Assembly (NCBI GenBank): GCA_018004935.1
Contig: JAGNBF010000068.1
Span: 1-41,903, forward strand
DNA length: 41,903 bases
Direction of reading: 5' to 3'
Origin: Chloroflexota bacterium
GTDB lineage: Bacteria > Chloroflexota > Anaerolineae > Promineifilales > Promineifilaceae
Part shown: piece by piece, positions 1-41,903 of the stretch
How positions within the stretch are numbered: position 1 is the stretch's first letter
Layout: every line of letters starts with the position of its first letter
Notes under the pieces: model-generated
Databases searched by the model: none
Seen by the model: only the letters and a program-made list of their open reading frames with translations
What the model was told of the DNA's origin: nothing
Position numbers and translations under genes: made by a program

Positions 1-169
1 TTCTAATTCATCATCTACAACCAGTAATAATTTACCCAATTTCCTACCCCCTCAAAACCATTAACTTCATCCATAATCTTGAATTATATCAATTGACTGT
101 CGGTTGCCTAATATGTCGTCAAATTTCTAGCCATTCTCAATTTGAACGTTGCCTGAAGTTTGCCCACGA
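1..169. other. AT-rich intergenic start of window
   Basis: No ORF or RNA gene is recognisable here. The stretch is clearly AT-richer than the rest of the window and lies beyond the 3' end of the VanZ-like gene. I see no convincing terminator or promoter. Confidence 0.5.
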
Positions 170-583
170 TTAAAACCGTTGGAGTGGGGTGGCTGTATAA
201 CCCGAAGCCCGGCGGATGATGAGGTGGCGATAAAGGACAAAGAACAGGGCCGCGGCCGCGATGTCTACCAGTAAATCCTGGCCATCATTTACCCCAAGGG
301 GGCGTTGTTTGTACCATAGTTGTAACAATTCCTGGCTTAGCCCCAGGCCACCAATAAGCATGAGGTATAAGGCAAAATAATTTGCCAGAGGTGGCCACAC
401 AGTTATTAAGAACCAGCCCAACGTGGCAAAGATGAGGCTATGGCCGATGTGGTGGGCCATTTCGGTTTCAAAAAGCCAATTTATAAACAGGCCAAAGGTG
501 GGCCACAAATGGGCCAGCCAACCATAAGGGAATAGAGCGAGAAGGAGAAAGCAGAGGAAGGGGAGGGTCATTTTTTTACGCAT
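170..583 (-). CDS. VanZ-like small membrane protein
   Basis: A protein of about 137 residues with four hydrophobic segments. It has an N-terminal segment right after MRKK, a segment around the GHSLIFATLGWFLITVW stretch, one around YLMLIGGLGLSQE and a final one near DIAAAALFFVLYR. The polar block NDGQDLLVDIAAA before the last helix resembles the conserved Asp-containing motif of VanZ-family proteins, whose role outside teicoplanin resistance is mostly unknown. I chose the ATG at 583; the longer frame to 811 adds a non-membrane, low-quality N-terminus. A second ATG at 571 is equally possible. The gene stands alone on the minus strand. The family assignment rests on topology and the Asp motif only, so it is tentative. 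Confidence 0.6.
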   Translation of the reverse strand: MRKKMTLPFLCFLLLALFPYGWLAHLWPTFGLFINWLFETEMAHHIGHSLIFATLGWFLITVWPPLANYFALYLMLIGGLGLSQELLQLWYKQRPLGVNDGQDLLVDIAAAALFFVLYRHLIIRRASGYTATPLQRF

Positions 584-1014
584 GGAACAGAGAATAGCAA
601 GGGTAACAACGCGGCCGCAAGCACCTGGGTGCAGAAAATAAAGTACCAACTGAACGTTTCCCCTTATCACGACACTTCTTGTACAGAGGGCAAAAAGATC
701 CGCCCGGCTCGTTTTACGGCTGGGCGGTCCGATTTCACGGCTATATTCCCCAAGGAGCAAACCAAATTGAGAATTGCTGGTTTGGAGTGATACCCACAAG
801 CCTATCCGCACGTTCCCGCTCTACAAGCCTACTTTAGTTAGAGGAATTTGCTTACTATCGCTTGTAGCGGGCAAATTACCTTTTCTTTATGCTACAATTG
901 GGACTGATCAAGTCAGCCCACTATTACCCACTGTTTTATTCGCCGCATCACCAATCCATCATTTTCATCAGGCTGTCCTTCACTATTTCCGGCCATCTGG
1001 GGTAACTACCTGCT
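584..1014. other. Intergenic region without a supported gene
   Basis: This 430-bp gap separates two divergent genes. An imperfect inverted repeat (CCGCCC at 700-705, GGGCGG at 722-727) could form a hairpin but has no T run. A second one (AATTTGC near 845, GCAAATT near 871) lies farther on. The 87-codon frame at 774-1037 overlaps the nucleotidyltransferase start and has no ribosome site, so I do not call it. A TACAAT box at 893-898 could be a -10 element, but no -35 is visible. Confidence 0.4.
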
Positions 1015-1896
1015 ATGAACGACTTGTTACCGGTTGAAGAAGCCATCATCCATACCGTGTCTTATGTGGATATTTTCGACTACCCGTTGACCTTACCTGA
1101 AGTCCATCGCTATTTGATCGGTGTTCCGGCACCTTATAGCACGGTCCAGAAAATCTTGTCTAATGGAAAATTAATTCCTCACCACCTCTCACGGGCGCAA
1201 GAGTTTTTTACGCTACCGGGACGGGAAGATGTGGTAGAGATTCGCCGACAGCGGGCCGCGGCCGCGAACGAACTCTGGCCCGCCGCTATCCATTATGGTC
1301 GCCTTATTGGCTCCTTGCCCTTTGTCAAAATGGTGGCGGTTACCGGCTCTTTGGCCGTAGATAACCCCTATGGTAATGTGGATATTGATTACCTGATTGT
1401 GACAGAAAATGATCATCTCTGGCTTTGCCGGGCACTGGTTATTCTTATTGTCAAATTGGCGGCCCGGCAAGGGGTTACGCTTTGCCCCAACTACTTCATT
1501 ACCGAACGTGCCCTGGTGTTTCCCTTGCACAATTTGTATATTGCCCGAGAGATCGCCCAAATGGTTCCCCTCACAGGCCTGGCTGTATACCAGCAACTGC
1601 GTCAGTTGAATGGCTGGACGACCGAGTATCTTCCCAATGCTACCGGGCCAGGTAAAGTCGTTGATCTTACGACAGTACGCGGCCGCGTTGCCCGCCCCAT
1701 GCTAGAACTTCTCCTCCGCACCCAGCCCGGCTCCTGGCTCGAAGCCTGGGAAATGAATCGCAAAATCCGCAAATTCAGCCAGGACAACCGCAACAACAGC
1801 GAAACATCCTTCACCCGTGACTGGTGCAAAGGCCATTTCGACGCCCACAGCCAACGCATCCTGAACCAGTATGCGAGTAGGCGAGTAGGCGAGTAA
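1015..1896 (+). CDS. Nucleotidyltransferase-domain protein
   Basis: A 293-residue protein. Residues 111-125 carry the polymerase-beta-type nucleotidyltransferase signature: Gly-Ser (111-112), a loop, then DID (Asp123, Asp125) followed by the hydrophobic strand YLIV. In this superfamily the two Asp residues bind the metal and nucleotide. The N-terminal 90 residues look like a winged-helix region (VEEAIIHTVSYVDIFDYPLT). The acceptor substrate cannot be told from sequence. The gene is followed after 39 bp by two B12-binding radical SAM genes on the same strand, so it is probably co-transcribed with them. The last codons (RRVGE) run into a tandem GCGAGTAG repeat, meaning an intergenic repeat has eroded or extended the C-terminus. 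Family-level call is good; function unknown. Confidence 0.75.
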   Translation: MNDLLPVEEAIIHTVSYVDIFDYPLTLPEVHRYLIGVPAPYSTVQKILSNGKLIPHHLSRAQEFFTLPGREDVVEIRRQRAAAANELWPAAIHYGRLIGSLPFVKMVAVTGSLAVDNPYGNVDIDYLIVTENDHLWLCRALVILIVKLAARQGVTLCPNYFITERALVFPLHNLYIAREIAQMVPLTGLAVYQQLRQLNGWTTEYLPNATGPGKVVDLTTVRGRVARPMLELLLRTQPGSWLEAWEMNRKIRKFSQDNRNNSETSFTRDWCKGHFDAHSQRILNQYASRRVGE

Positions 1897-1935
1897 ACCC
1901 GCCACTCGCAAACTCGCCACTCGCAAACTCGCCCT
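1866..1935. repeat. Inverted tandem microsatellite hairpin (GCGAGTAG type)
   Basis: About three copies of a GGCGAGTA unit are followed, after a short spacer, by repeated CACTCGCAAACTCGC units that are the partial reverse complement. The whole forms an imperfect hairpin overlapping the end of the nucleotidyltransferase gene and running up to the ATG at 1936. A related repeat lies at 6838-6896. Confidence 0.7.
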
Positions 1936-3465
1936 ATGAAACTTCTCTTCGCCCAATCTTACTACCTGAAATTCGACCCCAAGCTGTACGACGCCATGCA
2001 ACCGTACCCGCCGCTGGGCACGCTGTATGCCGCCAGTTTTATGCGGGAACGGGGCTACGAGGTGGCTCTGTTTGATGCCATGCTGGCGGAAAGTGAGGCG
2101 GAGTTCGCGGCCGCGCTCCTCACCCACCACCCCGACTACGCCATCATCTACGAGGACAACTTCAACTACCTCTCCAAAATGTGCCTCACCCGGATGCGTG
2201 AAGCCGCCTTCACCATGATCCGCCTGGCCCACGAGCAGGGCATCCCCGTCATCCTCTGCGGCTCCGACGCCACCGACCACGCCGAAAGTTATCTGCACCA
2301 GGGAGCCGATTACGTCCTGCTGGGCGAAGGGGAACTCACCCTGGCCGAACTCCTCGACCACCTGACCAACCACCAACCGGCTCACTTAAGCGATATTTTG
2401 GGCCTGGCTTATCCGGCTGGCGATCAGTTTGTGCGTAACCTGCGCCGTCCCGACATTAAAAAAGTAGACGAGTTACCCTTTCCAGCCTGGGACTTAGTGG
2501 ATGTCCCCCGTTACAAAAAAATCTGGTACACGCATCACGGCTACTACGCCATGAACATGGTGACGACGCGCGGTTGCCCCTACCACTGTAACTGGTGTGC
2601 CAAACCGATCTGGGGCCAGCGTTACAACTCCCGTAGCCCCGAAAACGTCGCCCGCGAACTCAAGTGGCTCAAAGAAACCTACCAACCCGACTACATCTGG
2701 CTGGCCGACGACATCGTGGGCATCCGGCCCCGCTGGTGGCAGGAATTTGCCGATTGGGTGGAGAAGCTGGACGCCCGTGTGCCGTTCAAATGCCTCAGCC
2801 GCGCCGATTTGATCGTGCGCAACGACGCTGATGTGAAGGCATTAGCTCGTGCCGGTTGTGACATTGTGTGGATGGGAGCGGAATCTGGTTCGCAGAAAAT
2901 CCTCAACGCCATGGATAAAGGCACAACGGTGGAACAGATCGCCGAAGCCACGCGCCGCCTGCATGAGGTGGGGGTGCGGGTGGCTTTCTTCCTGCAATTC
3001 GGCTACCCTGGCGAAACCCGCGACGATTTGGAGAAAACGCTACAAATGGTGCGCGACTGCCAGCCGGACGACATCGGCATGTCGGTGTCGTATCCTCTAC
3101 CGGGCACAAAGTTCCACAACAATGTCAAACTGCAACTGGGGGACAAACAGAACTGGGTGGACTCCGCCGACCTGGAGATGATGTATCAGGGGCCGTTCAC
3201 GACGGCGTTTTATCGGCAGTTGCATATCGTGTTGCACAAGGAGTTTCGCAGTCGGAAGCAGTGGCGGGATCTGAGGCGGGATTGGCAAAAGGGGAAGGTA
3301 CGATTGGGGCAGGTGCGGATCGCGGCCGCAATCGCCTACCGTCTCCTTACCTTACCCCTGGCCCGGATGAAGCTCAACCGCCTGGCCACCATCCCCCACC
3401 AGGGGATTGCCGCACTACCGCACATGAGTCTTGAGGACGCGGCCGCGCCCACACCGCAGGAATGA
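1936..3465 (+). CDS. B12-binding-domain radical SAM protein
   Basis: A 509-residue protein. The N-terminal 150 residues form a cobalamin-binding Rossmann-like domain of the BchE type (PYPPLGTLYAASFMRERGY, then GADYVLLGEGELTLAELL). The radical SAM core follows with CxxxCxxC at Cys214, Cys218 and Cys221 (RGCPYHCNWC), which holds the 4Fe-4S cluster that cleaves S-adenosylmethionine. The motif GAESGSQKIL and the later GYPGET are typical of this class. Members methylate unactivated carbons or rearrange rings in lipids, antibiotics and tetrapyrroles; the substrate here is unknown. It is adjacent to a clear paralogue at 3540 and an upstream nucleotidyltransferase. No Shine-Dalgarno sequence is visible because a repeat occupies the leader. 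Confidence 0.9.
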   Translation: MKLLFAQSYYLKFDPKLYDAMQPYPPLGTLYAASFMRERGYEVALFDAMLAESEAEFAAALLTHHPDYAIIYEDNFNYLSKMCLTRMREAAFTMIRLAHEQGIPVILCGSDATDHAESYLHQGADYVLLGEGELTLAELLDHLTNHQPAHLSDILGLAYPAGDQFVRNLRRPDIKKVDELPFPAWDLVDVPRYKKIWYTHHGYYAMNMVTTRGCPYHCNWCAKPIWGQRYNSRSPENVARELKWLKETYQPDYIWLADDIVGIRPRWWQEFADWVEKLDARVPFKCLSRADLIVRNDADVKALARAGCDIVWMGAESGSQKILNAMDKGTTVEQIAEATRRLHEVGVRVAFFLQFGYPGETRDDLEKTLQMVRDCQPDDIGMSVSYPLPGTKFHNNVKLQLGDKQNWVDSADLEMMYQGPFTTAFYRQLHIVLHKEFRSRKQWRDLRRDWQKGKVRLGQVRIAAAIAYRLLTLPLARMKLNRLATIPHQGIAALPHMSLEDAAAPTPQE

Positions 3466-3524
3466 GACTGAGAGACTGAGAGACTGGTCAATCTCTCAGT
3501 CTCTCAGTCTCTTAGTCTCCTCCC
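3463..3524. repeat. Inverted tandem microsatellite hairpin (GAGAGACT type)
   Basis: Three units of GAGACTGA are followed by TGGTCAAT and then by three to four units of the reverse complement (CTCTCAGT). The result is a long hairpin exactly between two radical SAM genes. It may act as a transcript-processing or attenuating structure; it has no T run. Confidence 0.75.
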
Positions 3525-3539
3525 TACAAAAGATCACCT

Positions 3540-4985
3540 ATGGACATACTCCTCTCCCACGGTTACTTCATCGCTGAAGATGAACACGAAAAGCAGATTA
3601 TGAAGCCCTACCCGACGTTGGGGCTGTTGTATATCTCGTCCCACCTCAAGGCCAAGGGGTTGGCGGTGGATTTGTGGGACAGCACCTTCCACACCCTGGC
3701 CGATTTCCGCGCCCACGTGCAGGCTACTCGCCCATCCCTCGTTGGCCTCTACTGCAACCTGATGACCAAACAGAATATCCTGACCATGATGCGGGATTGT
3801 CAGGCACAGGGGGCGAAGGTCATCTTGGGAGGGCCGGAGCCGGTCTCTTACGCGGAAGAGTACCTGGACGCCGGAGCCGATGTGATTGTCTCTGGCGAAG
3901 GTGAGCTGACCGTGGAAGAACTGATTCCGCGCATCGCCAAAGAAGGGGTTCACCACCTGTACGGCGTCAACGGAGCCATTTTCCGCAACGACGCCGGGCA
4001 AACCATCCGCAATATGCCCCGCGAACAGATCAAAGACCTCTCAGCCCAGCCCTGGCCCGACCGGGCGGCAATTGATATGCCCCGCTACCTGGAAACCTGG
4101 AAAACCCATCACGGCCTGAGTTCCGTCTCGCTGATTACGGCACGGGGCTGTCCCTACACCTGTACCTGGTGCAGTCACTCGGTTTTCGGCAATACCCACC
4201 GCCGCCGCTCTGTGGAAGATGCGGCCGCTGAGGTGGAGTGGATTGTCCAGACCTACCATCCCGACCAACTGTGGTACGCCGATGATGTGCTGACCATTCA
4301 TCCCCGCTGGTTCCTGGAATTTGCCGACGAACTGAAACGGCGTAATTTGCGTGTGCCTTTTGAGTGCATCAGCCGCGCCGACCGGCTGAACGACAAGGTG
4401 GTTGAGGCCCTGGCAGAGATGGGGTGTTACCGGCTGTGGCTGGGGTCGGAGAGTGGTTCACAGCGCATTTTGGACGCCATGAAACGCAAAGCGGATGTGA
4501 CCGATGTGCAGGCCAAGTCGAAAATGCTCCAGCAGAAAGGGATTGAGGTGGGCATGTTTATCATGCTGGGGTACGAAGGGGAAGAGGTCAGCGACATCGA
4601 GGCCACAGTGGATCATCTGAAAAAGTCGAACCCGGATGTGTTCCTGACGACGGTGGCTTATCCCATCAAGGACACCGCTTTTTACAATGAAATTGCCGAG
4701 CGAGTGACGACCCATCTGGCGTGGGAAAAACGGACGGACCGGGATTTGCAGGTAACGGGGCGGTATTCGCGCCGCTTTTATGAGCACGCTACGCGCTGGA
4801 TGGTGAGTGAGGTCAACCTGAACCGGGCCAGGCGGGCGGGTTCGCGGAATTATTGGCAGATGGCGAAGATGTATGTGAATGCGAAACGCGGCCGCATCGG
4901 TATGACCCTCACCCAAAACGAAAAAGAAACCCTGCCCGCAGGTCAAGGCTGGCCTGCTGAAAAACGAGCCACCGAGGGGTGGTAA
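3540..4985 (+). CDS. B12-binding-domain radical SAM protein (second paralogue)
   Basis: A 481-residue protein with the same layout as its upstream neighbour. It has a cobalamin-binding domain (KPYPTLGLLYISSHLKAKG, GADVIVSGEGELTVEELI) and a radical SAM core with CxxxCxxC at Cys204, Cys208 and Cys211 (RGCPYTCTWC). Conserved blocks DQLWYADDV and LGSESGSQRILDAMKRK match equivalents in the first copy, so the pair arose by duplication. The proteins differ enough to suggest two successive steps of one pathway rather than redundancy. The spacing of 74 bp is filled by the hairpin repeat. The C-terminal 50 residues are basic (NRARRAGSRNYWQMAKMY) and may contact membrane or substrate. Substrate unknown. 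Confidence 0.9.
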   Translation: MDILLSHGYFIAEDEHEKQIMKPYPTLGLLYISSHLKAKGLAVDLWDSTFHTLADFRAHVQATRPSLVGLYCNLMTKQNILTMMRDCQAQGAKVILGGPEPVSYAEEYLDAGADVIVSGEGELTVEELIPRIAKEGVHHLYGVNGAIFRNDAGQTIRNMPREQIKDLSAQPWPDRAAIDMPRYLETWKTHHGLSSVSLITARGCPYTCTWCSHSVFGNTHRRRSVEDAAAEVEWIVQTYHPDQLWYADDVLTIHPRWFLEFADELKRRNLRVPFECISRADRLNDKVVEALAEMGCYRLWLGSESGSQRILDAMKRKADVTDVQAKSKMLQQKGIEVGMFIMLGYEGEEVSDIEATVDHLKKSNPDVFLTTVAYPIKDTAFYNEIAERVTTHLAWEKRTDRDLQVTGRYSRRFYEHATRWMVSEVNLNRARRAGSRNYWQMAKMYVNAKRGRIGMTLTQNEKETLPAGQGWPAEKRATEGW

Positions 4986-5160
4986 AGAAAAGAAATTTAG
5001 TACACGGATTTCACGGATTGACACGGATTTTTTGGCAGGGTTCAGGTTAGCTTTACAAAATCGCCCTACAAATTGTTAAGCACAGCTTGCCGACTTTTGA
5101 ACCACGCCGATTTTTTCTAATTGGACGAGTTTTTAAATTTTCAGCCGTAAGGAGTAGAAA
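4986..5160. repeat. Intergenic CACGGATT repeats
   Basis: The gap contains GTACACGGATTTCACGGATT followed by ACACGGATT, a motif that recurs in the opposite sense at 5577-5600 and near 37270-37350. A Shine-Dalgarno-like GGAG at 5151-5154 precedes the ATG at 5161. Confidence 0.5.
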
Positions 5161-5568
5161 ATGTTTGAGGGTAAACATGCCGACATTTCGGAGAAGGTAA
5201 TCGGGGCATTTTACACAGTGTATAACACAATGGGCAATGGGTTTAGAGAGCATGTTTATGAAAATGCGCTGTGTTACGAATTAAGAAAAGCTGGTTTGCA
5301 ACCTGAACAGCAACAAGCTGTTAATGTCTACTATGATGGCATCCGCGTAGGTGAATATATAGCCGATATCATTGTCAATAAGGTCATTATTTTGGAGCTT
5401 AAAGCAGTCTCCCAAATAACTGATGAGCACATCGCCCAACTGTTGAGCTACTTGAAAGCGACTCCGATTGAAGTTGGTTACTTGCTCAACTTTGGCCCAC
5501 AAGCCCAATATAAACGCAAAATTCTGGACAATGACAGAAAAGGCTCGTTGGTTTGGACAAAGCCTTAA
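5161..5568 (+). CDS. GxxExxY protein (PD-(D/E)XK nuclease-like fold)
   Basis: A 135-residue protein. GFREHVY near residue 24 is the GxxExxY signature that names this family. The stretch YIADIIVNKVIILELKAV around residues 59-79 has the Asp...Glu-x-Lys arrangement of PD-(D/E)XK nucleases. The family is widespread, often in many copies per genome in Bacteroidetes, Chloroflexota and cyanobacteria. No activity is established. The ATG at 5161 follows an AAGGAGTAGAAA ribosome site, so the start is firm. It sits between a radical SAM gene and a methyltransferase and is flanked by CACGGATT repeats. Its lower GC suggests a different origin from its neighbours. Confidence 0.85.
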   Translation: MFEGKHADISEKVIGAFYTVYNTMGNGFREHVYENALCYELRKAGLQPEQQQAVNVYYDGIRVGEYIADIIVNKVIILELKAVSQITDEHIAQLLSYLKATPIEVGYLLNFGPQAQYKRKILDNDRKGSLVWTKP

Positions 5569-5602
5569 ATCCGTGCCATCCGTGAAAATCCGTGTACCAA
5601 AA

Positions 5603-6469
5603 ATGATTGATTCGACCGCGTTTGACGCCTTCGCCTCTGACTACGATGATAGCTTTACCCATTCGCAACTGGGGCAATGGCTGCGGCCGCGTGTCTGGCA
5701 ACACCTATCACGTCATTTCCAACCGGGCGACCACATCCTGGAGCTGGCTTGCGGCACAGGCGAAGACGCCCTCTGGCTGGCCCAACACGGCCTCCACATC
5801 ACCGCCACCGATGGTTCACCGGAAATGGTCAAAGTCGCGGCCGCGAAAGCCGCCCACGCTGGTCTGAGTGATAAAGTTCAGGTATACCAGCTTTCACTTC
5901 AGGAGTTGAGTGAGCAGTTAGCAGTGACCAGTGACCAGTCACCGGTTCACAATTCACAATTCACAATTCACAATTCACAATTCCTCAGTCTTCCCATCTC
6001 CCCCCCCTTCTCCGGCATCCTCTCCAACTTCGGCGGCCTCAACACCATCGAGGATTTGCGGCCGCTGGCTCAAGCCTTAGCGCCGCTCATAAAACCTGGC
6101 GGCAAGGCCGTGCTTGTGCCGATGGGGCCGGTTTGCCCCTGGGAACTGGCCTGGTACGGTCTGCATGGGGATATGAAGCGGGCGCTGAGAAGGTTTCGCG
6201 GCCGCGCCGAAGCCCACATCGGCCCCACCACCATCCCCATCTGGTATCCCTCCGCCCGGCAGATACGGCAAGCCTTTTCCCCCTGGTTCCGCCAGGTCAA
6301 AACCGAAAGCCTGGGCTTCTTTCTCCCCCCTAGCTACCTGGAACACCTTGTCCACCGCTGGCCCCGCCTGTTCCGCGCCCTTAACCGCCTCGACCAAACC
6401 ACCGCCCGGTTGTGGCGCGGCTGGGGCGATCATTTCATCCTCATCCTGGAAAAGATAGATATTCCCTAA
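5603..6469 (+). CDS. Class I SAM-dependent methyltransferase
   Basis: A 288-residue protein. The SAM-binding motif I is ILELACGTGEDALWLAQHG (about residues 48-66), with the acidic end of strand 2 in ITATDGSPEMVKVA. SGILSNFGGLN is the motif IV region, so the fold is complete. The start was set at the ATG at 5603; the frame continues upstream to 5468 but only through repeats. About 30 residues in the middle (QLAVTSDQSPVHNSQFTIHN and on) are encoded by a tandem 7-8 bp repeat inserted between motifs II and IV, which is absent in typical members. It is probably a flexible loop. Possible substrates are small molecules or lipids; none can be named. Confidence 0.8.
   Translation: MIDSTAFDAFASDYDDSFTHSQLGQWLRPRVWQHLSRHFQPGDHILELACGTGEDALWLAQHGLHITATDGSPEMVKVAAAKAAHAGLSDKVQVYQLSLQELSEQLAVTSDQSPVHNSQFTIHNSQFLSLPISPPFSGILSNFGGLNTIEDLRPLAQALAPLIKPGGKAVLVPMGPVCPWELAWYGLHGDMKRALRRFRGRAEAHIGPTTIPIWYPSARQIRQAFSPWFRQVKTESLGFFLPPSYLEHLVHRWPRLFRALNRLDQTTARLWRGWGDHFILILEKIDIP
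5918..5983 (+). repeat. In-frame tandem repeat inside the methyltransferase gene
   Basis: The sequence CAGTGACCAGTGACCAGTCA is followed by about five units of a 7-8 bp CACAATT motif. It looks like the simple repeats found between genes in this window, but it keeps the reading frame and encodes SQFTIHNSQF-like residues. Confidence 0.7.
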
Positions 6470-6481
6470 GGAACGCGGATC

Positions 6482-6545
6482 AAATAACCTACGGACTGCT
6501 GTAATCGGTCTCCTGACCGTGCCACTTTCGATAAGCAGGTTATTT
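6482..6545. mobile_element. MITE-like element of the GGTCTCC family
   Basis: A 64-bp element with perfect 9-bp terminal inverted repeats AAATAACCT (6482-6490) and AGGTTATTT (6537-6545). Its core has the GGTC-TCCT-GACC hairpin and CGTGCCA shared with elements near 6690, 15020, 16890, 21590, 22140, 30505 and 39371. No coding capacity. Confidence 0.55.
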
Positions 6546-6689
6546 AATGTCCATTCCTGAGGATTCAGAAGCGCACCCTTACATACCAACCATCCCTCGA
6601 CGATCCTCGTTCATGGGTAAAACGGCTCCTTACCGTGGGGTGCAAAAACAGATCCGGCATTAAACTGAACCGTATACAATTAGCCATCG

Positions 6690-6784
6690 CTTAGGACTTA
6701 TGGGCTGTGGCGGTGTCCGCACCGAACCACAACGAGCACGGCCAGGAGACCAGCCACCCAACTTAATCTTGAGCGAATCCTAAG
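6690..6784. mobile_element. MITE-like element of the GGTCTCC family
   Basis: A 95-bp segment bounded by CTTAGGA (6690-6696) and TCCTAAG (6778-6784). It contains GGCTGTGGCGGTGTCC and, near its far end, CAGGAGACCAGCCACC followed by AACTTAATC. The last part matches, inverted, the start of the element at 21590. Terminal repeats are short, so the limits are approximate. Confidence 0.4.
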
Positions 6785-6837
6785 AGCCTGCGGCCGCACC
6801 AGGCCCGCCCTGAGCTTGCCGAAGGGATGGAAGAAAA

Positions 6838-6896
6838 CAGCGAGTGGGGAGTAGCGAGTAGGAACGCCCACTCGCTACCCGCCTACTCGCAAACTT
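6838..6896. repeat. Inverted tandem microsatellite hairpin (GCGAGTAG type, second copy)
   Basis: GCGAGTGGGGAGTAGCGAGT is followed after a few bases by ACTCGCTACCCGCCTACTCG. The unit is the same as at 1866 but the arrangement is different. It directly precedes the leader cassette at 6903. Confidence 0.6.
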
Positions 6897-6902
6897 ATTT
6901 TC

Positions 6903-7019
6903 GCAGGAGTTCCCCATGGGCCTACAGCGCACCAAGGGGAATGAAAATTTGTAGGACGATTTTGTAAATCGTCCACTAGGCGATTTACAAAATCGCCCTA
7001 CATTTTCGTAGGAGTTATC
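6903..7019 (+). promoter_or_regulatory. Leader cassette, type I, upstream of a lipoprotein gene
   Basis: Begins with a ribosome site (CAGGAG, 6904-6909) and an ATG at 6916 that opens a 12-codon frame reading MGLQRTKGNENL, stop at 6952-6954. A hairpin follows with 22-bp arms (6950-6971 and 6981-7002, one mismatch). The unit ends in TTTTCGTAGGAGTTATC, the ribosome site of the real gene at 7020. The same layout recurs elsewhere in this window, including an inverted copy at 27376-27490. The leader frame and the downstream ribosome site suggest translation-coupled control, but this is inference. Confidence 0.65.
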
Positions 7020-8291
7020 ATGTTGGAACGTAAACAGGTTTTCTGGGGGATTTTTATCGCTTTTCTCTGCCTGATAGTAGCTTGCACGGTGGATGAGCCA
7101 CTGTTTGAGCCGGGGACGGGGGATGAGGGGCGGACACCCGCGGCCGCAAACACACCCCCACCCCCCACCTTCCCACCCACACCGTCCCCCACCTTCAACC
7201 CAGCCATCGCCACCCCATTCCCCTCTTCCCTGGACGAGATTTCCCTGACCGCCACCAGCGCAATGGCGACCCAACACCCCGAACTGGTTCCCACCGGCCC
7301 GGTTACACCCACCCCTGTGCCTCCATCCCCCGGCATCGTTTACACTAGCGAAACCGGCCTCTGGCAAATCGGTGGTGATTGGCAACCACGCCTGCTATCC
7401 CCTTTTGCCCAGGCCAGGCTCTCACCCGACAACACCCGGCTGGTTTATGCCGACCAGGGCGACCTCTGGCTCACCACCCTGGCCGATGGCCTCACCACCC
7501 AGCTAACCAACACCCCTGATCACCTGGAGCAATATCCGCAATGGTGGGCGGCTCAACCGGATATTCTCCTTTTTCAAAGCCTGCCTCTGGCCGAATCCCA
7601 AGACACCCAGGCTGGGGGCTATCTATCAGCGATGAGTTTGAGTGAAGGCTGGTTGACCCAGCTAGACCGGGATGAGATGTCGGGGAGAGAGTTTGCCCCC
7701 TCACCCAATGGTTTACACATCGCCTACAACCGGGGCGGCGAACCCTGGCTTTACCATTGGGATTTGGAATTAGCCGAGCCGTTCCATGAGGATGCGTATG
7801 TGGGTAGTCAGGCTGTGACCTGGGCGCGGTTGGGTTCACCATCCTGGTCAGCTGATGGCAACAAGGTAGCCTGGATGGTTAAAGTGCAGGGGGAGGCATT
7901 CCCGGCTCTTGACGGGAGTGGGCAGGCCGCGGCCGCAATCTTTGACATGAGCAATTCCACTTTTACCGTCCTACACCCTTATGATAACCTGGGGCGTGGC
8001 GGTTGGTTCGCGGCCGCGGTCTGGAGTCCCGATAATCAATGGCTGGCCTTCGTGGCTGAAGATGTAGACCCGGCCCGATATGGTGTCTGGGTGGTCAAAA
8101 CAGATGGCAGTGAAGAGCATTACCTGGGGCCAGGAGCGGATCCTGTCTGGAGTCCTGATGGCCTCTGGCTGGCCTTTGCCAAACCGGGCGATACTCAAGG
8201 TGTTACATCCCGGCTGGTGGAAACAGCCAGTTGGTATGTGCTCAATCTGTTTGTCTATGACGACGGGTTGATTGTGGCTTGGCGACGCTGA
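7020..8291 (+). CDS. Lipoprotein with TolB-like beta-propeller
   Basis: A 423-residue lipoprotein. The signal peptide ends in the lipobox LIVAC, giving a lipidated Cys at about residue 22. A Thr/Pro-rich linker (residues 38-105, TPTPVPPSPG at its end) lifts the folded part off the membrane. From residue 108 there are repeated blade-like units with the WD40/PD40 pattern of TolB (LSPDNTRLVYA, PSWSADGNKVAW, VWSPDNQWLAFV, VWSPDGLWLAFA). Such propellers bind proteins or glycans at the cell surface. It is a tandem paralogue of the next gene, 25 bp away. The start is fixed by the TAGGAG site of the leader cassette. The ligand is unknown. Confidence 0.85.
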   Translation: MLERKQVFWGIFIAFLCLIVACTVDEPLFEPGTGDEGRTPAAANTPPPPTFPPTPSPTFNPAIATPFPSSLDEISLTATSAMATQHPELVPTGPVTPTPVPPSPGIVYTSETGLWQIGGDWQPRLLSPFAQARLSPDNTRLVYADQGDLWLTTLADGLTTQLTNTPDHLEQYPQWWAAQPDILLFQSLPLAESQDTQAGGYLSAMSLSEGWLTQLDRDEMSGREFAPSPNGLHIAYNRGGEPWLYHWDLELAEPFHEDAYVGSQAVTWARLGSPSWSADGNKVAWMVKVQGEAFPALDGSGQAAAAIFDMSNSTFTVLHPYDNLGRGGWFAAAVWSPDNQWLAFVAEDVDPARYGVWVVKTDGSEEHYLGPGADPVWSPDGLWLAFAKPGDTQGVTSRLVETASWYVLNLFVYDDGLIVAWRR

Positions 8292-8316
8292 GAATAACGG
8301 ATAAGGTGGAACAACG

Positions 8317-9531
8317 ATGAATAAACATACTTCCCTCGCTCCCTGGTTCATGCTATTCGTGACTGGCTGGTTGGTAGGGTGCACGGCCGCAACGCCCACA
8401 CCGGTTGTACAGGTGACAATGACGAACACGGTTGCGGCCGCGACCGCCACACCCATTCACACCTTCACCCCCTCCTTACCTCTTTCACCAACGCCAACCT
8501 TAATCCCTTCATCACCACCACCCATTGAACCGACTCCTACGTTATCCCCGGCAACTCCCTTACCTGGTATGATTTTTCTGGCCGATGGCGTGTGGCAAAT
8601 CGGAGCAGATGGCCAACCGTTTTGGGTAGGCGAGCACTTTATTCCCCCTGATACGATTTCCCCTGATGGAACGAAACTCCTTTTTGTTGCCAGGGATGAT
8701 ATCTGGATACGTAACTTAGCGACGGGCCAGGAACAAAATCTTACCAAGACTCCAGATCAGTCTGAACACAGTCCTGTCTGGTGGCCGGTTCATGAGGGAG
8801 TTATCTTATTTCAGTTTGACACAATTCCTTCCCAATCAGAATTAAGCAATCGGGGGTATCAAGTCATTTTTAATGTCCATGAAAGTGTTATGATCTGGCA
8901 AGAGCAAGAAGAACCCGCTTACGGCAGGTTTGCGGCCGCGCCCAATGGTCAAACCTTATTCTATGATCGACGGGGTGTGCCTTATGTTTATGATTGGGAT
9001 ACAGCTACATCGTCCGCGTTTGATGTATGGGAATACAAATTACCCGATGAGATTGTCATACCCCGTCTCATGTCACCTGCCTGGTCCCCTGATGGACAGA
9101 AGATCGCCTGGATTGTGGACACACAACCGGTTGGGCGTCCTTCGCCATTGAACGCTATCTTAATATTGGATAACACCTCTCAAACGGGTACTATCTTGCA
9201 TCCCTATGAAGAAATGGGGCGTGGTCGCTGGTTCGATCCGCCTTTGTGGAGTCCTGATGGAGAATGGGTCTCCTTCTGGGTAGAAGATGTGACCAGTGGC
9301 GTAGCCACATGGGTTATTAAGGTGGATGGAAGTAAGGAATATGATTTGGGTCTTGCTTACAATCTGGTCTGGCAACCCAATGGGCAGAAACTAGCCTTCA
9401 ACCGTTTAATTACCCCGAATGAACGATCATCCTGGTTGTTAGATGTAACGACTGGAATTGAACATAACCTGCTGGTTGACGGGAACGGTATTGTCATTGC
9501 CTGGGAGCCAGAGGAGAAAAAAGGACCATAG
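8317..9531 (+). CDS. Lipoprotein with TolB-like beta-propeller (paralogue)
   Basis: A 404-residue lipoprotein with lipobox LVGC (Cys about residue 22) and a Thr/Pro linker (residues 23-82). Its propeller aligns along its length with the previous gene. Matching blocks are VWQIGADGQPFW, TISPDGTKLLFV, NLTKTPDQSEHSPVWW, PAWSPDGQKIAW and LWSPDGEWVSFW. Lower GC and more varied codons than its neighbour suggest an older split with independent drift. It starts 25 bp after the previous stop, with AAGGTGG as a modest ribosome site, so the two are probably one operon. Ligand unknown; external face of the membrane. Confidence 0.85.
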   Translation: MNKHTSLAPWFMLFVTGWLVGCTAATPTPVVQVTMTNTVAAATATPIHTFTPSLPLSPTPTLIPSSPPPIEPTPTLSPATPLPGMIFLADGVWQIGADGQPFWVGEHFIPPDTISPDGTKLLFVARDDIWIRNLATGQEQNLTKTPDQSEHSPVWWPVHEGVILFQFDTIPSQSELSNRGYQVIFNVHESVMIWQEQEEPAYGRFAAAPNGQTLFYDRRGVPYVYDWDTATSSAFDVWEYKLPDEIVIPRLMSPAWSPDGQKIAWIVDTQPVGRPSPLNAILILDNTSQTGTILHPYEEMGRGRWFDPPLWSPDGEWVSFWVEDVTSGVATWVIKVDGSKEYDLGLAYNLVWQPNGQKLAFNRLITPNERSSWLLDVTTGIEHNLLVDGNGIVIAWEPEEKKGP

Positions 9532-9580
9532 GAACTCAGGGGAACTCACCTTGTCATCTTGTCACCTTGTCATTTCCACA

Positions 9581-9940
9581 GGAGTTCCCCATGGGCCTAC
9601 GGCGCACCAAGAGGGATGAAAATCTGTAGGACGATTTGGTAAAGGGTGTGTTTCATTTCGGTTGAGTCGTAGGGGCGGGGCAACCGGGGGAAATATTGAC
9701 TGATCACCCCAACGTGTTCTCCCGGTTGCCTCGCCCACCTGCCCCACCAAGGCCTTGTCTGCTACCAGGGTGAGCCAGGTGGGAGATGAGGCCAGGGTGA
9801 AAAGATGAGGCCAACCCCACCTGTCCCACCCCTACCCATTGTGACAATTGAGCATAGCTGTTATTCAACTCATTTGAAACACACCCTTTGGTAAATCGTC
9901 CGGGCGATTTGCCAAATCGCCCTACATTTTCGTAGGAGTT
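9581..9940 (+). promoter_or_regulatory. Leader cassette, type I, split by a MITE
   Basis: The unit starts with ACAGGAGTTCCCC and the ATG at 9591. The 12-codon frame reads MGLRRTKRDENL and stops at 9627-9629. The hairpin begins at 9626 but is broken at 9643 by the 243-bp element at 9644-9886. It resumes after the duplicated TTTGGTAAA at 9887-9895 and ends with TTTTCGTAGGAGTT at about 9929-9940. Confidence 0.6.
9644..9886. mobile_element. MITE with 12-bp inverted repeats and 9-bp target duplication
   Basis: A 243-bp non-coding element. The ends are GGGTGTGTTTCA (9644-9655) and TGAAACACACCC (9875-9886), perfect 12-bp inverted repeats whose similarity extends further inward. It is flanked by the 9-bp direct repeat TTTGGTAAA (9635-9643 and 9887-9895). 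Removing the element and one repeat restores the hairpin of the leader cassette. The interior has a GC-rich inverted repeat around GGCAACCGGGGGA and TCTCCCGGTTGCC. No transposase is present, so movement would need one elsewhere. Confidence 0.8.
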
Positions 9941-10174
9941 CCCCATGAACACGTCGCTCACCAAGATGGACGAAAATAACGCCACCATTTTCATCCCCAT
10001 CCGTGTTCATTCCTATCCGTGTTTCCATTAGCAGTGGCTATTTTCGCAGGAGACAACATGAACGGGGTTCACCAGAGGTGATGAAAATTTATCCGCCGAT
10101 TTTCACCCTTTATCCGTGTTTCTTCATATCCGTGTTTCTTCATATCAGTGGCTATTTTCACAGGAGTATTGATT
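9931..10174 (+). promoter_or_regulatory. Stacked leader cassettes, type II, upstream of a lipoprotein gene
   Basis: Two further units follow head to tail. The first has TAGGAG and an ATG at 9945 opening a 28-codon frame (MNTSLTKMDEN at its start, stop 10029-10031). It runs into repeated ATCCGTGTT motifs and TGGCTATTTTCGCAGGAG. The second has an ATG at 10058 and a degenerate frame, MNGVHQR, stop at 10079-10081, then again ATCCGTGTTTC and TGGCTATTTTCACAGGAG. That last ribosome site serves the real start at 10175. Confidence 0.6.
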
Positions 10175-11620
10175 ATGATCCGTCAGTTGAAAGGGTTGTT
10201 ATGGATGCTCGTCCTGATGTTGGTTGCCTGCACCCCCAACGATCAGGTTGAGCCAACGGTGGTTGTGCCGACTGTCGCGGCCGCAACCTTACCCCCCACA
10301 CCCACCTTAGCCGCTACCCTGGCAACCGGAGCCACCGCCACACCCCAACCACTCCCCCCCACGCCGGAGCCAGTTGCCACCGAGGAACCCCGCTCCACCC
10401 CCACCAGCGAAATACCAGTTCCGGTGGAAGCGTATTCGCAGTTGTTGCAAATGTATATTACTTTGCCCGCGGCCGCGCCCGAACCCCCGCCCATCTGGCA
10501 AAAGGACAACAATGTCCTCAACCAATACATCCTGGCCGTCACCAACACCCTCAACTTCACCCAGGCCAACCCCGAAGCCTTCCGCGCCCAGGTACTCACC
10601 TGGGGGCCGCTCACCAACCCCGACACCCCCGCCCAATACACCTGGCTTCACTCTGCTGACCTGGACAACGACGGCACAAACGAACTGCTGGCCCGCGTAC
10701 CACAACTGACGGACAACGGTTTATTTTGTGATTTCGGCTTCTGCGCTGGTATGGTCATCCTCTTTGAACCGGTTGGCTCGCTCTACGTACCGGAATACGC
10801 CTTCCCCGGCGACCCCGAATTCCAAAATGGCTGGCTCGATAACCCCATCGTCTATCAGGTGGTAGATTTGAACAGCGATGGGCTGTTTGAATTAATCCTG
10901 CAACAGGAGATGTGTGGAGCGCATACCTGCTACCAGACATTGCTTATCGGCCATTGGGATGGGCAAACCTGGCAAAATATGGTCGGAGCCACCCCCATCA
11001 ACCAGAGTTACAGCACCATCGTCCTGGAAGACCGGGATGGGGACGGCCTGACCGATATCGCCATGACCGGCGGGGCGGTGGGTTCGGTGGGTGGCGGGTT
11101 GCAACGGGCACACACCCTGGTTTTTTCTCTGCAAAACGGCCTGTACGAACTGGCGCAAGACATCCCCCTGCCCGATCCCCATCCCTACTACCTGATGATG
11201 GACGCCTACTACGCCTTAAAGGCCAACGATCCGGCCACCGCCGAACTGTTAGCCAATCAGGTGTTAGCCCTGACACCTGCTCAATTGGCCGAATCTATGC
11301 TGATGGACCCAGTAGCCCAGGTGCGTGTGCCCACCTACGCGGCGATTGAGTTGATGCTGGTGTATGCTTTGCGGGGAAATGGGGCCAGCATCCAGGCGTT
11401 GCTCCCCACATTGGCCCCATACGACACCGGGGACAATCCTTACCTCGCGGCCGCAACCCTCTTCGCCGATACCTATGCCCAAACGGGCGACGCGGCCGCA
11501 TCGTGCCAGGCCATGTCCGCCGTCATCACCGCTCTCCCCCCCGAACAAACCCAATTCTTCGAGTGGGTAGGCTACAACACAGAGTTGATTCCCGTAGGAG
11601 AGATTTGTCCGTTGCCATAG
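10175..11620 (+). CDS. Lipoprotein with VCBS/FG-GAP-like calcium repeats
   Basis: A 481-residue lipoprotein. The signal peptide has lipobox LVAC (Cys about residue 20), followed by a Thr/Pro linker up to residue 85. Three Asp-rich motifs (DLDNDGTNELL, DLNSDGLFELIL, DRDGDGLTDIAMT) match the calcium-binding loops of VCBS/FG-GAP repeats, which build beta-propellers. The last 130 residues are helical (AYYALKANDPATAELLANQV, ALRGNGASIQALLPTLAPY) and resemble tetratricopeptide helices. The ATG at 10175 was preferred to 10148 because CAGGAG lies ten bases before it and the lipobox then has normal spacing. It probably binds a partner at the cell surface. Confidence 0.8.
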   Translation: MIRQLKGLLWMLVLMLVACTPNDQVEPTVVVPTVAAATLPPTPTLAATLATGATATPQPLPPTPEPVATEEPRSTPTSEIPVPVEAYSQLLQMYITLPAAAPEPPPIWQKDNNVLNQYILAVTNTLNFTQANPEAFRAQVLTWGPLTNPDTPAQYTWLHSADLDNDGTNELLARVPQLTDNGLFCDFGFCAGMVILFEPVGSLYVPEYAFPGDPEFQNGWLDNPIVYQVVDLNSDGLFELILQQEMCGAHTCYQTLLIGHWDGQTWQNMVGATPINQSYSTIVLEDRDGDGLTDIAMTGGAVGSVGGGLQRAHTLVFSLQNGLYELAQDIPLPDPHPYYLMMDAYYALKANDPATAELLANQVLALTPAQLAESMLMDPVAQVRVPTYAAIELMLVYALRGNGASIQALLPTLAPYDTGDNPYLAAATLFADTYAQTGDAAASCQAMSAVITALPPEQTQFFEWVGYNTELIPVGEICPLP

Positions 11621-11624
11621 GAGT

Positions 11625-11668
11625 GCCGCTGGCCGCTAACTGTTGGCCGTTAGTAATTTGCCAGCGGC
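11625..11668. terminator. Hairpin between convergent genes
   Basis: GCCGCTGGC (11625-11633) pairs perfectly with GCCAGCGGC (11660-11668). Inside, GCTAAC and GGCCGTTAG repeat in direct and inverted form. It lies just after the lipoprotein stop and just before the end of the convergent gene, so it may end transcription both ways. There is no T run. Confidence 0.4.
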
Positions 11669-11674
11669 TAACGG

Positions 11675-12187
11675 CTAACTGCCAGCCGCCTTCTTAGGCA
11701 ATAACTCCACCACCGGTATCTCCCTCCCTCCCGCGCGGCCGCGATACAGTTCATACCCAGGGTAACGAGCCGCCGCTTTGTGCCAGGCGGTGTCCCGTTC
11801 CGCTCCAGTGAGTTCACGGGCGATGTACGTTTGGGTGCGGCCGCGATATTCCACCGTTACCTCAGGATGTGCTTTCAGGTTCAGATACCAGGCCGGATGA
11901 TGCTTTTGCCCCCAGTTCGAGGCAATGAGGATGAGCCGGTCGCCATCCGGGGCGGGGGTGATGGGGATGGTACGCGGCTGGCCCGATTTGGCCCCGGTGG
12001 TGGTGAGCAAAACCAGGGGTAGACCGGTGAGGAGAGAGGTGGCCGAGTTGCGGCCGCGGGTCCACCGTACCACCCCCTTATCCAACCGGTGCATCACCCG
12101 CGCCAACACCCACCCCATCACCCGCGTCGCCGCCAACCGCTTGATAAACCGTTGCCCCACCTTTGTTTTAGTGTCTGTAAATACCAT
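11675..12187 (-). CDS. Deazaflavin (F420)-dependent nitroreductase-family protein
   Basis: A 170-residue protein. The stretch LLTTTGAKSGQPRTIPITP (about residues 60-78), then SNWGQKHHPAWYLNLKAHPE (about 90-109) and finally YPGYELYRGRAGGREIPVVEL are the hallmark blocks of the Ddn/FGD-type split-barrel family. These proteins bind coenzyme F420 and reduce quinones or nitro compounds. The first 45 residues are basic and may be membrane-associating, as in Mycobacterium Ddn. The start at 12187 has a GGAGGGTGAAGG ribosome site. It is monocistronic and divergent from the oxidoreductase gene. Whether this organism makes F420 cannot be seen here. Confidence 0.88.
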   Translation of the reverse strand: MVFTDTKTKVGQRFIKRLAATRVMGWVLARVMHRLDKGVVRWTRGRNSATSLLTGLPLVLLTTTGAKSGQPRTIPITPAPDGDRLILIASNWGQKHHPAWYLNLKAHPEVTVEYRGRTQTYIARELTGAERDTAWHKAAARYPGYELYRGRAGGREIPVVELLPKKAAGS

Positions 12188-12263
12188 CCTTCACCCTCCA
12201 TCATTATCCACTTGACCTGACCTTTTTATGACAATCGTCACCCCTTACTTGGCGCTTTAACCC

Positions 12264-12293
12264 TTGTCAATTACATCATTCGCCACTTAAACT
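12264..12293 (+). promoter_or_regulatory. Possible sigma-70 promoter for the oxidoreductase gene
   Basis: TTGTCA (12264-12269) is separated by 18 bp from TAAACT (12288-12293). That leaves a leader of about 180 nt before the ATG at 12479. The -35 is good and the -10 is weak; it lies in a locally AT-rich divergent region. Confidence 0.3.
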
Positions 12294-12478
12294 AGTTAAG
12301 TTGCCATTTTTGTCTTATTTTGCCATTATAGAGGAGCCAGTCAAATTCCAAGCGACGACACGGGTTATGATTTCCAGTCAATTTGCGGAGAAGAATCTTA
12401 TATTCTTTTCCGACCATAACCCACATCATTTATCCAGGCTCACATCGAGCGCAAATTCAGTTTTGAGGAGGTTAGGTT

Positions 12479-14296
12479 ATGAAACTCGGAGGCTATGCAG
12501 ATCGCATTGCACACGTCAACTTGTCACAAGGACAAGTTGAATACAAAGGAATCCCAGAAGAATGGGCACGCCAATATATTGGCGCACGAGGACTGGGAGT
12601 GCGTTATATGTTGGAAAATGGCCCTCAAGTAGATCCCCTTTCCCCTGACAATCTGTTGTGTTTTATGAATGGCCCCTTGACCGGAACGGCGGCGAACATG
12701 AGCGGCCGCATGGCCATCGTCACCAAATCACCCCTCACCGGAACCGTCACCGACAGTCACCAGGGGGGATGGTCGGCCGCCCGTATGCGCTGGGCCGGGT
12801 TTGATGGGCTGATCTTCAATGGCAAAGCCGATAAACCCGTTTATGCCTATGTCCATGACAACATTGTCGAACTCCTCGACGCCTCAGAGGTCTGGGGTAA
12901 AGGTGTCCATGACACGGTAAAACATTTCCGGGAACTGTATGGCGAGAAGGATTTAACCGTGATTGCCATTGGGCCAGCCGGAGAAAACCAGGTCCGCTAC
13001 GCCTGCTGGGTGAACGAAAATGATCGGGCCAGCGGCCGCGGTGGAACCGGCTGTGTGGGTGGTAGCAAAAACCTCAAGGCCGTTGTCATCAAAGCCAAAA
13101 AAGCCTTGCCCAAACCCCAAAACAACGAAGATTGGAAACCCGCCCATCAACGCGCCCTGGCGACCATCATGGACGAAAAGAACATCACCAGCCCGCGCAA
13201 AGGTGGCCTCTCCGTTTACGGAACCAACGTGTTGATGAATATCACCAGCAACATGGGCGCGTTACCCGCTCTCAACGGCTCCGTCACCTCTTTTGGTGAA
13301 AAAGCCGAATTGCTCAGTGGCGAATACGTCAAGGAAAATATCCTCGTTGATGATCCCACCTGCCATGCCTGCCCGGTAGCCTGTAAGAAAGAAGTCCAGA
13401 TTACCGAGGGGCCGTTTGCCGGTCTGCGGATGGAAAGTGTAGAGTACGAACCAGCCTGGGCGGTTGGGGCCAACTGCGGCAACGACAATATCGCCTCTGT
13501 CGCCAAAATGATTGATCTCGCCAATGATTATGGCATGGACGCCATCGAAATTGGTGACGTGCTGGCAACTTACATGGAAGCCACCGGCAAAGGTTATACC
13601 AATGGTGATGGTGGCCTGGCCTGGGGCGACTACATGAGCATGATCGCCACTATCGAAAAAGTGACCTACCGGCAAGATATTGGCAATGTGTTGGCCGATG
13701 GTGTCAATGCCACCGCCGCTCACTTTGGTCATGACGAAATCGCCATGTCGGTCAAAGGGCAGGGCATTCCAGCCTATGATCCGCGTGGCCTGAAAGGGAT
13801 GGGCATTGCCTACGCCACCAGCAACCGTGGGGCCTGCCATCTCCGCGCCTACACCCCCGCCAGCGAACTGGGCCTGATTCCGCTTAAAACTGATCCGTTG
13901 GAGTGGAAAGGCAAAGGGGAGTTGACCAAGGTATTGCAGGACATTCACGCCTTTTCCGACAGCTTAGACCTGTGTAAATTCAGTGCCTTTGCCGAAGGTG
14001 CCGAAGAGTACGCGCAACAATATGCCGCCATCGTGGGTGTGCCGTTCACCATGGATGATGTGTTGGTAACAGGCGAACGTATTTACAACCTGGAGCGGTA
14101 TTACAACAATCTGGCCGGTTTTGGTGAAGGTAGTGACTATTTACCGGCCCGTTTCCTCAACGAGCCTTCCACGATGCCCGGTTCAGAAGGGCATGTGTGT
14201 GAGCTGGATTTGATGTTAGAAGAGTACTATACAGCTCGTGGTTGGGTGAATGGGGTTGTGCCCGAAGCCAAACGGCAGGCGTTGGGAATCATATAG
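12479..14296 (+). CDS. Tungsten-dependent aldehyde:ferredoxin oxidoreductase
   Basis: A 605-residue protein of the AOR family, which oxidises aldehydes (or, in some clades, reduces acids) using a bis-pterin tungsten centre and a 4Fe-4S cluster. The N-terminal beta domain has ARGLGVRYMLE and GPLTGT. The pterin-contact region has GPAGENQVRYACW and GRGGTGCVGGSKNLKA. Cluster ligands are Cys295, Cys298 and Cys302 (CHACPVAC) plus Cys499 (DLCKF). Length is normal for the family. The ATG follows GAGGAGGTTAGGTT. The convergent MoaD-like gene and the radical SAM maturase support tungsten rather than molybdenum. The electron partner is probably ferredoxin; the aldehyde is unknown. Confidence 0.95.
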   Translation: MKLGGYADRIAHVNLSQGQVEYKGIPEEWARQYIGARGLGVRYMLENGPQVDPLSPDNLLCFMNGPLTGTAANMSGRMAIVTKSPLTGTVTDSHQGGWSAARMRWAGFDGLIFNGKADKPVYAYVHDNIVELLDASEVWGKGVHDTVKHFRELYGEKDLTVIAIGPAGENQVRYACWVNENDRASGRGGTGCVGGSKNLKAVVIKAKKALPKPQNNEDWKPAHQRALATIMDEKNITSPRKGGLSVYGTNVLMNITSNMGALPALNGSVTSFGEKAELLSGEYVKENILVDDPTCHACPVACKKEVQITEGPFAGLRMESVEYEPAWAVGANCGNDNIASVAKMIDLANDYGMDAIEIGDVLATYMEATGKGYTNGDGGLAWGDYMSMIATIEKVTYRQDIGNVLADGVNATAAHFGHDEIAMSVKGQGIPAYDPRGLKGMGIAYATSNRGACHLRAYTPASELGLIPLKTDPLEWKGKGELTKVLQDIHAFSDSLDLCKFSAFAEGAEEYAQQYAAIVGVPFTMDDVLVTGERIYNLERYYNNLAGFGEGSDYLPARFLNEPSTMPGSEGHVCELDLMLEEYYTARGWVNGVVPEAKRQALGII

Positions 14297-14310
14297 GCTA
14301 ATGCTGAGGA

Positions 14311-14365
14311 AACCTTGTGAAGGTTGGGGCAAAGATGTTGTTTGGAGCTACCCCTTCACAAGGTT
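14311..14365 (+). terminator. Hairpin downstream of the oxidoreductase gene
   Basis: Perfect 13-bp arms AACCTTGTGAAGG (14311-14323) and CCTTCACAAGGTT (14353-14365), 14 nt after the stop. It has no T run of its own; the hairpin at 14390 provides one. Confidence 0.45.
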
Positions 14366-14389
14366 GAATGAAGCATTGTGATGGTTCGC

Positions 14390-14434
14390 GGCCGCGATTT
14401 CTCTCACTCAATCAGGGAGATCGCGGCCTTTTTT
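14390..14434 (+). terminator. Intrinsic terminator between convergent genes
   Basis: Arms GGCCGCGAT (14390-14398) and ATCGCGGCC (14420-14428), followed by six T residues (14429-14434). Its 5' arm overlaps a GCGGCCGC octamer (14388-14395). It ends the oxidoreductase transcript just before the convergent gene. Confidence 0.75.
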
Positions 14435-14444
14435 ATAAGCTAAA

Positions 14445-14702
14445 CTATCCCCCCGCCCGCAACAACTTCTTCTCTAAAACCTCTTGTAACCGGGTCATCG
14501 CCTCACCTTCACCGGTTACGCTGATGTGTACCTGCCCCACCCGCAGTGACCCAAGCTGAAAATCTTCCAATTGGAACAGGCGAGCCGACCAATGCGGCGT
14601 ATCTACTCGGCCATCTCCCTGGCTGATGCCCCCCATCTCCTGTAAATATTCCTGCAATAGCCACAACGGAATCCCCCGCACCATCTTCTCATACCGGATC
14701 AC
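14445..14702 (-). CDS. Small conserved protein next to the MoaD-like carrier
   Basis: An 85-residue protein that I cannot assign to a family with confidence. I placed the start at a GTG (14702), four bases after the MoaD-like stop. GGAGGG ends seven bases before it, a strong ribosome site. The longer frame to 14738 would overlap the upstream gene by 32 bases without one. The protein has RGIPLWLLQEYLQEMGG, then a beta-rich part (RLFQLEDFQLGSLRVGQVHI) and a final helix (AMTRLQEVLEKKL). This looks like a small two-layer fold. Short proteins of this kind sit beside MoaD-like genes in some Chloroflexota and Thermus (possibly DUF1952). It probably takes part in pterin or tungsten cofactor assembly. 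Confidence 0.6.
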   Translation of the reverse strand: MIRYEKMVRGIPLWLLQEYLQEMGGISQGDGRVDTPHWSARLFQLEDFQLGSLRVGQVHISVTGEGEAMTRLQEVLEKKLLRAGG

Positions 14703-14706
14703 ACAG

Positions 14707-14985
14707 CTACCCTCCACCCACCGCCGGGAAAAAATCAACTTTGTCCATCGGGTTCAAAGGTGTTTTGAGCGTATTTTCCAAATAACAGACATCACGCCCA
14801 TTGATGAACAGATGCACATGCCGGTACAGTTCCCCATTTTCATCCAGTAAATGCTCGGTCATGGCGGGGTAAGTTTCCAGAACCGTATGGAGCAAATCTC
14901 CAATCGTCGCTTCTGGAGATAAACCAAACTCCACCGTTTTCTGCCCGGTAATCTGACGCAGTGTGGCATAAAAATTTGCTTTCAT
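14707..14985 (-). CDS. MoaD/ThiS-family sulfur carrier
   Basis: A 92-residue ubiquitin-fold protein ending in VGGG. The C-terminal Gly-Gly is the thiocarboxylate carrier end used by MoaD in making the dithiolene of molybdopterin. KVDFFPAVGGG is the classical tail, and DLLHTVLETYP the first helix. It sits in the tungsten enzyme locus and probably serves a pterin for the neighbouring oxidoreductase, alone or with a general MoaE elsewhere. It is translationally coupled to the small gene downstream (four-base gap). The leader directly upstream holds a degenerate cassette reading the other way. Ribosome site weak (GGGAAACGCC). Confidence 0.88.
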   Translation of the reverse strand: MKANFYATLRQITGQKTVEFGLSPEATIGDLLHTVLETYPAMTEHLLDENGELYRHVHLFINGRDVCYLENTLKTPLNPMDKVDFFPAVGGG

Positions 14986-14989
14986 AGGC

Positions 14990-15190
14990 GTTTCCCATGA
15001 GCAGGCCGCTCACTAAGTGAGTGTCTAAAAATAACTCGGAACTCGGGTGGTGCGGTCAGAAGACCGTCCACAGCAAAAAGGGAAGTTATTCTTAGAAAGT
15101 TCCTAAGTGGAATAAAAATTTGTAGGACGATTTGGTAAATCGTCCAGGCGATTTACCAAATTGCCCTACATTTTTGTAGGCGTTCCCTAT
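14990..15190 (+). promoter_or_regulatory. Leader cassette, type I, interrupted by a MITE
   Basis: An ATG at 14997 starts MSRPLTK and stops at 15018-15020. The frame is broken by the element at 15020-15102. If that element and one copy of its flanking CTAAGTG are removed, the frame reads MSRPLTKWNKNL then stop, with the same length and Thr-Lys position as the intact leaders. The hairpin follows with arms at 15121-15142 and 15149-15170, ending in TTTTTGTAGG. The last ATG is ATA here (about 15190) and no gene follows on this strand, so this copy is a relic. Confidence 0.55.
15020..15102. mobile_element. MITE-like element of the GGTCTCC family with 7-bp target duplication
   Basis: An 83-bp element. 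Near its ends lie TCTAAAAATAACT (15024-15036) and AGTTATTCTTAGA (15084-15096), a 13-bp inverted repeat with one mismatch. The core is GCGGTCAGAAGACCGTCCAC. It is flanked by direct repeats CTAAGTG (15013-15019 and 15103-15109). It is the best-dated member of its family because the disrupted target can be reconstructed. Confidence 0.7.
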
Positions 15191-15333
15191 AAACGGGACA
15201 CACCAAACTTGCCTTGAGCTTGTCGAAGGGAGGGGTGAAAACAACAGTTTGTGAGGGGCATTCACCCAGCTTTACCTTCGCCGGGGAAAATATTACATGG
15301 ATTTTCGCGGTAGGTCACGCATTTGGTGCAAAT

Positions 15334-16635
15334 TCATGGGCACTGAACAACCCCTTGCGCCCACAAACAGCCACCACAGGCAGGAAACTCGTTGCCCAAA
15401 CAATCTTCCTGGTTCGACTCCGACATGTCACAACCGCCACAAAAGGTACAGGGAGCGAAGGCAAAGGATTGCACTTTTTGGCGATATTTTACATAGTCTG
15501 GGTCAAGCCATAGATCATGCAGGGAACGCTCGTTGACATTGCCGACGCGATGGTGATGGCTCAAACGGGGTTTGCCGTGCAGATACGAGGAGTGGGTGTG
15601 CATGAGCGGCCAACAGGGACTGACATCACCATTCCAGGCCACGGTCATCGTACCGTTTTCGATGTAATTACAAACGTCGTTGGCTCCGCCCCAGTTGTTA
15701 CCGGCATAACTGACATTAAAGCCACTTTGGAAAGCCTGGAACAACGGTTCACGAGTCAATTCGGTGAAATCCATTTTGGGCAGACTGAGGTGGGGGACAT
15801 TACGGGATGGCATATAGGTCAGGTCACGGAGTGTGCCGGTGTAGAGCATTTCGGCCTGTAGCTCTGGCGTTACGGGTAACACGTTGCTGACGTTAAAATG
15901 TTTGGCCCCTAACTCACGGGCCAGTTTGAGCACCTGGGGCAGATCGTTGATGTTGCGCTTCATCGCTACAAAAGCGACGCCTAATTCGGGTTTGGGGTAG
16001 TGGCTCCCTTTACGCAGTTGGCGCAGGCGGCGCAGGTTTTCTAGCACCTTGGGGAGTTCGGATCCCAGGCGCACATCGGCAAAATTTTCTGGTGAGGCTC
16101 CGTCAAGAGAAACCCAAAGCAAATCCAGGCCGGAATCAATAAGCTGATGCGTTTTCTTTTCTGTAAGCAGGGTTCCGTTGGTGATGAGTTCCACGCGTGC
16201 GCCCAGTTGTTTGGCCTGGGCGATCCATTCCGGGGTGCGGGGGTGAAAGAGGGGTTCGCCGATGCCGCCAAAGAAGACGGTGGGCATGGTAGCGAACGTG
16301 GACAACCCTTCGAGTATGGCGGTGAAGGTGGTGGCATTCATCCGGCCCATGGGGGCTTCCCAGGCGTTGCGGAAGCAGGTACGGCAGGCGATGTTACAGT
16401 TGTCGGTTGGCTCAATGTAGAGTTTAGCCAGTTGGGTGACGGGGCGATGTAGTTTGAGGCCGTTCTGTACTTCTTCCAGCCGGACTTGTGCGCCGGGGAT
16501 GAGGCCCAGTTTCGCGGCCGCGTCCGGGGGTATCACCAATCGTCCCTGCTCATCTACCGTCGCCCACTCAGCACGAGGCTGGGTGGTACGCTGGTTAAGC
16601 GTGCGTGTCATTTCCTGTAACGAAAGCGTTGTCAT
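15334..16635 (-). CDS. Radical SAM maturase for tungsten-cofactor oxidoreductase
   Basis: A 433-residue protein. The N-terminus (VDEQGRLVIPPDAAAKLGL, about residues 27-45) is an AbrB/SpoVT-like beta domain. It is fused to a radical SAM core with CxxxCxxC at Cys80, Cys84 and Cys87 (CNIACRTC). The C-terminus holds a SPASM-type cysteine cluster (CTFCGGCDMSESNQEDC, then CGGCLW) for extra Fe-S centres. This architecture matches the tungsten cofactor oxidoreductase radical SAM maturase family that co-occurs with AOR-type enzymes. The role, activation or modification of the oxidoreductase or its cofactor, is by association. The ATG at 16635 has CCAGGAGAAAAAC upstream. It is separated from the MoaD-like gene by a relic cassette. 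Confidence 0.9.
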   Translation of the reverse strand: MTTLSLQEMTRTLNQRTTQPRAEWATVDEQGRLVIPPDAAAKLGLIPGAQVRLEEVQNGLKLHRPVTQLAKLYIEPTDNCNIACRTCFRNAWEAPMGRMNATTFTAILEGLSTFATMPTVFFGGIGEPLFHPRTPEWIAQAKQLGARVELITNGTLLTEKKTHQLIDSGLDLLWVSLDGASPENFADVRLGSELPKVLENLRRLRQLRKGSHYPKPELGVAFVAMKRNINDLPQVLKLARELGAKHFNVSNVLPVTPELQAEMLYTGTLRDLTYMPSRNVPHLSLPKMDFTELTREPLFQAFQSGFNVSYAGNNWGGANDVCNYIENGTMTVAWNGDVSPCWPLMHTHSSYLHGKPRLSHHHRVGNVNERSLHDLWLDPDYVKYRQKVQSFAFAPCTFCGGCDMSESNQEDCLGNEFPACGGCLWAQGVVQCP

Positions 16636-17055
16636 GTTTTTCTCCTGGGCACGAAACGAGTTTACGCCAAAGTCTAGTTATTGTAGAAAAATAATTAGAA
16701 TACCCGCCAGTCAACAAATCACCTTCTTTGTGTGATCTTCTTCCTGATTGCGAAATATTGGATCTATAGTTTTCAAGAAAAAGATTTTGGCTGTACGGGC
16801 AACCCTCGTGGTTGCCCTCTCGTGGTAGAGTAGGCACAAGGCCAGCCCGTACCCACCATCAATATCTTAAGCTCTATAAATCTTCTCTGTGGATGACCAG
16901 AGAATTGCTGTGGCTGGTCTCCCAACCGTGCCACTCGGTTTCCACAAAAATGACGCGCACCTCAATGGTGCAGATGACTTGTCTATTGCTCTTATAACCA
17001 TTACCATGTGACAATCATGGCATGGTTCAAAAGTTGGCAAACGGTGCTTAACATT
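16636..17055. other. Intergenic region with repeat relics
   Basis: AT-rich leader of the maturase gene (16640-16790), then an inverted element at 16790-16855, then a diverged GGTCTCC-family copy around 16885-16960 (GCTGTGGCTGGTCTCCCAAC). The rest shows no gene. Short frames here have no ribosome site. Confidence 0.45.
16790..16855. repeat. GTACGGGC inverted-repeat element
   Basis: GTACGGGC near 16793 and GCCCGTAC at its far end enclose a perfect inner hairpin GGGCAACC (16797-16804) and GGTTGCCC (16810-16817) plus AGGCACAAGGCCAGCCCG. Related copies in the opposite sense lie at 25031-25080 and 30310-30360. The inner hairpin alone recurs at 21986-22006 and 34365-34385. Confidence 0.6.
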
Positions 17056-17313
17056 TTGTAGGAGTTCCCCATGGACGGAACGCACACCAAGATGAATGAA
17101 AATGATGCCACAATTTTCATCCCCATCCGTGTTTCTTCCTATCCGTGTTTCCAGTATCCGTGGCTATTTTCTCAGGAGTTTCCCATGGACGGAACGCACA
17201 CCAAGATGAATGAAAATGATGCCACAATTTTCATCCCCATCCGTGTTTCTTCCTATCCGTGTTTCCAGTATCCGTGGCTATTTTTGTAGGAGACTCACCT
17301 GTAAACGAGGTAA
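17056..17313 (+). promoter_or_regulatory. Two tandem type II leader cassettes upstream of the patatin gene
   Basis: A 114-bp unit repeats in tandem, with ATGs at 17071 and 17185. Each starts with a ribosome site and ATG and encodes MDGTHTKMNENDATIF, then RVSSYPCFQYPWLF. Because 114 is a multiple of three, both units join in one 72-codon frame ending at 17289. The last unit ends with TTTTTGTAGGAGAC and the gene starts at 17314 after GTAAACGAGG. Both the repetition and the frame preservation are direct observations; translation is not proven. Confidence 0.6.
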
Positions 17314-18519
17314 ATGATGAAATACGATCTGGTTTTTGAAGGGGGCGGAGCCAAAGGGGTCGTCTTTTCGGGGGCACTACAGACGTTTGAGGCGCTAGGG
17401 CATACCCCGGGGCGGCTGTTGGGCACGTCCGCTGGGGCGATTACGGCTACAGCGCTTGCCGCCGGGTACACGCCACAGGAAATCCTTAACGCCCTGGCGG
17501 AAAAGGTGGACGGTCACTCTGCCCTGGCGAATTTCCTCGGCGAACCGGAACCGTTCACCCCGCTCGAAATCGAAAGCAGTGCCACGCGCCACCTGTTCCG
17601 CGCCGTCAACCTGCCCCTCATTCCTGATAGATTGGAAGAAAAATTAGACAACCTGCTGTTGGAAACGTTGGTTGCCAGATCGAGCCTGCGCTCTGTCTTT
17701 GCGTTCATTGAACGAGGGGGCTGGTATTCGGCGGCGAATTTTCTGGATTGGTTGCGGGAACGGTTGGATAGCGGGACGTACCACGCGCGGCCGCGTCGCT
17801 TCAGCCACCTTACCCTCGCCCAGTTCTACACCCAGACCCACGTTGACCTCTCCCTCATCGCCTCAGACACCACCGATGGGTTGATGCTCGTCCTGAATCA
17901 TCGCACTGCGCCAGATGTGCCGTTGGTGTGGGCGGTGCGGATGTCCATGAGCGTGCCCCTGCTCTGGGCGGAGGTGGTATGGCAGAAGGAGTGGGGCAAA
18001 TACCGTGGCCGCGATCTCACCGATCACACCATCGTAGACGGCGGCATCCTCTCCAACTTCCCCATCGAACTGTTTGTCTCCCGCGACCCCCTGGTGACAG
18101 CCATCATGGGGCCAAACCAGAGTGACGCTGTGTTGGGAATGCTCATTGACGAGACGTTGCCGGTTCCGGGCGCGGCCGCGTTGTCCACCCCATCCCCCGG
18201 CTCACTCCAATTTAACGAACTTCGCACCGTTCAGCGACTCAACCGGCTCCTGGATACCGTCTTCAACGCCCATGACAAAATGCTCATAGACGCCTTTGCC
18301 CATCTTGTCATTCGTCTCCCGGCCAAAGGGTACAGCATTACCGAATTCGACATGAGTGACGAACGGCGCGACTGGCTGGTCAACGCCGGTCAGGAAGCGA
18401 TGCAAGATTACTTCGCCCGCCAGATGAGCCAGGTCAGCTTTGACATCCAAACCGATCAGCAGGCCCAACACATGGTTCAGATGGCAGATAAGATGGCTGT
18501 GAAGATGCTAAGCCGGTAG
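17314..18519 (+). CDS. Patatin-like phospholipase
   Basis: A 401-residue cytosolic hydrolase. The oxyanion motif GGGAKG is at residues 10-15. The nucleophile elbow GTSAG has Ser39. The dyad Asp242 lies in the VDGGILSNFPIEL stretch. These form the Ser-Asp dyad of patatin lipases, which cleave acyl chains from membrane lipids or modify host lipids in effectors. No signal peptide is present. The C-terminal 140 residues are helical and family-specific. Length is slightly above the core patatin domain. It is preceded by two stacked leader cassettes. ATG at 17314 or 17317. Its role is probably lipid turnover. Confidence 0.9.
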   Translation: MMKYDLVFEGGGAKGVVFSGALQTFEALGHTPGRLLGTSAGAITATALAAGYTPQEILNALAEKVDGHSALANFLGEPEPFTPLEIESSATRHLFRAVNLPLIPDRLEEKLDNLLLETLVARSSLRSVFAFIERGGWYSAANFLDWLRERLDSGTYHARPRRFSHLTLAQFYTQTHVDLSLIASDTTDGLMLVLNHRTAPDVPLVWAVRMSMSVPLLWAEVVWQKEWGKYRGRDLTDHTIVDGGILSNFPIELFVSRDPLVTAIMGPNQSDAVLGMLIDETLPVPGAAALSTPSPGSLQFNELRTVQRLNRLLDTVFNAHDKMLIDAFAHLVIRLPAKGYSITEFDMSDERRDWLVNAGQEAMQDYFARQMSQVSFDIQTDQQAQHMVQMADKMAVKMLSR

Positions 18520-18532
18520 GGGAGGGGAGTTA

Positions 18533-18770
18533 TTGGTGTATTGGTGTATTGGTGTATTGGTATATTGGTATAGTGATTATTGTTCCCTAATACACCAATA
18601 CACTAATACACTAACAGGACTGTGGCGGAAATTAGTTTCACCAGTGGTAATAACCAACTGGAGTTTAGAGCGAGAGGAGAGAGCTAGAAAGAACTACTCT
18701 GGAAAACCCTCTAGCTCTAGCTCTGAACTCTAAACTCCAGTAACCAATACACTAATACACTAATAATCCC
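18533..18770. repeat. Inverted tandem microsatellite (GTATTGGT) with an inserted 83-bp element
   Basis: About five GTATTGGT units (18536-18570) are followed by their reverse complement ACCAATAC/ACTAATAC (18590-18614). More ACCAATAC units lie after the insertion (18742-18765). The inserted 83-bp element splits the second arm. The region separates the patatin gene from the first purine gene. Confidence 0.7.
18658..18740. mobile_element. 83-bp element with 13-bp perfect terminal repeats (copy 1)
   Basis: Ends are CTGGAGTTTAGAG and CTCTAAACTCCAG. The interior has GAGAGAGCTAGAAAG and its partial complement CTAGCTCTAGCTC. By inspection it is identical over all 83 bases to 39506-39588, and a diverged inverted copy lies at 34432-34501. 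Non-coding. Confidence 0.7.
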
Positions 18771-18812
18771 CGTCCCTCGCCCACTCCTGGCTCTTGTGAT
18801 AAATTTCACCAC

Positions 18813-19397
18813 ATGAACAAACGAGCCATTCTCTCCGTGTACGATAAAACAGGTCTCATTACATTGGCCCAGGGGCTGGTTGACCTGGGGTGGGAACTGG
18901 TTGCCAGTGGTGGATCAGCCAAAGCGTTGCGTCAGGCGGGTTTGCCCGTGTTGGATGTGGCCGAGGTGACGCATTCGCCGGAAATGCTCGGCGGCCGCGT
19001 CAAAACCCTGCACCCGGCTATTCACGGCGGCATCCTGGCCCAAGACACCCCCTCAGACCAGGCCGACCTGGCGGCCCAACAAATTGCCCCCATCGATCTC
19101 GTCGTCTGCAACCTGTACCCATTTGAGCAGACCATCGCCCAGCCCGGTGTGACCCTGGCCGAGGCGATTGAGCAGATTGACATTGGGGGCGTGACGTTGT
19201 TGCGTGCGGCCGCGAAAAACTTCGCCCGCGTCACCATCCTCTGCCAACCCACTGACTACGCCCCCATCCTGGCCGAACTCCAGGCCCACGGCACAACTAC
19301 CCTCGCCACCCGCCAATACCTCGCCGTCAAAGCGTTCGCCCACACCCGTGATTATGACACGGCGATCACGGCCTATCTGGAAGGGCAGGGGAATTAG
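18813..19397 (+). CDS. purH: IMP cyclohydrolase (N-terminal half of split PurH)
   Basis: A 194-residue protein equal to the MGS-like N-terminal domain of PurH, which closes FAICAR to IMP in the last step of purine synthesis. SVYDKTGL starts the domain. [13 protein letters not shown] and [16 protein letters not shown] are its phosphate and substrate loops, and [15 protein letters not shown] the conserved core. It ends right after the domain (AYLEGQGN), with no formyltransferase part; that activity is in the next gene after 82 bp. No ribosome site is obvious. The separation is clean rather than a frameshift, because the gap is filled by repeats and both termini look natural. Confidence 0.9.
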
Positions 19398-19479
19398 ATA
19401 GGAACTCAGGGGAACTCTAGGAACTCTTCATTCGCCGTCGCCTAATCCCCAATAACCAATACACCAATAACCAATAACC

Positions 19480-20655
19480 ATGTCCACCTCAGAACTCACC
19501 CTCCGCTACGGCATGAACCCGCACCAAAAACCGGCGCGGGTCTTTGTGAATCAAGGCGTACTGCCGTTTCAAGCCCTGAACGGCACACCCGGTTACATCA
19601 ATCTGCTAGACGCTCTGAACGGCTGGCAATTGGTGCGTGAACTCAAACAGGCGTTGGGACTGCCCGCGGCCGCGTCGTTCAAACACGTCAGTCCGGCCGG
19701 GGCGGCAGTGGGCGTTCCCCTGGATGACACCCTGCGCCGTGCCTATTTTGTGGGGGATAGAGAGCTAAGCCCGGTTGCGGCCGCGTATGCCCGTGCGCGT
19801 GGTGCGGATCGTGTCTCCAGTTTCGGCGACTGGGTCGCCCTCAGCGATGTGTGCGACGAGACCACCGCCCTGCTCATCAAACCCGAAGTGTCCGACGGCA
19901 TCATTGCCCCCGGCTACGAGCCTGCCGCCCTGGACATCCTCAAGGCCAAAAAAGGGGGCGGCTACCGCATCCTACAAATTGACCCTGATTACGAACCGCC
20001 TGCTTTGGAGCAGAGGCAGGTATTCGGGGTGACGCTGGAGCAGGGGCACAACGCTTATCTGCCCACGCCCGCCGACCTGACGAACATCGTCACGGAACGG
20101 CAAGACCTCGCCTCTGCGGCCCAACGAGACATCATTCTGGCCCTCATCGCCCTCAAATACACCCAGTCGAACTCCGTCTGTTACGCCTACCAGGGGCAGA
20201 TTATCGGCATGGGGGCGGGTCAGCAATCCCGTATTCACTGCACCCGATTGGCCGGAACAAAGGCCGACCTCTGGTTTTTGCGGCAACATCCCCGCACCTT
20301 AGACTTACCCTTCCGCCCCAAACTGGCTCGCCCCGACAAAGACAACGCCACCGACCAGTTTTTGCTGGAAAGCCTGACCCCTGCCGAAGAGGCCATCTGG
20401 CAGGCGGCGTTCACCACTGTGCCCGCACGCCTCACGGCTGAAGAAAAACGAGCCTGGCTGGATCAGCAAAGCGGCGTCACCCTGGGTTCGGATGCGTTTT
20501 TCCCGTTCCGAGACAGCCTGGATCGGGCAAAGCAGAGTGGGGTGAGTTTTGTGGCTCAGCCGGGTGGTTCACTGCGGGATGAGGATGTCATCGCGGCCGC
20601 GAACGAACACAACATGGTGATGGTTATGACAGGCACACGGCTTTTCCACCATTGA
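19480..20655 (+). CDS. purH: AICAR formyltransferase, eukaryotic-ATIC-like (C-terminal half of split PurH)
   Basis: A 391-residue protein that transfers a formyl group from 10-formyl-THF to [19 protein letters not shown] opens the domain. Lys68-His69 ([13 protein letters not shown]) is the catalytic pair. [32 protein letters not shown] and [19 protein letters not shown] follow, and the protein ends in TRLFHH. As I recall human ATIC, these blocks match it more closely than typical bacterial PurH, including the RYGMNPHQ variant and the LFHH end. About 390 residues is longer than the roughly 320 of the bacterial domain. The ATG at 19480 follows CCAATAACC repeats, with no Shine-Dalgarno sequence. 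Confidence 0.9.
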
Positions 20656-20688
20656 CAGTGCCCACTTAACCCTTGACCCAATTATGGT

Positions 20689-21369
20689 TCACAATCTTCG
20701 CGGTTTGATGCGGCCGCGACCGGCGGCCGTTGTTGGTGGGGGTTCGTTGGTTGTGGGGCGAGGTTTACGGGGTTTGTCCGATTTGGCCCCTTTGTTCCCC
20801 TTTAGCCCACGCGCCGCACGCGAGGCAGGAGTAGGTTGCCCCGTTATGATCGCGACAGCTTTTTGCAACGTTGCGGCCGCATCTTTCTGGTTCATGCCCG
20901 TTTGCGCCGCCAATTGCCGGGCCGCGCCACTCTGGCGAATCGCTTGTTGGCTGGGAACGGCTACTGTTTTGTCTGTACCGGCAGTTGCTTGTAACTTTGC
21001 CATCACCAAAGTGAGTGCCAATGTCACAACAACCTGGGCCACTTCGGGAGCAATGTTCAATTTTTCCGCCAATAGGCGGGCAATACTATTTACCAGGGGA
21101 TTTGCTGTGGCTGACGCGGAGGCGGGCTGATTTTCGTCATCCTCCGTCGCCGGGGTTTGTCCCTGGTTGCCCAAAATAACCTGCAAAATATCAGCCAGTC
21201 CCCCAGATGACGCCCCGGCAGAAGGGGCTTCTGTCCCCACTTCTTCAGTTCCTTGCCCTTGCTGTCCCCCTAAAACCACCTTGAGCAAATCGCCTAATGG
21301 GTTATGTGCTTCTTCTTGCCCTTCGGTTTGCTGACCACCAACGAGAATTTTCATCAAATCTTCAAGCAT
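20689..21369 (-). CDS. Triple-repeat Ala/Gln-rich protein of unknown function
   Basis: A 226-residue protein that I do not recognise. The ATG at 21369 has GGAG six bases upstream; the longer frame to 21426 lacks a site. Three copies of an amphipathic motif LxDLLKVVLGGQ occur at residues 2-13, 25-36 and 58-69, separated by acidic, Gly/Gln-rich spacers. A helical block follows (VNSIARLLAEKLNIAPEVAQ and VTLALTLVMAKLQATAG). The last 50 residues are basic (KGNKGAKSDKPRKPRP) and could bind nucleic acid or a membrane. The repeated motif resembles pieces of DUF937/YidB-type proteins, but weakly. It is convergent with the formyltransferase gene. Confidence 0.7.
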   Translation of the reverse strand: MLEDLMKILVGGQQTEGQEEAHNPLGDLLKVVLGGQQGQGTEEVGTEAPSAGASSGGLADILQVILGNQGQTPATEDDENQPASASATANPLVNSIARLLAEKLNIAPEVAQVVVTLALTLVMAKLQATAGTDKTVAVPSQQAIRQSGAARQLAAQTGMNQKDAAATLQKAVAIITGQPTPASRAARGLKGNKGAKSDKPRKPRPTTNEPPPTTAAGRGRIKPRRL

Positions 21370-21427
21370 GATCGGCTCCATGTTGTCGGTAACGGGTTGT
21401 GAGTTTCTCTTGACGAATGATAACACG

Positions 21428-21582
21428 TAAGCGTTCAGTTATCCCGCCCGGCGGTCAAACCGTCGGGCTAAACATACCAGGCCCTGCGGGCTAAAACTCC
21501 AGGCCAGCGGCCTTTGTCACTATAGCCCGGTTGTTTACGACCGGGCGGGTCTGGCGGATGAATATATGTGACTGAACGCTTA
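21428..21582. mobile_element. 155-bp MITE-like element with 12-bp terminal repeats
   Basis: TAAGCGTTCAGT (21428-21439) and ACTGAACGCTTA (21571-21582) are perfect inverted repeats. The interior carries several GC-rich hairpins, among them GCCCGGCGGTCAAACCGTCG and GGCCAGCGGCC, plus GCCCGGTTGTTTACGACCGG. A partial internal copy (AGGCCGTTGGCC, TTTTAGCCCG) lies near 25260-25295. It directly adjoins the triple-repeat gene's start. Confidence 0.65.
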
Positions 21583-21587
21583 TGCTC

Positions 21588-21738
21588 GAAATTAAGTTGG
21601 GTGGCGCGGTCAGGAGACTGGCCACAGCAAACTCCAAAGTTATTGATGAATGAACCCTAAACCTGTTGCCTGAGCTTGTCGAAGGCAAACGAGCTTCGAC
21701 AAGCTCAGCCCTCGAGCGGGTTAGTTGTTATGACGAAT
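21588..21738. repeat. GGTCTCC-family copy followed by a CTTGTCGAAG dyad element
   Basis: 21590-21640 has ATTAAGTTGGGTGGCGCGGT and CAGGAGACTGGCCACAGC. Then 21660-21738 holds CTGAGCTTGTCGAAG and CTTCGACAAGCTCAG as a perfect 15-bp inverted repeat, flanked by CCTAAACC and GGGTTAG. The latter type recurs at 26336, 27650 and 29690. Confidence 0.55.
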
Positions 21739-21864
21739 GAGTGAATGATCCCATTTTATGCCCGAATCGCCAAATAAAAGGTAACTGTTCAATTGTGTAA
21801 ATTCATCGGCCAACCTGCCCGGTTATTTTTGTTGTTTAAAAAACAGCCAGGTAACAGGGTTTCT

Positions 21865-22125
21865 CCCACCCCCAACCCCGCCTCCAGGGGCGGGGAACTT
21901 TCTCCTGTGCCGGTTATCGAGCGCGGCCGCGCTCGATAACCGGTACGCCTGATGTTTCCCCCTTCCCGCCGGAAAGTGTAAGTGTGGGCAACCACAAGGG
22001 TTGCCCGTGCCCCACGAAATCCCGAAGACCCTATTTTTTTAACAGCAACGGGGAAGGGGATGGAGGATGGGTCTTCAGCCCAAACCTACCCAGGCTGTGG
22101 CCCCCCAAAAAACGTCATTTTATGA
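21865..22125 (+). repeat. Variable-core hairpin repeat, copy A
   Basis: The conserved left flank CCCCGCCTCCAGGGGCGGGG is followed by a perfect 34-bp palindrome (21910-21943, arms starting CCGGTTATCGAGCGCGG) with a GCGGCCGC octamer exactly at its centre. The right flank has CCCCCTTCCCGCCGG and, after an inserted GGGCAACC/GGTTGCCC hairpin (21986-22006), GGATGGGTCTTCAGCC. It ends near GTCATTTTATGACCGTGGTA. Confidence 0.65.
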
Positions 22126-22273
22126 CCGTGGTAAGTGTACATGCTGTGGCCGGTGTCCCACCGGGCCACAACGAGCATGGCAGGAGACCGGCTCGAGCAA
22201 CTCCATAACTCCTAAAATATGATAAACTCAGTCTTCCGTATTTCAACGTTGCGACATTTCCCCACCTGCTCCT

Positions 22274-23221
22274 ATGAACCAGTTTCTTTTGACGACCGCG
22301 GCCGCGATCATCATTGCTCTTACCCTCAACTTTTTCTATACCCGTTACCAGGTTCGTCGCCAGGCCCGGCAACCCTTCACGCCCCATGATTTGATAGTGG
22401 CTCACCCGGAAAGCAACCCGGCACAACGGGTGTTGCCCTTGCCAGGGGCGTTTAATGTGCGGGATATTGGCGGTTATAGGAATAACAATGGGCAACTGGT
22501 ACGCTGGCAACAGGTGTACCGGGCAGGGACATTAAGCTATCTTAGCGAAAAAGGGTTGGCACAACTGCAACAATGGGGTATTCGGTTGGTGTGCGATTTG
22601 CGCACCACCCATGAGGCCACGACGATGCCCGCCCCCTTACCTGATGGGGTACGTTACCAGCATGTGCCGTTACATGAAAAGAGGGATGGCCGCGGCCGCG
22701 TGCTGGCTACCCTCACCTTCCGGCCCCACCGCATCAACGATTTGGTGTTATACGGTTACATCACCTTGATGATTGAAAGACGGGCAACGCTGTTTGCCCG
22801 TCTCTTGCGCCTCATCGCCGACCCGGCCAACCGCCCCATTTTGCTCCACTGCACCGCTGGCAAAGACCGCACCGGTCTGACCATCGCCTTGCTCCTCTCC
22901 TTACTTGGCGTCCCTGAGGCAACCATCCTGGCTGATTTCAGTCTCAGCAATCTGTTTTATGACGAAGTACGCAACACCATTCAACGGGATGCAAACCGCC
23001 TGGCCATATTTGGCCTGAAAGCCGGTAATTTGCATCCTTTGTTGGTGGCTCACCCGGATACATTGCGGGCCACATTGGCTTATGTACGCGGCCGCTACGG
23101 TTCGGTAGAGCATTATTTGCGCCAGCGGGCTGGTTTAGAAGCGCAAGTGATCACCCAATTACGTCAGCAATTACTGGTGGATGAAGGGGCAGAAGATCAG
23201 GTATTTCCTCATTTTCAATGA
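22274..23221 (+). CDS. Membrane-anchored tyrosine-protein phosphatase (PtpB-like)
   Basis: A 315-residue protein. Residues 3-23 form an N-terminal membrane segment followed by a basic stretch (RRQARQ), so the enzyme is probably anchored. The catalytic P-loop is HCTAGKDRTG with Cys193 and Arg199. NVRDIGGYRNNNGQLVRWQQ (residues 61-80) and CDLRT are characteristic of the PtpB-type Tyr_phosphatase_3 family, which removes phosphate from proteins or phosphoinositides. DLVLYGYITLMIERR fits the lid-helix position. It is co-transcribed with the FGGY kinase only 3-9 bp downstream. The substrate is unknown. Confidence 0.88.
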   Translation: MNQFLLTTAAAIIIALTLNFFYTRYQVRRQARQPFTPHDLIVAHPESNPAQRVLPLPGAFNVRDIGGYRNNNGQLVRWQQVYRAGTLSYLSEKGLAQLQQWGIRLVCDLRTTHEATTMPAPLPDGVRYQHVPLHEKRDGRGRVLATLTFRPHRINDLVLYGYITLMIERRATLFARLLRLIADPANRPILLHCTAGKDRTGLTIALLLSLLGVPEATILADFSLSNLFYDEVRNTIQRDANRLAIFGLKAGNLHPLLVAHPDTLRATLAYVRGRYGSVEHYLRQRAGLEAQVITQLRQQLLVDEGAEDQVFPHFQ

Positions 23222-23224
23222 ACG

Positions 23225-24790
23225 ATGATTATGACCCAAGATATTCTTCTCGCGATTGATAATGGTACTCAGAGTGTGCGGGCTTTGTTGTTTGATTTAC
23301 GCGGCCGCTTGCTTGCCTATACCCAGGTTCCCATCGAGCCGTATTATTCGTCCCAACCAGGTTATGCCGAACAAGACCCAGAGGTATATTGGCAGACAAT
23401 AGCCCAGGCGTGCCAGCAGTTGTGGCAAAAAACCGATATTCCTCGTTCTGCCATTGCTGGTGTCGGATTGACCACCCAACGCTCCACCGTTATCAATGTG
23501 GACAAAGAGGGTAATGCCTTACGTCCGGCTATTGTCTGGTTGGATCAGCGGCGCATGGAAGGGTTGAAACCGGTGGGTGGGTTGTGGGGATTGGCCTTTG
23601 CCCTTACCGGTATGCGGGAAACGGTAGCCCATTTACAAGCCGAGGCTGAAGCCAACTGGTTAATGCACCATCAGCCAGACATCTGGCGCCAGACTTATAA
23701 ATTCGTTTTTCTCTCTGGTTATTTGACCCACAAATTGACAGGCCGTTTTGTGGATTCGGTGGGTTGTCAGGTGGGGTATTTCCCCTTTGATTACAAAAAG
23801 AAGGCCTGGGCCTCAGACTGGGATTGGAAGTGGCAAGCGGTGCCGATAGAGAAGGAAAAGCTGGTTGAACTGGTTCTCCCTGGTCAACTCTTGGGCCATA
23901 TTACACGCCAGGCCAGTGAGATAACAGGAATTCCTGAAGGATTGCCTTTGATCGCGGCCGCGTCCGACAAAGCCTGCGAGGTCATCGGTTCCGGAGCCTA
24001 TTTGCCCCATGTCGCCGCCCTCAGTTATGGTACAACGGCTACCATCAACACCACCCATACCCGCTACATCGAACCCATTCCGCTCATTCCCCCCTATCCC
24101 TCTGCTGTGCCCGATGCCTACAGCCTGGAAATTCAGGTGTATCGGGGTTTTTGGATGGTGAGTTGGTTTAAACGGGAGTTTGGTTTGCGTGAACAACAAC
24201 TGGCCGCCGAGCGAGGTATCGCCCCGGAAAGCCTGTTCGATACCCTGGTGAATACGGTTCCCCCTGGCTCGATGGGCCTCACCTTACAACCGTACTGGTC
24301 GCCAGGGATCAAAGTACCTGGTCCAGAAGCGAAAGGGGCGATTATTGGCTGGGGGGACGTGCACACACGGGGTCATCTCTACCGGGCGATTCTGGAAGGG
24401 TTGGCTTATGCGTTGCGCGAAGGGAAGGAGCGTAGCGAAAAGCGGAGTGGTGTGCCGATTACGGCGTTGCGGGTGGCTGGGGGTGGCTCGCAAAGTGACG
24501 CGGCCATGCAAATAACGGCTGATGTATTTGGTCTACCAACAACGCGGCCGCATCTCTATGAAGCCTCTGGTTTGGGCGCGGCAATAAATGTAGCCGTCGG
24601 TCTGGGCCTACATCCTGATTTTATGACCGCTATCGGTGAAATGACCCATGCCGGAGCTACCTTCGAGCCAAATCCCCAACACCACCGTCTATACAATGAA
24701 CTCTATCATGGCGTGTACAAAAAGCTGTACTCTCGCCTCAAACCCCTCTACGAAACCATCCGTGATGTTACCGGCTACCCGGCACGGTGA
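23225..24790 (+). CDS. FGGY-family carbohydrate kinase
   Basis: A 521-residue (or 519 from the ATG at 23231) sugar kinase. The N-terminal phosphate loop is [15 protein letters not shown]. The substrate region has [16 protein letters not shown] and IVWLDQRR. The C-terminal ATP-binding half includes [11 protein letters not shown] and [20 protein letters not shown]. The fold is complete and full length. Family members phosphorylate xylulose, glycerol, ribulose and similar compounds; DQRR fits the pentulose and erythritol-type branch but does not decide it. It almost overlaps the phosphatase gene, so one transcript is likely. Confidence 0.9.
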
Positions 24791-24822
24791 AGAATTGCCT
24801 TGCAGGGTATTCACCCTTGCGC

Positions 24823-24933
24823 CTACTTCTTCACCCGCAACATGGCGTTGACCACCAGGATGAACGATGTCAGCATCCCCAGCATAAAAGCCACCAGGAT
24901 AACAACCAGTAACGTACCGAAAGGAATAAGCAT
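24823..24933 (-). CDS. 36-residue single-pass membrane peptide
   Basis: A small gene below usual length cut-offs. An AAGGAGTTTATC ribosome site precedes the ATG at 24933. The product begins MLIPFGTLLVVILVAFMLGM, continues LTSFILVVNAMLRVKK and stops at 24823. It is almost one hydrophobic helix with a basic end, so it would be an inner membrane peptide with Lys-Lys on the cytoplasmic side. It lies just beyond the FGGY kinase, convergent to it. No relative is known to me. The ribosome site and clean hydrophobic pattern make chance unlikely but not excluded. Confidence 0.55.
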   Translation of the reverse strand: MLIPFGTLLVVILVAFMLGMLTSFILVVNAMLRVKK

Positions 24934-25030
24934 GATAAACTCCTTGAGTGGGGGCGGGTCGTTGACCGACTCCCAATAATTGCCGGATAAGAAGGGGTCT
25001 TATGAAAGTTAGAATTTAATACGGGATTGG

Positions 25031-25440
25031 TACGGGCTGGCCTTGTGCCTGCCCGGTTGGGCAACCACAAGGGTCGCCCGTACATTACCGGTTTATTTTT
25101 TGAACATTCATTAGGCCCTTACGCGCCAACATCAACAAAAAAATGTCGCTGTTTGCTGATGTAGCACAGCCTTTCCAGGTCGTGCGTTCTCTGTCGCGTT
25201 TTCCCCCCGTCCCCTCTTCCGAAGGGGGAGAGGGGATGGGTGAGGGCTGTATTATTACAAAGGCCGTTGGCCGAATGTTTTAGCCCGGTGGGTTTTGAGA
25301 TTTGACGTAACTACTAATAACCCCGCCCCAGGGGCGGGGAACTTTTTCTCGGGTCATTTTTCGCGGGTGTCCGCCCGCGAAAAATGACCCGAATGGGGTT
25401 CCCCCTTCCCGCTGGGATCGCAGGGGGATGGGTCTTTCGT
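25031..25440. repeat. Cluster of intergenic repeats including variable-core hairpin copy B
   Basis: 25031-25080 is a GTACGGGC element (GGGCTGGCCTTGTGCCTGCC, then a GGGCAACC...GGTCGCCC dyad). 25205-25240 has CCCCTCTTCCGAAGGGGGAG, found again near 39660-39750. 25315-25440 is the variable-core repeat: CCCCGCCCCAGGGGCGGGG, then a perfect 18-bp hairpin (25350-25367 and 25374-25391, arms starting CGGGTCATTTTTCGC), then CCCCTTCCCGCTGGGATCG and GGGGGATGGGTCTT. No gene is visible between 24934 and 25526. Confidence 0.65.
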
Positions 25441-25526
25441 GGTAGCCATTCTATGCCCGTATTATTGCGGCAAAACGCAATGACCACCGGGCTAAATGGA
25501 TGCTTCTCTTGGCCTGTACACGTTTT

Positions 25527-26306
25527 TCAGGCAAAGATGTTGGTTGTACTGCCCTGGTTTTGGCTCACCCGCACGGTGGAGACGGAAACCAGGTGGAAAA
25601 TACGGCGTAACGCTTCATGGCTCAGGCCAGCCACCAGCACATCTGGGAAGCCGATTAAGGTGGCCTGACGGCGCAAATCGGCTTCACTTAAGACGCTGGT
25701 GCTAAACCCTACATAAGCCAGGGTATACATCTCGTGCTTGAGCAGTTCTCGGGCGGCCCGTTTTACGGTGCTGGCGGTCTGCTTAGAGGCGTTGTCTTCA
25801 CCATCGGTGTAGACGATGACGATGCACCGCACCATAACCCCACTTTGGCGCAACTGCTGGGCATAGAGCACCATGTTTGTCAACCCGGCGGCTACGGCAT
25901 CATATAGAGCGGTGGAGCCATCGGGTTCGTAGCTGGAGCGGGTGAGTGGGGGGGCGTCTTTCAGATTGACGTAGCCGTGGAACAAGGCCACCACATCATC
26001 AAACAGAATGGTGCTGATGAGAATATCGTCCGCGGCCGCGGACCCACCCATTGCCGCCAGGTAATCATCGTTGTAGGCGCGGATGAGGTCGGATGCAAAC
26101 GGGTACATTGAACCGCTCATGTCAATGATATTCATCGCCAGTGTGACATCATTGCTGGCTAAATCGTCCAACCCGACACCCACCGTTTGGGTCATTGTGG
26201 GACCATTCAGGTTAGCAATCACCAGCCCCATCGTATCATCAGTTAGCCCATCATCCTGGGCTGATTGGAATAAGTCATCAAGATTGCCGAGGCCATTGTT
26301 ATTCAT
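25527..26306 (-). CDS. von Willebrand factor A domain protein
   Basis: A 259-residue protein, essentially one VWA domain. The metal-ion-dependent adhesion site is complete: DMSGS (Asp62, Ser64, Ser66), Thr132 in GSTALYDAV, and Asp168 in VYTDGEDN. This fold binds protein partners through a metal ion; stand-alone bacterial copies often work with AAA ATPases or surface complexes. The first 50 residues hold a linker with LNGPTMTQTVGVGLDDLASN. No signal peptide is present, so it is cytosolic. AGGAATAAAACC precedes the ATG. It is monocistronic as far as can be seen. Confidence 0.9.
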   Translation of the reverse strand: MNNNGLGNLDDLFQSAQDDGLTDDTMGLVIANLNGPTMTQTVGVGLDDLASNDVTLAMNIIDMSGSMYPFASDLIRAYNDDYLAAMGGSAAADDILISTILFDDVVALFHGYVNLKDAPPLTRSSYEPDGSTALYDAVAAGLTNMVLYAQQLRQSGVMVRCIVIVYTDGEDNASKQTASTVKRAARELLKHEMYTLAYVGFSTSVLSEADLRRQATLIGFPDVLVAGLSHEALRRIFHLVSVSTVRVSQNQGSTTNIFA

Positions 26307-26335
26307 GGTTTTATTCCTGATTTTATTGAGAAGAT

Positions 26336-26416
26336 GTAACGACTAAACCTGTTGCCTGAGCTTGTCGCAGGCAAACGGGCTTTGACAAGCCTGCCCCCGA
26401 GAGGGTTAGTCGTTAC
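26336..26416. mobile_element. CTTGTCGAAG dyad element with 14-bp terminal repeats
   Basis: GTAACGACTAAACC (26336-26349) and GGGTTAGTCGTTAC (26403-26416) are inverted repeats with one mismatch. The centre has CCTGAGCTTGTCGCAGG and GGGCTTTGACAAGCC. Both outer flanks carry AAGATG. It is the best-delimited member of this family and small enough to be a MITE. Confidence 0.55.
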
Positions 26417-26437
26417 GAAAAGATGCACAATCTATAT

Positions 26438-27373
26438 CTAGAACGGTAACGCATCCGTACTATTGATAAAGTTCACGCCCTGACGTTCAAAGGCAGTAAA
26501 ACGGGCCAGGGCCAGGCCGTGAAAATCAATGTCCGGGTGTTGTACGGGTGAGGTGCAGTCGCGTAGGAAGTAAATTTTCTGTAACAACTCCGGCTTGTGG
26601 CCAAAATCTTCTACGATGTCTTCCACGCTTTCCAGGACGCAATGGCTTTCGGCTTCACCGGCGATAATGACTACATCTGCGGCCGCGAGCGTGTCCAAGA
26701 ACGCTTTGTTTTTGCCGCCCATGGGGTGGCCGGGCACAGGAACCTCCGGCTGGATGATGGAGTAATGCTCTGTCGTCGGCACACTTCCTTTCGTGAGCCA
26801 GGTGGGTTGGGTTTTGCGTGCCAGGGCGTGCCAGAAAATGGCTGACCATAATTCCGGGTCTAGAGCATTGCCTATGCCGCCGATGAGGGTGTGATAAGGC
26901 CAGATACATAACTGCTTCTTGGCCTGTTGTTCCAATTCCTTCACGTAATTTGTGGAGGCCACAGGAGCTACGAGCGGTCGCCACTTGCCTTCCTTAATAT
27001 CTTGCCAGGTGATAATGGTGAACGGAGCCGGGTGCTGACCGTGGGCATCGGCCCACCAATTGGGCGAAAAAATCTGGTGGGGCAGGTGTGAGTCCAGGGA
27101 GCAGGTAATGTTGGTAATGCGGTCGGCGTAACGGTAGATGAACTCTATCACGCGCCGGATATCACCCAATGAGCCACCCACGCTCAGGTTGCCTCGTGTG
27201 TGGCAAAAATCTACCTGCATATCAATCAACACCAGATGAATGTTGGTCTTGTCGGTGGCCGCGGCAGGCAGGTTGGCCTGGGCCGCAGTCTGGGCAATGG
27301 TGTTCATATCAGGGTAGAACAATGTGCCAATACGGTTAGGGTCATAGAAATCAGGCAAGTGGGTCATGGTCAT
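26438..27373 (-). CDS. Nicotinamidase/isochorismatase-family cysteine hydrolase
   Basis: A 311-residue protein. The catalytic triad of the family is visible: Asp51 (LVLIDMQVDF), Lys195 (LTKGSVPTTEHYS) and Cys245 (IIAGEAESHCV). The residues CSLDSHLPHQIFSPNWW fit the metal and substrate region of nicotinamidases, which deamidate nicotinamide for NAD salvage. At 311 residues it is about 100 longer than PncA, with an N-terminal extension and a long insert (residues 120-180), so the substrate may differ. The start ATG at 27373 (or 27367) follows TAGGAG from a leader cassette. Transcription probably starts at the promoter near 27580. Confidence 0.85.
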   Translation of the reverse strand: MTMTHLPDFYDPNRIGTLFYPDMNTIAQTAAQANLPAAATDKTNIHLVLIDMQVDFCHTRGNLSVGGSLGDIRRVIEFIYRYADRITNITCSLDSHLPHQIFSPNWWADAHGQHPAPFTIITWQDIKEGKWRPLVAPVASTNYVKELEQQAKKQLCIWPYHTLIGGIGNALDPELWSAIFWHALARKTQPTWLTKGSVPTTEHYSIIQPEVPVPGHPMGGKNKAFLDTLAAADVVIIAGEAESHCVLESVEDIVEDFGHKPELLQKIYFLRDCTSPVQHPDIDFHGLALARFTAFERQGVNFINSTDALPF

Positions 27374-27375
27374 CT

Positions 27376-27490
27376 CCTACGAAAATGTAGGGCGATTTTG
27401 TAAATCGCCCGGTGGACGATTTAAAAAATCGTCCTACAGATTTTCATTCCCCTTGGTGTGCCGCTGGCCCATGGGGAACGCCTAAGAAAG
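27376..27490 (-). promoter_or_regulatory. Leader cassette, type I, upstream of the hydrolase gene
   Basis: Read on the minus strand, it has a ribosome-like AGGCGTTCCCC and ATG at 27472. The 12-codon frame MGQRHTKGNENL ends at 27434-27436. The long hairpin TGTAGGACGATTT...AAATCGCCCTACA follows, and the unit ends in TTTTCGTAGGAG before the gene. It is the same unit as at 6903 but in the opposite orientation, so orientation follows the gene. Confidence 0.65.
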
Positions 27491-27578
27491 CAGGTACGCG
27501 GATTAAAACAGAATGGGTGTCAATTTGAGTTTTTAAGCCGCTCGGTTAGTGTTTGTGTGACACTTAATGATGAAGAAC

Positions 27579-27607
27579 AGTATAGTGTATCGAGTACACT
27601 TTGTCAA
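27579..27607 (-). promoter_or_regulatory. Sigma-70 promoter with operator-like dyad
   Basis: On the minus strand TTGACA (27602-27607) and TATACT (27579-27584) are 17 bp apart, near consensus. Between them lies the perfect dyad AGTGTA-TCGAG-TACACT (27584-27600), sized like a TetR- or LacI-type operator. A further AAGTGTCA/TGACACTT pair flanks it. The region is markedly AT-rich. It points at the hydrolase gene through a leader of about 200 nt with the cassette. Confidence 0.7.
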
Positions 27608-27645
27608 GTGTCAAAATGACGTAAAATGTATTTATACAGGGAGTG

Positions 27646-27722
27646 AACGGCTCTGCCTGAGCTTGTCGAAAGCGGAGCCGGGCTTCGACAAGCTCATCTC
27701 TCGAGAGGGTCAGTAGTTACAA
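27646..27722. repeat. CTTGTCGAAG dyad element
   Basis: GGCTCTGCCTGAGCTTGTCG and CTTCGACAAGCTCATCTCTC form an inverted repeat with GGAGCC in the middle. It belongs to the same family as 21660, 26336 and 29690. The outer ends are less conserved here. Confidence 0.5.
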
Positions 27723-27741
27723 GATGGTGCTTTCTTTATCT

Positions 27742-29571
27742 TCAGGTCAACGCGGCCGCGACCTCGGCTTCTACTTCCTCGTCAATGCGGGATTGCAGAT
27801 CATAGAGCTGTTGGAAAGAGCCAGGCTGTGTCAGGAGTTCATTGGGGGAGCCACATTGGGCAATGCGGCCGCGTTCTAACACCAACACCATATCCGCCTG
27901 CATCAGGGTTTGCACCCGGTGCGCTATCAGGATGGTGGTACGGCCGGGCATTAATTGGAGCAAGGCTTCACGGATAGCCGCTTCGGTTTCCGTGTCCACA
28001 GATGAGGTGGCATCATCGAGGATGAGAATACGGGGGTCCTTAAGGAAAGTACGGGCCAGGGTGACTCGTTGTTTCTGCCCACCTGATAAGGTAACACCGC
28101 GCTCACCAACCAGGGTGTTGTACCCATCTGGAAAGGTAAGGATGACATCATGAATGGCCGCGGCTTGCGCGGCCGCGATCATTTCTGCCTCACTCACCGG
28201 GCGGTCTACGCCATAGGTGATATTTTCACGGATGGTACGAGAAAATAAGAATGGTTCTTGTTGTACCAGGCCAATTTGTTGGCGCAGGGTGCGGCGGGGG
28301 TAGGTTCTTAGCTCCACCCCATCTAGCAGGATGCGGCCGCTACTGTAATCATAAAAACGCAGGAGCAAATTTACCAGCGTACTCTTACCTGAGCCGGTGG
28401 CCCCGGTAATGGCCAGGGCTTGCCCGGCTTTGAGCGTAAAATTGATGTCGTGCAAAACCACGGCTTCTTCCTGCACATAAGCAAAACTCACATCTTCAAA
28501 AACAATTTCTCCGTGTAATGCCCCTTCAAGCTGATGTGTGCCTTCTAACAAAGGTTCACGCTCCTGGCGGATAATCTCCGCCACCCGACTGAAGGAAACA
28601 ACCCCCATAGACATTTGTACAATGAGCCGTCCCAGGTTACGTAACGGCCAGATGAGCCAGATGAGCAATCCCACATATGCCAGATAGGTGCCTATCGTGA
28701 TTTCGCCACGAATCGCCATCATTGCCCCTATGTAAAAGCCAACGAGCATCTGGAACCCGACAATGATGTCGGTGGTGGGCCAAAAAATGGCGTGCCATAG
28801 GAGCAAGCGCCGACCGCGCTGGAATCGTTCATGGTTTTCGGCCTCAAATTTGGCTTCTTCATACTGTTGCCGGGCGAAGGCCTTCACGACGCGAATGCCG
28901 GTCAGGTTTTCCTGTAATACGGTGGATAGTTTGGCTTCCTGTTCCTGGAATTTTTCATACAACATCTCAATACGGCGGAAGAACCAGATAGATACGGCAA
29001 AAACGATGGGCATGATGATAACGGAGTACAACGCCAGTTTGACGCTTAAGGTCATAATGGCGATGAAGTTGACCAGAAAAAGGAAGGCGATGCGTCCGGC
29101 CCCAATGCCTTCCTCGGCGAAGAAACGGCGTAAGGCTTCTACGTCGGAGGTGGCCCGCTGGATGAGTTCGCCTGTAGGGGTTTTGTCGTGGTAGGCAAAG
29201 GTAAGCCGTTGGATGTGGTCGTACAGGTAATCCCGCAGACGAATGGTGACGCCTTCCGCGGCCGCGGCCGCCCACCGGCCACTCAGAAAAGTGAATAGCC
29301 CTTCCACAAGGGCCAGCCCCAGGAAACCCAGGGCCACCCAGGGGAGCCGGGTTCCCACTTCGGGTTGGGTAAGCACATCATCTATGAAATATTGGATGAG
29401 GTAGTAGAAGGCGGTACGCGACGCGGCCGCGAATCCCACGGCAACATTGGCGACAAGATATAACAGCCGGTAGCCTGATAACAAACGCCACAGCCCGGTT
29501 ACGCGGCCGCTGGCAACAACATACTGGAAATCAAGTGGCGGAGGGGAGATGGTTTGGCGAGTTTGAGTCAT
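27742..29571 (-). CDS. ABC transporter, fused permease and ATP-binding protein
   Basis: A 609-residue half transporter of the MsbA/exporter type. Six membrane helices span about residues 35-335. The nucleotide-binding domain has Walker A GATGSGKST (390-398), the signature LSGGQKQR from 495, Walker B ILILDDATS from 515 and the switch His in IAHRVQ. Such proteins work as homo- or heterodimers to export lipids, peptides or drugs. The ATG at 29571 was chosen; the longer frame to 29652 has no ribosome site. No partner gene is beside it. The substrate is unknown. A double octamer (29258-29271) adds a run of Ala (WAAAAAEG) in a loop. Confidence 0.92.
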   Translation of the reverse strand: MTQTRQTISPPPLDFQYVVASGRVTGLWRLLSGYRLLYLVANVAVGFAAASRTAFYYLIQYFIDDVLTQPEVGTRLPWVALGFLGLALVEGLFTFLSGRWAAAAAEGVTIRLRDYLYDHIQRLTFAYHDKTPTGELIQRATSDVEALRRFFAEEGIGAGRIAFLFLVNFIAIMTLSVKLALYSVIIMPIVFAVSIWFFRRIEMLYEKFQEQEAKLSTVLQENLTGIRVVKAFARQQYEEAKFEAENHERFQRGRRLLLWHAIFWPTTDIIVGFQMLVGFYIGAMMAIRGEITIGTYLAYVGLLIWLIWPLRNLGRLIVQMSMGVVSFSRVAEIIRQEREPLLEGTHQLEGALHGEIVFEDVSFAYVQEEAVVLHDINFTLKAGQALAITGATGSGKSTLVNLLLRFYDYSSGRILLDGVELRTYPRRTLRQQIGLVQQEPFLFSRTIRENITYGVDRPVSEAEMIAAAQAAAIHDVILTFPDGYNTLVGERGVTLSGGQKQRVTLARTFLKDPRILILDDATSSVDTETEAAIREALLQLMPGRTTILIAHRVQTLMQADMVLVLERGRIAQCGSPNELLTQPGSFQQLYDLQSRIDEEVEAEVAAALT

Positions 29572-29689
29572 GGGGATACACAAGATGCAATGGGGAATAG
29601 GGGGCGTTGCTTTCAGAAAATAAAGCTTTTGCGGGCATTTAAGATCTGGCACAACCTGAGCAGTTTTGTTTTGTATCTATACAGGTGGG

Positions 29690-29760
29690 GTATGGCTCTG
29701 CCTGAGCTTGTCGAAGGCGGAGCCATACTTCGACAAGCTCAGCCCTCGAGAACGTGTATA
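29690..29760. repeat. CTTGTCGAAG dyad element
   Basis: CTGCCTGAGCTTGTCGAAGG and CTTCGACAAGCTCAGCCCTC form a long inverted repeat with GGAGCCATA between. TATCTATACAGGTG (from about 29674) and CGTGTATAGTTA mark possible ends. Confidence 0.5.
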
Positions 29761-29799
29761 GTTATTTTGTTTTTACTCGAGAATGCCCAGCCTGGAAAG

Positions 29800-30005
29800 A
29801 CTGTGCTATATTTACCACGGTCATAAAGTGACATTTTGTTAGCGGCAACAGATTGGTAGGTTTAGACTGAAGACCCATCCCCCTTCGATCCCAGAGGGAA
29901 GGGAGGAGAAACCTACCGGCGCGGATTGGCGAGCGTCCGCTCGCCAATCCGCGCCGAAAGTAGTTCCCCGCCCCTGGGGGCGGGGTTAGGGGTGGGGTGG
30001 CCTTG
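29800..30005 (-). repeat. Variable-core hairpin repeat, copy C
   Basis: Inverted relative to copies A and B. From the plus strand it has ACCACGGTCATAAAGTGACA, GAAGACCCATCCCCCTTCGA, CCCAGAGGGAAGGG, a perfect 19-bp hairpin with a 2-base loop (29917-29935 and 29938-29956), then AGTTCCCCGCCCCTGGGGGC. The flanks match copy A; the arms (starting CGGCGCGGATTGGCG) do not. Confidence 0.65.
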
Positions 30006-30586
30006 GATAAACCCAACACGATGATAAAGTGAGACGGCGACAGGGCGAAAAAATGTCAGATTATGCCCTTTGACAGTATACATCAATGAACCGCGACAAT
30101 TTTTTGTCGCGAGTGACACTGTTCGCGTCTACACAGGGTCATTCATGCCAAAGATTGTAACACGGTGATAACCGCAAAAGAAGAAAGAAGCCTGATGGGG
30201 AGAGAGTCCAGGGCGATTGCATACTCACATGACCCCACCACCCTAACAATTCCCGGCAGGAAGGGAAAAAACGGTTCCTTCGGAGCTCGCTGGGTGTGGC
30301 AAAATGCAGGGGCTGGCCTTGTGCCTGCCCGTTGAGGGCAACCACAAGGGTTGCCCTTACAGATGGTGTCAACCCGCTGAATTCCCGAAGACCCCCAAAA
30401 ACTAATTTGGGCCGTTTTTCGCGGGCATTGGCCCGCGAAAAACGACCCTTAAAAAGTTCCCCGCCCTGGGGGTGGGGGAAATCCAAACATGCAATCACCC
30501 TTGGAGAGAATCGCTGTGGTCGGTCTCCCGACCGTGCCCCAGCCAGCCCCAAAATAAGCCACCGGCCTTCTGTCGTGGGTTTCTCC
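30006..30586. repeat. Repeat-filled intergenic region with variable-core hairpin copy D
   Basis: 30092-30111 is a perfect hairpin CGCGACAA/TTGTCGCG with a TTTT loop. 30310-30360 is a GTACGGGC-type element. 30385-30480 is variable-core copy D, inverted: CCGAAGACCCCCAAAAAC, a 14-bp perfect hairpin (30413-30426 and 30431-30444), then AAGTTCCCCGCCCTGGGGG. 30505-30545 is a GGTCTCC-family copy (GCTGTGGTCGGTCTCCCGAC). Frames here are repeat-derived; I see no gene. Confidence 0.6.
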
Positions 30587-32260
30587 CTAATCTTCATGCT
30601 CAATCAAAATAACCGGGCGGCCGCCAATGGCATACAACGTCGGATCCCAGGGGGCATTCAGATTGGTGGCGGCAGGTAAGGGGAAGGTGTAGACCCCATT
30701 GGTGGGTGTGATGGTCTCTGTAATACCGTCTGGGTAAACAAGCAAAGCCGTACTGCTGGTTGCCGTGATGACCGCCGTTTGCGCGTCGCCAAAACGTGCC
30801 CACATTCCCACAATCCGATTACCGGTGCTGGGCTGGTAAAAGGCGATCCACTCTTGCGGCCCATTCGCGGGATCAGAGCCACCGGGACGCAACCGCCAAT
30901 AAGGTTCTACATCCCGAAAATAGGTCGTCAGTACCTGATAGGCAGTCATCGTGGGGCGAGGTGTTTCTGGCTGGGGGTGCTGGCGGAAACAGGCCGCATC
31001 GCTGGGGTTGCGATACAGGCCAAAGGCATCCCCAGCACAAATGGGATATTGGGGTAATCCGCATAACTCGCCATTGTGGGGCGGAAAATCAGTACCGCCT
31101 GGTTGGTTGCCACAGGCATCATACAACTGGAAATGGAAAATCGCCGTTGCCCCGGCGTAGGTACCATAAAAAGCATTTTGGATGACAAAGTCGGCGGCTT
31201 CGCTCATGGTGGCCCGGTAAGGACTGGTAGATTCCCATGTTGGCCCCGGATAATCATCCCAGATGACGACGCCACTCTCGTTAAGCCACACCGGTTTGTC
31301 TTGACCATGGGCCTGTTGGGTATTTTTGGCCCGGAAAATGTGATACCAGGTACGCCAGGCATAAAAATAGTTGTGAGTAGCCAGAATGTCGTGGAAATAG
31401 CCATAGGTAGGGGCCAGGGTATCGCCATCATAAATATCTAATACCTCATCATAATAGCCCAGATGACCACTATCATTAGCCAGCCCCCCAAATAAGATTT
31501 GCGCCAGGGAATCGGCCTGGCGGGCGGCCAGGTAGCCTACTTTGAGCAGGCGAGCATAATCGGCTACACTGCCGCTCCAAAAAGACGCCAGATCGGGTTC
31601 GTTCCACATTTCCCAATGGGTGATGCCCACGCCTACCGGCCACCCCTCAGCCTGGGCGACAACGCCACCCGGTTTGTAACGATTTACGGCTGTGTAAACG
31701 AATCTGGCCCAGACGTTGTTGGGGTTAATTGTTTTGCCTGGGCCAGGGATGTCACTGCCATCGGTGAAGATGGGATCGTACAGGCCGATGGGGGTGCTGG
31801 CCTGGGGGGCGTTGAGGGCGAGGGCTGAAGTTGTTGCGGCCGCGGTTGGGGTGGCTTGCGTGAGGGTGGTATAGAAGCCAGGTGTGCCCAAGAGAATGGC
31901 GTTGATGTGGAAGCCGTGCGCCAGGTCGGCAATGGCGGCCTCATCCTGGAAGGCCCAACTGAATTGGCCGGGGGTTTGTTCGATATGATTCCAATACAGG
32001 GGCCAGCGATCCCATTGTGCTCCGGTGATTTGGGCATTGGCGAGTTGTTGGGCATCGGCGCGGCCCTCGGCGGAGTTGATGAAGGTGATGCCGTAAGCTG
32101 GCACGGCGGTGGAAGGGGGGAAGGTGCTATCTCGACCTAACAGGGATAGATAGGTGGGGGTGTTGTCATTTGCGGCCGCGCCTGCCCGGCCAATGAGTAT
32201 CACCACAACCAGGAAAGCGGTGAGCCAGGTAAAAAGGAGAAACAGTCGTTTTGGGATCAT
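30587..32260 (-). CDS. Secreted clan-A glycoside hydrolase
   Basis: A 557-residue exported protein. The N-terminal hydrophobic segment (LFLLFTWLTAFLVVVILIG) is a signal peptide or anchor. The TIM-barrel core has WEMWNEPD with the likely acid/base Glu221 and VWLNESG with the likely nucleophile Glu328, as in clan A families such as GH5 and GH39. HWEMWNEPDLASFWSG fits GH39-like enzymes best. The C-terminal 90 residues look like a beta domain. I chose the ATG at 32260, which gives a normal signal length; the frame extends to 32293. It is likely to act on plant- or microbe-derived glycans outside the cell. Exact family uncertain. Confidence 0.8.
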   Translation of the reverse strand: MIPKRLFLLFTWLTAFLVVVILIGRAGAAANDNTPTYLSLLGRDSTFPPSTAVPAYGITFINSAEGRADAQQLANAQITGAQWDRWPLYWNHIEQTPGQFSWAFQDEAAIADLAHGFHINAILLGTPGFYTTLTQATPTAAATTSALALNAPQASTPIGLYDPIFTDGSDIPGPGKTINPNNVWARFVYTAVNRYKPGGVVAQAEGWPVGVGITHWEMWNEPDLASFWSGSVADYARLLKVGYLAARQADSLAQILFGGLANDSGHLGYYDEVLDIYDGDTLAPTYGYFHDILATHNYFYAWRTWYHIFRAKNTQQAHGQDKPVWLNESGVVIWDDYPGPTWESTSPYRATMSEAADFVIQNAFYGTYAGATAIFHFQLYDACGNQPGGTDFPPHNGELCGLPQYPICAGDAFGLYRNPSDAACFRQHPQPETPRPTMTAYQVLTTYFRDVEPYWRLRPGGSDPANGPQEWIAFYQPSTGNRIVGMWARFGDAQTAVITATSSTALLVYPDGITETITPTNGVYTFPLPAATNLNAPWDPTLYAIGGRPVILIEHED

Positions 32261-32291
32261 AGCAGTACCTATAAAGCGGGCGTCAGACAAC

Positions 32292-32329
32292 AAAAAGACC
32301 CGACGCGGCCGCGTGGCCTGCCGGGTCTT
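32292..32329 (-). terminator. Intrinsic terminator of the SPFH operon
   Basis: On the minus strand AAGACCCG (32322-32329) pairs with CGGGTCTT (32295-32302), which runs into a T run (32292-32296). The loop holds GCGGCCGC (32305-32312). It isolates the SPFH gene pair from the glycosidase gene. Confidence 0.7.
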
Positions 32330-32356
32330 GGCTTTTAAGGAGTACGGCGTGGCGTT

Positions 32357-33469
32357 TTACCCGGCCAGGAATTGGTCTAGAGCGGCTTTAGAAATACGGT
32401 AGGATGGGCCGATTTTGCGGGCCTTGAGATCACCTGCTTCAATGGCGGCGACAACGTCCGATTCGCTGACTTGCAGAATGACGGCGGCTTGAGCGGGCGT
32501 CATGACATCCGGTGAGGCTCCGGCCCCGGTTGAGGGGGCGGGGGTGGGAGATGGCTGTTGGGCGGCGGCTTGTTGGGCCGCGGCCGCGGCCGCGGCCGCG
32601 GCCTGTTGTTGCATCATCTGTTGCTGTTGCATCATCTGCTGTTGCATCATCTGTTGTTGCATCGCTGACATGCCCATCATGCCCATACCGGTTTCAGCCA
32701 AACCACCACCAGAGGTATTTTGCGCGGCCGCCATACCTACATCCAATGTTTTCATTTGGGCATAGCTGGTGCCATAACCCATCCGGGTCACAATTTCCAA
32801 TGAATTGGGGTGCAAACCCAGGCGGATGTTAAAGTCCACCAATACCATACCAATGGCGTCGAATTCGGGCTGGAGTAAACCTACCAGCAGTTCATTCAAA
32901 TCTTTGGAGAATGATTGCACCTGCGCCGGGCTGAGTTGTTTGGCGTTAATCAATTCACTCAGTTTGTCCTGGAGCATCACTCCCAACATCGGGTCAAGGC
33001 GGTCTTTTAGTTGGGGCAGGCGCACACTTTCGCGCAGGGCGTCCATTGCTTGCAGGAAGCGCCACGGATCCTTCACCTTAGAGACATACGTGCCATTACC
33101 GACGATAGCATAAGCACCGGCGGCGGTGTTAGGGCTTTCCGCGATAATAGGTTGAGCGGTTCCCCATTTGAAGGTCATATCGGCGGCTTTGAGGTAATAA
33201 ACATCGGCCGTGAACACATTGGCCCCACCAAACAACCCTTTTTCTAAGAGGTCGGTGAGCCAGGGGATATTGGCCGTGGTAAGGACATGGGTTCCTGGTT
33301 GGAAAGTCCCAAGCGCCTTGCCGCCCCGCACGAAGACGGCCATTTCATTCGGATTAACAATACAAGGGGAGCCTAGTTTGATGTCGCCCAGGCCACCCTG
33401 GGGGAATTTACGCACAATTTCATCATTTAACCAGGACTCAATCGCCACACGATCAAACACTTTTGCCAT
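32357..33469 (-). CDS. SPFH-domain protein fused to a helix-turn-helix of the excisionase type
   Basis: A 370-residue protein. The first 240 residues form an SPFH/band-7 domain of the virion-core-protein (YdjI-like) type (NPNEMAVFVRGGKALGTFQP, PEFDAIGMVLVDFNIRLGL), which oligomerises on membranes as a scaffold. Then come a Met/Gln-rich block (QQQMMQQQMMQQQQMM), nine Ala residues encoded partly by three overlapping octamers (32580-32599) and a Pro/Thr linker. The last 50 residues are a small DNA-binding domain (VMTPAQAAVILQVSESDVVA, AGDLKARKIGPSYRISKAAL) like HTH_17/excisionase proteins. YdjI-like members usually end in a zinc ribbon, so this fusion is unusual. It lies 25 bp after its partner gene. 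Confidence 0.82.
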   Translation of the reverse strand: MAKVFDRVAIESWLNDEIVRKFPQGGLGDIKLGSPCIVNPNEMAVFVRGGKALGTFQPGTHVLTTANIPWLTDLLEKGLFGGANVFTADVYYLKAADMTFKWGTAQPIIAESPNTAAGAYAIVGNGTYVSKVKDPWRFLQAMDALRESVRLPQLKDRLDPMLGVMLQDKLSELINAKQLSPAQVQSFSKDLNELLVGLLQPEFDAIGMVLVDFNIRLGLHPNSLEIVTRMGYGTSYAQMKTLDVGMAAAQNTSGGGLAETGMGMMGMSAMQQQMMQQQMMQQQQMMQQQAAAAAAAAAQQAAAQQPSPTPAPSTGAGASPDVMTPAQAAVILQVSESDVVAAIEAGDLKARKIGPSYRISKAALDQFLAG

Positions 33470-33494
33470 GATGTCTCTCCTTGAGAACAGATGA

Positions 33495-34037
33495 TCAGGC
33501 TACGCCTGAAAGAATTTCTTGTCGGGAACCGAAGGTGTTATTAGCGTCTTGGACGGTACGATCCAGTTCGCGAATGGCCTGACCGACATTACCGCCGTCA
33601 TTGACGGCTTTATAGATGGCGGCTACACCGGTAGCGATCTGGTCGGCAAAGGCGGTCATGTTGTTGTCAAATTCATAAACGCGTGCCAGTTCGTCTTCGT
33701 TGACTTTAACGGCATCAAAAAAGCCCGCATACCCCTGGGGGGCATCTTTGATTTTGCCAATGAGACCCATGAGGCGGTTATCAATACGACCCAGGGGTTC
33801 GGCGTGGTCAATAGCCAGGAGAATATCACGGCTGAGTTCTTCATGGACACTGGAAAGTTCCAGACGGGTTGCTTCCAGACGGTCAGAGAGGGTGCGACGC
33901 AAAATTTCGTCGGCTTCACGGCGGCGACTTTTTTCCATGTAGCCACTAAACCCAGGAATTTTGCTGGCGATTTTACCCAGGAAAGTGGATTCGTCCTGGA
34001 TTTTCTCGTACATGTCAGGAACTGAGGAATCTTTCAT
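33495..34037 (-). CDS. Helical partner of the SPFH protein, function unknown
   Basis: A 180-residue, charged, mainly helical protein. SVPDMYEKIQDESTFLGKIA, GFSGYMEKSRRREADEILRR and RLELSSVHEELSRDILLAID predict long helices, possibly coiled coils. No membrane segment or catalytic motif is seen. The ATG at 34037 has TAAGGAG nine bases upstream, which rules out the longer frame to 34055. The gene is first in a two-gene operon with the SPFH protein, with a 25-bp gap containing its ribosome site. By position it is a likely binding partner or stator of the SPFH ring. I do not recognise the family. Confidence 0.7.
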   Translation of the reverse strand: MKDSSVPDMYEKIQDESTFLGKIASKIPGFSGYMEKSRRREADEILRRTLSDRLEATRLELSSVHEELSRDILLAIDHAEPLGRIDNRLMGLIGKIKDAPQGYAGFFDAVKVNEDELARVYEFDNNMTAFADQIATGVAAIYKAVNDGGNVGQAIRELDRTVQDANNTFGSRQEILSGVA

Positions 34038-34192
34038 ACTGTTCTCCTTAAACAAAGCGTGGTGTGGAATGGGTTAAGCAACTGTATTGCTAATAACCTG
34101 GTTTATTGCGAATTGCGACCGTCTTGGAGACTGGCGCAATCTCACGGACTTCATTACGGACAATGACTAAGAATGGTGCAAGAAACGTGCAG

Positions 34193-34201
34193 AGTATAAC
34201 A
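34193..34201 (-). promoter_or_regulatory. Possible extended -10 promoter of the SPFH operon
   Basis: TGTTATACT on the minus strand fits TGn-TATAAT with one mismatch. No -35 box stands out. It would give a leader of about 150 nt in front of the gene at 34037. The region is AT-rich compared with its surroundings. Confidence 0.3.
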
Positions 34202-34590
34202 CAGGTAAAGGCGGTTGCGTATGATTGGGTCACGTGAATTAAAGTAATTGCATACTGGGGTATTCTTTGATGCCAATAGCCTCTTGTTAGGGCCTATGCT
34301 AGACTTGAATGTATAGACCTCAAGATAATGATTTGGGGTAGGGGTAGGCCTGCCCCTACGAAGCGGGCAACCACAAGGGTTGCCCCTACACCATAATCTT
34401 TTTCTTAAAAGCTATAGGACTTGAGTTTAGAGTTCAGAGCCAGAGCTAGAGGGTTTCCAGAGTAATTTCCTCTCGCTCTCTCCTCTTGCTCTAAACTCCA
34501 GATAGGAAGCTAGAGATAGAGTGAAGGCGTTTTCCTCTCGCTCTTGCTCTCGCTCAAACCAGACAATTCGCAATCTGTTCAAGGAGACCT
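34202..34590. repeat. Repeats between divergent operons
   Basis: 34365-34385 is a perfect GGGCAACC/GGTTGCCC hairpin. 34432-34501 is a diverged, inverted copy of the 83-bp element of 18658, followed by CTCTCGCTCTTGCTCTCGCT runs (34535-34557). An AAGGAGACCT ribosome site precedes the ATG at 34591. No gene seen. Confidence 0.55.
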
Positions 34591-37267
<2,677 letters not shown>

Positions 37268-37384
37268 GATTTTTCGTACACGGATGGACCCGGATTAACA
37301 CGGATAAAAGAGAAAATCTGTGCCCATCCGTGAAAATCCGTGTACCAATAACCATCCAACACAACACGCATCACGGAACAAGTT
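37268..37384. other. CACGGATT repeats between ligA and the membrane gene
   Basis: GTACACGGATGG, TTAACACGGATAAAAG, then CCATCCGTGAAAATCCGTGT form a dyad of the same repeat as at 4986. Otherwise nothing is recognisable. Confidence 0.5.
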
Positions 37385-37978
37385 ATGTGGACATTTTGGC
37401 TGAAATGGATCATTCTCAACGGCTTTGGTTGGCTCCTGGCCCTGCTTTTGCCGGATTTGGGCATACCGGGGGCGCGGCTGGTGGCATTTGGTTTTATTAT
37501 TGGGCTGGCTCAGGCGTATGCCATGGAGCTACAGGTAGATGATTTTGTCTGGTTCATTTCCAATATGATCGGCTGGACATTGGGGTTTCTGGTGGCCGAA
37601 CTGTTATTGCTCGCTTATGCCCCCGGTTTATTTGTGGAGATGGCCGGTACGTTTAACATTTTTGGGTTTATGATGGGGAGTTTGTGCAGTGTATTGGGCC
37701 AATATCTGGCGCATTGGCGCATAATTTTTAATGGCTGGCGCACTGTTTTGGTCTTTGTTTATCTGGTACCCATGGCCATTTTGGCCGGTTTTGTGGGGGG
37801 AGCGGTGTATTGGCGCCTGACCTTATTCCTGCCTACGATTGCCGACCCCTTACAAAACACGATGGCTGTTATCACCGCCTTTGCTCTGACCGGGGCGGCC
37901 TATGGAGTGGTTTCTGGTTTGCCTGTATTTACCCTCTTACGCGCCGCCCCGCCTGATCCTTTGTTGGCGGAAGAATAG
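37385..37978 (+). CDS. Integral membrane protein of unknown function
   Basis: A 197-residue protein with about five hydrophobic helices (LKWIILNGFGWLLALLLP, LVAFGFIIGLAQAYAM, WFISNMIGWTLGFLVAELLL, VFVYLVPMAILAGFVGGAVY, MAVITAFALTGAAYGVVSGL). No catalytic motif is visible. Gly-rich helices and the pattern of repeated pairs suggest a small duplicated bundle. It ends 36 bp before the moeA ATG, so the two may share a transcript, but a link with cofactor synthesis is unproven. I do not recognise it. Confidence 0.75.
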   Translation: MWTFWLKWIILNGFGWLLALLLPDLGIPGARLVAFGFIIGLAQAYAMELQVDDFVWFISNMIGWTLGFLVAELLLLAYAPGLFVEMAGTFNIFGFMMGSLCSVLGQYLAHWRIIFNGWRTVLVFVYLVPMAILAGFVGGAVYWRLTLFLPTIADPLQNTMAVITAFALTGAAYGVVSGLPVFTLLRAAPPDPLLAEE

Positions 37979-38014
37979 GTGCGGCTATCACTATTTCAAC
38001 CCTGGCGAATCTGT

Positions 38015-39262
38015 ATGAGTGAATTTTTTAATGTATTACCTCCTGATGAAGCGCGGGCGTTGCTCTTGCGCCATATAACTCACGTGTTGCCCCCGGAACG
38101 GATAAAAACTGAGGCGGCGTTGGGGCGGGTGCTCGCGGCCGCAATTCCTGCCCCTTCTCCCCTGCCCGCCTTTCGTCGTAGCACCATGGACGGGTACGCC
38201 GTCCGTGCCGCCGATACCTACGGCGCGTCGGCCAGTTTGCCTGCCTTTGTGACGGTGGTGGCTGAGGTGGCGATGGGCCGCCCGGCGACGGTGCTGTTGC
38301 GAACCGGCGAAGTGGTTATCGTCCATACCGGCGGCATGATCCCCGACTCGGCTGATGCGGTGATCCCGGTGGAGCATACCCAAGATATGGGCGGCACGGA
38401 CCGTTTTCCTCACGAGATTGAACTGCTGAAGGCGGTGGCGGTGGGGGAAAATGTGCTCCAGGTGGGGGAAGATGTGCGCCAGGGAGCGGAAATTTTACCG
38501 GCGCGACATTGGTTGCGGCCGCAAGACCTGGGTGGTTTGCTGGCGTTGGGTATCACCGAGGTAGAGGTGGTAATGCGGCCGCGCGTCGCCCTGCTGGCTA
38601 CCGGTGATGAAGTGATTTACCCGGCCCACACCCCCATCCCCGGCCAGATTCGGGACATCAACAGCTACACCACCGCCGGGCAAACCATCCAGGCGGGGGG
38701 TGAGCCGGTGTTGTGCGGGATCGTGGGGGATGATTACGAGGCGTTAAGGAACGCGGCCGCGTCTGCCCTCGCCACTCACGATATGTTGGTCATGTCGGCG
38801 GGGTCATCGGTGAGCGTGCGTGATATGACGGTGGATGTGATCAACAGCCTGGGCCAGCCAGGGGTGCTCCTGCACGGCGTGGCTACCCGCCCCGGCAAAC
38901 CGACTATCGTGGGGGTGGTGGAGGGCAAACCGGTGTTGGGTCTGCCCGGTAATCCGGTTTCGGCGATGATCCAGTTTGATATGTTTGGTGTGCCCGCGAT
39001 TGGGCGGTTATTGGGGGCGAAAATGGGGGTGGGTCGCGGCCGCGTGTTAGCCCAATTAACGAAAAACATTGCCAGTGAAAGCGGCCGCGAAGATTATGTG
39101 CCCGCCCGCTTAGAAGAAACGGCCGATGGCCTGTTCGCCACCCCTGTCTTTGGCAAAAGCAACCTCATCTACACCCTGGTCAACGCCGATGGCCTGATCA
39201 AAGTGCCTCTTAACAAAGCCGGGCTGGAAGCGGGGGAATGGGTGGAAGTGCGCTTGTTTTGA
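38015..39262 (+). CDS. moeA: Molybdopterin molybdenumtransferase MoeA
   Basis: A 415-residue protein that inserts the metal into adenylated molybdopterin. The N-terminal region has RRSTMDGYAVRAADT, the middle VLATGDEVIYP-like block (VALLATGDEVIYPAHTPIPG), then MLVMSAGSSVSVRDMTVDVI. The C-terminus has GKPTIVGVVEGKPVLGLPGN and PVSAMIQF. It is full length. The ATG at 38015 was chosen; the frame reaches a GTG at 37979. Organisms with tungsten AOR enzymes use MoeA-like proteins for tungsten too. It has six octamers in its reading frame, among the densest of any gene here. It is probably the metal-insertion step for the oxidoreductase at 12479. Confidence 0.93.
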   Translation: MSEFFNVLPPDEARALLLRHITHVLPPERIKTEAALGRVLAAAIPAPSPLPAFRRSTMDGYAVRAADTYGASASLPAFVTVVAEVAMGRPATVLLRTGEVVIVHTGGMIPDSADAVIPVEHTQDMGGTDRFPHEIELLKAVAVGENVLQVGEDVRQGAEILPARHWLRPQDLGGLLALGITEVEVVMRPRVALLATGDEVIYPAHTPIPGQIRDINSYTTAGQTIQAGGEPVLCGIVGDDYEALRNAAASALATHDMLVMSAGSSVSVRDMTVDVINSLGQPGVLLHGVATRPGKPTIVGVVEGKPVLGLPGNPVSAMIQFDMFGVPAIGRLLGAKMGVGRGRVLAQLTKNIASESGREDYVPARLEETADGLFATPVFGKSNLIYTLVNADGLIKVPLNKAGLEAGEWVEVRLF

Positions 39263-39310
39263 TCCTGAAAAAGACCTTGTAAAAGGGTGGATTATGTAAA
39301 GTCAACTAAA

Positions 39311-39342
39311 GACCTGACAGGTTTTCCGAAACCTGTCAGGTC
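39311..39342. terminator. Perfect hairpin downstream of moeA
   Basis: Arms GACCTGACAGGTTT (39311-39324) and AAACCTGTCAGGTC (39329-39342) with loop TCCG. No T run follows, so it may act by another way than intrinsic termination. Confidence 0.5.
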
Positions 39343-39370
39343 TCGACGGGACTTAATCTTTTACGAATCT

Positions 39371-39469
39371 CTAGTAGTGCGACAGACAAGATTTGTCGGT
39401 TGGAAGGTGGTGGCACGGTCAGGAGACCGGCCACAGCTATTCGACGGAATAAGTTTGTTGAACTACTAG
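39371..39469. mobile_element. MITE-like element of the GGTCTCC family
   Basis: A 99-bp element with ends CTAGTAGT and ACTACTAG and core GGTGGCACGGTCAGGAGACC, followed by GGCCACAGC. TCT flanks both sides. It matches the 15020 and 21590 elements in the core only. Confidence 0.5.
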
Positions 39470-39505
39470 TCTCGAAACCGCTAAGTTAAAACGAGTAATT
39501 ATTCA

Positions 39506-39588
39506 CTGGAGTTTAGAGCGAGAGGAGAGAGCTAGAAAGAACTACTCTGGAAAACCCTCTAGCTCTAGCTCTGAACTCTAAACTCCAG
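39506..39588. mobile_element. 83-bp element with 13-bp perfect terminal repeats (copy 2)
   Basis: Base-for-base identical by inspection to 18658-18740, 21 kb away, although the flanks differ. Ends CTGGAGTTTAGAG and CTCTAAACTCCAG. Recent movement or selection for its sequence could explain the identity. Confidence 0.7.
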
Positions 39589-39654
39589 TATTCAGGTGCC
39601 ACAACTTATTCCCACGTTCGGCGTGGGAATTCCCTCTGGGACGCTCTGCGTCCT

Positions 39655-39752
39655 ACACGACCCTCACCCCCGGCCCCTCTCCCGAAGCGGGAGAGGGGGG
39701 TCAGTCCCCTCTTCCCTGGGGAGAGGGTTCGGGTGAGGGGCTGTATAGTCAC
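39655..39752. repeat. GGGAGAGGGG-type dyad repeat
   Basis: GACCCTCACCCCCGGCCCCT and TCTCCCGAAGCGGGAGAGG, then CCTCTTCCCTGGGGAGAGGG and GGGTGAGGGGCTGTATAGTC form nested inverted repeats. The simpler relative is at 25200-25260. Such repeats are common in Chloroflexota and other phyla. Confidence 0.5.
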
Positions 39753-39768
39753 AAAAACGAATGCTTAC

Positions 39769-41715
39769 TTAGGGCCAATAGGTCAGGAACCAGTGCGGAT
39801 CAAGAATGACCGTAAGCCCAGCCCCGTTACTGTCAACCGTATGAAATGTTGAACCGGTTTGGCTGGAGATATTGTAAAGCAGTTGGTCTTCGCCAATCCA
39901 GCTTGACACCCCAAACACCTCATCACCGCTCAGCCACAGGGCAGGTGTACCGGTAAACGGAGCCTCTACCACAAACAGGTTGCCCGGTTTGGTGGTGGGG
40001 AAGCTGTCAGAATCGGCGACGGTGGCGGTGAAGAAAGCCAGCCGGTTGCCGGAGGGGCTGAAGGTAGGATAAGCGAAATATTCACCGGGGGTTTGGGATA
40101 AACTGGCGATGACGGCTCCAGCCGGATCAATGATCTGGATAACAGCCCCGGCTACATCCACATAGGCCAGGGATTGACCGTTGGGGTGGACATCGCCAAT
40201 GCAAAGGAACAGGCCGTGTGCCTCGCAATCGTACCAGAGCGCGGCCGCGCCACCAGCCACGGGAATGGTGTAAACCGCATGGTAACGCCCAACAAAGGCG
40301 AAGGCACTGCCCCCAATACCCAATGGTTGCACGCTATAAATCAGATTGGCTCCATCTGGGGTGAAACGAATGGGTAATATATTGCTTTGGGTGGGAACCG
40401 TGACCCCATCCAGCAATGTTACCTGATCTGAGCCATCGCTGTTGGCGACCCACATGAAGAGTTGGGTGCTTGTGCCATCAGTGGCAGGAACAGAATGGCT
40501 CCAGGCGATTTTGCTACCATCTGCTGAAACTACGAAATCATAGAAAAAGTAGTTGTCATTCGTGATGGCTGTAAACGGCAGTTCCGTTTGGGTGCCATCG
40601 GTGTTGAGACGCCAGATGGTTGAGTTACTGGTGGTGTAATCGTTGAGCACATACCAAAGGGCATCGGTGCTGGTGTGCATATTGCCCAGATAACCGGTAC
40701 TGTTTGGGTCCTGAAGTTGCACATCACAGATTGAGCCATCGCTGGGGTTTGCCAGGCCGATGCTGTTGTTGAAGCCGTTATGCAGAGTCACCAGAGCCGG
40801 GTGGGTGATACTGGCGCAAAATTCCTGGGTTGGGATTGCGGTGGCCGCCAGCCCCAGGTCGGCCGGGATGGTGAGGGATTGGAGTAGGCTGTCTAGCAGG
40901 GTGAGGTTGGGGGTGAAGTCGGTGGGGGTGAGGGCGTCAAGCTGGGCGATGGTTTCGTCCAGGTAGGCCAGGTAATTTTGGGCGAAGGCGTCGTAGTCGG
41001 CCGCGGCCGCGCTTTCGTCATATGTCGCTGGTAAGGTTGAGGCGTTCACCGGGAAATCCGCACTGATGTAGTAACGCCCATCGCTGGTCAGCCCCTGGAA
41101 GGTGTAAAAAATGGCGTCATTGGTCAGGGGGGAGACATCCTGGGCGTAGTAGGTGATAAAACGCACCCCACTGCCATTGGCAAAGTCGAGATAGGCGACC
41201 TGCGTCCGCACGACCTGGGCGGCATTGACGATGGGCAAGTAAGGGATCTCTTCCGGGGCGGCGGGGCGGCTACTCAGGAGCGACTGCAAGGCGGCGACCT
41301 GTTCCCCGGCGAAGGGGGCCAGGTTAGTGTAATCGGCTACGTCGTAAACGGTGAGGCGGGGGGGATGGAAGTTGCCGGTAACGACGAAATCGTTGAATTG
41401 GAACTCGATGTTGGTTCCGTATTTCACGAAATCCGGGTCACTGGGGAAACCGGCCAAACCGGGCACGGTGGCCGGGGTGACAGCCGGGGCCAGGGTGGGA
41501 TCGTAGCTGAAGGTGATGCCTTCGTAGCTGACGGCGGAACCAGTCTGAACGGGAGGGACGGTAGCCGATTCGTTGCTGATGGGGGTGGCCTCTGGGGCTG
41601 TGTCGGTTGGGGATGAGGGCGGTGTGGTCGCGTTCTCTTGCGTATTTGAGCTACAGCTAACGGTGAACAGGGCCAATAGGAGCAGAATAAAGACGATCAG
41701 GTTTCTATGTTTCAT
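39769..41715 (-). CDS. Large lipoprotein with C-terminal TolB-like propeller
   Basis: A 648-residue lipoprotein with lipobox TVSC (Cys about residue 21). The N-terminal 300 residues hold a domain around YEGITFSYDPTLAPAVTPAT and LLSSRPAAPEEIPYLPIVNA that I do not recognise. The C-terminal half has propeller-type repeats (VVSADGSKIAWSHSVP, IRFTPDGANLIYSVQP, GDVHPNGQSLAYVD, PTFSPSGNRLAFF). It resembles the lipoproteins at 7020 and 8317 only in the propeller. GGAGACACAAC precedes the ATG. It should sit on the outer face of the membrane; the ligand is unknown. Confidence 0.82.
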   Translation of the reverse strand: MKHRNLIVFILLLLALFTVSCSSNTQENATTPPSSPTDTAPEATPISNESATVPPVQTGSAVSYEGITFSYDPTLAPAVTPATVPGLAGFPSDPDFVKYGTNIEFQFNDFVVTGNFHPPRLTVYDVADYTNLAPFAGEQVAALQSLLSSRPAAPEEIPYLPIVNAAQVVRTQVAYLDFANGSGVRFITYYAQDVSPLTNDAIFYTFQGLTSDGRYYISADFPVNASTLPATYDESAAAADYDAFAQNYLAYLDETIAQLDALTPTDFTPNLTLLDSLLQSLTIPADLGLAATAIPTQEFCASITHPALVTLHNGFNNSIGLANPSDGSICDVQLQDPNSTGYLGNMHTSTDALWYVLNDYTTSNSTIWRLNTDGTQTELPFTAITNDNYFFYDFVVSADGSKIAWSHSVPATDGTSTQLFMWVANSDGSDQVTLLDGVTVPTQSNILPIRFTPDGANLIYSVQPLGIGGSAFAFVGRYHAVYTIPVAGGAAALWYDCEAHGLFLCIGDVHPNGQSLAYVDVAGAVIQIIDPAGAVIASLSQTPGEYFAYPTFSPSGNRLAFFTATVADSDSFPTTKPGNLFVVEAPFTGTPALWLSGDEVFGVSSWIGEDQLLYNISSQTGSTFHTVDSNGAGLTVILDPHWFLTYWP

Positions 41716-41814
41716 GTTGTGTCTCCAAAAAGGTGAATAAATCTTCTGTATCTATACAGGTACTCGTTCCACGCTCTTGTTCATTAAATTTTTAATCGGG
41801 TAACGCCTTCATTG

Positions 41815-41903
41815 ACCCCATCCCCCCTGCCGATTCCCGAGGGAAGGGGGGAATTCCCATGGGGCATTTTTCGGGGCGAATGCCCCGAAAAATGCCCCTT
41901 AGA
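41815..41903 (-). repeat. Variable-core hairpin repeat, copy E (cut by window end)
   Basis: CCCCATCCCCCCTGCCGATT and CCGAGGGAAGGGG are the conserved flank. A perfect 17-bp hairpin (41861-41877 and 41882-41898) with arms starting GGGGCATTTTTCGG follows. The other flank is beyond the window. Confidence 0.6.

Follow-up and report, generated by a model that had tools for sequence, protein, structure and literature searches.

A conserved operon pairing a helical protein with an SPFH protein whose winged-helix tail has lost most of its DNA-contacting residues

Here we present a two-gene operon from a Chloroflexota genome, encoding a small helical protein, HEL, and an SPFH protein that ends in a winged helix of the HTH_17 family. 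Comparison across genomes established that the HEL-SPFH pair is real and old. The reading that we favor, at a probability of about 0.6, is that the pair makes up a PspA-like envelope-maintenance scaffold, with HEL as its client or partner and with the winged helix repurposed for assembly or docking.

Background

In B. subtilis, the SPFH protein YdjI, which carries a zinc finger, is soluble and needs the membrane proteins YdjG and YdjH for its membrane localisation, and it is itself required for the recruitment of PspA to the membrane and for PspA foci (PMC8581546). PspA-band-7-ZnR-TPM operons have been catalogued in a review (PMC11237479). Eberhardt et al. (2013, PMC3581485) connect the small SHOCT domain, which most often follows Band_7_1, with oligomeric proteins. 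The literature searched held no paper on SPFH proteins with an excisionase or HTH_17 domain, and none on DUF2207 with band 7.

Results

Organization of the operon

The window, meaning the whole stretch of 41,903 nt that was analysed, belongs to a 229-contig assembly that is 96.6% complete with 3.1% contamination. The operon occupies 34037-32357 on the minus strand, with HEL as the first gene and SPFH as the second; the two ORFs are on the same strand, separated by 25 nt, and each is preceded by a Shine-Dalgarno-like GGAGA. The features, in window coordinates, are the following:

34193..34201, minus strand: extended -10-like element TGtTATACT, putative promoter (from sequence)
33495..34037, minus strand: HEL, 180 aa, all-helical, ATG at 34037, stop included (ORF; NF047596-like; AlphaFold2)
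32357..33469, minus strand: SPFH protein, 370 aa, ATG at 33469 (ORF; Band_7_1 and HTH_17; AlphaFold2 model)
32813..33385, minus strand: SPFH/Band_7_1 domain, approximately residues 29-219 (Pfam PF13421, E 1.3e-24)
32510..32713, minus strand: low-complexity linker of Gly, then a Met/Gln tract, then poly-Ala and Pro/Ser/Gly, approximately residues 253-320 (sequence and composition)
32360..32506, minus strand: C-terminal winged helix (HTH_17) with the acidic recognition helix SESDVVAAIEAG (PF12728, BldC superposition)
32291..32329, minus strand: intrinsic terminator, stem-loop 32295-32329 followed by a U tract (folding energy)

The initial annotation had taken the operon for a transcription unit of its own, with its own terminator and a possible promoter. 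The unit is supported, and the terminator is a strong hairpin of -26.1 kcal/mol (z -3.8), with none of 200 shuffled sequences being as stable. As to the promoter, the extended -10-like element is present in the sequence, but it stays unproven as the promoter of the operon because a scan for the sigma-70 consensus calls no minus-strand site at 34193-34201. Beyond the terminator, at 30587-32293, lies a gene whose product resembles a secreted glycosidase and weakly matches glycoside hydrolase family 39 (E 0.016).

Conservation of the gene pair

HEL is present in 43 of 301 Chloroflexota genomes, namely in 35 of the 38 sampled from the window's class and in 8 of the 263 others; it is single-copy in the window genome, and no relative of it was found on viral contigs. 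Gene neighborhoods were compared at 111 HEL loci, chosen by the presence of HEL and with close relatives included. In 90 of these the gene directly downstream is SPFH, its start being 1-327 nt away (median 44.5 nt), and in other lineages, comprising genomes related to a non-Chloroflexota MAG labelled Bacillota, it lies directly or nearly directly downstream at 23 of 25 full-length HEL loci. Adjacency of the two genes is thus the rule, and the possibility raised at the outset, that they would prove to be rarely adjacent, was not borne out. Nine Chloroflexota genomes have no SPFH gene near HEL; seven of them encode a Band_7_1 protein elsewhere, and all seven of these proteins have the winged-helix tail. 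At two loci, L060 and L061 (genomes G029 and G121), distant relatives of HEL are followed by a different gene, and HEL may have another partner in these genomes because neither has a Band_7_1 match.

Many relatives have the pair within a four-gene operon, which encodes a DUF2207 membrane protein, a protein with two transmembrane segments (2-TM) and a zinc ribbon, HEL and SPFH. The 2-TM protein, with its zinc ribbon at the C-terminus, is encoded immediately upstream of HEL at roughly half of the 111 loci; at roughly a third, its gene is itself preceded by that of the DUF2207 protein, which matches PF09972 (E 3.7e-17) and PF20990 (E 2e-46). The four-gene operon is ancestral and the pair in the window would be a streamlined form. 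Neither membrane gene was found in the 96.6% complete window genome, so the membrane receptors proposed below would be missing or replaced there. In some close relatives of the window (L067, L068, L070, L071 and L075), the upstream 2-TM/zinc-ribbon protein is a two-helix stub of 64-111 residues, as if the gene were being lost stepwise.

Genes for metabolic enzymes also occur next to the pair. In Anaerolineae relatives (L034 at 5980-10710, L036, L041, L042, L044, L037 and others), CO/xanthine-dehydrogenase genes follow HEL on the same strand, in the order FAD/2Fe-2S subunit, membrane protein of ~140 aa with no Pfam match and large molybdenum subunit; the SPFH gene of L037 follows ~5 kb downstream. 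At 15 loci, including L047 and L055, the genes that come after HEL-SPFH, in the same orientation, are sucC and sucD of succinyl-CoA synthetase.

HEL, a four-helix bundle

HEL had been described initially as a helical protein of 180 residues that could not be identified. The helical character is upheld by the AlphaFold2 model, a four-helix bundle with a pLDDT of 87, and an identification can now be offered: HEL aligns over its full length with the NCBIfam model NF047596, the "LIMLP_15305 family" of Leptospira (E 5e-9), at 36.3 bits against a curated cut-off of 210, which makes it a distant relative of that family rather than a member. LIMLP_15305 is mentioned once in the literature, in a table of peroxide-induced non-coding RNAs with no function given, and the literature searched contained neither a function for NF047596 nor experiments on HEL. 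Two motifs are conserved in HEL, one near the N-terminus (IPGFxGYxExxxRRxADKLLR) and one in mid-protein (GYAGFFDAVKxxExEL).

Searches for kinship with solved structures, using Foldseek and VIA-align against the PDB, gave generic helix bundles only. The best match, IncA (6e6a; Foldseek E 0.013, Z 13.0, 140 residues), is no evidence of kinship because HEL is itself a helical bundle, and a sequence search of the PDB with the HEL profile returned coiled-coil noise only. PspA was considered and rejected as an identity for HEL: hhalign gave a probability of 0.6% against PspA of related genomes, there was no match to PspA_IM30, and the predicted bundle differs from the extended hairpin of PspA. Two true PspA genes are located elsewhere in the window genome.

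The SPFH core and its linker

The initial description of the second protein as an SPFH domain with a Met/Gln and Ala linker was accurate. The match to PF13421 (Band_7_1) scores 87.4 bits against a cut-off of 24, placing the protein in this family, and residues 263-320 of the linker contain 17 Gln, 10 Met and 16 Ala. The AlphaFold2 model, made from 37 aligned sequences, consists of the SPFH fold, a long helix and the C-terminal winged helix, with a pLDDT of ~43-73 in the linker; on structure comparison of this model, the nearest solved folds to the core are flotillin, HflK/C, prohibitin and stomatin. No transmembrane stretch was found in either the SPFH protein or HEL of the window.

Compared with the other SPFH proteins linked to HEL, the SPFH core of the window family (32813-33385) has a very long branch (~2 changes per site), and its Band_7_1 E-values drop off to ~1e-24 from the ~1e-60 of these others. 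The DNA of the poly-Ala tract (32582-32603) is a near-perfect repeat of GGCCGC. Read on the opposite strand, it scores like a terminator hairpin, and it is possibly a hotspot for slippage or structure.

A winged helix without its DNA-reading face

The C-terminal tail had been identified at the outset as an excisionase-type, HTH_17-like domain, and this assignment holds. Residues 322-369 match HTH_17 (PF12728) with an E-value of 1.7e-10 and 41.4 bits, above the cut-off of 27 for the family, and the tail also matches the excisionase model TIGR01764, "excise" (E 3.8e-9, 36.8 bits against a cut-off of 28.8). AlphaFold2 models residues 321-370 as a winged helix (pLDDT 95-97), and the modelled tail superimposes on DNA-bound BldC (6amk) over 50 residues with an rmsd of 1.1 and a Z of 9.1, giving it the same fold as the DNA binders BldC, Pukovnik Xis and RdfS.

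Unlike these proteins, the tail lacks the DNA contacts of the recognition helix and most of those of the wing, is acidic in the recognition helix and is fused to an SPFH scaffold. In an alignment-based comparison, the recognition helix carried a mean charge of -3.15 (-5 to -2) in 71 SPFH tails and of +1.5 (0 to 3) in 26 HTH_17 domains from other proteins in the same or related genomes, with no overlap. The DNA-contacting residues of BldC, taken from PMC5859096 and with the sequence checked against 6ama, provide a finer measure. R30 of BldC, where replacement by Ala essentially abolishes DNA binding, as does H46E (PMC5859096), corresponds to Ala in 64 of the 71 tails and to Arg or Lys in none, whereas 22 of the 26 other domains have Arg or Lys there. 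At the position of T27 there is an Asp in 70 of 71 tails, and at that of K33 a Glu in 39 of 71; K26 is mostly Glu, W31 and the wing residue H46 are mostly Ala, and T29 is also replaced. The basic recognition helix with a base-contacting Arg that is expected of an HTH_17 DNA binder is therefore absent from the SPFH tails. The one BldC contact that is invariant among them is R48, in the wing, where there are also several basic residues (KARKIG). To judge from these residues, the winged helix has probably ceased to read DNA, and the suggestion of the initial annotation that it tethers DNA or a regulator is not supported. Weak non-specific DNA binding is possible, given the Arg48 and KARKIG of the wing and the avidity that SPFH rings might contribute.

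Exchange of the tail domain

Related SPFH proteins encoded in the same operon have, at the position of the winged helix, double zinc ribbons, a SHOCT-like helical hairpin or a winged helix. The term SHOCT-like reflects the sequence pattern, since Pfam does not call SHOCT on the Chloroflexota tail tested. On a tree of the SPFH core (100 rows), at least six changes among the three tail states were found, where the minimum possible is two; some branches are long, making the exact counts unsure. A zinc ribbon or other non-DNA-binding fold had been named in advance as the result that would speak against DNA tethering, and the outcome is divided, with a winged helix-turn-helix in the window's clade and a zinc ribbon in relatives. 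The SPFH-SHOCT proteins (PMC3581485) likewise join a Band_7_1 core to a small C-terminal domain that can be exchanged; unlike them, the window protein has a winged helix as its tail and is preceded by the gene of a dedicated helical partner. Since the fold has been kept while its DNA-reading face has been erased, and since it is exchanged with zinc ribbons and SHOCT-like hairpins, the tail is probably a protein-joining module, or protein-binding adaptor, rather than a DNA binder.

Discussion

The closest parallel to HEL-SPFH is the B. subtilis pspA-ydjG-ydjH-ydjI operon. Both systems have a soluble SPFH protein of the Band_7 type with a low-complexity linker and a small C-terminal domain, both encode a cytosolic helical protein in the SPFH operon, and in relatives the cluster also includes two membrane-protein genes, the product of one bearing a zinc ribbon and that of the other a Gly-rich C-terminus. 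There are differences as well: HEL takes the place of PspA with no detectable homology to it, DUF2207 occupies the place of the TPM domain of YdjH, the tail of YdjI is a zinc ribbon where the window's clade has a winged helix, and the window genome lacks both membrane genes that many relatives have. Given the hhalign result and the dissimilarity of the HEL bundle to the PspA hairpin, the analogy with PspA is one of genomic position. On this analogy, envelope maintenance is the most likely role of HEL-SPFH. At the inner membrane, the SPFH protein would assemble into rings or patches, and HEL, as its dedicated client or partner, would be concentrated there by it. The tail, on its flexible Gln/Met/Ala linker, would act as the exchangeable adaptor, and the winged helix would join proteins, either by head-to-tail packing of tails in the manner of BldC and Xis, extending the scaffold, or by docking HEL or a membrane receptor. 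The fuller proposal, that HEL-SPFH is a membrane-maintenance system independent of PspA, in which an unrelated helix bundle fills the PspA slot and a former DNA-binding winged helix has become the adaptor for protein assembly in Anaerolineae-type Chloroflexota, recalling the ESCRT-II winged helices, is more tentative, and we consider it less likely than not.

A more specific form of the favored reading, which we regard as possible but doubtful, would make the winged helix a DNA-free polymerisation module, stacking head-to-tail so that SPFH rings are strung into arrays. It would in this way fill the oligomerising role that has been suggested for SHOCT, and HEL would cap or regulate the assembly. 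RdfS forms head-to-tail oligomers without DNA (PMC11963761), SHOCT is linked to oligomeric proteins (PMC3581485) and has a look-alike at the same place in relatives, and interface positions 21, 23 and 44 of BldC are still hydrophobic in the tails (Leu, Val or Gly). However, ordinary HTH_17 proteins have Leu at 21 and Val or Ile at 23 just as often, the interface residues W31 and I40 have become Ala and Arg/Lys in the tails, and the salt-bridge pair of BldC is conserved only in part, R22 being mostly Gln or Lys.

That the SPFH scaffold instead holds chromosomal or promoter DNA at the membrane through an excisionase-type winged helix is unlikely in our estimation. The tail is truly HTH_17 by fold and sequence family, its relatives BldC, Xis and RdfS are DNA binders that often assemble head-to-tail and use indirect readout, and its basic wing with an invariant Arg, aided by ring avidity, could offset weak contacts; against this, its recognition helix is strongly acidic, all BldC helix contacts (K26, T27, T29, R30, W31 and K33) are replaced together with H46 of the wing, and homologous scaffolds have zinc ribbons or SHOCT-like tails instead. 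Slightly less probable still is a quality-control or assembly-chaperone role for membrane-associated metabolic enzymes in place of general envelope stress. Such a role would account for the 16 loci at which HEL is followed by FAD and molybdenum subunits of the CO/xanthine-dehydrogenase type, with the small membrane protein between them, and for the 15 with succinyl-CoA synthetase genes, but these contexts are lineage-restricted and the HEL-SPFH pair is constant across lineages.

Conclusions

For genome annotation, the automatic label "excisionase family DNA-binding" is probably misleading for this subfamily of SPFH tails. If the envelope-maintenance reading is correct, HEL would be a widely distributed and apparently undescribed partner in the SPFH/PspA envelope-stress field, the tail would be an example of an HTH_17 domain that is no longer tied to DNA, and the two-gene system of the window, without membrane receptors, would be a compact model of client recruitment by an SPFH scaffold.
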